From a virus: a stretch of 33,544 nucleotides of DNA. The stretch lies in IMG/VR virus record IMGVR_UViG_3300032116_000774, positions 1-33,544 of that record. One strand, written 5' to 3'. This document shows, one piece after another, positions 1-33,544 of the stretch. The notes beneath the pieces were generated by a model that saw only the letters and a list, made by a program, of their open reading frames with translations, ran no database searches and was not told the DNA's origin. Position 1 is the stretch's first letter. Every line of letters begins with the position of its first letter. Made by a program: the position numbers and the translations under genes.

Positions 1-137
1 CAGTTTGTCCACCCTTGCTTTGGGAGGGTCGGAAGGTTTCCTACACAAGAATCAGAGAAACAATTTCCAAATCCAAACGCAAAATACAAAATGCAACCGA
101 CAAAAACTTTTCGCAACTCGTTCATCATCAACATCAT
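1..137 (-). CDS. Partial small secreted or membrane protein (cut by left edge)
   Basis: An open frame starts with ATG at 137, overlapping the TGA of the glycosyltransferase gene (TGATG), and runs without a stop to the edge of the window (45 codons visible). The N-terminus has several Met codons, a basic stretch (NELRK) and a hydrophobic segment (VFVGCILYFAFGFG) followed by Cys-containing residues, which looks like a signal peptide or membrane anchor. The operon-like overlap supports it. Any of the first five codons could be the start; ATG at 125 (MNELRK) is plausible. Function unknown; AT-richer than its neighbours. Confidence 0.42.
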   Translation of the reverse strand, partial: MMLMMNELRKVFVGCILYFAFGFGNCFSDSCVGNLPTLPKQGWTN

Positions 138-829
138 CACTCGTTCTGTTTCGTTTCCTCTCTTTCGCCTTTGATCAGCTCGTTCGGCCAAGTCTCGCGT
201 CGATCAACTTGCCAAGCCAACCACGGCTGAACGAAACACGTTGACCAACTTCCTCGCTTCGTCGCGTCAATACACGCGCGAGACACGCAATCGTCCGCAG
301 TCATGTCCATCCGCGCGCACGATGCAATCACATCATCCATCGCGCTCGCGTGGATCATCACGGCATGAGTGCAGGAGATCGGCCACGGCTGCGCCACACG
401 CCACACGCCTTGCCCCGGACTATCCACCTCATGCCCATAGTCCCGCGCCTTGCCCCAAAGTATCCCGCCCAAATACACCACACCGCAATCAGCGGGTAGG
501 CTGAACTCCCGCGCCCCCAAAGACGGGACGCCTTCAACATCCTCCTCCCAAAGTCCCACCCATTCCCATTGATAGGCCCGCCCCATCGAAAGGGCAGCGA
601 TATGCGAAAGCGCGGCCCCTTGCTGCGCCGGGGTGTGCTGTATCGTCCCGCCATCAAATCGCACGTATGTCCCTTCAACCGCCGCGCTCGGCTCAATAGC
701 GGGCAACCACAGATCATCAATGCCCATCCTCGCAAGCCTCGCCTGTGCTGCCTCCCGCTTGTCCGGTCTTGCAATCAAGATATGCCCCACCCGTTCACTA
801 TCCCCCTCAATTTTTAAGCCCCCTTTCAC
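137..829 (-). CDS. Glycosyltransferase, GT25 (LPS-type)-like
   Basis: 230 aa. The N-terminal part HILIARPDKREAAQARLARMGI followed by PAIEPSAA, then GAALSHIAAL and LWEEDVEG, resembles the order seen in GT25 LPS glycosyltransferases, where a conserved GExGC/LSHxxL segment precedes an acidic EDD metal-binding motif; here the acidic motif would be EED. A later ISCTHAVMIHASAMDDVI segment also fits that fold (family knowledge; not confirmed by search). The GTG start overlaps the upstream TGA by 4 bp, as in the rest of the operon. It sits at the distal end of the replication operon, an odd place for a sugar transferase, so it may modify the host envelope or the virion. Alternative: an uncharacterised phage protein with a Rossmann-like fold. 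Confidence 0.6.
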   Translation of the reverse strand: MKGGLKIEGDSERVGHILIARPDKREAAQARLARMGIDDLWLPAIEPSAAVEGTYVRFDGGTIQHTPAQQGAALSHIAALSMGRAYQWEWVGLWEEDVEGVPSLGAREFSLPADCGVVYLGGILWGKARDYGHEVDSPGQGVWRVAQPWPISCTHAVMIHASAMDDVIASCARMDMTADDCVSRACIDATKRGSWSTCFVQPWLAWQVDRRETWPNELIKGEREETKQNE

Positions 830-1011
830 GCTGTTACCTCCTGCCGCTCCCTCTCCCGCCTGCGCCTCGCATCCTCCCGCGCCACCTCGTCCAGCAATCC
901 AAAGGTCGCCATGCCCTTCAGCGCCTTCACAATCTTGCTGTATTGCCTACACCCCCGACCGACATTGCGCCCGAGGTATTTGTGACCGCTCTGCTTGTAA
1001 GCCTCGTTCAC
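826..1011 (-). CDS. Small basic hypothetical protein
   Basis: 61 aa starting with GTG that overlaps the upstream stop (GTGA). Predominantly charged: NEAYKQSGHKYLGRNVGRGCRQYSKIVKALKG followed by a very basic, probably helical tail (EDARRRRERERQE). The basic helix suggests nucleic-acid or protein binding, but no family is recognised. Coding status rests on the overlap pattern with both neighbours and a plausible composition. Confidence 0.6.
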   Translation of the reverse strand: MNEAYKQSGHKYLGRNVGRGCRQYSKIVKALKGMATFGLLDEVAREDARRRRERERQEVTA

Positions 1012-1196
1012 TGCCCCGCCCTCCGATATTCCCTCAAATCCTGCTCCAACAACCACCGCAAGCACTCGCCCCCATTGCCTACGTCCTCGACCTCAACGCA
1101 CACATCCGAGCATTTGCCATGCTCTTGCAGCGCGTTCATCACAAGGCGCGGGTCAAGGTTGTTGGCTGCGATCCAGTGCATAAGGGTCTGGCTCAC
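1008..1196 (-). CDS. Small hypothetical protein
   Basis: 62 aa, GTG start overlapping the TGA of the preceding gene (GTGA). Sequence SQTLMHWIAANNLDPRLVMNALQEHG looks like two short helices of a helix-turn-helix or helical-hairpin type, followed by a Cys-containing acidic middle (KCSDVCVEVEDVGNGGEC) and a C-terminal helix. No family recognised. The 4-bp overlaps on both sides make it part of the early operon. Confidence 0.6.
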   Translation of the reverse strand: MSQTLMHWIAANNLDPRLVMNALQEHGKCSDVCVEVEDVGNGGECLRWLLEQDLREYRRAGQ

Positions 1197-1702
1197 AACA
1201 CGCACTCCGGTTCCGCCTCGGCGGGTCTTGCCAGCGTCAGCGTCTCCCAAGGGTGCAGCGCACCCCGGTATCTCCAATGCGGCCTGCCTTCCCCTGTGAC
1301 CTTCCACTCGTCGCGCATGACCTCATGCCCGTAAGCCCACCCCTTCACCGCAAAGCCAAGCATCGCCTCGCAGACAACCAGCACATACCGCCGCGCAGGG
1401 TCATCGTTGTCCCGCAGGATAAGCGAGCCGTTGAGGTGATGCGTTGACCGCACCTCGATGTCCTGTCCTACATCGGCCTGCTTGTGGAACGTGTTGCAGG
1501 ACGGCAGATAAGCCCTGTCGAATTTCCTGCCGACAACAAGCTCCGCAAGGATGCCGTTGACGTTTCGAGTCAGAAACTCGGCAAGGTCGCTTTTGTAGGT
1601 TGTGCTGGCATTGCAGCCCAAAGCGGAACCTTCCAAGTTGCGAAGCTCGGCCAGCTTCACCGCTTCCAAGATCGTGATGAGGCGGAAGGGGCGGAGGCTC
1701 AC
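1193..1702 (-). CDS. Conserved phage protein, possibly nuclease-like
   Basis: 169 aa. The central block (AELVVGRKFD, FHKQADVGQDIEVRST, GSLILRDNDDP, RYVLVVCE) and the C-terminal WAYGHEVMRDEW...ALHP have the look of a conserved phage protein often found near replication genes. The Q-x-D-V-G-x-x-I-E-V-R pattern on adjacent strands resembles the D...ExK core of restriction-endonuclease-like folds, with Arg in place of Lys, so a PD-(D/E)XK relationship is possible but only inferred. It overlaps the upstream replication gene by 4 bp and lies directly downstream of it, which suggests a role in DNA metabolism. Confidence 0.7.
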   Translation of the reverse strand: MSLRPFRLITILEAVKLAELRNLEGSALGCNASTTYKSDLAEFLTRNVNGILAELVVGRKFDRAYLPSCNTFHKQADVGQDIEVRSTHHLNGSLILRDNDDPARRYVLVVCEAMLGFAVKGWAYGHEVMRDEWKVTGEGRPHWRYRGALHPWETLTLARPAEAEPECVL

Positions 1703-2625
1703 GCCGCCACCTCCTGCCCCGCGAGTTGCTGACGCATCGCAGCAATGCCCGCTTTGAGTTTGCCAATCTGCGCGGCGACTGCGGGCTTAATCCTGCGATC
1801 CCACGGCGTATGCTCATCCGCCGACTCCTTGTTTCGCGGGTCGCCCTGCAATCGGCTGATCTCCTTTTCCGCCGCTTCGATCCTTTGCTTAATCTGCCAG
1901 ACGCCCTCCGGTTTTGCGTTGCCGTTGAGCTTGGTAATATTGCCCCCGCCCCTCCGTGCTCGAATTTGCGAGGCCCGCGCCATCAAATTTGCAGACCACT
2001 TGGCAATCGGGTTGCCGCGATAGTCCGTCCATTGGCCGTAAGGGGTGATGGGCCTGCTTTCGTTGTCGTGCCAAATCTCGGTTGCAATATCGGCTTCGAC
2101 TCCGATCTTCTGCGCCTCGGCTAAGAATTCTGAAAGGGCGGGGGTCGATTCGACTTTTTGCAAGTCCCCCCCTTCCCTTACTATTCCTATTCCTTTCCTT
2201 TCCTTTTTGTTGGGTTCCAGCTTGGGTTGTGCTTCGGTTCTGCTTGGGTTCTGCTTGGGTTGGTGCTTTGCTCCGTTGTCTCGGGCCGCTTGGCTTTTTG
2301 CTTGGGTTCGGGCCATGCCTCCTCTTTTGCCAGCGTCCCGCTTGGCCTTAACCTCCTGCTCCCGGTCGAGCGGGTAAAACGCCACTGACAATCCCTCGGC
2401 ATCCCAAGACCAAAGCGCGCAATCCTGCCGCACTTCAGCCAACGTAATGCCAAGGGTTTGTTGCCATTGGCGATCCTTCCACTCGCCGCAGCCGTCGATT
2501 CTGCCGCCGTTCTCCTGCTCGCAGCAATAGGCGAGGAGGTTAAGCCAAGTCGCCCGCTGCGTGGGGTCGCAGCCGACATACTCCGGTGCGCGGAGCGTAA
2601 TCGTCTTAATGTTTAAGTAGATCAT
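1699..2625 (-). CDS. Phage replication initiator / helicase-loader-like protein
   Basis: 308 aa. The N-terminal ~95 residues (YLNIKTITLRAPEYVGCDPTQ, WLNLLAYCCEQENGGRI, DRQWQQTLGITLAEVR, LWSWDAEGLSVAFYP) match the general pattern of a phage replication-protein N-terminal domain of winged-helix type, in which a primary helical part precedes a 'sWD.d.l' strand. A Gln/Lys-rich linker (about residues 100-145) leads to a C-terminal part with SRPITPYGQWTDYRGNPIAKWSANLMARA, typical of phage proteins that load the host replicative helicase (DnaT/DnaD-like role), and then coiled coil. ATG at 2625 overlaps the upstream TGA. No helicase or primase is visible in the window, so it would recruit the host DnaB. 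Specific partner is inference. Confidence 0.68.
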   Translation of the reverse strand: MIYLNIKTITLRAPEYVGCDPTQRATWLNLLAYCCEQENGGRIDGCGEWKDRQWQQTLGITLAEVRQDCALWSWDAEGLSVAFYPLDREQEVKAKRDAGKRGGMARTQAKSQAARDNGAKHQPKQNPSRTEAQPKLEPNKKERKGIGIVREGGDLQKVESTPALSEFLAEAQKIGVEADIATEIWHDNESRPITPYGQWTDYRGNPIAKWSANLMARASQIRARRGGGNITKLNGNAKPEGVWQIKQRIEAAEKEISRLQGDPRNKESADEHTPWDRRIKPAVAAQIGKLKAGIAAMRQQLAGQEVAA

Positions 2626-2975
2626 CGCTCGCCTCCCATATCGGCCAGCGCAGCCAACCCATTTGGCGTGATAATCGACACAATTACTTCGTGCCCGCAG
2701 TCGCTTGTTCGAGTGCGGCCCGTGTCGTGCAGCAATCCGAGGTCGCGCAGTTCCCCGCACCGCTTCCAGTAGCAAGCCCGTGCGGCGTAAAGCCCTGTAA
2801 TTTTGCCCGCTTCCTCGTCGGTCATGTCGGACGCCTCCGCAAAGGCCGCAAGCAGCTTGTGCCGCTGCGATCCCCACCGGATGCGATTGTCCCTCGACGC
2901 CGCCGCCTCTTGCGAGGTCGGCGGGTCGGTGTTGCGGACAAAGGACGCAAGCTCAAAGGGAAAGTCGTTGCTCAT
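2622..2975 (-). CDS. Winged-helix DNA-binding protein
   Basis: 117 aa. Begins NDFPFELASFVRNTDPPTSQEAA, then SQRHKLLAAFAEASDMTDEEAGKITGL...CYWKRCGELRDLGLLHDTGRTR and a final ITPNGLAAL. The 'DPxTSxxAA ... QR..LL.a...a...T..E......L......R..ELr..GLi..tg.tR' layout is a recognised phage winged-helix arrangement, with the recognition helix near YWKRCGELRDLGLL and a wing after it. It probably binds DNA near the origin or acts as a regulator. ATG at 2975 overlaps the stop of the upstream gene by 4 bp. Confidence 0.72.
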   Translation of the reverse strand: MSNDFPFELASFVRNTDPPTSQEAAASRDNRIRWGSQRHKLLAAFAEASDMTDEEAGKITGLYAARACYWKRCGELRDLGLLHDTGRTRTSDCGHEVIVSIITPNGLAALADMGGER

Positions 2976-3154
2976 TGCTTGCGCCCTCCCATTTCTCGCA
3001 GCCTTGCGGTCGCGTTGTGCAGTTCGCGCGTGGTCGATTCCAACTCCCACGCAAGGCGCTCGCAGTGTTCCTTGAGCCAATCCATGTGCGATGAGATCGA
3101 CGTATCCTCGTCCGGGGCGAGGCCGTCACAAACGGATCGTTCGTAAAGGTTCAT
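2972..3154 (-). CDS. Small coiled-coil hypothetical protein
   Basis: 60 aa. Starts MNLYERSVCDGLAPDEDTSISSHMDWLKEHC and continues as a helical heptad-like segment (CERLAWELESTTRELHNATARLREM). The start ATG at 3154 overlaps the upstream TGA. No family recognised; the coiled coil suggests a dimer. Confidence 0.6.
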   Translation of the reverse strand: MNLYERSVCDGLAPDEDTSISSHMDWLKEHCERLAWELESTTRELHNATARLREMGGRKQ

Positions 3155-3447
3155 AGGTAATCCCGTGGGTCTTCGCGTTCCGCCCAATCCTCGCGTTGCA
3201 CGCCCCAGACTTGCTGTTCCAACGTCAGCAAGGGTTTCGGCGGCTTCGGTTTAGGTTTCTCCGGTTCCGCTTCCTTCGGGACGCCCCAAACCCCTGCGCC
3301 GTTGCAGGCGTAGCAGAGATTTGTCGGGTAATAGCCCCGCCATTGCTGCTCTCCTACGGCGTAGCGGTCAGTGATGTCGGCTTGGCCGATCCTGCCGCGA
3401 CCGCCGCAATCTTCGCAGATGTAACTTTGTTTGATTGTTGCGGGCAT
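3151..3447 (-). CDS. Small zinc-ribbon (DnaJ-like CxxCxG) protein
   Basis: 98 aa. Two CxxCxG motifs, CEDCGGRGR (about residues 11-19) and CYACNGAG (about 45-52), resemble the zinc-binding repeats of DnaJ and related phage zinc-ribbon proteins. A Pro/Lys-rich linker (EKPKPKPPKP) separates them from a charged C-terminal tail. It follows the SSB-like gene by a 3-bp gap, so it is probably co-translated with it. A role in DNA metabolism is inferred from position only. Confidence 0.65.
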   Translation of the reverse strand: MPATIKQSYICEDCGGRGRIGQADITDRYAVGEQQWRGYYPTNLCYACNGAGVWGVPKEAEPEKPKPKPPKPLLTLEQQVWGVQREDWAEREDPRDYL

Positions 3448-3450
3448 GGC

Positions 3451-3729
3451 TCAGAACGGAACGTCTTCGTCGGATCCCTCCGGTTGATTGTTGCGGTTGC
3501 CGCCGTTGCCGCCCGCGAGAAAACGCCAGTTGCCAATGATCGGCCCGCGCTCCCCTGCATCGCGCTTTTCCTTCGTCACGCCCTGCACGACGAAGCCGTC
3601 ATCCCCGTAGTCGCTTTGCCCGTCCTTGTTCGGAATGAGGATTGCGTCGAGGTAGGTTCCTTTCTTCCCGGCGTAAAGATCGTCTTTGCTGATTTTCTTT
3701 ACGTCGATTTTCACTGCGATTTTATTCAT
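3451..3729 (-). CDS. SSB-like single-stranded DNA-binding protein
   Basis: 92 aa. The body (KIDVKKISKDDLYAGKKGTYLDAIL...DDGFVVQGVTKEKRD...IIGNWRF) is a short beta-rich, OB-like sequence that matches a known type of phage single-strand-binding protein, followed by a Gly/Asn-rich linker (GGNGGNRNNQPEG) and an acidic tip ending DEDVPF. That tip is the hallmark by which SSB recruits repair and replication partners. It lies directly downstream of the ERF annealing gene. No ribosome site is obvious; the ATG at 3729 is preceded by the 11-bp motif GAACACAGAAC. Confidence 0.72.
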   Translation of the reverse strand: MNKIAVKIDVKKISKDDLYAGKKGTYLDAILIPNKDGQSDYGDDGFVVQGVTKEKRDAGERGPIIGNWRFLAGGNGGNRNNQPEGSDEDVPF

Positions 3730-3762
3730 TTTGGTTCTGTGTTCGTGTTGTGGTTGTGCCGA

Positions 3763-4320
3763 CTAAAACGGAATCTCGTCATCGTCGGCGGGAGTTGTTG
3801 CTTTGACCGAAGCTTTGCCGTTGCTCGGTTTGCTAAGACGGACAAACGGGATGCCGTCATCCTCGTCCTTAGTGCGCGGTGCTGATTGCGCTGGCTTGGC
3901 GTAGGTCGTTGCCTTGCTCGCGGCGTGGCCGTCATCGTCTTCCGGGGCGATACCGCAAGCCGCCATCAGCGAGTAGCGGCGCGCATAGGTCAGTGCCGAG
4001 CCGTAGCCCTGCGGATCGTTCTTGCTCGCGGGAACGTGCAACGGGCCGCTGCTCATTGTCTCGCCGCTGGAGTGGATGAATACCGTCTCGACCGTCACGC
4101 CGCTTTCGCAGGGCAATGTGCGCTGCATGAGGGCGATGCCGTGCTTGTGCAGGGCGTCGATCACTGCCTCAACGCAAGCGTCGAGTCCTGCATACTTCGA
4201 CTTGAAGTGCGGGTTGGTGTTGGTCTTTAAGGCGGGGCCAAAGTCGGCTTGCGCCTTGACAAAAGCAGATGCGATAGCTTTGCCTATCGTCTGCACTGAG
4301 TTCACTTGTTCTGTGTTCAT
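3763..4320 (-). CDS. ERF-family single-strand annealing protein
   Basis: 185 aa. Recombination mediator that would coat and anneal complementary single strands during phage recombination. Typical ERF motifs are visible: TIGKAIASAFVKAQADF near the N-terminus, NPHFKSKYAGLDACVEAV (37-54), GIALMQ (61-66), GSALTYARRYSLMAACGIAPEDDDG (about 107-131). The C-terminus is a flexible tail with two SSB-tip-like motifs, DEDDGIPF (152-159) and DDDEIPF (179-185). It sits between a resolvase-like nuclease and the SSB gene, an expected recombination cluster. ATG at 4320 is within the 5' end of a GAACACAGAAC motif; a 7-bp GC hairpin lies 11 nt upstream. Confidence 0.88.
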   Translation of the reverse strand: MNTEQVNSVQTIGKAIASAFVKAQADFGPALKTNTNPHFKSKYAGLDACVEAVIDALHKHGIALMQRTLPCESGVTVETVFIHSSGETMSSGPLHVPASKNDPQGYGSALTYARRYSLMAACGIAPEDDDGHAASKATTYAKPAQSAPRTKDEDDGIPFVRLSKPSNGKASVKATTPADDDEIPF

Positions 4321-4331
4321 TGTGCTAATCG

Positions 4332-4357
4332 CGCCGGGGGGTTGCCGCCTCCCGGCG
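4332..4357 (-). promoter_or_regulatory. Hairpin just upstream of the ERF start codon
   Basis: CGCCGGG (4332-4338) and CCCGGCG (4351-4357) form a 7-bp stem with a 12-nt loop in the 49-nt gap between the resolvase-like gene and ERF. On the minus strand the stem ends 11 nt before the ATG and no T-tract follows, so this is more likely an mRNA processing or translation-control hairpin than a terminator. Function inferred only. Confidence 0.35.
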
Positions 4358-4369
4358 TCTTTGTTTGGG

Positions 4370-4756
4370 TTAAGCAGTCGAATCCGCGACCTCCGTTGAT
4401 CGTTTCTCGAACTGCGAAAGTTTTGCGCGTAGGTCGCGCAGTTCGGCCAACACGCGCAGGAAGTCCGATCCCGCGAGAGTCGCCAACCAAGGCTTCGCGG
4501 AAGTCTTGTGCGCGACATAAGGCGGGACGCCAATCGGGCAAGCTGCCTCTGCTTGCTCGTAGGCTTTGCGGACATTGAGCGATTCGACAAATTTCACTTC
4601 GGGCCACCATCCCGTATCGTCCTCGACATCTGCTCCGCCCGCGCCCAAGTGCGCTTGCTTGTAGCCCGCCCGCTCGGCTGCAAAGCCGTAGCCGCGAAGC
4701 TCGTCGCGCCAGAGACGTTCACCGCGCTTTCCCTTCTCGCGTTGTGCGCGGCTCAT
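4370..4756 (-). CDS. Holliday-junction-resolvase-like PD-(D/E)XK nuclease
   Basis: 128 aa. The N-terminus KGKRGERLWRDELRGYGFAAERAGYKQ, then GAGGADVEDDTGWWPEVKFVE, gives the core E13...D43/D46...E53-V-K55 expected for the Hjc-like / VRR-type branch of the PD-(D/E)XK nucleases, and the length fits (about 110-140 aa). It would cut branched recombination or replication intermediates. It lies immediately upstream of ERF and SSB, which supports a recombination role. ATG at 4756 overlaps the upstream small gene by 4 bp and is itself preceded by AAAACA. Exact substrate is inference. Confidence 0.72.
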   Translation of the reverse strand: MSRAQREKGKRGERLWRDELRGYGFAAERAGYKQAHLGAGGADVEDDTGWWPEVKFVESLNVRKAYEQAEAACPIGVPPYVAHKTSAKPWLATLAGSDFLRVLAELRDLRAKLSQFEKRSTEVADSTA

Positions 4757-4947
4757 TGTTTTGCCTCCAGATTAAGCCTGTCGTTCATTTGTCCGCGCTG
4801 ATCGCGCTCTCGCTCCAACCTTTCGATCTGGTCGCAGGCATCGTCGATCATTTCTCCGACAACGCGCGGGCAGGGTTGGCTCAATCCTTCGTCGCCCCGC
4901 CGCCAGCGATTAAAGGTGCGAAGGAAGTTGACGGTCTCGTTGGTCAT
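4753..4947 (-). CDS. Small helical hypothetical phage protein
   Basis: 64 aa: NETVNFLRTFNRWRRGDE...RVVGEMIDDACDQIERLERERDQRGQMNDRL. The 'LNRWRRGDE...P.p..ig..id.a...ie.L' layout is a familiar small phage protein type of unknown function; the C-terminal half is a coiled coil. ATG at 4947 overlaps the upstream stop by 4 bp. Confidence 0.62.
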   Translation of the reverse strand: MTNETVNFLRTFNRWRRGDEGLSQPCPRVVGEMIDDACDQIERLERERDQRGQMNDRLNLEAKQ

Positions 4948-5177
4948 TTCTTCCGCCCTCCTTTGGCAAGTTTGCTCGCCGCCGCTTTATAGAAATCCCG
5001 CTCGTTGCGCGTCTCCTCAAGCTCCTTGAGCAAATGCACGATGCTCGCCGCCATTGCGTCCTCGGCGGTTCGATCAAAGCCAATGCTGCCAAGTTGAAAG
5101 TTTGCCGGGGCGGCTTGTGCGAACCCCCCAAGGTTCACCGCCCCGGCTTTCTGTTGGTAACCCCCGTCAGAAATCAT
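4944..5177 (-). CDS. Small hypothetical protein
   Basis: 77 aa, ATG at 5177 overlapping the upstream TGA. The N-terminal half is Gly/Ala-rich and disordered-looking (GGYQQKAGAVNLGGFAQAAPANFQLGSIGF), the C-terminal half is helical and charged (AMAASIVHLLKELEETRNERDFYKAAASKLAKGGRKK). No family recognised. Confidence 0.58.
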   Translation of the reverse strand: MISDGGYQQKAGAVNLGGFAQAAPANFQLGSIGFDRTAEDAMAASIVHLLKELEETRNERDFYKAAASKLAKGGRKK

Positions 5178-5413
5178 AGCCCCGCTTCCTCCTCCTGTTG
5201 CCGAATAGCATTGCGAGCGCGGACAATGCCGAGGGCTTCGTCTAACGCGATGGTCAATCGGTTCACTTGCTCGCGCAATGTGTCGATCTGGCGCGACTTT
5301 TCCTGCTCGACTTTGAGCGCGGCAAGAAGGCGGTCGATCTCTTCGTTCAACGCCGCGACTTCCATGCGATGCCGCTGCGAGCGTTCTTCTATGTCCTCGA
5401 AATAGGCCGTCAT
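5174..5413 (-). CDS. Coiled-coil hypothetical protein
   Basis: 79 aa. Almost entirely a predicted coiled coil (EDIEERSQRHRMEVAALNEEIDRLLAALKVEQEKSRQIDTLREQVNRLTIALDEALG read in pieces shows regular leucine/isoleucine spacing). ATG at 5413 overlaps the upstream TGA. Probably forms a dimer or a complex with neighbouring products; no family recognised. Confidence 0.62.
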   Translation of the reverse strand: MTAYFEDIEERSQRHRMEVAALNEEIDRLLAALKVEQEKSRQIDTLREQVNRLTIALDEALGIVRARNAIRQQEEEAGL

Positions 5414-5814
5414 TTTGCGTGATGTTTTAAGATGCCTTTCCAAATGTCTTTCGCGGGCAGCTTGCAGCCGCACAGGTCGCACCACAGTTGCCCTTGTGTC
5501 GGGTCAGTCCAAAACTCCCGAAGCCTCGCGTGGTCGAGCGTGTCGCTCATGCAGGCAATCGTCATGGCGTCCCAATGCGTATGCCCGTGCTTGTCCACAC
5601 GTTTTACTCGCGGCCATGCGAGCAATTCGCCTTCGCGGTCAATCAATCCGTAGCGGCACAAAATCGCCGTGTCTTCGGCGGCAAGCTGTAGCATCGCCCA
5701 CGCGACTTGCTCAAACGGGGTAGCTTCAGCGGACTTCGCGCCAGTTGCCGCATTGGGCTTGCGGTTGTGACCACTGCTCGCCACAGACCCGCCCATGCAG
5801 AGGTCAAAAATCAT
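5410..5814 (-). CDS. Hypothetical protein with C-terminal zinc-knuckle-like motif
   Basis: 134 aa. The chosen ATG (5814) has a strong ribosome site, GGAGG 8 nt upstream, and overlaps the stop of the 32-aa gene. The body has FEQVAWAMLQLAAEDTAILCRYGLIDREGELLAWPRVKR..HTHWDAM and near the C-terminus CDLCGC plus HH, which could bind zinc. No family recognised. A longer in-frame start at 5829 exists but lies in the upstream gene and lacks that ribosome site. Confidence 0.63.
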   Translation of the reverse strand: MIFDLCMGGSVASSGHNRKPNAATGAKSAEATPFEQVAWAMLQLAAEDTAILCRYGLIDREGELLAWPRVKRVDKHGHTHWDAMTIACMSDTLDHARLREFWTDPTQGQLWCDLCGCKLPAKDIWKGILKHHAK

Positions 5815-5909
5815 GGGAGCATCCTCCATGTCATGAAGGCCAGCAACAGCGCACCAAGCGCAAGAACCAGAGCGGCGGCGATTGCTTCGTCCGGGGGGAG
5901 CGAATTCAC
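5811..5909 (-). CDS. Very small single-span membrane protein
   Basis: 32 aa, GTG start overlapping the TGA of the upstream gene (GTGA) and a stop overlapping the next ATG (ATGA), so it is locked into the operon on both sides. The sequence NSLPPDEAIAAALVLALGALLLAFMTWRMLP contains one convincing transmembrane helix. Function unknown. Confidence 0.6.
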   Translation of the reverse strand: MNSLPPDEAIAAALVLALGALLLAFMTWRMLP

Positions 5910-6097
5910 TTGGATGCCTCCATGCTTTTTGCGAGGGCGTCGATCCCCGCCCACGGATCAGACTTGCGCTCTACCTCACCGCGCAACTTGGCGCGCAGCG
6001 GTTGCAGGCGGTCGAGAATGCTACCAAGGATGTGCGGCGGGACGCATGGGCATTGCCCGTGGTATTCCGTAACCGGAAGTCGGCGGTCGATGCTCAC
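5906..6097 (-). CDS. Small hypothetical protein
   Basis: 63 aa beginning SIDRRLPVTEYHGQCPCVPPHILGSILDRLQPLRAKLRGE and ending in a charged helix. A CPC pair and a helical middle are the only visible features. ATG at 6097 overlaps the upstream stop by 4 bp; it is co-transcribed with its neighbours. No family recognised. Confidence 0.56.
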   Translation of the reverse strand: MSIDRRLPVTEYHGQCPCVPPHILGSILDRLQPLRAKLRGEVERKSDPWAGIDALAKSMEASK

Positions 6098-6366
6098 GCT
6101 ACTACCTCCCCGGCAAGTTTGCTGTTGAGGTAACGCTTCTTGCCAACGCTGCGCGGATCGACCTTGCGATACGTCAGCGTTTTGCGTTTGCGCGTTGACG
6201 GCTTGCGCGCGTTTTCCTGCGCCAGCAGTCCGTTGATGCGACGATCAGCGAGTTGCCGCTCGCTGCGCGTCCCGATTTCGCGGCCCCAAGCGAAAGCCGC
6301 TTGAGCCGTTGCAATGAGCAGGACAAATCCAAAGATCGTCATGCCGATTATTTCGTGGGTGTTCAT
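6094..6366 (-). CDS. Small membrane protein with basic cytoplasmic tail
   Basis: 90 aa. One N-terminal transmembrane helix (EIIGMTIFGFVLLIATAQAAFAW, about residues 5-27) followed by a long, strongly basic region (RKPSTRKRKTLTYRKVDPRSVGKKRY). The ATG overlaps the TGA of the RHH regulator gene and is preceded by GAACACAGAAC. A membrane-anchored nucleic-acid-binding protein is possible, but no function can be assigned. Confidence 0.62.
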   Translation of the reverse strand: MNTHEIIGMTIFGFVLLIATAQAAFAWGREIGTRSERQLADRRINGLLAQENARKPSTRKRKTLTYRKVDPRSVGKKRYLNSKLAGEVVA

Positions 6367-6545
6367 GGTTCTGTGTTCTCCGAGGCGGTTGTTTCCGCCT
6401 GCGAAAGTTCGGCGCGGATGATCTCGCGCAACTCGCCGCTGAGGCTTCGGTTGTTGTCGCGGGCACGGGCGCGCAATGCCTCAATCGCCTTAGGCGAGAG
6501 GCCGCTGATACCTATGAAAGTGCGCTTGTTTTGGGTCTTGGGCAT
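6363..6545 (-). CDS. Ribbon-helix-helix (Arc-like) regulator
   Basis: 60 aa. KRTFIGISGLSPKAIEALRARARDNNRSLSGELREIIRAEL is a ribbon-helix-helix layout: a short strand, helix 1 (SPKAIEALRARARDN), turn RSLS, helix 2 (GELREIIRAEL). The family binds DNA as dimers of dimers. The start at 6545 has AAGG 9 nt upstream; an earlier in-frame ATG at 6590 would have no ribosome site and would place codons over the GTTNAAC repeats. First gene of the early minus-strand operon and divergent from a second RHH gene, so it probably controls the lytic/lysogenic choice or represses its own operon. Confidence 0.78.
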   Translation of the reverse strand: MPKTQNKRTFIGISGLSPKAIEALRARARDNNRSLSGELREIIRAELSQAETTASENTEP

Positions 6546-6572
6546 TGTGGGATGCCTTAGGTTTCCGGTAGG

Positions 6573-6653
6573 GTTTAACCCCATGTTCAACCCAAGTAAA
6601 TAGTTTTTTTTCTTTTTTTTTACTTATGCTTGGGGAGGGGGTAAGTTGAACCC
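6573..6653. promoter_or_regulatory. Divergent control region with GTTNAAC repeats and AT tract
   Basis: Between the two divergent RHH genes lie three copies of the palindromic heptamer GTTNAAC (6573-6579, 6585-6591, 6645-6651), each followed by CC or CCC. A 7-bp inverted repeat AAGTAAA (6594-6600) / TTTACTT (6619-6625), flanked by CCCAAG and CTTGGG, brackets a near-pure T tract (6604-6621). This is the expected place for the two operon promoters and for binding of the RHH proteins. No -10/-35 pair can be fixed with confidence. Confidence 0.5.
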
Positions 6654-6878
6654 GTGAGGCACAAGACTAGCCACATCGGGTTCCGGGCCACCCCGGAGCT
6701 AAAGGAGGCCGTTGAGCGCGCCGCGCTGGCGCAGGGGCTAAAGGCTGGCGAATGGATTCACGCCGTGGTCGAAAAGGCGATCAAGACCGGGGTGCTGGTG
6801 CGTCAGCAAACTACCTACGAAGTCATTGAGCCAAAGACTACCTTGCGAGCGGCAGAATCCGCCAAACGATACCTGTAA
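6654..6878 (+). CDS. RHH-type regulator, divergent from the early operon
   Basis: 74 aa from a GTG start; GGGGAGGGGG lies upstream, 12 nt from the start. KTSHIGFRATPELKEAVERAALAQGLKAGEWIHAVVEKAIKTG has the ribbon (SHIGFRATP), helix 1 (PELKEAVERAAL) and helix 2 (KAGEWIHAVVEKAI) of an RHH DNA-binding protein. It is transcribed towards the integrase, so it may act with it in lysogeny or excision. Alternative role: excisionase-like factor. Confidence 0.68.
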   Translation: MRHKTSHIGFRATPELKEAVERAALAQGLKAGEWIHAVVEKAIKTGVLVRQQTTYEVIEPKTTLRAAESAKRYL

Positions 6879-6924
6879 CGTCAAATCGCGAATCGGACAA
6901 TATCATTTTTATATCATCTTACAG

Positions 6925-6933
6925 CCCCCCCCC
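6925..6933 (+). repeat. C9 homopolymer in integrase leader
   Basis: A run of nine C residues ends 12 nt before the integrase ATG, and no Shine-Dalgarno sequence is seen. Homopolymers of this length can vary by slippage; whether it affects expression is unknown. Confidence 0.6.
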
Positions 6934-6945
6934 TTGCATTAACAC

Positions 6946-8013
6946 ATGAAACACAGTGAGGTTGTCCGACTCGGCGGGTTGTCCTGCCGCCTCTGGCAGT
7001 CTCCGGGCGATGGACGCTGGCGGTGGCATTCCCGGCGTGGAGGCAAACGGGTTCTCAATGCGGCGAAGGAATTGGGCGATGCCAAGGCAAAGGCCAAGGA
7101 ACAGCTTGCCTTGTTGCGAGACGGGCGCAGCCAGCTAGGGAACCTAGACCCCGCTCTGCTTTCCGAGTTCCTCGCGTGGAAGGGGCAGCGTGCCGATAGT
7201 CCCGCAACTGCCGAGGCCGCGCGGCAGTATGTGGCGCACCTTACCGAGCGGAAGGTTCAGACCCGCACCATCGAAGCGGACATCAAGCACTTCACCGCAA
7301 AGCACCCCGGCCCGATTGCCGATGTCGCGGCGGAATCAGTCAAGTCGCACCTTGACTCATTAGGGGTCGGGCCTCGCCGCTACAACAACGTGCGGGCAAG
7401 CCTCGTCTCGTTCTTCGGATGGGCGAGGAAGCAAGGATTCCTGCCCGACACAATGACAGCCCCGCAGCGCACCCATGCCCTGCCTGTGCCGAAAAAGCGG
7501 CCCCCGATCTATACGCCCCCGGAGTTCCGCGCCCTGCTTGCTGCAGTTGCACCGGAGTGGCGGCTACCGCTGGCGATTTGCGGGTTGGCGGGGCTTCGCA
7601 CTTGCGAGGCGGAAAAGCTCCTATGGCGCGAAGTAAAGCTCGGCAAGAAGCTGATCGAAGTCCTCCCCGAAAACGCCAAGAACACCGGACGCCGTAGGCT
7701 CGTCCCGATCCACCCCGCTTTGATGACTTGGTTCCGAAAGGCGGGCGAACACCGGGACGAAGATCACGTTTGCCCGCAAGGGGTGAGGATCGACAACCTT
7801 GCCAAGCGGGTTCGCAGAAAAAAGGTCACATGGGTGAAGAACGGGCTGCGACACAGCTACGGAAGTTATCGCTGCGCGGTTGTGAAATCCGCCGCGCAAG
7901 TTGCGTTGGAGATGGGCAATAGCGAGGGAATCGTCCGCTCAAATTACCTTGAATATGTCGAGCGAGGGACGGCTGCGGTGTGGTTCAAATGTGGTTACTT
8001 TGACCCGTCTTAA
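6946..8013 (+). CDS. Tyrosine-family integrase
   Basis: 355 aa site-specific recombinase that would insert the phage at attP (adjacent, 8048-8108). An N-terminal SAM-like core-binding region (about 67-165: LLSEFLAWKG..., YNNVRASLVSFFGWARKQG) precedes the catalytic domain. Visible catalytic residues: R218 in GLAGLRTCEAEKL, K245 in ENAKNTGRRR, R302-H303 in NGLRHSYGSY, nucleophile Y334 in SNYLEYV. The usual box II His of HxxR is Asn (N299), and the second His/Trp position is Asn (N325, MGNS), which I recognise as a family variant rather than a broken enzyme. A possible terminator hairpin follows directly. Confidence 0.9.
   Translation: MKHSEVVRLGGLSCRLWQSPGDGRWRWHSRRGGKRVLNAAKELGDAKAKAKEQLALLRDGRSQLGNLDPALLSEFLAWKGQRADSPATAEAARQYVAHLTERKVQTRTIEADIKHFTAKHPGPIADVAAESVKSHLDSLGVGPRRYNNVRASLVSFFGWARKQGFLPDTMTAPQRTHALPVPKKRPPIYTPPEFRALLAAVAPEWRLPLAICGLAGLRTCEAEKLLWREVKLGKKLIEVLPENAKNTGRRRLVPIHPALMTWFRKAGEHRDEDHVCPQGVRIDNLAKRVRRKKVTWVKNGLRHSYGSYRCAVVKSAAQVALEMGNSEGIVRSNYLEYVERGTAAVWFKCGYFDPS
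7991..8001 (+). repeat. Candidate integrase arm-type repeat, copy 1
   Basis: GTGGTTACTTT, repeated exactly at 8155-8165. The two copies flank the tRNA-derived core on opposite sides, at a distance suiting arm-type integrase sites. This copy lies inside the end of the integrase gene. Inference from position and repetition. Confidence 0.35.
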
Positions 8014-8017
8014 AAAC

Positions 8018-8044
8018 TTAACCCCCTCATTTTGAGGGGGTTAA
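8018..8044 (-). terminator. Terminator-like hairpin after the tRNA-Leu 3' half
   Basis: A perfect 12-bp stem (TTAACCCCCTCA / TGAGGGGGTTAA) with a 3-nt loop. On the minus strand it is followed by GTTTTTA and begins only 5 nt after the tRNA 3' end, so it would terminate a restored tRNA-Leu transcript. On the plus strand it lies directly after the integrase stop but has no T-tract, so it would be a weaker terminator there. Confidence 0.7.
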
Positions 8045-8047
8045 AGC

Positions 8048-8108
8048 ATACCGGCGGAGGGGGTCGAACCCACACTCCCTTGCGGGAAACGGATTTTGAG
8101 TCCGTCTG
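8048..8108 (-). other. attP core: 3' half of tRNA-Leu(CAA)
   Basis: On the minus strand the segment reads as the 3' half of a tRNA-Leu: anticodon arm ACGGA-CTCAAAA-TCCGT (8105-8089, anticodon CAA), long variable arm TCCC-GCAA-GGGA, T arm with GGTTCGACC, acceptor 3' strand CGCCGGT and discriminator A at 8049. No D arm or acceptor 5' strand exists upstream, so this is not a complete tRNA. A tRNA 3' half next to an integrase gene is the usual form of a phage attachment core, which rebuilds the host tRNA on integration. Phage genes on both sides show that it is attP. Confidence 0.82.
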
Positions 8109-8154
8109 GACAGAGGAAAATGAAAGTCGAAGAACGAATTATGCCGCTCAAGGG

Positions 8155-8178
8155 GTGGTTACTTTTGGGTTACTATTT
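8155..8178 (+). repeat. Candidate integrase arm-type repeats, copies 2 and 3
   Basis: GTGGTTACTTT at 8155-8165 matches 7991-8001 exactly; a related GGTTACTATTT follows at 8168-8178. They lie on the side of the attP core away from the integrase. Together with copy 1 they give the two-arm layout of a lambda-type attP. Confidence 0.35.
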
Positions 8179-8242
8179 GTCATAGACTTTGACACTCCCG
8201 CCGCCCTTTGTGGCGGCAGTAACCCGAAAATGGAAACGCTGG

Positions 8243-8950
8243 ATGGCGGTTTCCTGCACGCACGGCCACTTAGCCGACCCCCGCGCAACCAAGGCAATGC
8301 TCGCCTTCCGCAAGGCATACGCCCCGCAGACCGTCCTGCACCTTGGGGATTTTTGCGACATGGCCGCGCTCCGGGCGGGAGCAAGGCGGGACGCCGACGA
8401 TCCAGACCGAGCCGAAAGCATGGCCGACGATCTACTCGCTGGCCTGTCCTTCCTGCGTGAGCTTGAGCCGACAGTAATCCACTTAGGGAATCACGAAGAT
8501 CGCTTGTGCGGACTCGCGCATAGCGGCAACGCCGTGGTCAGCTACGCCGCAGGGCAAGTGCTGGCGCGCATTGATGACGCAGCCAAGGAAATGAAGGCGA
8601 AGGTCGTTCCGTATGCGGGGTTGCGACCGGAGGCTTGCACTCGACTAGGCGACACATTGTTCCTGCACGGAGTCCTCTACAACGTCAGCGCGGCTCGCGA
8701 TCACGCCGAAGCCCTTGGGATGAATTGCGTGTTTGGGCATACGCACCGAGTCGCGCAAGAGGCGGGGCGCTGCCAGCGTCCGGTTGTCGGCTACAACATT
8801 GGGTGCGCCATTGATCTTTCGGTCGGCTACGCCAAGGGCAGGCGGCAAACCCTTGGATGGGCGCATGGCTTTGCTTTCGGGGAATGGAACGATCAGTTCT
8901 GCACCGTGAACCTCATCACGCTTTCGCCCCACTACCGATTACCGCTATGA
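8243..8950 (+). CDS. Calcineurin-like metallophosphoesterase
   Basis: About 235 aa from ATG 8243. All family metal-binding motifs are present in order: SCTHGH (D-x-H position with Cys/Thr), HLGDFCD (GDxxD), HLGNHED (GNHE), LFLHG and FGHTHR (GHxH). The first motif has CTH where most members have DxH. Members cleave phosphodiester or phosphomonoester bonds in nucleotides or nucleic acids; the substrate here is unknown. Upstream in-frame starts at TTG 8189 and GTG 8210 exist; GTG 8210 lies within a GCCGCC/GGCGGC hairpin, but is preceded by TTTGACA with 15 nt spacing. First gene of a plus-strand set next to attP. Confidence 0.82.
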   Translation: MAVSCTHGHLADPRATKAMLAFRKAYAPQTVLHLGDFCDMAALRAGARRDADDPDRAESMADDLLAGLSFLRELEPTVIHLGNHEDRLCGLAHSGNAVVSYAAGQVLARIDDAAKEMKAKVVPYAGLRPEACTRLGDTLFLHGVLYNVSAARDHAEALGMNCVFGHTHRVAQEAGRCQRPVVGYNIGCAIDLSVGYAKGRRQTLGWAHGFAFGEWNDQFCTVNLITLSPHYRLPL

Positions 8951-9210
8951 GGTCAAAAAAATTGACCACCCCCGACCCCGACCTCGCCCGTTGGTGCGCT
9001 GCCCTCGCCTCCCCCCAAGTCGCAGACAAAGTTCCCCCCGGCTGGCACACCACACGCGAACTTTGCGCCATGCTTGGCAAGTCCGACACAACCGTTAGCG
9101 AGCAGCTCCGCAAAGCCGTTGCCGCAGGCAAATGCGAGCGGCGGGAGTTTCGCATTGCTGCGGCTAACACGGTGCGCGGCGTGCCGCACTACCGACTGCT
9201 CGGCAAATGA
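8947..9210 (+). CDS. Winged-helix DNA-binding protein
   Basis: 87 aa. ATG overlaps the upstream TGA (ATGA). The middle, PPGWHTTRELCAMLGKSDTTVSEQLRKAVAAGKCERREFRI, is a helix-turn-helix (TTRELCAMLG-KSDTTVSEQLRKAV) with a wing after it, followed by RGVPHYRL. It probably regulates its own gene set. Tightly coupled to the phosphoesterase and zincin genes. Confidence 0.7.
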   Translation: MRSKKLTTPDPDLARWCAALASPQVADKVPPGWHTTRELCAMLGKSDTTVSEQLRKAVAAGKCERREFRIAAANTVRGVPHYRLLGK

Positions 9211-9551
9211 AAAAGCCCGTCAAGGCCACACCACGGCGCAAGAAGCACGCGCCCTCGATGCGGTTCCGTCTCGACGGCGTATGGTGGACTGTCCGAGTTG
9301 AGCGTCCACCGGACAAAGAAAAACTTGACGGGCTTTGCCACTACAAGAAACGCACAATCTGGCTTGCACCTTCTGCCGTCAAAGGCGACTTGCTCGGCAT
9401 TGTGGTGCATGAACTTGCCCACTGCGTTATTCCGCCGACCGACGAAACCCATGTCCGCGATCTTGAGCGCGTTGTTTGTGCCGTGGTGCGCTGGGCGGCG
9501 CGCAAATTGAATGACGGTAAGATCAGCATTGGGAGGCATAAGGCCAGCTAG
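9207..9551 (+). CDS. Small zincin metallopeptidase-like protein
   Basis: 114 aa. Contains VVHELAHCVIPPTDETHVRDLERVV: a HExxH zinc motif (HELAH) in a helix with a downstream Glu that could be the third ligand. The preceding strands (RTIWLAP) fit a minimal SprT/ImmA-like gluzincin fold. N-terminus is very basic. ATG overlaps the upstream stop (ATGA). Role unknown; SprT-like proteins act in DNA-protein crosslink repair and ImmA-like ones cleave repressors, and neither can be chosen from sequence alone. Confidence 0.7.
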   Translation: MKKPVKATPRRKKHAPSMRFRLDGVWWTVRVERPPDKEKLDGLCHYKKRTIWLAPSAVKGDLLGIVVHELAHCVIPPTDETHVRDLERVVCAVVRWAARKLNDGKISIGRHKAS

Positions 9552-9571
9552 GAATCCAAATCCCAAATCGC

Positions 9572-9718
9572 ATGACCTTCTGGCCGCTCCTCATCTGCAC
9601 TCTGTGCTACGCCGCAACCAGCATCGGCTTCGCCCGCGAGGGCAACTGGCCCATGTGCGCCGTGTTTGCGGGATACGCCGGGGCCAATCTGGGGTTTCTC
9701 GCGCTCGTTTGGAAGTAA
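9572..9718 (+). CDS. Small two-span membrane protein
   Basis: 48 aa: TFWPLLICTLCYAATSIGFAREGNWPMCAVFAGYAGANLGFLALVWK. Two hydrophobic segments joined by a short charged turn (AREGNW). The second helix with AGYAGANLG resembles a small phage membrane protein type of unknown role. It ends the plus-strand cassette next to attP. Confidence 0.62.
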   Translation: MTFWPLLICTLCYAATSIGFAREGNWPMCAVFAGYAGANLGFLALVWK

Positions 9719-9906
9719 TCCTATCGCGCGCGCTATACACAAAGCACGATTGCGTATAGCGAAGCGGACATCGCTATACATTAAGTAACAAAATGTGATG
9801 TGTTTTTGTTAGGCGAGCGCGGCAGGGTTCAATACCTGCACCTTCCGGGTTGTGCCCCTCGCGTCTTATTCCGCCACGCGCTCATTTGTATCATTCCGCG
9901 ATACTA
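9719..9906. promoter_or_regulatory. Convergent gap with three CGCTATAC sites
   Basis: The 188-bp gap between convergent genes holds the octamer CGCTATAC three times: direct at 9731-9738 and 9772-9779 and inverted at 9754-9761. The first pair makes an 8-bp inverted repeat with a 15-bp spacer. No T-tract follows, so it looks more like a protein-binding site than a terminator. No gene is seen in the gap; the rest is unassigned. Confidence 0.4.
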
Positions 9907-10098
9907 TCACGGTTTAAACTCATCCTGCGACCACATCGGCTCGCCGCGCTCATCAAGGAACGGATAATGCCGCAGCGCCGAAGAAGCCCGGTCGCGCAGT
10001 TCGCGCACCGACTTCGGGCGCGTCGAGGGATGGAGGCAGTCGCGCAAAAGGTCGCGAGCCTTTAATAAGGCCGCGCGCTGTTCAAACTTGAGCGACAT
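9907..10098 (-). CDS. Small conserved phage protein
   Basis: 63 aa: SLKFEQRAALLKARDLLRDCLHPSTRPKSVRELRDRASSALRHYPFLDERGEPMWSQDEF. The 'LLkardLLrdll....P.svrelR.rA...LRHYPfl...G.PmfS.D' pattern is a small phage protein I have seen beside lysis genes, with no known function. It begins 7 nt after the endolysin stop, with a weak AAAGA ribosome site. Chosen ATG is at 10098; longer in-frame readings run antisense-like and are not supported. Confidence 0.68.
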   Translation of the reverse strand: MSLKFEQRAALLKARDLLRDCLHPSTRPKSVRELRDRASSALRHYPFLDERGEPMWSQDEFKP

Positions 10099-10105
10099 TT
10101 CTTTA

Positions 10106-10795
10106 TTAAGACCCGCTTGGCCGAATGCGAATGAAGCAACGCGCCAACTTTCGCGGGCGAACCTTGAGATAAACCCCGTCACCCTCGCGGTTCGGCGTGC
10201 CGTCCGCGCGCATCCCGCTGGTGTTGCCTTCGATGGCCTCGAACTTGTCGCCAAGCGATCGTTTGACGATACCAATATGTGAAAAGTCGTAACACACGAA
10301 GTCCCCCGGCCGTGGCTCGGCGGTATCGGGTAGCACAGTGCAAGTCGCGGGGCGAGCTTCTGCCCACTTGATGAATCCATAGGCTAAAGCGGTCTTGGGC
10401 CTCCACTTCGCAGGCGTAGTGCTTTTAAGAGCGAGCCACTTTACGTTTGCTGGATCGTCTAGCCATTGCTCAAGCGCCCACGCGCAGAAGGCAGCGCACC
10501 AAGGCCACGCGCCGGGGTCTAGGTTTGTCGCGGCTTGATATTTGCGGACATCCTTGCCGACGTTATTGCGCGTCTCCTTTTTGCCGAGTTCCCTTTCCGC
10601 GATCTGAGTTAGAAGGGCGATGCGACTTGCGTTTTTCGGCTTCGCGGTGGATGCGGATGTGCGCGGCTGCGAGGACTTCGGCAAGGTCGCCGATAGAGAG
10701 TTTTCCGACGAGGGCAAGGGCGATACTTCGCCGATCTTCTGGAGGCCATTTAGAAATGCCACGAATGAGTTCTTCAACCATGTTACCGCTTTCAT
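10106..10795 (-). CDS. CHAP-domain endolysin
   Basis: 229 aa peptidoglycan hydrolase (amidase or endopeptidase). From about residue 58, ALLTQIAERELGKKETRNNVGKDVRKYQ leads to the CHAP core: C100 in AWPWCAAFCAWAL, H173 in CYDFSHIGIV, N191 in AIEGNTS. The first ~57 residues (VSPLPSSENSLSATLPKSSQPRTSASTAKP) are low-complexity and may be a linker or untranslated in the real product. No signal peptide, so release depends on the holin-like protein upstream. ATG follows the 53-aa gene by 2 nt. An out-of-frame ORF (10563-10781) overlaps this N-terminal part. Confidence 0.85.
   Translation of the reverse strand: MKAVTWLKNSFVAFLNGLQKIGEVSPLPSSENSLSATLPKSSQPRTSASTAKPKNASRIALLTQIAERELGKKETRNNVGKDVRKYQAATNLDPGAWPWCAAFCAWALEQWLDDPANVKWLALKSTTPAKWRPKTALAYGFIKWAEARPATCTVLPDTAEPRPGDFVCYDFSHIGIVKRSLGDKFEAIEGNTSGMRADGTPNREGDGVYLKVRPRKLARCFIRIRPSGS
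10563..10781 (-). CDS. Out-of-frame ORF overlapping the endolysin N-terminus
   Basis: 72 aa from ATG 10781, in a different frame from the endolysin that starts at 10795. VEELIRGISKWPPEDRRSIALALVGKLSIGDLAEVLAAAHIRIHREAEKRK is more protein-like (well-formed amphipathic helices) than the endolysin's low-complexity N-terminus in the same DNA. Either a true overlapping gene, or a sign that the endolysin starts later and the N-terminal extension is not made, or a frameshift in the sequence. Function unknown. Confidence 0.42.
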   Translation of the reverse strand: MVEELIRGISKWPPEDRRSIALALVGKLSIGDLAEVLAAAHIRIHREAEKRKSHRPSNSDRGKGTRQKGDAQ

Positions 10796-10797
10796 TT

Positions 10798-10959
10798 TTA
10801 GAAGTCCGTCCCGCCACGGATGCCGATGTAGGTGATGCCTTTTTTTAGCGAGCCAGTGACTACGAGGCGGATCGAAGTGACGAGGCGCGTAAGGAAGGGG
10901 CGCGTGTCAGATGGCTTTGGTTTCGGCGTCAGCGCGTGACGCATCCACCACGATTTCAC
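10798..10959 (-). CDS. Small basic hypothetical protein in lysis cassette
   Basis: 53 aa from a GTG overlapping the lipoprotein stop (GTGA): KSWWMRHALTPKPKPSDTRPFLTRLVTSIRLVVTGSLKKGITYIGIRGGTDF. A basic N-terminal part precedes an amphipathic middle; no clear transmembrane helix. It ends 2 nt before the endolysin start codon. Possibly a lysis accessory protein; unknown family. Confidence 0.58.
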   Translation of the reverse strand: MKSWWMRHALTPKPKPSDTRPFLTRLVTSIRLVVTGSLKKGITYIGIRGGTDF

Positions 10960-11171
10960 GGCAACACAATCTTGTCGGCGGCGATAGCGGCTTGCGTCTC
11001 AGCCGCACCCCACGGACGCCAAAAGGTCACGAACCACAGTTTCTTCTCGAAGTCCGCCCCGCCCGTCATGCGCCAACCGCTTTTCGCCAGCGGCAATCCT
11101 TCGCCCTGAAGAGGCGGCATTGTGGCACAGGAAGCGCAAAATAACGCCATTCCTGCAATAACGTGGCGCAT
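10956..11171 (-). CDS. Small putative lipoprotein (spanin-type candidate)
   Basis: 71 aa. N-terminus RHVIAGMALFCASCATMPPL is a short signal peptide ending in CAS-C, an imperfect lipobox (Cys at -3 instead of Leu/Val). Rest is soluble (LAKSGWRMTGGADFEKKLWFVTFWRPWG). ATG starts 2 nt after the holin-like gene's TAA. In lysis cassettes a small lipoprotein in this position is often an outer-membrane spanin subunit; no inner-membrane partner is recognised here, so the role is tentative. Confidence 0.58.
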   Translation of the reverse strand: MRHVIAGMALFCASCATMPPLQGEGLPLAKSGWRMTGGADFEKKLWFVTFWRPWGAAETQAAIAADKIVLP

Positions 11172-11173
11172 TT

Positions 11174-11344
11174 TTACCGCTCCTTACGGAACACTTCGTA
11201 AAGCGAGATCGCGGCAATAGCCGCAGCGGCAATGGCCGACCATTGTTCGGGGTCTAGCTTCCAGCCGATTGCGGCGGTAAGGGTGGCAAGGCCAGCCCAT
11301 GTGCTGCGTTCTTTGAGTTTGCCGAGGAGCGTTGAAACGATCAT
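11174..11344 (-). CDS. Small membrane protein, holin candidate
   Basis: 56 aa: IVSTLLGKLKERSTWAGLATLTAAIGWKLDPEQWSAIAAAAIAAISLYEVFRKER. Two weak hydrophobic helices (WAGLATLTAAIG and WSAIAAAAIAAISLYEVF) separated by a PEQW turn, as in a common type of phage small membrane protein placed in lysis cassettes. Its place upstream of the lipoprotein and endolysin genes supports a holin or holin-like role. Preceded by TTTGACA, 13 nt from the ATG. Confidence 0.72.
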   Translation of the reverse strand: MIVSTLLGKLKERSTWAGLATLTAAIGWKLDPEQWSAIAAAAIAAISLYEVFRKER

Positions 11345-11398
11345 GCCCTCGCCGGGGTGTCAAAGCCTTCCCGGTCGCTATGCGCGAATGGCAAACGC

Positions 11399-11866
11399 CT
11401 AAGACTGCAACCCCGCCACAGCCTCCGCGCTCGCAGCCTCGTAGCTGCATGGCGGGGCGCTGAACGTGCGCGGCGTAGGGTCAACCGAGGCAACCAGCAT
11501 CCCTTCCATCCAGCTTTTTAACGAGGTCATGTTCGGGCCGAGCGGCTTGCCCGCTTGCAGAAGCGCCATCTCAAAACGCTGGAGGGCGCTGACTTGCATG
11601 GGCGAGAAGTGCGTCGAAGTCCATGCTTCGGGCGAGTAGGTCGGCAACGGCGCAGGCGTTCCCGCGACCCACTGCCGCTCGACGCGATCCTCAAACCACA
11701 CCACGTTTGGCTCCCATGCGCCTTGTTCGGGCTTCGGGATTTTCACCAGCGGCACAACGCTCTGGCCCTCTGGCACATCGCGCCAGTTTCCTTCGTCATC
11801 GGTGAGCAGCGAGACGAGTTGTTGGGATGGCACAAGGCCGACTGTAATCATTGCGTTAGGTTCCAT
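11399..11866 (-). CDS. Hypothetical protein after the tail fibre
   Basis: 155 aa. Begins EPNAMITVGLVPSQQLVSLLTDDEGNWRDVP and contains FEDRVERQWVAGTPAPLPTYSPEAW, then STHFSPMQVSALQRFEMALLQAG. The ATG overlaps the fibre gene stop by 11 bp; ATG at 11851 is an alternative. It may be a fibre assembly or fibre-tip companion because of position, but no family is recognised. Confidence 0.6.
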   Translation of the reverse strand: MEPNAMITVGLVPSQQLVSLLTDDEGNWRDVPEGQSVVPLVKIPKPEQGAWEPNVVWFEDRVERQWVAGTPAPLPTYSPEAWTSTHFSPMQVSALQRFEMALLQAGKPLGPNMTSLKSWMEGMLVASVDPTPRTFSAPPCSYEAASAEAVAGLQS

Positions 11867-14429
11867 AAGCGACCTCCACGGCGTCTACGCTGGCGACCCA
11901 GCGCCATGTCTCGGATGCAATTCCAGTTGGGCGGATTCGGATGTAGTCGCCTGCGTCCACTGTGGCGACTTCCAGAGATGTCGATGAAGCGTTGTCCGTT
12001 CCAATAGTTACGGGCGCAAAAACCTCACTGCTCGTCCCCGCCACATTCTTCGCCGCATACTGCCGCTCGTAGGTGGCGACCACACTGCCGTCCGATTTCA
12101 CTCCGACCACTTTGATATTGCAGAAGATGACCTTGCCGCTGGGGATCGTCAGATACCCCGTTGCGCCATCCAGTGCCATTTCGACGGCGGCGTTTGTAGT
12201 TGTTTTGCAGCGAAGAACAGCGCGAAATCTCTGAGCGTCGCCTACCACAGCAAATGTCCCACTCGCGTGTGACAACATACTCAAGCGGTCAGCGCGACTT
12301 TGTAGGCCGATAGCAAACCCTTGAGAGGCGGAAGCAGTATTGCTTGCGCCAATTGCTATCGTGTTAATGCCTGACGATGTGCAGCCGTCGCCAGCGGCGA
12401 TTGATCTGTCGGAAGATGCGGTGTTGGATCTTCCGCCAAGAACAGACGCTTGAAAACCGCTGGCCGTGCCGCCAGATGCGATTTTGGCGCAAGTAATATC
12501 TCCGTCACGATTTACCGTGAAGCGATTAGTGCCGCCTGTTTGCAGTTGCAGCAGCAGCGAGCTTGCGTTGCTGGCCGTGTTTGTAATGTTTAGCTTAATC
12601 GCACTCGGCGTTCCCGATGTATTCCAAGTGCCAGCCAGATCGACAAGGCTTTGCGCGTTGCTGCCTGTGAGCGAGTAGCCTGTGGTGGTCAGCGCGGATG
12701 TGTTGGCGGCGGGTGCGGTAGAGAGCGATGTAAATGCGCCTGTGTTCGGGGTCGTTGTTCCCAAGGCGGCTGGTGATGCGGGGTCAAAGGCTGATGTGGC
12801 CGAAAGCGTCGTTCCACTAATGGAAAGCCCGCTGCCCGCCTCCAGATACGTCAGCTTGCTCGCGCTATCGTCCCAGAACACAAGCCGATCCGCATTGGCA
12901 TCCACCCCCGTAATGCTCGCCCCGCTCACCCCGAGGACATCCGAGGCCGAGGACGCTGCGCCTGTGACGCCGCTGGCTGCGGGATCAGCAAACTCGACGC
13001 CGCTCAAGTCCGACTTGGTGCGGAGAACTTGGTTGGCCGTGCCAAGCGCGAGAGTCGTGACTGCGCCTGCGGTGGTGGTGACGAGGACGCGACCAGAATC
13101 GGAGCCGACTTTACCGTCTGTCGTTATATTACCATGCCCGTGGTCGCCTGCGGCTACTTCGGTGGAGCCTGTGCCGATTCCGACCGCGCTGGTCGAGCCG
13201 CCAGAGATTTTAACTAGACCGTTGTAGGCCGAAACGTCTGCCTCCAAGCCGCCGCGTTCGTGGGCGAGTGTGCCAGAAACAATATCGCTGGCTTCGTGCT
13301 CGTGCGTATAGACAGGGTCGCGCTGCCAATTTGTCCCATCGTAGACATATCGCCTGCTGCCCGTAGTCGGAATAGTTTGGGAACCTCCAGCCGCGCCAGC
13401 AACGGCAAGTGTTCCAATCGACGGATTGGCTCGGACAACGGCAATATCTCCCGATTGATTGCCGCTTGTGGGAAGCGTAACAGTCTTTGCTCCGCTATAA
13501 TTTTCAATAACGGCAATTTGAGCGCGGGCGGCGGTAAGCGTGAAACTTCCAGACCCCGTGATGTTGTAATTTGTTGTCGTGAATAGCGACTGCGCCCCGA
13601 TATCACTCGGGGTTATCGGATCACTCCCCGCCGCCGCATGGCTGGCCGCGTGAGAGGTTGGGGCTGCCCCAACGTCTGCCGCAGTCTGCCCAAACGAAGG
13701 CCGCACAAAGAGTGTCCCGGACGAACTGCTATTGGATACCACCGCAGCAACCGTGACGATGGGCGCGCTCGGCTTGGTCTTGGTCAAGCCGCCCGTGGGC
13801 GAAGCATAAAGCAAGTCACCATTGGCCCACGCTTCTGCGCCTCCGCTGGCATTGATGCCGCGACATTTGCCGAAGTGCGTAACGTATCCTTCTTCGCCCA
13901 CCCCTGCCGCGATGGTGCTCGTGGCAATGCCAATGATGGTAGTCGGGTTGGTGTTGTTCGCATGAGGAGCAACGCGCAGCTTGCCGCTATTGCCGATTGT
14001 CCCACTGAAGACGCATAGGGTTCCTGCCGTGATCGTGGAGGCCGTCGAGTTCTCAACGTGATAAAGTGTTTCTTGCCCGACTTGCAAAACGCTGCCGTGT
14101 GCGAGTCCGAGGTCAAGTGTTTCTTCGTCGGCGTTCCACGCAAGTTCGCCCTGCGCGGCGGTTTCTGCGGCGGTAAGATCAAAGGCAACCTTGTCGGCGG
14201 TAACAGATTCAAAGGTGACGGAATCGGTTGTGTTGAGTTCTTGATCGTAGCTTGCCCCGCCTCCTCCGGTTGCCCACTCGGTATCGTAGTCCGTGCTGGT
14301 CTTTTTGCGAAGCACTTGCAGCGCGCTTCCGCCTGTCGGAACACCAACGCCGGGGATTCCCTGCGGGCCTGCGGCCTCGACTTCGACGGTGTTCGTCGCA
14401 GTCGTTAGAACTTCGATCACATCGCCCAT
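11856..14429 (-). CDS. Large tail fibre protein with YadA-like head repeats
   Basis: 857 aa. The N-terminus (VEAAGPQGIPGVGVP) has a collagen-like Gly-x-Pro start, then a region typical of trimeric tail fibres (SHAAAGSDPITPSDIGAQSL, TTTNYNITG, VRTSD-like strands; LSGVEFADPAASGVTGAASSAS). Near residues 660-715 short repeats of SIAAGDGCTSSGINTIAIG.SNTASASQGFAIG type match the left-handed beta-roll of YadA-like adhesin heads. The C-terminal ~120 residues (FRAVLRCKTTTNAAVEMALDG..., SDGSVVATYERQY) form a separate domain. Probable receptor-binding fibre. Starts with TAATG overlap with the upstream gene. Confidence 0.82.
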   Translation of the reverse strand: MGDVIEVLTTATNTVEVEAAGPQGIPGVGVPTGGSALQVLRKKTSTDYDTEWATGGGGASYDQELNTTDSVTFESVTADKVAFDLTAAETAAQGELAWNADEETLDLGLAHGSVLQVGQETLYHVENSTASTITAGTLCVFSGTIGNSGKLRVAPHANNTNPTTIIGIATSTIAAGVGEEGYVTHFGKCRGINASGGAEAWANGDLLYASPTGGLTKTKPSAPIVTVAAVVSNSSSSGTLFVRPSFGQTAADVGAAPTSHAASHAAAGSDPITPSDIGAQSLFTTTNYNITGSGSFTLTAARAQIAVIENYSGAKTVTLPTSGNQSGDIAVVRANPSIGTLAVAGAAGGSQTIPTTGSRRYVYDGTNWQRDPVYTHEHEASDIVSGTLAHERGGLEADVSAYNGLVKISGGSTSAVGIGTGSTEVAAGDHGHGNITTDGKVGSDSGRVLVTTTAGAVTTLALGTANQVLRTKSDLSGVEFADPAASGVTGAASSASDVLGVSGASITGVDANADRLVFWDDSASKLTYLEAGSGLSISGTTLSATSAFDPASPAALGTTTPNTGAFTSLSTAPAANTSALTTTGYSLTGSNAQSLVDLAGTWNTSGTPSAIKLNITNTASNASSLLLQLQTGGTNRFTVNRDGDITCAKIASGGTASGFQASVLGGRSNTASSDRSIAAGDGCTSSGINTIAIGASNTASASQGFAIGLQSRADRLSMLSHASGTFAVVGDAQRFRAVLRCKTTTNAAVEMALDGATGYLTIPSGKVIFCNIKVVGVKSDGSVVATYERQYAAKNVAGTSSEVFAPVTIGTDNASSTSLEVATVDAGDYIRIRPTGIASETWRWVASVDAVEVAYGT

Positions 14430-14797
14430 TAGCGCGTTACCTCCCGCGAGACTTTAGCGACCCCCTCGACCAGACGTTTTACAGCGCCAGTGGAGGATTC
14501 GATCTCAAGATCGTAGACGTAGCGGCCCGCCGTGATCGCGGACATCGAAGCCGCCGAAGCTGAAAGCGTGACTAGCCCGCCCGCCGCGGAGATGACTACG
14601 CCGCCGTTGGCCGTGGTCAGCGATAGCGCAACCGTGGCCGAGTCCGGGGTTTCGCGGAACATAGCCCTGCCGACAAAGCCCGAAAGATTTACAACAACGT
14701 CATCGCTTTTGTAGCGAAACGCCTGTGAGAGGGTCTGCCCTTGCGGCAGACACAAATCAGCTTGCGCGGGGCAGTCGCCGTAGAGGGTGTCGCTCAT
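14429..14797 (-). CDS. Small phage tail-tip/fibre-associated protein
   Basis: 122 aa. LCLPQGQTLSQAFRYKSDDVVVNLSGFVGRAMFRETPDSATVALSLTTANGGVVISAAGGLVTL...AGRYVYDLEIESSTGAVKRLVEGVAKVSREVTR. The 'lpqG.t....f.y.....pvdLtG..a......................G.v.l.ls...t..i..g.YvYdlE...s.G.v.rll.G.v.v...VTR' pattern is a familiar structural protein type found next to fibre genes (BppU/adaptor-like). It probably sits between tail tip and fibre. Confidence 0.7.
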   Translation of the reverse strand: MSDTLYGDCPAQADLCLPQGQTLSQAFRYKSDDVVVNLSGFVGRAMFRETPDSATVALSLTTANGGVVISAAGGLVTLSASAASMSAITAGRYVYDLEIESSTGAVKRLVEGVAKVSREVTR

Positions 14798-15006
14798 TTG
14801 CGTCCCCCCTGCGATCCGAAGCGATACCAGAGTTCATCGACGCGCGGGCGCATGATCTCCACATCGGAAGCAATTTCCGTCACACGCGAGTCCAGCTTGG
14901 CCGCAGACCAGACAAGTCCGATGGCCTGCAAGAGCATGGTTGCTCCGATGGTCACGCTGGCCTTGATGAGCCACGCCTTAAGTTGTTCGCGTTCTTGGTC
15001 GCTCAT
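14794..15006 (-). CDS. Small membrane-anchored coiled-coil protein
   Basis: 70 aa. One N-terminal hydrophobic segment (AWLIKASVTIGATMLLQAIGLVW) then a coiled coil (AAKLDSRVTEIASDVEIMRPRVDELW). ATG at 15006 overlaps the fibre gene stop by 4 bp. This shape fits a holin-associated or inner-membrane spanin-like protein, or a small fibre-linked membrane protein. Its position between two fibre genes is unusual for a lysis protein, so no role is assigned. Confidence 0.58.
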   Translation of the reverse strand: MSDQEREQLKAWLIKASVTIGATMLLQAIGLVWSAAKLDSRVTEIASDVEIMRPRVDELWYRFGSQGGRK

Positions 15007-16781
15007 GGCGTGGTTACGGAGGTCAAAATTCCGTTGCTGAAAACAAGCGTGTTGGTTACTCCCCCAACAACCGTGATTTGAATATTCGTGGTCGGGTAAG
15101 TCGAAAGCGCGGCGATACGCGCCCATTCGTTTGTGTCTACGACCCCTGCGGAAAGAAACTGAATGCTGTTTGAGTTGGTGATAGTTCCGCTTCCTAGCTG
15201 CACCGAGTCGGCCCCGGTTGCCACTGCGGAGTCGCCTGCGGCAAAGCCATCGCCGCTGACGCGAGAGCGGTAGCCAATAGCTGCGCCACGGCCCGTTGTG
15301 TTTGTCGCTTGGTAGCCGACCGCAACCGCAAACTCTCCAAGCCCCCGCGCTTGATAACCAATAGAAACCGCGCTGTTGCTGCTTACGACTTCGCGTCCAA
15401 TCGCAACCGCGCCATTGCCCAGCCCGTCATCGGCGGTTGCTCCCGATCCGACAATAGTATTGCCGCCAGTAACATTAGACGCCCCGCCGCCTAGAACAAC
15501 AAGCGCAGACCCAAATACGCCGAGATTTGTAAATGCCTGCGCGGCATTTGTCCCGCCCGTGCCGCCGTTGGCGATGGCAAGCGTGTTTGTCACGTTTGTC
15601 AGATTGGCCTGCCCGCCGCCATCGACAGACCAAACCACATCAGTCGCATTGCTGTTAAGGGCAAGCACGCGAAGCTCGTTGCCTGTGTAGCTTGGCAACA
15701 AATTGATGCGTGCATTAGCTGCATTGCCTGCTCCAGTTCCCCCGTTGGCTATTTGCACGGTTCCGGTGACGTTGTTGGCTGTTCCTGTGGTGTTCTGGTT
15801 GAAGGTCGGGAAACTTGTGAGGCTCGCTGCGCTGCCGTTGGTGCGAAGAAGGTCGGCAGGGAAGTTAGTAAGACCCGCCGCGCTGCCGTTAGTTTGCAGC
15901 AAGTAAGACGGGAAGTTCGTGATAAGTGAGCCGTCCGTGACGGTGTTGCTGATTGCTGTCCACTCGACGTTCGTTTCCCCGGCTGCAACCGAGAGCACCT
16001 TGCCAACATTGTTGCTGTAAGATGGAAGCACTGCATTGAGATCGACTTGCACATTGGTCAGCGCCCCTCCGTCTCCGTTAGTGCGAAGAAGTTCTGCGGG
16101 GAAATTGGTAAGGCTTGCTGCATTGTTGACGGCTAAGTTAGTCAGCGCGGAGGAGGCGGGCTGAAAGGCGCTTGCCTCATTGGTTGCTGCTGTGCCGAGC
16201 GACAAGGCCGTGCGGAATCCTGCTGCATCGGCGTTGGTAAGGCCGCTCCACACTAAGCCGAAATTTGTTCGCGCCGTCTCCGCATTGGTCGCCCCGCTTC
16301 CGCCGTTGCTCACCGGGAGGACGCCGATGGCGTTGCTCAAGTTTGCATTAGGAAGGTTGGTAAGTCCGCTGCCGTCTCCGTTGGTTCGGAGCAGTCCTGC
16401 GGGGAAATTGGTCAGCGCGGAGTTGGTTTGCAGGAGCGCGGCGGGGAAGTTAGTCAGCGCGCCTGCCGATCCGTTGGTGCGGAGCAGGCTTGCGGGGAAG
16501 TTTGTGAGGCCAACGGCATCGCCATTGGTAGTCAGAAGCGAGGCGGGGAAGTTGGTCAGTCCTGCCGCCGAGTCGTTGGTGGTCATCTTGCCGTCGAGCG
16601 CGGCCTGTAATCCGGTGATGTTGCTGATGGCAAAGCTCGCCCCGGAGAGGTCGGAAATCTGCGAACGCACCAGCGAAAAGTTGGTGCGGACAACGCGATT
16701 GGTGTCTGCCGTCACCGTGATAAAGGTTTGCGCGGAGGCAACCGAGGCGGCGACGAGCAGGATGAGAAGGGCGCGTTTCAT
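15003..16781 (-). CDS. Tail-fibre-like repeat protein with signal peptide
   Basis: 592 aa. It starts with a textbook signal peptide, KRALLILLVAASVASA, with an AxA-like cleavage site before Gln18. Next is a fibre-like stretch (SLVRSQISDLSGASFAISNITGLQAALDGK, 36-65), then many imperfect repeats of LTNFPASLLRTNGSAG type (residues 73-146 and 223-325), a repeated 'VxIANGGTGxxNAAxAxxNL' segment, and a YadA-like head (455-530: AVAIGREVVSSNSAVSIGYQA...). The C-terminus (TVVGGVTNTLVFSNG) has no membrane anchor. Trimeric fibre by family knowledge; the signal peptide is odd for a virion protein. Confidence 0.78.
   Translation of the reverse strand: MKRALLILLVAASVASAQTFITVTADTNRVVRTNFSLVRSQISDLSGASFAISNITGLQAALDGKMTTNDSAAGLTNFPASLLTTNGDAVGLTNFPASLLRTNGSAGALTNFPAALLQTNSALTNFPAGLLRTNGDGSGLTNLPNANLSNAIGVLPVSNGGSGATNAETARTNFGLVWSGLTNADAAGFRTALSLGTAATNEASAFQPASSALTNLAVNNAASLTNFPAELLRTNGDGGALTNVQVDLNAVLPSYSNNVGKVLSVAAGETNVEWTAISNTVTDGSLITNFPSYLLQTNGSAAGLTNFPADLLRTNGSAASLTSFPTFNQNTTGTANNVTGTVQIANGGTGAGNAANARINLLPSYTGNELRVLALNSNATDVVWSVDGGGQANLTNVTNTLAIANGGTGGTNAAQAFTNLGVFGSALVVLGGGASNVTGGNTIVGSGATADDGLGNGAVAIGREVVSSNSAVSIGYQARGLGEFAVAVGYQATNTTGRGAAIGYRSRVSGDGFAAGDSAVATGADSVQLGSGTITNSNSIQFLSAGVVDTNEWARIAALSTYPTTNIQITVVGGVTNTLVFSNGILTSVTTP
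15192..15419 (-). other. YadA-like head repeats inside the signal-peptide fibre
   Basis: Residues 455-530 of the 592-aa fibre repeat the pattern (A/S)VAIGxxxxSSNSAVSIGYQA, about 14 residues per coil, as in trimeric autotransporter head domains. A short related run occurs in the 857-aa fibre, so both fibres share this module. Confidence 0.65.
15807..16115 (-). repeat. LTNFP protein repeats, block B
   Basis: Encodes further copies of LTNFPAELLRTNGDG-type repeats (residues 223-245 and 286-325) of the fibre. They resemble block A but are more spread out. Confidence 0.7.
16344..16565 (-). repeat. LTNFP protein repeats, block A
   Basis: Five near-tandem repeats encoding LTNFPASLL(R/T/Q)TNG(D/S)xxG (residues 73-146), about 13-17 residues each, with DNA similarity (GCGGGGAAGTT...). 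The unit count could vary between related phages. Confidence 0.75.
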
Positions 16782-16784
16782 AAT

Positions 16785-17864
16785 TTAGACTTTCGCAAGT
16801 TGCAATTCGCCGTCCGGTGTCACTTCGATTGTCCACAGACCGCCGCCGCTGTCTTGAAGCTGGAAGCTCGTTGCGGTCACGGCAGGCAGCGGCGAGGGCG
16901 AAGAGGACGTAATGAGGTCATCGGAAAGCGTTGCCGAAGTGCGGAACGTCTGGCGCACGGCCCCTTCTGCGACTTCGACCTCGACGTTGACGGCTGTGGT
17001 TCCCGCCGAGATGAGCGAGGCGATGTTGGCCGTGCTGAAGGAAAGGTTTGCGGCGAGGCCGGGAGCGGCGGCAAGGGTGTTGCCCGCCAGCGTGACAAGC
17101 GGAAGGTCGATGCCTCCGCTGTTGTTGTTAAAGGTCAAAGTGTAGGTTTCCCCGGCAACTCCAGTAACGGAGGCCGAGGCCGACACGGCAGCGATAGCTG
17201 CTTGCATCGTGGTCGGGGAGGCGTTGTAAGCGATGCTCCCCGTGCTGATCTTGGCAAGCTGCGCCGTTCCCCCGGAGGTCGAAGTCGAGGCCGTGATTGC
17301 TGTGCCTCCCGCAGTAGTTGCCGTCTGGAAGGTCTGGCTAGTTCTGGCCGTGACGTAGTAGGCCGATCCGTTGCTGAATCCTGTTGGCGTGGTAAATCCG
17401 GTGAGCGTGACTGCCTGCCCGTCAAAAAGTCCGTGCGGGGTCGAACAAGTAAAAACGCCCGCCGTGACGCTGGCGACAGTGACGTTGCGGGCGGGTAGTT
17501 CGATGATATAGCTGCCGCTGGTCGGCTTGGGGGAAAAGCTGATGCGCTGAACCTCGTCGGAGCCGCCGCCGCCCTCGGCGACTCCAGTGATGGTCGAAAC
17601 CACGCTGGTCGAGATGGCCGACCATGCCGTTTGCAGGGCGGCGGGAGAGGTCGTGCCGACCGCGAACTTTACGGTTGCCCCAGACAGGTCAAGGTAATCA
17701 TACACCCGCCCCGCCGTTGTGGATGGTTGCAGAAAATAAAGTTCAATCGCCTCGACATCTTCCTCAAAAAAGAGCGGGCTGGATGCTGGCAGGGTCGAAT
17801 TAGCTCCGGACACGAATTGCCGAGCTTGAACGTCGAGGAAGAATTGCCGCGCCTGCAAAGCCAT
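16785..17864 (-). CDS. Tail-tip or fibre-linked structural protein
   Basis: 359 aa. N-terminus ALQARQFFLDVQARQFVSG, then PLFFEEDVEAIELYFLQP and DYLDLSGATVKFAVG, a baseplate-upper-protein-like beta layout. The middle TCSTPHGLFDGQAVTLTGF...GFSNGSAYYVTARTSQTFQ is a carbohydrate-binding-type module recurrent in phage tail proteins. C-terminal part is beta-rich (TIEVTPDGELQLAKV). Preceded by TTTGACA, 16 nt before the ATG. Three bases separate it from the next gene. Probable virion protein; exact position unknown. Confidence 0.66.
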   Translation of the reverse strand: MALQARQFFLDVQARQFVSGANSTLPASSPLFFEEDVEAIELYFLQPSTTAGRVYDYLDLSGATVKFAVGTTSPAALQTAWSAISTSVVSTITGVAEGGGGSDEVQRISFSPKPTSGSYIIELPARNVTVASVTAGVFTCSTPHGLFDGQAVTLTGFTTPTGFSNGSAYYVTARTSQTFQTATTAGGTAITASTSTSGGTAQLAKISTGSIAYNASPTTMQAAIAAVSASASVTGVAGETYTLTFNNNSGGIDLPLVTLAGNTLAAAPGLAANLSFSTANIASLISAGTTAVNVEVEVAEGAVRQTFRTSATLSDDLITSSSPSPLPAVTATSFQLQDSGGGLWTIEVTPDGELQLAKV

Positions 17865-17900
17865 CTTGAGCGTCGAGGCGTGTCAAAGGTGCTGGCGGTG

Positions 17901-18086
17901 TCAGTATTGGTCGGCGCGGTCGCAGCACCCCGAAATGATCTCTCCCTCGCGGAAGCGGTCGGCTTCGCTGACGGCGTATCCCCGGTATTTTTGGCGGATG
18001 GCTTGATAGTCTTCAAAGCTAAAGCACCACCGATCACCGTGTTTTTGCGCGACTGCTTCACAATCCTTCAAATAGGTGAGCGGCAT
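17901..18086 (-). CDS. Small hypothetical protein
   Basis: 61 aa from ATG 18086 with AAGG 8 nt upstream: PLTYLKDCEAVAQKHGDRWCFSFEDYQAIRQKYRGYAVSEADRFREGEIISGCCDRADQY. GTG at 18131, overlapping the upstream stop, would add 15 residues but has no ribosome site. Four Cys, charged, no membrane segment. No family recognised. Confidence 0.58.
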   Translation of the reverse strand: MPLTYLKDCEAVAQKHGDRWCFSFEDYQAIRQKYRGYAVSEADRFREGEIISGCCDRADQY

Positions 18087-18127
18087 TGTTGCCGCCTTAT
18101 CCAATATCGATTTTGAGGGAATACAAA

Positions 18128-18793
18128 TCACGGCGCGGCTACATCAATGGAAATACTCAACGTGCTGGCAATGCTGTTTTCGACAGTGATCGTGCGCGAC
18201 TGACCAAAAAGAGTGAAAGAAGTAGTTGCTGCTCCACTGCTCCCGTATTTGTTGCCAAAGGCTGCTCTGTAGCCGTTTATGCCGCTCGCAGAATTTGCGT
18301 CGATGCTGAAAATAACAGATTCGCCCAATGTTGATGACGAAACGAACACAACGGGAGACTCCGTTGATGGAGATGGACTGCTTGGTTGTCCGGGCCATCC
18401 GGTTCCGCCGTCTTGAATAAACAAACTAAAGGAACATTGTATTAAAGCAGAATACAAACCATTATTGCTATATAGCAAAAGTGTTCCGGGCACGGAACCC
18501 GTTGAAATTGGAACAATGATATTAGGGCCGCATGATGCAATAGGGTCGGTTTGAATTGTTGTGTTGATTGGCCCCGGCTGCAACGATCCAACCCCCACAT
18601 TGAACTGATAGCTGACCGAAATGCCGTAAAGTTTTATTGCAGCGAAAGTAGCTTCGGAAATGACCGCAGATTGAAAACTCGTAGGAACCCCGATGAACTG
18701 ATAAAAAGAAGCAATTTCATTATTGCTGCAAAAGTTACAGCAACACGGCGTCCCGCCCGGAGTTGTCCACGGCACTTGTGTTGCGGTTGCCAT
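18128..18793 (-). CDS. Hypothetical tail-region protein, AT-richer than neighbours
   Basis: 221 aa. Begins ATATQVPWTTPGGTPCCCNFCSNNEIASFYQFIG, with four Cys in a short stretch, then Ser/Thr-rich beta-like sequence (VSYQFNVGVGSLQPGPINTTIQ, PSSPSPSTESPVVFVSSSTLGE). No family recognised. Its lower GC content and lack of known relatives suggest replacement of a receptor-recognition module. Probably a virion surface protein by location only. Confidence 0.62.
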   Translation of the reverse strand: MATATQVPWTTPGGTPCCCNFCSNNEIASFYQFIGVPTSFQSAVISEATFAAIKLYGISVSYQFNVGVGSLQPGPINTTIQTDPIASCGPNIIVPISTGSVPGTLLLYSNNGLYSALIQCSFSLFIQDGGTGWPGQPSSPSPSTESPVVFVSSSTLGESVIFSIDANSASGINGYRAAFGNKYGSSGAATTSFTLFGQSRTITVENSIASTLSISIDVAAP

Positions 18794-18796
18794 AGA

Positions 18797-19198
18797 TTAG
18801 GCGGGGGCGGCCCACGCCGTTCCCCACACATACATTCGTTGACCATCGCAACGCTCGACTTCGACCCATCCGGGGGTTCCACTTGGGGGTGCGTCAGACC
18901 ATTTGGCTTCGTCCGCTTCGGTAATAAAAAGCGATCCATTTGGCCCCGCGCTTAAGGTGGCGTCTGTTGCGCTTTTCCATTGTAGACCGCCTGCATCCCA
19001 CGCAAGAAAGTGTGCTGCGGTAGCCTCAACAGGAAACGCTGGGTAAATATCCAACGACCAACCGTCCGCTCCTTGCGTTAAGCCGTATGTGCCATTAGTT
19101 TTGGGCTGTAACTGCGAAAAGTTGTCATCCAGATTGCGCGCGCGAATTGCAAAAGCATCTGCGTTGCCGACCTGCGGCTGAAATTTTACCAAGCTCAT
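18797..19198 (-). CDS. Hypothetical tail-region protein
   Basis: 133 aa: SLVKFQPQVGNADAFAIRARNLDDNFSQLQPKTNGTYGLTQGADGWSLDIYPAFP and a C-terminal WVEVERCDGQRMYVWGTAW. The 'AIRARNLDDNFSQLQP' segment is like the short coiled adaptor found at the start of some tail-tip proteins. ATG overlaps the upstream stop by 4 bp. No family recognised. Confidence 0.62.
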   Translation of the reverse strand: MSLVKFQPQVGNADAFAIRARNLDDNFSQLQPKTNGTYGLTQGADGWSLDIYPAFPVEATAAHFLAWDAGGLQWKSATDATLSAGPNGSLFITEADEAKWSDAPPSGTPGWVEVERCDGQRMYVWGTAWAAPA

Positions 19199-19923
19199 AT
19201 TCTATATCCGGTCTGAATATAAACAGCAGAAACCGTTGTCGAGTTTTTAACCCGTCCTAAATTGTTCCTATACGACCTACTCGTTGTGATTATTTGCGGC
19301 GCGATGAATCTAGATGGGTTGATGTTGCCGCGAACATTAAATATGTTGCTGGGTTGAGCAAAGTCCGACGCAGAAACTCCCGTGCCTTCGGTCGTTATGG
19401 TTTTCGCATAGTAATCAAACGAAAATGAAAAGTTTTTTGTAACAGGCGGGTCTCCTGCTACAGTTTGTGTCACCGAACCCGTCAAAGAGCGCAAATCCGT
19501 GCTTGTCGTTACTTCGCCTGTAACTGTTGGAGTATTCCCGCCGCCTCCGCCACCTCCGCCGATTGTTGGAGTATTCCCGCCGCCTCCGCCACCTCCGCCG
19601 ATTGTTGCTTCATTGTCTACTCCTAAAGACAAACGAAATGTGGTAAGTCCATAGTTTCGTTCGATATTGCAACTTTGGACGTTTGGAGACGTTGTAGCGC
19701 GCAGGTTGTTTAACAATGCGACAAAATTGTCTTCCTGCAACAAGGCCACTGGCATAGGAGCACCCACGCGCAAAGTAGATGCAATAGCTGAGTCAAAGCG
19801 CGTCAAACAAACAAAGTCGGCATTGATGCCAAGCGAGTTGTCGCTTTGTGCCACAATGGAGTAAGCGGTAAGCTGCATACCCCCGGAAGAGAGCTTTGAG
19901 TTGGCTTTGACGAGGGCGGGCAT
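19195..19923 (-). CDS. Hypothetical tail protein with polyglycine insert
   Basis: 242 aa. A beta-rich N-terminal domain (QLTAYSIVAQSDNSLGINADFVCLTRF..., RVGAPMPVALLQEDNFVALLNNLRA), then an insert of two identical 13-residue repeats TIGGGGGGGGNTP (about residues 107-132), then a second beta-like half (TKNFSFSFDYYAKTITTEG). First gene after the tape measure, a place where the distal-tail or tip protein is expected, but the sequence does not resemble Dit, Tal or gpJ. Three bases separate it from the tape measure gene. Confidence 0.64.
   Translation of the reverse strand: MPALVKANSKLSSGGMQLTAYSIVAQSDNSLGINADFVCLTRFDSAIASTLRVGAPMPVALLQEDNFVALLNNLRATTSPNVQSCNIERNYGLTTFRLSLGVDNEATIGGGGGGGGNTPTIGGGGGGGGNTPTVTGEVTTSTDLRSLTGSVTQTVAGDPPVTKNFSFSFDYYAKTITTEGTGVSASDFAQPSNIFNVRGNINPSRFIAPQIITTSRSYRNNLGRVKNSTTVSAVYIQTGYRI
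19526..19603 (-). repeat. Perfect 39-bp tandem duplication
   Basis: Two identical 39-bp units (19526-19564 and 19565-19603) encode TIGGGGGGGGNTP twice. The unit preserves frame and is GC-rich in AT-richer surroundings. It could expand or contract by slippage. Confidence 0.88.
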
Positions 19924-19925
19924 GG

Positions 19926-22061
19926 CTAGATTAGAACGGGCTGCGGAAGTTTGCGGTTGAGAGACTGAAGTTCAGTTACAACTTTTTGCAGTGTTGTCTC
20001 GGTGGCAAAGCCGCGCACAGAGTCGGTCAGCGACTTCATGGCGTTGCGGACGCCAGATTCAAGGGCGCGGCCTGCGGCATCGGCTTGTTTGGCAAAGGAT
20101 TGCCCCGCGCCATCTGTAGCGGTTTTCAACGTATTGCCGCTGGTTGCTACTCCCTCAAAGGCGGTGACGATGGTTCCGCTGGCCGATTGGGTCTTGTCGG
20201 CGGTTGCGTTAAGAGTTTGGGCGGTTCGATCCAGCGCGGGCGCAATGCCGTCCGGGCCAGTAACGTCGAGCTTGGTCTGCGCCATGCTGGTTGCTGCTTG
20301 CGCGAGCGATTCTTTGTATTCCCTGCCCTTCTCCGCAACTTGCGTTGCGTATTCGTTGAGCCTTTGTCCCGCTTCCGCACTGCCGAAAATGTTGCTTTTG
20401 AAACCTTCGGTTTTTGTGACGGCATCGCCCACTCCTTGAATAAGTGCGCCCGTTGCACTCTTAAACCCTTCTCCCATTGTTTGCGTTGCGCTGGTGGACA
20501 TTCCCTCAAGCCCTGCCCTTGCCTTGTCGATTACGCCGCCAGCCGCTTTATCGAAATTGGTTGTGAAAGCGTCTGCTCCACTTTTTGTTCCGTCGATCAG
20601 CGCGGAAGCCAACTGGCCCGTAAAAAACCCGATTGGATTTGTCAGCACAGAGATGAAGTCTTTGCCGAAATTTACGATCATGTCGTAAAGACGTTTTGCA
20701 AATGAGGCAACGCCTTCGCCAGTGACCGCATCCCAGATGCCTGTGAAAACGCGCAGGACACTTTCGATCATGTCCAAGAACTTCAAGTTAATCTGAGCGA
20801 TTCCAAGAATAATTGCGCCTGTGAAAATCTTTCCGATACCAGCAAAAAAGTCCGCGCTTAATACTCCAAGCAATGCGCGGCCCACGGCTTCGACTGCCGT
20901 GACAAAGAACGAAAGAAAATCATCTGCCGCCTTGCGAAATGTGAAATCCAGATATCGGCTATACAGCCCAAAGATTTTTGAGGGGTCTTGCCAGATGCCA
21001 AGGGCGACATCAAAGGCGAAAGCAAATTGCTCGCCTATGCGTTTGCCGATGGAAGTGTAGTCAATGCTGTCGAAGAAGGAGCCGATGCGCTGAACATACG
21101 GCTGAAGGCTATTAATGAAAGCGTCCCACGCCGCTGTAAGCGCGGACAAAACCGGGCGGATTGCTGGCTCAAGCCCAGCCCAGACGCCTTGCAAAATCTT
21201 GTATCCTCGCTCGACCCATACGAGCATTTCAATAAGCGCATTGTTGAGGGCAATGCCGATGGCTTCGCCAAAGCCCGAAGCATCAAACTCGGCAAATCGT
21301 TTCGCCAGATTGCCAAGCAGCGTGGACATTGGCCCGACAACGCCGACCGCAAACTCTTCCGGTTTCTTCTTTAGAGCGTCGATGGCGTTGCTGAACATGG
21401 TCATCGAAGGCCCGTAGGTTTCGATAATGCGCGGAAGGCTTCCTAGAGTAGCGGCAGCTTTCGCTAGTTCTCCGTCAAAGTCTTTGATGAGCGGTAGAAG
21501 CTCGCGCCCTAGCTGTGTTCCGAAAATTGCCATTGCCGCCCTTGCCCGCTCGGCAGGGTTGGGTATGGCGTCAATCGCCTTCATTACCCTTTCCATCTGC
21601 TCGGCAGGGGAAAGGTTCTTAAGTTGGTCGAAGGAAAGGCCAAGGAGCTTGAGTTTTTCGACGGCCTTGGGAGAACCTTCTGCCGCCTTGGCAATGACTT
21701 CCTGCACCTTGTTAATCGCAGGCCCAACCTTGTCCGCGCTGCTTCCGGTCAGATCGAAGGCGCGTTGCAGGAGAATAAGTTCTGCCCTGCTCGCCCCCGT
21801 GGCCGCTTTGAGGTTGTTGAGCTTTTCAACGAAGTCGAGAGCGGTGGTAAAAGTCTTAATGCTGACAATGGTTCCAGCAACGCTTGCCGCAAATCCCGCC
21901 ACTGCCGCCGCTCCTTGAGCAAACATTTGCGGGAGCATACTGGTATTCTTTTCAATGTTGGAAATGGACTGCCCGAATCCATCAAGACGCTTTTCAAGTC
22001 CTTGGATCGTTGATCCAAGGCTTTCGTCATGCCCCAAGAAATTTGTATGGGATTCAGCCAT
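19926..22061 (-). CDS. Tape measure protein
   Basis: 711 aa. N-terminal coiled coil (GLEKRLDGFGQSISNIEKNTSMLPQMFAQGAAAVAGFAASVAGTI) followed by the tape-measure core (ALDFVEKLNNLKAATGASRAELILLQRAFDLTGSSADKVGPAINKVQ, NLSPAEQMERVMKAIDAIPNPAERARAAMAIFGTQLGRELLPL). Hydrophobic middle helices (about 390-430: GRALLGVLSADFFAGIGKIFTGAIILGI) and a long C-terminal coiled coil. At about 0.15 nm per residue it predicts a tail near 107 nm. It sets tail length inside the tube and is expected to leave on DNA injection. Confidence 0.92.
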   Translation of the reverse strand: MAESHTNFLGHDESLGSTIQGLEKRLDGFGQSISNIEKNTSMLPQMFAQGAAAVAGFAASVAGTIVSIKTFTTALDFVEKLNNLKAATGASRAELILLQRAFDLTGSSADKVGPAINKVQEVIAKAAEGSPKAVEKLKLLGLSFDQLKNLSPAEQMERVMKAIDAIPNPAERARAAMAIFGTQLGRELLPLIKDFDGELAKAAATLGSLPRIIETYGPSMTMFSNAIDALKKKPEEFAVGVVGPMSTLLGNLAKRFAEFDASGFGEAIGIALNNALIEMLVWVERGYKILQGVWAGLEPAIRPVLSALTAAWDAFINSLQPYVQRIGSFFDSIDYTSIGKRIGEQFAFAFDVALGIWQDPSKIFGLYSRYLDFTFRKAADDFLSFFVTAVEAVGRALLGVLSADFFAGIGKIFTGAIILGIAQINLKFLDMIESVLRVFTGIWDAVTGEGVASFAKRLYDMIVNFGKDFISVLTNPIGFFTGQLASALIDGTKSGADAFTTNFDKAAGGVIDKARAGLEGMSTSATQTMGEGFKSATGALIQGVGDAVTKTEGFKSNIFGSAEAGQRLNEYATQVAEKGREYKESLAQAATSMAQTKLDVTGPDGIAPALDRTAQTLNATADKTQSASGTIVTAFEGVATSGNTLKTATDGAGQSFAKQADAAGRALESGVRNAMKSLTDSVRGFATETTLQKVVTELQSLNRKLPQPVLI

Positions 22062-22068
22062 TTGTTTT

Positions 22069-22998
22069 CTAAGCGGTTCGTGCCAACTCGTAGGTCTTCT
22101 TCAGCGTCTCAGCGATGGCGATGTCCATGTAGGCGAGATAGCTTTTCCCTGCTTCATCTAGTGCCTTCTGTGCTTCTTTCGGCGGGATGACTTGGCTGGC
22201 CCACGGCGTTGCGTTGGTCATTCTCACGCCCGGATTACGAGGATCGTTGCTGTTGTCCACAATGCGCCCGGAGGCGCGGCCCATGTTCCGCGTCACCCAT
22301 TGCGGGATGCCGCGCGTATTTGCGCTGACTCGCCCCGTGATCGGGATAGCTTCGGCGCAGACGGCCCACCCTGCTTTTGTGAGGCCCACCCGATCCGCTA
22401 CCTTGTCTTTGTAAGCCTGCAACTCTCCATCTGCGCCTAATACTAGAACTTTTTCAACGCGCTTGCCCTTAACTGTGCCATCCACCGGATCGCGGCTGCG
22501 CTTGTGATAACCGCTGTCGAACTCATCAAAAAGGACGCGCCTAAACTTCATGTCGCGGACAATCTTGCCGATGGCAGTTGTGTTGCCGCTCTCTTGATAC
22601 CTTTGAAAACGAGACTTGAAGGAGCGAATTTGATCCGACTTGTCCTTGCGGGGCTTAACATCCGAAAAGCGTTTTTCGACTAGTGCGCGATACTCGCGCT
22701 TGTTGGCGTTGGCCGCTTGCGCCTCATACCAACGGATTGCAACGCTGGTCACTTGATTGAGGAGGGCTTCGGATTTCTCGGTGTAATAGACCTTGTTAAT
22801 GTCCCGATTGACCGCGCCCATGCCTTGCGCCTCCGCCTTGGCCCCTTCCCCGAAGGGCTGCGTCCGAAATGCCAGATTGACGCAGGCAACGCGAGCATGG
22901 GCCTTGAGCGATTCGCGGATGTCCTTGCCGACTACTTGGCGAAACTCGGCCATGCGCTGCTTTAGCTGCTTGGCGTTAGAGAGGACTGTTATCTTCAT
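22069..22998 (-). CDS. Tail-completion-like protein between GT and tape measure
   Basis: 309 aa, ATG inside the end of the GT extension (23-nt overlap). A basic helical N-terminus (KQRMAEFRQVVGKDIRESLKAHARVACVNLAF), a charged middle and a C-terminal NATPWASQVIPPKEAQKALDEAGKSYLAYMDIAIAETL. The 'SNATPWA..I....' element is reminiscent of tail-completion (gpZ / HK97 gp10-like) proteins, but the gene is longer and lies after GT, where lambda has none. Assignment tentative; virion protein by location. Confidence 0.52.
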   Translation of the reverse strand: MKITVLSNAKQLKQRMAEFRQVVGKDIRESLKAHARVACVNLAFRTQPFGEGAKAEAQGMGAVNRDINKVYYTEKSEALLNQVTSVAIRWYEAQAANANKREYRALVEKRFSDVKPRKDKSDQIRSFKSRFQRYQESGNTTAIGKIVRDMKFRRVLFDEFDSGYHKRSRDPVDGTVKGKRVEKVLVLGADGELQAYKDKVADRVGLTKAGWAVCAEAIPITGRVSANTRGIPQWVTRNMGRASGRIVDNSNDPRNPGVRMTNATPWASQVIPPKEAQKALDEAGKSYLAYMDIAIAETLKKTYELARTA

Positions 22999-23227
22999 CG
23001 CTGGCGAGGGAAAGGGTGTGTTTCATCTGGCTTGCGATGTCCACGCCGTCAGCGGAAGAACGCATTGAAACCGTCCAGCGCACAGCGCGTCCGTTGGCCG
23101 TATCGTGCCAAAGGATCATCTGCATCCCCATCGCAACCGGAAGCCGCCGCAGAATGTAGTCGTGCGTCCAGCCCGTTTTGGCAGCAATTAGCGAGACGTA
23201 GCTTGCTTGCCAACACGGGCGGATGCT
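22976..23227 (-). CDS. Tail assembly chaperone T part, made by -1 frameshift (GT)
   Basis: 83-codon extension read in the -1 frame of the G gene, joined at the GGGAAAA site (23233-23227). It continues GKSIRPCWQASYVSLIAAKTGWTHDYILRRLPVAMGMQMILW...MKHTLSLASDEDNSPL to a TAA at 22976. AKTGWTHDYILxxLP is the typical T-domain element of tail chaperones. Fused GT would be about 237 aa. The frame is open through the G gene's end, and no good independent start or ribosome site is seen. By lambda analogy, GT binds the tape measure protein. Confidence 0.8.
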   Translation of the reverse strand, partial: SIRPCWQASYVSLIAAKTGWTHDYILRRLPVAMGMQMILWHDTANGRAVRWTVSMRSSADGVDIASQMKHTLSLASDEDNSPL

Positions 23228-23688
23228 TTTCCCGGCGTCTTGAGTCCTTTGACGCCCTTCTGCTCCTGCGCCTGCGTCTGTGCGGCGAAGTATTCTGCGA
23301 CCATCTGTTCGATGATGGGCAACGCAGCGGCAAGGGTCGGGGCATCGTTGAGCGGCCCTGCGAGGAATCCGCGCACAGCCTGCTTGAAAGCGGCCTTGTC
23401 CCAGATCGTTTCGGCAACCTCGTCCTCGTCAGCGGAGTGGATGTAGATGAACTCTGCCGTTGACCAAATCGCGTTCGCGTTGGCCGGGGCTACGCGATCC
23501 CCCTTCATGCCCCGAATAAAAAAGTTCTCTATCTCAAACAGATAGGAAAGCGTCTCTGCCGTCATCGGGCGCACAGTCAAGGGGCCGAGCTTGCGGCCCT
23601 TGACCAGTGCGGCGGTCTTTAGCAGATCGCTGCGGATCGGCGTTGCTTCGTTAATGGCTTCTTCGTCGGTTAGATGTTCTGCGCTCAT
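23188..23688 (-). CDS. Tail assembly chaperone G
   Basis: 166 aa. SAEHLTDEEAINEATPIRSDLLKTAALVKGRKLGPLTVRPMTAETLSYLFEIENFFIRG with ANAIWSTAEFIYIHSADEDEVAETIWDKAAFKQAVRGFLAGPLNDAPTLAAALPIIEQMVAEYF is the helical layout of tail chaperones, with a Lys-rich C-terminal tail. ATG at 23688 overlaps the upstream TGA. It contains the GGGAAAA slip site near its end. Scaffolds tape measure and tube assembly and is absent from the virion. Confidence 0.78.
   Translation of the reverse strand: MSAEHLTDEEAINEATPIRSDLLKTAALVKGRKLGPLTVRPMTAETLSYLFEIENFFIRGMKGDRVAPANANAIWSTAEFIYIHSADEDEVAETIWDKAAFKQAVRGFLAGPLNDAPTLAAALPIIEQMVAEYFAAQTQAQEQKGVKGLKTPGKASARVGKQATSR
23227..23233 (-). promoter_or_regulatory. Programmed -1 frameshift slippery site GGGAAAA
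   Basis: On the minus strand the heptamer lies in the frame G-GGA-AAA relative to the G gene (codons at 23232-23230 and 23229-23227), a correct X-XXY-YYZ site. Lambda uses GGGAAAG at the same place in gene G. It lies 13 codons before the G stop, and the -1 frame stays open for 83 codons. Confidence 0.83.
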
Positions 23689-24146
23689 AAATAATTTTGC
23701 ATCTTGCGGATTTCTTCGGGGCTGGCGTCTTCGCGGATAAAGCCCATGCCGCTCCCTGCCGTGACCTCGACCATGCGCGGGGTGCTCTTGACGATGGACA
23801 GGCAAATGTCCCGCCAGCCTGCGTTAGCGTAGGCAAATTCTAAGGCGTCATCGGAGGCGGCTAGTCCCTTGAGCCAAGTGATGCGCCGTTCTAAGTCTTC
23901 TGGGGTGCGCTCTCCGGGATCGGCTTCTTCAAGTTTCAACCATTGCGAGGCGAGCTTGCCGCAGGAATCAACCGCGCCCTCAGTTGCGGGGTTAAAAAGG
24001 AAGGTGACGATGGTGCGCCCATCGCGGCGAACTTGCCGAGTGCAGGGAGGGCGGCGAAGCGTATGCCCCAAGCACAGCAAAGCCGTGGCGAGCTTGGTAT
24101 TTGAGGTCAAAAAAACCTCATCATTTTTGGCGATTTCTTCCTGCAT
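23685..24146 (-). CDS. Hypothetical tail-module protein
   Basis: 153 aa between the tail-tube gene and the chaperone. Helical and acidic (KLASQWLKLEEADPGERTPEDLERRITWLKGLAASDDALEFAYANAGWRDICLSIV) with SPEEIRKMQNYL at the end. The N-terminus has TLRRPPCTRQVRRDGRTIVTFLFN. No family recognised; its stop overlaps the chaperone start by 4 bp, so it is linked to tail assembly. Confidence 0.64.
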   Translation of the reverse strand: MQEEIAKNDEVFLTSNTKLATALLCLGHTLRRPPCTRQVRRDGRTIVTFLFNPATEGAVDSCGKLASQWLKLEEADPGERTPEDLERRITWLKGLAASDDALEFAYANAGWRDICLSIVKSTPRMVEVTAGSGMGFIREDASPEEIRKMQNYL

Positions 24147-24202
24147 CTGTATCTAGTGCGGCGGGATTACGCGCCCGCCGCTTCGCGTTTTAGAGGGAAG
24201 GC

Positions 24203-24574
24203 TTAGAGGCTCGGATACTGCGTTGCCTCAATGGCAAAGGTCGCAAAACCCTCGGCAGTCTCTTCGCGGCTCACGGTGTCCACGATGATCGAACCGCCCG
24301 TAATGCCGTTGCCCGAAGTGGTGCTGTTGATCGAAAGGGCAACACCCGGAGCGGCGAGGGCTACTCCCGTCGAGCCATTAACCGCGCCTTCGATGGAGAT
24401 CGTTGCGGTCGGTTTGAAATACGAAACGGCAACAACGTCACCATCGTTGTCCATAACTTCAGCCTTCTCGCGGGAAACTTCGCGGCTGAAGGACTGAATC
24501 AAAATTCCAGTTTCGGCGGTGCAACCGAAAACCACCGAAGCGGCGGCGGATGAAGTAACTGTTGTAGCGGCCAT
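24203..24574 (-). CDS. Major tail tube protein candidate
   Basis: 123 aa. AATTVTSSAAASVVFGCTAETGILIQSFSREVSREKAEVMDNDGDVVAVSYFKPTATISIEGAVNGS...GNGITGGSIIVDTVSREETAEGFATFAIEATQYPSL. The small beta-rich layout with 'sf....e...e....dGd.vav....p...isieG' is that of tail-tube subunits, and the gene lies where lambda V sits. Half the length of V, lacking a C-terminal Ig domain. Preceded by TTGACA with 13 nt spacing; GAGG 9 nt before ATG gives a ribosome site. Confidence 0.7.
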   Translation of the reverse strand: MAATTVTSSAAASVVFGCTAETGILIQSFSREVSREKAEVMDNDGDVVAVSYFKPTATISIEGAVNGSTGVALAAPGVALSINSTTSGNGITGGSIIVDTVSREETAEGFATFAIEATQYPSL

Positions 24575-24597
24575 GCCTAGCCGCCTCTGTCAACCAG

Positions 24598-25113
24598 CTA
24601 GAGCAGCAACCGGGAAACGTGGACATTGAAGGTAATCGACCGCACGGCGTGGCGATCTTGGCGCGAGGTGGTCACTCCTTGCTGGCGAACCAAGCCATGC
24701 CAGCGGACGCTATTGCGTGAGGCTGAGAGAACGTCGAACAGATGCGGGTCTTCAATGATGCCGACAATCGCCGCCCAGAGGGCATCAGTGAACTCCTCGC
24801 CTGTTTGCTGGTTCTGCGCGGAATCCTCGTCCATGTCTTGATCCATCAAGGTCATCGAATGGATCGTCACCCCTAGCTCATAGACATCCCCGGTAGGGAT
24901 GGACTCGCGCAACCGGATGGCGCGAACCACTACGGCGGGAACCTCCAAGTCGCTGCCGACATCGGCGCGGGTCACGTTGACCCCTTGCAAGTCGCAATAC
25001 CCGCGCAAGGCCCATGCCATCATATCGACCACGGCCTTCTCGACCGCTTCTTCAAGAGGCTCCGGGGCGCGGCGGCGGATCGACCACTCGCTTACTGGTG
25101 CGGACTGCGGCAT
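24598..25113 (-). CDS. Tail terminator / minor tail protein candidate
   Basis: 171 aa from ATG 25113, overlapping the upstream gene by 22 bp; a GTG at 25137 is an alternative but has no ribosome site. Ala/Glu helical N-terminus (EEAVEKAVVDMMAWALRGYC), then VVVRAIRLRESIPTGDVYELGVTIHSMTL and FTDALWAAIVGIIEDPHLFDVL. The helix-strand-strand-helix pattern and order suit a tail-terminator (lambda U-like) protein. Family not verified. Confidence 0.6.
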   Translation of the reverse strand: MPQSAPVSEWSIRRRAPEPLEEAVEKAVVDMMAWALRGYCDLQGVNVTRADVGSDLEVPAVVVRAIRLRESIPTGDVYELGVTIHSMTLMDQDMDEDSAQNQQTGEEFTDALWAAIVGIIEDPHLFDVLSASRNSVRWHGLVRQQGVTTSRQDRHAVRSITFNVHVSRLLL

Positions 25114-25415
25114 GAGAAGATAAGTTCCTGCCCGCACTGCGAGCGTTCGATGCTGATGACCCGATAGGTCTTGGTGTTGCCCGCCGAGAGAACGGAGAGC
25201 TTGCTGCCGACCTTGACCGAGCGGGTTGTTGTAGTGGACTTGGCGTGGAGGCCGATGTCGCGGGAGGGCAGGAATCCGCCTTCGTTGATGTCGCTGCCGA
25301 CTGTGCCTTGCGTGACCGCAGCGGAGAAGGTCGAGGAACCAAAAGTCACCGTTGCGGGCAAGTCAGCAATGATGCTGTCTAGTTCTTCTGCGAGACGCGC
25401 CGTGTCGAGGGCCAT
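25092..25415 (-). CDS. Head-tail connector candidate (lambda FII-like position)
   Basis: 107 aa. ALDTARLAEELDSIIADLPATVTFGSSTFSAAVTQGTVGSDINEGGFLPSRDIGLHAKSTTTTRSVKVGSKLSVLSAGNTKTYRVISIERSQCGQELIFSCRSP. A short helix then beta strands ending 'Y.V.si.r......l.f.c' is the shape of small connector proteins of FII type. Preceded by ATTGACA, 15 nt before the ATG; no Shine-Dalgarno. Confidence 0.6.
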   Translation of the reverse strand: MALDTARLAEELDSIIADLPATVTFGSSTFSAAVTQGTVGSDINEGGFLPSRDIGLHAKSTTTTRSVKVGSKLSVLSAGNTKTYRVISIERSQCGQELIFSCRSPHQ

Positions 25416-25418
25416 ACG

Positions 25419-26012
25419 CTAGGCCGCTTCTGTCAATGGCTTCTGTAAGGTGGTTTTTGCGCTGTCGAATTGGTAGCGGTGCAGCACTTGCGGGATATGC
25501 GCTTCGTCTTCGGCCTCGGCCCACAGATGGCGCAGCCAGAGCACATCCTCGTTGCGACGAACTTGCGGGACGGCATAGGCGCAAGCCAACTCTCGCCGCC
25601 AGACGCACCAAAACCACGGCGGGCGTTTAGTTACTGCGCCGGGGCGAAACGGCTCAATCTCATGCCCCAAGCGGCAGTTGATTCGGCCCTCCGCGCCATC
25701 GACCACGGCCCACTGGTCGAAGGTGATAACGTCCTTGTCGGCGTCGATATTTTGCAGGACGAGTTCAAAATATCCTTCCAAGAGCAAATCATCATCATCA
25801 AGGAAAGTAATGTATTTGCCCCCCGCTGCCCGCAGGAGCTTGTTGCGGGCCTCTCCGATGCCGCACAGGAGGTTTTCCCGCATCATCACGATCTCGACAG
25901 GCTTGCCTGCCACTCGCGCCTCTAGCGACCGGAACAGAGCATTTGCCTCATTCTCCCGCGCCGTAATGGTCGGAATAAGAACAGACAGTGCGGGCGTTGG
26001 TGCGCGTTTCAT
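25419..26012 (-). CDS. GT2-family glycosyltransferase, single domain
   Basis: 197 aa. LSVLIPTITARENEANALFRSLEAR, then EIVMMRENLLCGIGEARNKLLRAAGGKYITFLDDDDLLLEGYFELVLQ, carries the GT2 A-fold with the acidic metal-binding LDDDDLL motif. C-terminal FDQWAVVDG...RRNEDVLWLRHLWAEAE completes the acceptor side. ATG overlaps the methyltransferase stop (ATGA). Transfers a sugar from a nucleotide-sugar; acceptor unknown. Third gene of the cargo cassette after the capsid. Confidence 0.8.
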   Translation of the reverse strand: MKRAPTPALSVLIPTITARENEANALFRSLEARVAGKPVEIVMMRENLLCGIGEARNKLLRAAGGKYITFLDDDDLLLEGYFELVLQNIDADKDVITFDQWAVVDGAEGRINCRLGHEIEPFRPGAVTKRPPWFWCVWRRELACAYAVPQVRRNEDVLWLRHLWAEAEDEAHIPQVLHRYQFDSAKTTLQKPLTEAA

Positions 26013-26551
26013 CGTGAAGCAATCCAGCAACGGCCTAGCGTTTCGTATGCGCCAAGGGTCGCCACGGCGGCGGCAACCTCCGGGTGCGGGATGTCGTGAC
26101 CGCACAAAGTTCCCTGAGGTAGGAGCTTGGGTTTCCATGCGGCGATGTCGCGCAGGACGGCTTCGTGCGTATGCTCGCCGTCGATAAAGACCGCCCAGAC
26201 GCTGCCGTCCTTGAACTTCTTCGCGGCGGCAACGCTGTCGGCTTGGATGGCCGTCACCATCTCCAACACACCTGCCTCGACCAAGGTAGCGTCGAATAAA
26301 TGGCGAAAGCTCCCGCCCGCTTGCTTGGCAATGCTGGTCTGCGTTTCCTCGCTTGCGCTTCCCTTGAAGGTATCGACCGCTACAATGCGGACGTTTTGCT
26401 TGCCGTGCCGCTTTACCTCTTTGGCAAAGTAGCTGATCGAATGACCAACCCATGACCCGACCTCAACAAAGGTTGCGCCATCGGGAATCTGCTCGGCCAG
26501 TTGCGAGTAGAGGTCTGGGTAATCAAACCAGTTGGGAATGTTTGCGCTCAT
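26009..26551 (-). CDS. Class I SAM-dependent methyltransferase (Methyltransf_24-like)
   Basis: 180 aa from ATG 26551 with AAGGA upstream; overlaps the glycosyltransferase gene by 29 bp. DGATFVEVGSWVGHSISYFAKEVKRHGKQNVRIVAVDTFKGSA gives motif I (VEVGSWVGHS) and the acidic end of strand 2 (VAVDTF); WAVFIDGEHTHEAVLRDIAAWKPKLLPQGTLCGHDIPHPEV gives the later D-x-x-H...GG-type part. This branch often methylates sugars. With flanking glycosyltransferases it probably modifies a glycan on the virion or host surface. Confidence 0.8.
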   Translation of the reverse strand: MSANIPNWFDYPDLYSQLAEQIPDGATFVEVGSWVGHSISYFAKEVKRHGKQNVRIVAVDTFKGSASEETQTSIAKQAGGSFRHLFDATLVEAGVLEMVTAIQADSVAAAKKFKDGSVWAVFIDGEHTHEAVLRDIAAWKPKLLPQGTLCGHDIPHPEVAAAVATLGAYETLGRCWIASR

Positions 26552-28220
26552 AGATTTCCTTGGCCCGCTCGTATTCGGCGGGGTCGTTGCCGCGCTCGTA
26601 GGTCGCGTCCATCTTTGCCTTCCCCGCAATCGGGTGGTGGTGATGAAACGTGAGGTGCGGGGCTTCGATGATGGCCCCGGCTTTTGTGGCGCGGGCGGTT
26701 AGATCGTTGTCCGAATAGACGTTGCGGAACTCCGGGTCAAAGAGATGCCCCTGCTTTTCCAGCCAAGGGCGCGTGACGATTGCCAAGGTGATTAGCCCGT
26801 CTTCGCGGATGCCGTCCTTCACGCGAAGGATGCGCGGGGCAAACACGTTGCTGCCAAGGGCGGCGACAATGCCTTCGTCCCATCCGCTCGGCGGCTCAAA
26901 GTCATCCGCGACTTGCACAAGGATGTCGCCAGTTGCGGCCCGCGCGGCAGCGTTCCATGCGCCGACCGAATAGCCGTCCTTTGCGGCGATTACATGGCGG
27001 AATCTCCGCAGCTTGTCCTTGGTTTCCTCGTCATCTTCGTCAATGGCGAAGATATGTTCCACGCGGAACGCATCGCTGGCGCGGGAAAGCCAAAGATTCA
27101 TCGCCTGTATTGCCTGCGACCATCTTCCGCGAGTGGCGTGAAGTAGCGAGATGCGCGGCTTGCCGCCGTGTTGCAACATGGCCGATTCAATCTCCTTTGC
27201 CTTGGCCTCGTTGCCTGCGCTGCGGTAGGCCCATGCGAGCGTTGCGTGACCCTTCCAGCCATAAACGTCCGGGCGATGCGTCCACTCGGGGATTTTCGGC
27301 GCGTCCAGCGTAAGGCAATGCTCTGCCGTCTTTACGGCTTCTTCGGCCTGCCCTGCGTCCATTTGCAAGAGGGCCAGCAAGTGATGCGCCTCGCGGCGGG
27401 TCGGGCAGAGCTTGATCGCTTTTTGCAGCATATCCTGCCCGTGCGCGTTTTCAGCGGCGAGCAGGGCAAGGTTGAGCAGGACTTCGTAGCGATAAACGCC
27501 GTCGAGGGATTCCATGCGTAGAGCTTCCAGCCCGTAGCGCACGGCCTCCTCGCGTCTGCCTAAAAGGTAAAACTCATAGTGCAAGTAGAAGGCAAGGTGC
27601 TGCGCTTCTTGGTATCTCCACCGGAGGATATTAATGTTCCGCTCCTGTGATCCGGTTTTGCTGCCAATCGGTTCATGCACAACCTTGATGTTGCGATTGA
27701 CCCGCACCTTGAGCGATTCGCGTCCATCCTGCGCCACAGGGACGCATTTCTCATGGCATCCGTGGAACCATGCCGCCGTTCCGCTGCGGAATAGCCGCTC
27801 GCGCCAGACGGACTTGCCATGATTAGGCAGGACGTATTCGGCCAGAATCCAATCCTCTGCCGTCTCGGCGCAGGCTTTGCGGATCGTCTCGCCTGTGCCT
27901 TCGGGCAGCACATCATCACAGTCCAACCACATCAGCCAATCCGCCCCGGCTTTCATGCCTAACCGGAAGGCTTCGTTGCGAGCGGCGGCGAAGTCATCGA
28001 CAAAGGGCCATGCGGCGTTTGCGGGGCTATTGAAGTATTCCCCTGTGATGCAACCGCGCTCGCGGGCAATGTCGAGGGTCGGATCGGGCGTTTGCCCGCC
28101 GATAGCGCGGACTACAACAACGGTGTCGGTGACGGAGAAGGCAGCGTCGAGGGCGCGATCAATTAGCGGCTCCTCGTTGCCTGCAATCAAGCAGACGGCA
28201 ATCTTAGGATTATCTGGCAT
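26523..28220 (-). CDS. Two-domain glycosyltransferase with central TPR-like region
   Basis: 565 aa. N-terminal GT2 domain: AVCLIAGNEEPLIDRAL, LMWLDCDDVLP (DCDD at 100-103), NHGKSVWRERLFRS and HGCHEKCVP. Middle (about 205-335): helical repeats (EEAVRYGLEALRMES, EVLLNLALLAAENA, REAHHLLALLQMDAGQAEEAVKTAEHCL), TPR-like. C-terminal second transferase-like domain (about 350-560): SLLHATRGRWSQAIQAM, VADDFEPPSGWDE and YSDNDLTARATKAG, ending HLTFHHHHPI. ATG has TTTTTGACA 16 nt upstream and no Shine-Dalgarno. Heads the cargo cassette. Confidence 0.83.
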   Translation of the reverse strand: MPDNPKIAVCLIAGNEEPLIDRALDAAFSVTDTVVVVRAIGGQTPDPTLDIARERGCITGEYFNSPANAAWPFVDDFAAARNEAFRLGMKAGADWLMWLDCDDVLPEGTGETIRKACAETAEDWILAEYVLPNHGKSVWRERLFRSGTAAWFHGCHEKCVPVAQDGRESLKVRVNRNIKVVHEPIGSKTGSQERNINILRWRYQEAQHLAFYLHYEFYLLGRREEAVRYGLEALRMESLDGVYRYEVLLNLALLAAENAHGQDMLQKAIKLCPTRREAHHLLALLQMDAGQAEEAVKTAEHCLTLDAPKIPEWTHRPDVYGWKGHATLAWAYRSAGNEAKAKEIESAMLQHGGKPRISLLHATRGRWSQAIQAMNLWLSRASDAFRVEHIFAIDEDDEETKDKLRRFRHVIAAKDGYSVGAWNAAARAATGDILVQVADDFEPPSGWDEGIVAALGSNVFAPRILRVKDGIREDGLITLAIVTRPWLEKQGHLFDPEFRNVYSDNDLTARATKAGAIIEAPHLTFHHHHPIAGKAKMDATYERGNDPAEYERAKEIYERKHSQLV

Positions 28221-28240
28221 CTGCCGCGAAGCAGACTGTC

Positions 28241-28270
28241 AAAAAGCAGAAACCCCGCCTCCCGGCGGGG
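28241..28270 (-). terminator. Rho-independent terminator after the major capsid gene
   Basis: GC stem CCCCGCC / GGCGGGG (28253-28270, loop 4 nt), followed on the minus strand by TTTCTGCTTTTT. Lies 28 nt after the capsid stop and separates head from cargo/tail transcription, or partly reduces it. TTTTTGACA of the next gene overlaps its T-tract. Confidence 0.75.
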
Positions 28271-28277
28271 TCTCAGT

Positions 28278-28288
28278 GAACACAGAAC
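28278..28288 (+). repeat. GAACACAGAAC motif copy, opposite orientation
   Basis: One of four exact copies of this 11-mer in the window (others, on the minus strand, at 3734-3744, 4308-4318 and 6368-6378). This one lies just after the capsid stop. Confidence 0.6.
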
Positions 28289-28297
28289 AATTAGAAC

Positions 28298-29254
28298 TTA
28301 GGCGTAGCTGGTGTCGATGCCGATAGCGCAGGAAGCGTCGATGAGCTTCTCTGAGGTATTGTGGCGGCAGCGAATGACGTTCGAGCGGCGAGCCTCGTCG
28401 CGGTAGGTTTCCGTGACCAGCGGGGTCGCGGAATCTTCCGACCAGAGGAGCGTGCGGCCAAGACCGCCAGCGGTGAACTCACCCGCACCAAGGCGAGCCA
28501 AGATGATCTTGTTGTTGCCCCAGATGAAGCTACCAGAGTAGGACTGACCTTTCTTGGCTCCATTCTTGGCAGCGCGGCCAATGAGGACGCGCGACACGTT
28601 CAAGGCTTCTGCCACTTCCTGCGCGGAGGCAGGGCGAGCGGCAACCTTGGTCGGGCCGAAGATGTTGTCGAGCAACTTGGTCGAGCGGCGAATCCTGTTG
28701 AACACCGGAAGACTCAAGATGATCGTGTCGGCGGTGACGTTCTTCTTCGCCAGTTCAACCATCGCGTCATCAACGTCTTTAGCGATGTCGATGTTCGCAG
28801 CCGCGCCAGCGGTGTAAGCCGCCGCAGCCGAGATGGCCGAGATGCCGCTGCCGAAAAGAAGGTCGGCAACGCGCTGCTCGTGACCGATCAGAAGCGAGTT
28901 GTTGAGGAAGGTCGCGGACGAGACTTCGACATCGAAGTAACGGCCAAGGTCTGCGCTCGACTCATCCGGAAGCAACTCCTCAAGCTCGTAGCTTGCGGTG
29001 GTGTAGTTGTCCGTGGTGAAGCGGCGGGTGACGCGCGAGCGGTCAGTGCCGGGAGCGGTCTTTAGGTGATCGCTGTTGAAGGTTTCGCCGCCGCCGACTT
29101 CGATTTTCACATACTCACCGGAGCGAGCAGGAACGGAGAGGACGGGAAGAACTTCAAGGCCGATGAAGGGGAGAGCGTTGGAATTGCTCTGCGCTTCAAA
29201 GACGGCCTGCGAGATTTCCGCGCGGGGAAGGGCGTTGCTGTTAGTGTATGCCAT
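28298..29254 (-). CDS. Major capsid protein
   Basis: 318 aa. NALPRAEISQAVFEAQ at the N-terminus, then LEVLPVLSVPARSGEYVKIEVGGGE, SRVTRRFTTDNYTTASYELEELLPDES, VADLLFGSG, and DVDDAMVELAKKNVTADTIILSLPVFNRIRRSTKLLDNIFG..FIWGNNKIILAR. This order (strap, axial and peripheral elements, 'd....ikk.....p.t.v.s......') is that of HK97-fold capsid proteins of the lambda E type. Next to decoration and protease genes. No Shine-Dalgarno: CTACCACT precedes the ATG. Confidence 0.85.
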   Translation of the reverse strand: MAYTNSNALPRAEISQAVFEAQSNSNALPFIGLEVLPVLSVPARSGEYVKIEVGGGETFNSDHLKTAPGTDRSRVTRRFTTDNYTTASYELEELLPDESSADLGRYFDVEVSSATFLNNSLLIGHEQRVADLLFGSGISAISAAAAYTAGAAANIDIAKDVDDAMVELAKKNVTADTIILSLPVFNRIRRSTKLLDNIFGPTKVAARPASAQEVAEALNVSRVLIGRAAKNGAKKGQSYSGSFIWGNNKIILARLGAGEFTAGGLGRTLLWSEDSATPLVTETYRDEARRSNVIRCRHNTSEKLIDASCAIGIDTSYA

Positions 29255-29273
29255 AGTGGTAGTCGGTTAGCGG

Positions 29274-29627
29274 TTAGAAGCTCTTGAGCGGGACGGCGAT
29301 CTCCACGATGTCATTCGTGGTTCCAGCCGCGATTGCGTAACCAACGGTCACGCCGCCAGCCGAAGCAACTTTGCCGTCAGCGATTGCGTGAACCACGCTG
29401 CCAGCGGCAACGCCTGCACCGGAAACGGTGGCGAGGTAGGTCGGGTTGAAAAGTTTCACGTTCACAACACCGGAGGCCGAAGCGTCCTCCTGCGTGAACC
29501 CGATAGCTGCGCCGTTTGTCGCGGCCACAACTTGATTCTCCGTCGAGTCGATCTTGACGAGACGGAACGCGCTGATCGCGCTGGTGGCGACGAACGAGCG
29601 ATTAGTGGAGTCAACTTGGGATGCCAT
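29274..29627 (-). CDS. Head decoration (cement) protein
   Basis: 117 aa. ASQVDSTNRSFVATSAISAFRLVKIDSTENQVVAATNGAAIGFTQEDASASGVVNVKLFNPTYLATVSGAGVAAGSVVHAIADGKVASAGG. The beta-tulip-like pattern with 'a....G.....a..G..v.v.......v.....v..G..l....dG.v' matches the DUF2190-like decoration proteins that cement expanded heads, in place of lambda D. Immediately upstream of the capsid gene. No ribosome site seen. Confidence 0.78.
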   Translation of the reverse strand: MASQVDSTNRSFVATSAISAFRLVKIDSTENQVVAATNGAAIGFTQEDASASGVVNVKLFNPTYLATVSGAGVAAGSVVHAIADGKVASAGGVTVGYAIAAGTTNDIVEIAVPLKSF

Positions 29628-29641
29628 AGTGTTTGATTAGG

Positions 29642-30085
29642 TTAGAGAGTGCGGATGCCTTCGCTGCGGGCAGCGAGGTAGAAATCAGGGAAGCGGGCGA
29701 TGACGGCGCGAGTCGCGGCGGAACCGCTCAGACCTTCGGCCTTCACGACTTCAAGGGCTTCAGAGAAATTGGTCGGGACTTTCGGCTCGTCGGCTTTAGG
29801 GGCTTCGACGGCAACCGGAGCGGCAACGGGCTTCGCGCCAAAGTTAGCAACGAGGGCTTTGACTTCGGCCAACTCGGCGGCGAGCTTCGCGCTCATGTCC
29901 TCTTTGCTCTCCTCGTCCTCTTTGGATTCGTCTTCCGGTGTGATCTCGACTTCGATCTCCGGTTTCATTGCGAGAGCTTCAAACTTGGTCGTTGCTTCAC
30001 CGATGAAAGCCTCAAAAGCGGAGAGACGTTCGTTGATCGGGGCAAGGGCGGCTGCGATAGCCTCGGAAAATTGCTTTTCGTCCAT
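29642..30085 (-). CDS. Internal scaffold start inside protease gene (Nu3-like)
   Basis: ATG at 30085 (codon 163 of the protease gene) opens a 147-aa in-frame product beginning MDEKQFSEAIAAALAPINERL, the scaffold part. TTGACA ends 14 nt before this ATG, with AAGG close to it. Lambda makes Nu3 from an internal start in gene C in the same way. Inferred; not proven that it is made. Confidence 0.5.
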   Translation of the reverse strand: MDEKQFSEAIAAALAPINERLSAFEAFIGEATTKFEALAMKPEIEVEITPEDESKEDEESKEDMSAKLAAELAEVKALVANFGAKPVAAPVAVEAPKADEPKVPTNFSEALEVVKAEGLSGSAATRAVIARFPDFYLAARSEGIRTL

Positions 30086-30571
30086 AGCCTTTTTCTCGCT
30101 GTCAACCTTGGCCGAGAACAAACCCGATGGGTTCGCAGCCGGGGAATCAACGAGATCGCAAGAATAGACCTCGGTGCAGCGAGCAAACATTGTGTCGCCA
30201 ACTTCTTCGTGCGAACCGGAGAAGCTAATCGAAAGACCAAACGTGTCGGGCATGAGTTGCGCCATCTCCAAGATGCGCTCAGTGGCGTCATGCGCCTTGA
30301 GAAGATAGAGGTCGGCGCGGAGTTGATCGCCGTCGATGACGAAGTTTTTCAGCGTTCCGACAATCTGGTTAAAGCCGCTAAAGTGATCCGTTTTGACCTT
30401 CAAGCCGCCCGAATACATCTCCGCTGCGGCCTTAACTTGCCGCAAAGTCTCTTCGTCCACTTGCATCCCGTGGCCGCGAGCTTCGCCCACGGTGATGACG
30501 GACACGCCGCGAATGATGGCGTTCTCGGTGTCGATCTCGCCCATGAGGGCGGCGAAGTCAGTTTTGGTCAT
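29642..30571 (-). CDS. Head maturation protease with C-terminal scaffold region
   Basis: 309 aa. N-terminal ~155 residues: protease-like, with H63 in KTDHFSGFNQIVGTL, QLRADLYLL and S114/S116 in FGLSISFSG, then RCTEVYSCDLVDSPAANPSGLFS, the end of the gpO-type (S73-like) serine protease domain. C-terminal ~150 residues: acidic coiled coil (MDEKQFSEAIAAALAPINERLSAFEAFIGEATTKFEA) and a final short helical piece, typical of scaffold. ATG preceded by CTTTTGACA, 13 nt upstream. Fused protease-scaffold resembles lambda C, with an internal scaffold start. Confidence 0.78.
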   Translation of the reverse strand: MTKTDFAALMGEIDTENAIIRGVSVITVGEARGHGMQVDEETLRQVKAAAEMYSGGLKVKTDHFSGFNQIVGTLKNFVIDGDQLRADLYLLKAHDATERILEMAQLMPDTFGLSISFSGSHEEVGDTMFARCTEVYSCDLVDSPAANPSGLFSAKVDSEKKAMDEKQFSEAIAAALAPINERLSAFEAFIGEATTKFEALAMKPEIEVEITPEDESKEDEESKEDMSAKLAAELAEVKALVANFGAKPVAAPVAVEAPKADEPKVPTNFSEALEVVKAEGLSGSAATRAVIARFPDFYLAARSEGIRTL

Positions 30572-30602
30572 GCCAAGCTCTGACTGTCAAAAGGTGGAGG
30601 CG

Positions 30603-30638
30603 GGGGGCTTTCGCCCCCGTGCCAGACTCCGCAGAGTC
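30603..30638 (-). promoter_or_regulatory. Two hairpins in the protease gene leader
   Basis: GGGGGC-TTTC-GCCCCC (30603-30618; GAAA loop on the minus strand) and GACTC-CGCA-GAGTC (30625-30638) lie in the 91-bp gap between the small gene and the protease gene. A CCTTTT tract follows the first on the minus strand at a distance, so it may be a weak terminator or an mRNA-stabilising structure. Confidence 0.42.
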
Positions 30639-30662
30639 GGTCGAAGCAACGCCCCCGTTAAA

Positions 30663-30854
30663 TTAGTCGCCCCATGTGGTGAGGCACACCGCAACGCGCT
30701 GGTCGATGCGGGGAAATTTCTGCTTCATGTAGCCATCGCTCATGCAACGCTTCATGTATTTGCTTTTCTTCTCACCCGCAGGCTTCGGCACTTTGAACTC
30801 GGCATCCTCTGCGGCGAGCTTTTCAAGTTGTTCCTTGGCCCATTGGTTCGTCAT
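30663..30854 (-). CDS. Small phage protein with RCMSD...QRxAVC motif
   Basis: 63 aa: TNQWAKEQLEKLAAEDAEFKVPKPAGEKKSKYMKRCMSDGYMKQKFPRIDQRVAVCLTTW. The 'p..gE....fm.RCmsd..m...fpd..QR.AVC...W' motif is a small module seen in phages near portal and protease genes, with two Cys that may bind a metal. Starts 2 nt after the portal stop. Function unknown. Confidence 0.72.
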   Translation of the reverse strand: MTNQWAKEQLEKLAAEDAEFKVPKPAGEKKSKYMKRCMSDGYMKQKFPRIDQRVAVCLTTWGD

Positions 30855-30856
30855 GG

Positions 30857-32707
30857 TCAGTCTTTCTTGTCAGCGGCGTCCATTTGCTCGACTCGCGCTC
30901 TAGCCCATGACTGCCCAGAGTCGCCGCCCCAAAGAAGCCAAGCGATCTTTCCCGCGCTAGGATAGCCCTGCTCGCCGGGGCTAAAACCCTTGCCCTGCTT
31001 ATCGACTTCATGCCGCGCAAAATAGCTGTGCATCCGCTTCACTGTATCGGGCGAAAGGTTCATGCGGTTAGAAAGATCACGCGCACGGGCAACGCCGACT
31101 TCCGTGCCGCCGCGCCCGTGTTCTTCGCGCAGGGCAAGGCCACGCTTGGCTTCTGCGGCCATCGCGGCAGTCGGCTTGAAATTGATGTGCGCGTATTTGC
31201 CCGGAACGCTAAAGGAGGACTCGGCTTGCGGCTCGGCTTGAACGGGCGATTCAATCGGCGCAGCGTTCGGATCGGTCGCAACGCTCTCCACGCCTGCGCT
31301 GATTTGCTGCGGCAGGATTTCCATCTCCTGCGAAAGCTCGTTGATGTAGGCCGCTTCCTTGGCCCGCTGGCGCATCGAAGCCTGCCAATCGTGACCCGCC
31401 TCGCCGTAAAGCTCGGCGGCGGTGGTAAGGCCCATGCGCCAAAGCTCAATATCGGCGCGGGCATCGCGGCCTGCGTCAATGCTGACTGATCCCGGCCATT
31501 GCCATTGACCAAGGGCAACTTCGGGGCGGTTGGGCAGGATGCGCTTGGCCGCTGCGTCGAGGAGGGCAAGGCGCACCACGCGATTGAGAAACTGCGCCTC
31601 TAGCTGACTGCGCCAATACTCAAAGGTTCGCTCGGCTTGGCGAAGGTCTTTGCGGGCCTCCGGGCCTGCGCTAGAGCGATCAAGGACTACGCGAGCCGAT
31701 GTGCCGATAGCGCGACACATTCTGTCTTCCAAGTAGCGGACAAAGTTGGCAAAGGCTTGCGCGGGGCGGTTGTTGTTGCTGAACACCTCCATTGACTCGC
31801 CTGTGTTCAAATAATTCACGCGCCCCGGCTCCAAGGCGGTCAGCTTGATCTCGTTGCCGAATTGATCGCGCTCGCCGCGCAAGACCGAAGCAAGTTCCTC
31901 GTCCGCGCCGTATTCGGTGCGAACGATTCCTGCTTGGCTCGACGCCCATCTCGCCGCCAATTTCTCGTATTCAATCAGATCGGCAACGTCTTGTGCGTCA
32001 TTGAGGACGGGGGCAAGGACGGAGCGGCCCCGGTATTCGTCTGAGCGGGTGAAGTTTGCAATGTGGCAGAAGTTCGCGGCGTCGATCTCCTCAAAGTCGA
32101 GGTATTGCCCGCTGCGGTTGCGCTGGTAGACGCGATACTTGACCGGACGCCCCTTGCCGTCGATCAGCACTCCGCCGATATAGGCTTGGTCGTTTAGCTC
32201 AAGGTCGATGTCCCTGCCGATTCGGTCGGCGGTTACGGTCTGAAGTTTTAGATCGTCGCCATCGCGCACGATGATGACGCCGCAATCGCCGTCCACCATG
32301 ACGGAGCGGAAAACCAGTTGCGTAAGGCAAAGGAGCGAATGGCGTCCGGTGATGTCGCAGTTGTTGAACCAGCCGTTAAGGTAAGACTCAACATCTTGGT
32401 CGAGGGCGGTGTCGCCAGTGCGGGCTTGGTAGGCAAGCGATCCTGCGGTGTGAATGACGAAATGGGTCAATATCGCCCGGACTGTGCTGAAATTATCGTC
32501 TAGGTCGCGGGCGCGATTCATCAGTCGGATGCGCTCGGTAGTTCCCCCGATCTGCTCGGCAGGCATATTCATCCGCGCCTGCGGACGGGCGCGGGTGATC
32601 TTGGCCGCATCGAAGCGGCTGAAGGCCGTTAGTTTCTGGCGGGCAACCTCGCGCTGCAAGGCGGCTCGCGGACTGAACAAGGCAATCGTCTGGTCGATTA
32701 GGTTCAT
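30857..32707 (-). CDS. Portal protein (lambda B-like)
   Basis: 616 aa. Phage_portal_2-type core: FSRFDAAKITRARPQARMNMPAEQIGGTTERIRLMNRARDLDDNFSTVRAIL, GDCGVIIVRDGDDLKLQTVTADRIG, HIANFTRSDEYRGRSVLAPVLNDAQDVADLIEYEKLAARWASSQAGIVRTE, NTGESMEVFSNNNRPAQAFANFVRYLEDRMCRAIGTSARVVLDRSSAGPEARKDLRQAERTF. It forms the dodecameric DNA gate. The last ~115 residues (AAEAKRGLALREEHGRGGTEVGVARARDLSNRMNLSPDTVKRMHSYFARHEVDKQGKGFSPGEQGYPSAGKIAWLLWGG) are an extra module, so it is longer than lambda B (533 aa). Confidence 0.9.
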   Translation of the reverse strand: MNLIDQTIALFSPRAALQREVARQKLTAFSRFDAAKITRARPQARMNMPAEQIGGTTERIRLMNRARDLDDNFSTVRAILTHFVIHTAGSLAYQARTGDTALDQDVESYLNGWFNNCDITGRHSLLCLTQLVFRSVMVDGDCGVIIVRDGDDLKLQTVTADRIGRDIDLELNDQAYIGGVLIDGKGRPVKYRVYQRNRSGQYLDFEEIDAANFCHIANFTRSDEYRGRSVLAPVLNDAQDVADLIEYEKLAARWASSQAGIVRTEYGADEELASVLRGERDQFGNEIKLTALEPGRVNYLNTGESMEVFSNNNRPAQAFANFVRYLEDRMCRAIGTSARVVLDRSSAGPEARKDLRQAERTFEYWRSQLEAQFLNRVVRLALLDAAAKRILPNRPEVALGQWQWPGSVSIDAGRDARADIELWRMGLTTAAELYGEAGHDWQASMRQRAKEAAYINELSQEMEILPQQISAGVESVATDPNAAPIESPVQAEPQAESSFSVPGKYAHINFKPTAAMAAEAKRGLALREEHGRGGTEVGVARARDLSNRMNLSPDTVKRMHSYFARHEVDKQGKGFSPGEQGYPSAGKIAWLLWGGDSGQSWARARVEQMDAADKKD

Positions 32708-32953
32708 CTAGCTGCGGACTCCGCTAAAGTCGGCGTGAAGGACTCGGCGGCGTTTGGATTGGGCGCGGTCAAGGGCGGCTTGGATGTCGCCCAAGGTGTT
32801 CTTCATTTCGGTGAGGTTGGCGCGGGACAGGCTGCGACCGCCGATGCTGTAACTCATGCCGTTGCTCGCCACGGCGCGGATCGCGGCAACGTATTCGTCC
32901 CGCATCGCCTCAAGGGTCGCAACGGGAAGGCCAAAGAAATCAGAACGCGCCAT
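32708..32953 (-). CDS. gpW-like head-tail joining protein
   Basis: 81 aa. ATLEAMRDEYVAAIRAVASNGMSYSIGGRSLSRANLTEMKNTLGDIQAALDRAQSKRRR: helix, a beta hairpin (SYSIGGRSLSRA), helix, as in lambda gpW (68 aa), which plugs the filled head. It is in the expected position between terminase and portal. ATG preceded by TTTGACA with 13 nt; ribosome site weak. Confidence 0.78.
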   Translation of the reverse strand: MARSDFFGLPVATLEAMRDEYVAAIRAVASNGMSYSIGGRSLSRANLTEMKNTLGDIQAALDRAQSKRRRVLHADFSGVRS

Positions 32954-32968
32954 GCTTCTGTCTAACTG

Positions 32969-33088
32969 TCAAAGGCCAAGCAATCGCATGAGGACGCGAG
33001 CCGTGGCCTCGACCGACCAGACAAAGCCAAGGGCAGCGAAGCAAAAGAGCAGCGCAGGGATAGCGGACGAAGGGCGTTGCTCGTTCAC
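32969..33088 (-). CDS. Very small single-span membrane protein
   Basis: 39 aa from GTG overlapping the upstream stop (GTGA): NEQRPSSAIPALLFCFAALGFVWSVEATARVLMRLLGL. One clear hydrophobic helix (IPALLFCFAALGFVWSV). Its TGA lies inside the TTTGACA that precedes the gpW gene. Function unknown. Confidence 0.58.
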   Translation of the reverse strand: MNEQRPSSAIPALLFCFAALGFVWSVEATARVLMRLLGL

Positions 33089-33544
33089 AGTCCAAACTCC
33101 GTTTTGAGTTGCACGGCGAGTTTCGCCAACCGCTCAAACTCGTAGAGGAAGTCGCGGGCTGCGTCACGTTGCCACTCGGACGGATGGTGATAAGCGGTCT
33201 TGAACGTCAGCGTGAAGGGCGGTCGCTCCTTGTCGCCCTCCCCGGTGTCTGCCTTCGGCTCGGCATCGGGCAAGACCCCGGCGGCAACGTAAGCGTCCTG
33301 CAATCCCTTGAGCGTAGGGTTCTCGGCCAAAAGTGCATCTAGATTCACTTTTGCAAGCTTCATCCATTTGGCGAGGGTGCGATAACCGCGCTCGCCAGCG
33401 TTGGCCTCAAGCCATGCTTGAAACTCGCCATGCGGGACAAGTTCCTTTGCCTTCAAGCAAACCGCGCCAGCGTTCCAAGCGTGGCGGATGGCAAGCTCGG
33501 CCCCGGCTTGAGCAAGGGCCGCGCAGCGGTCGGCTTCGTCGGCG
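33085..33544 (-). CDS. DUF3102-like protein (cut by right edge)
   Basis: The frame is open to the edge, 152 codons visible. ALAQAGAELAIRHAWNAGAVCLKAKELVPHGEFQAWLEANAGERGYRTLAKWMKLAKVNLDALLAENPTLKGLQDA matches the DUF3102 pattern '...A...a...GklL.eak..vpHGeF..WLe.n.g.s.rta...M.la' found on phages and plasmids, here followed by a linker and a helical tail (WQRDAARDFLYEFERLAKLAVQLKTEF). A DNA-linked regulatory role is likely but unproven. Its true start is outside the window. Confidence 0.7.
   Translation of the reverse strand, partial: ADEADRCAALAQAGAELAIRHAWNAGAVCLKAKELVPHGEFQAWLEANAGERGYRTLAKWMKLAKVNLDALLAENPTLKGLQDAYVAAGVLPDAEPKADTGEGDKERPPFTLTFKTAYHHPSEWQRDAARDFLYEFERLAKLAVQLKTEFGL

Follow-up and report, generated by a model that had tools for sequence, protein, structure and literature searches.

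The virus record analyzed here in full, an IMG/VR entry of 33,544 bp (the window), very probably belongs to a temperate Verrucomicrobiota phage and has its attP in the region of positions 8049–8106, through which it would recombine with the tRNA-Leu(CAA) gene of its host. The kind of site, a tRNA-restoring attP, is already known; the parts of note are a contrast between two sister clades of related phages, clade A (that of the window) and clade B, and a terminator. We consider it rather probable that these sister clades use different crossover loops on one and the same tRNA-Leu(CAA) gene, the anticodon loop in clade A and the T-loop in clade B, with the same arm motif and spacing, and that clade A brings its own terminator. 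The features are collected in Table 1.

Table 1. Features of the attP region (window coordinates).
Feature	Position	Strand	Remarks
Tyrosine-recombinase integrase gene (int), 355 aa	6946..8013	+	convergent with the tRNA piece
Putative degenerate left arm-type site, GTGGTTCAAAT	7980..7990	+	in tandem with the site at 7991; from sequence
Putative left (P) arm-type site, GTGGTTACTTT	7991..8001	+	within the final int codons
Predicted intrinsic terminator, phage-borne, serving the rebuilt tRNA	8012..8044	-	hairpin 8018-8044, U-tract 8016-8012
attP core, 3′ part of tRNA-Leu(CAA)	8049..8106	-	58 nt identical to host attB
T-loop (TTCGACC)	8062..8068	-	last tRNA part retained in clade B; likely clade-B overlap region
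Anticodon stem-loop, ACGGA-CTCAAAA-TCCGT	8089..8105	-	host identity in relatives stops just past the stem
7-bp anticodon loop, inferred clade-A crossover (overlap) region	8094-8100	-	clade A versus B conservation contrast
Putative right (P′) arm-type site, GTGGTTACTTT	8155..8165	+	exact repeat of the left site
Putative second right arm-type site, TGGGTTACTAT	8166..8176	+	11 bp after the first; holds a further copy, GGGTTACTAT, at 8167-8176
Inverted arm-like site	8216..8226	-	found in some relatives

Read on the minus strand from 8106 to 8049, the phage sequence agrees in 58/58 nt with the 3′ part of tRNA-Leu(CAA) at host locus L025 and in four other genomes. It starts immediately ahead of the anticodon stem, runs through the anticodon stem-loop, variable arm, T arm and 3′ strand of the acceptor, and ends with the discriminator base (A); the block of phage/host identity coincides exactly with this interval. 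When the tRNA piece was scanned against 84,980 species genomes, 12 loci were found, all labelled Verrucomicrobia or Chthoniobacter(ales), and each proved to be a complete tRNA-Leu(CAA). Five of them (L021, L022, L025, L026 and L029) matched at every one of the 58 nt, with one match per genome; three of these exact-match MAGs are labelled Verrucomicrobia subdivision 6 and two uncultured Verrucomicrobia. Judged from these sequence matches, the host probably falls within the subdivision-6 group of Verrucomicrobiota. A preliminary description, made from the phage DNA alone, had placed an attP in a tRNA-Leu(CAA) gene and proposed searching host genomes for an identical 3′ half; the five Verrucomicrobiota genomes, together with the adjacent integrase, bear this out. 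Through this exact tRNA match, a set of uncultured phages is linked to hosts in the Verrucomicrobiota.

The same description held that the window represents an unintegrated form, and phage genes do flank the site on both sides. The 5′ half of the tRNA, whose presence would have contradicted that account, is absent from the window: the stretch most similar to the host 5′ half differs from it at 8/27 positions, about the level of shuffled sequence (9). ARAGORN found no complete tRNA anywhere in the window, and Rfam and ARAGORN gave no matches there, as is expected where only half a tRNA is present. DNA matches to phage records were just 44–59 nt long and overlapped the tRNA piece. The contig is probably incomplete.

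A tyrosine recombinase gene adjoins the core, as in the class of tRNA-restoring attP sites, ending 35 bp from the tRNA piece. Its product matches a PHROG integrase (E = 5.6e-27), and a profile of 44 homologues matches PDB tyrosine recombinases (XerC-like, lambda Int and others; best 3.9e-12). Residues R218, R302 and Y334 are invariant across the 44 homologues, and the family carries Asn at positions 299 and 325 (N299 and N325). Tyrosine recombinases usually have His and His/Trp at the matching positions. An AlphaFold model of the integrase, built with 11 close sequences, was poor (pLDDT 49) and was set aside. Thirteen further IMG/VR contigs carry int with a tRNA piece of identical type adjoining it and form clade A with the window. 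Clade B is the sister integrase clade, 53–58% identical to the window integrase, and both clades are supported in the tree (98/94 and 99/95). The attP of clade B holds only TTCGAYCCCCTCCGCCGGCA, the 20 nt from T-loop to discriminator, so that the T-loop-to-A73 piece is the sole tRNA part common to the two clades. Each of 15 host genomes contains a single copy of the pattern TTCGAYCCCCTCCGCCGGYA, located at the tRNA-Leu(CAA) match.

Putative arm-type repeats (GGTTACTTT) lie on both sides of the core. The flanking repeats noticed earlier at 7991 and 8155 were confirmed: the 33.5 kb contain GTGGTTACTTT at these two positions and nowhere else, and the repeats are kept at equal spacing in relatives. 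Since 1.35% of first-order Markov 400-mers contain an exact 11-mer direct repeat within 200 nt, we regard the repeat by itself as moderate evidence for arm sites, to which the spacing kept in relatives is added. Measured from the T-loop, the left site lies 69 bp away in clade A and the right sites 93–96 and 105–108 bp; in clade B the right sites have the same offsets (95–96 and 106–107 bp) and the left site is 58 or 48 bp away, about one or two helical turns nearer than in A. At two clade-B loci, L136 and L138, both flanks of the core have the arm motif altered to GGTTCGATT, and at L138 the left tandem copies corresponding to those of the window read GGTTCGATA/GGTTCGATT. This concerted change fits true integrase-binding sites, and it is possible that the arm sites of these two phages co-evolve with the N-terminal domain of the integrase. 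In a further relative, L009, int has moved, is inverted with respect to the core and lacks its GYF end; an extra 100-aa ORF lies in between, and the terminator is retained. The arm site is retained there although the gene sits elsewhere, which points to more than coding conservation.

We then considered where within the tRNA gene the crossover falls. In clade A, the 37 nt from the 5′ strand of the T-stem to the 5′ strand of the anticodon stem differ by 1.8% (0% when L004 is left out), compared with 42% at fourfold sites of int, whereas in clade B the same segment differs by 41%, compared with 46% at int fourfold sites. The segment is thus constrained in A and near free in B, and the simplest reading of this conservation suggests crossover at the anticodon loop in A and at the T-loop in B. 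The two loops are 32 bp apart, about three helical turns. Anticodon-centred attachment (subsite A) is a standard class among tDNA sites (PMC4383910), and a 7-bp anticodon loop with its palindromic stem resembles the lambda core (PMC8371274). One clade-A phage, L004, differs in both strands of the anticodon stem and in the acceptor strand; for the L028 host allele these strands give perfect pairing, which neither of the other two alleles tried does, and phage halves thus seem to track host alleles.

Conservation speaks for the anticodon loop as the clade-A overlap region, but the comparison of arm spacing with clade B speaks against it. It is conceivable, though in our judgment unlikely, that both clades cross over at the T-loop and that the anticodon and variable-arm part of A is kept identical by gene conversion or by some other need. 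The right arm sites lie about 95–96 and 106–107 bp from the T-loop in both clades, equal spacing that alone would favor T-loop crossover in A too, and the piece from T-loop to A73 is the only tRNA part that both possess. Inheritance without indels would explain the equal spacing as well. Identity of the segment could also be maintained through gene conversion with the host gene. Against T-loop crossover in A stand the near-invariance of the 37-nt segment despite the divergence of int fourfold sites, its near-fourfold level of change in B, and the end of phage/host identity just beyond the anticodon stem, where an anticodon-loop core would be expected to end. If crossover does differ between them, the sister clades offer a natural experiment in how a tyrosine integrase shifts its crossover within one tRNA gene.

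Beyond the tRNA piece lies a hairpin with perfectly paired arms (8018–8029 and 8033–8044; 12/12 pairs), which starts 4 nt past the discriminator base. A terminator with its U-tract on the tRNA side was present at 16/16 clade-A loci scored (three of them second fetches of the same contigs) and at 0/26 host loci, and was absent from clade B. It is thus phage-borne and lies next to the core rather than within it. The hairpin noted earlier therefore exists, but its assignment to the core shared with the bacterium does not hold, as it falls outside the identity shared with the host. Between relatives the terminator loop is inverted (CTCAAAATGAG versus CTCATTTTGAG) or swapped (CTGTAAATCAG), with the stem conserved (window 8018–8044, L003 and L008). 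The hairpin may stop transcription of the tRNA directly after the tRNA piece, and it may also protect the convergent int from antisense reading. A terminator carried by the phage suggests that a prophage can restore sequence beyond the tRNA gene, besides the gene itself.

Prophage junctions in host genomes had also been expected, and here the search came back empty: among 275 genomes of two host orders no integrase exceeded 42% identity, among 388 genomes of the phylum none was found at E<=1e-45, and no lysogen of this phage was detected in either set. The viral contigs contained no complete tRNA-Leu of this type. The lack of lysogens in the genomes searched is what one would see if the tRNA piece were a remnant of past transduction or a disused attachment site; we hold this to be very improbable, given that the piece is almost perfectly conserved across diverged phages, that the change in L004 matches a host, and that integrase and arm sites are conserved alongside it.

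Several host loci showed other arrangements. In genome G139, tRNA-Leu(CAA) is intact, and a displaced 3′ fragment starting at the anticodon stem lies about 78 kb from it on the same strand of the same contig (C25; L094 and L095, at 66908–66964 and 144868–144925). Efflux-like genes are found near the intact copy, and no tyrosine integrase was found on this contig. On our analysis the pair is probably an island in a homologous tRNA gene, unrelated to the phage. Islander-type tDNA islands carry a tDNA fragment in attP, and their integration restores the tDNA and displaces a fragment (PMC4383910); the phage, in contrast to such islands, is known here from its unintegrated form only. Locus L107 (G151, C11: 1513510–1513570) resembles a displaced tRNA-Leu(UAA) 3′ fragment, without a 5′ half before it. 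Ends of host MAG contigs at tRNA-Leu genes hint at polymorphism of the site, but were rejected as evidence: the one pair inspected (G135) overlaps by 77 nt and resembles an assembly-graph break.

Integration was also modeled in silico. When the 5′ half of the L025 gene was joined to the phage 3′ half, as in attL, ARAGORN called a tRNA-Leu(CAA), while no tRNA was called in the reciprocal attR or in attP itself; the tRNA was thus rebuilt, in silico, at one junction. Lysogens should therefore keep the tRNA; the host gene, which the earlier proposal had as interrupted in lysogens, would be divided yet reassembled. The tRNA-Leu(CAA) gene occurs once per genome, so its restoration is probably needed. 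By the account we prefer, integrase made from the neighboring gene would bind the GGTTACTTT arm sites and drive recombination between attP and the host's only tRNA-Leu(CAA) gene. The overlap region is most likely the 7-bp anticodon loop, and the two stem strands beside it would act as core-type half sites. At attL, on the int side, a working tRNA would then arise from the 5′ half of the host gene and the 3′ half carried by the phage, and the host's 3′ half would be displaced to the far prophage end (attR).

Gaia, a mycobacteriophage with tRNA-dependent lysogeny, likewise targets tRNA-Leu-CAA; according to PMC10865867 its core is 8 bp, and in place of a rebuilt tRNA it relies on one that it encodes itself. 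That our phage similarly inactivates the tRNA of its host and substitutes one of its own is extremely improbable, as its core is 58 bp rather than the short core of about 10 bp of such systems, rebuilds the tRNA in silico, and is accompanied by no phage tRNA gene in the window. Clade B, unlike Gaia as described there, retains the 3′ end needed for tRNA rebuilding. The same paper relates the Gaia integrase to that of a tRNA-rebuilding phage, a case of related integrases with different core lengths.

The closest parallel among the systems compared is the attP of mycobacteriophage Omega and Cluster J (attB-11), for which PMC3706429 and PMC10865867 describe a tRNA-Leu-CAA target and a 44-bp core whose left end falls within the anticodon loop. 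Omega and the window share a tyrosine integrase with attP at the 3′ side of int, a core formed by the 3′ portion of tRNA-Leu-CAA, direct arm-type repeats paired on either side, and a tRNA rebuilt at attL, in silico in the case of the window. They differ in host phylum, in core length (44 bp versus 58 nt) and in arm motif (TGCATAC versus GGTTACTTT). In the window, unlike in Omega as described, a terminator borne by the phage separates the tRNA piece from int; the word terminator does not occur in PMC10865867.

Other genes in the window were also recorded. Adjoining int are a gene for a FitA-like/Arc-like ribbon-helix-helix protein (6363–6590, minus strand) and an unassigned 74-aa ORF (6654–6878, plus strand), both candidates for a directionality factor or repressor. 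An ERF-type single-strand annealing protein is encoded at 3763–4590 (minus strand), and two family-2 glycosyltransferase genes and a Methyltransf_24 gene lie within the virion structural block at 25419–28220 (minus strand).
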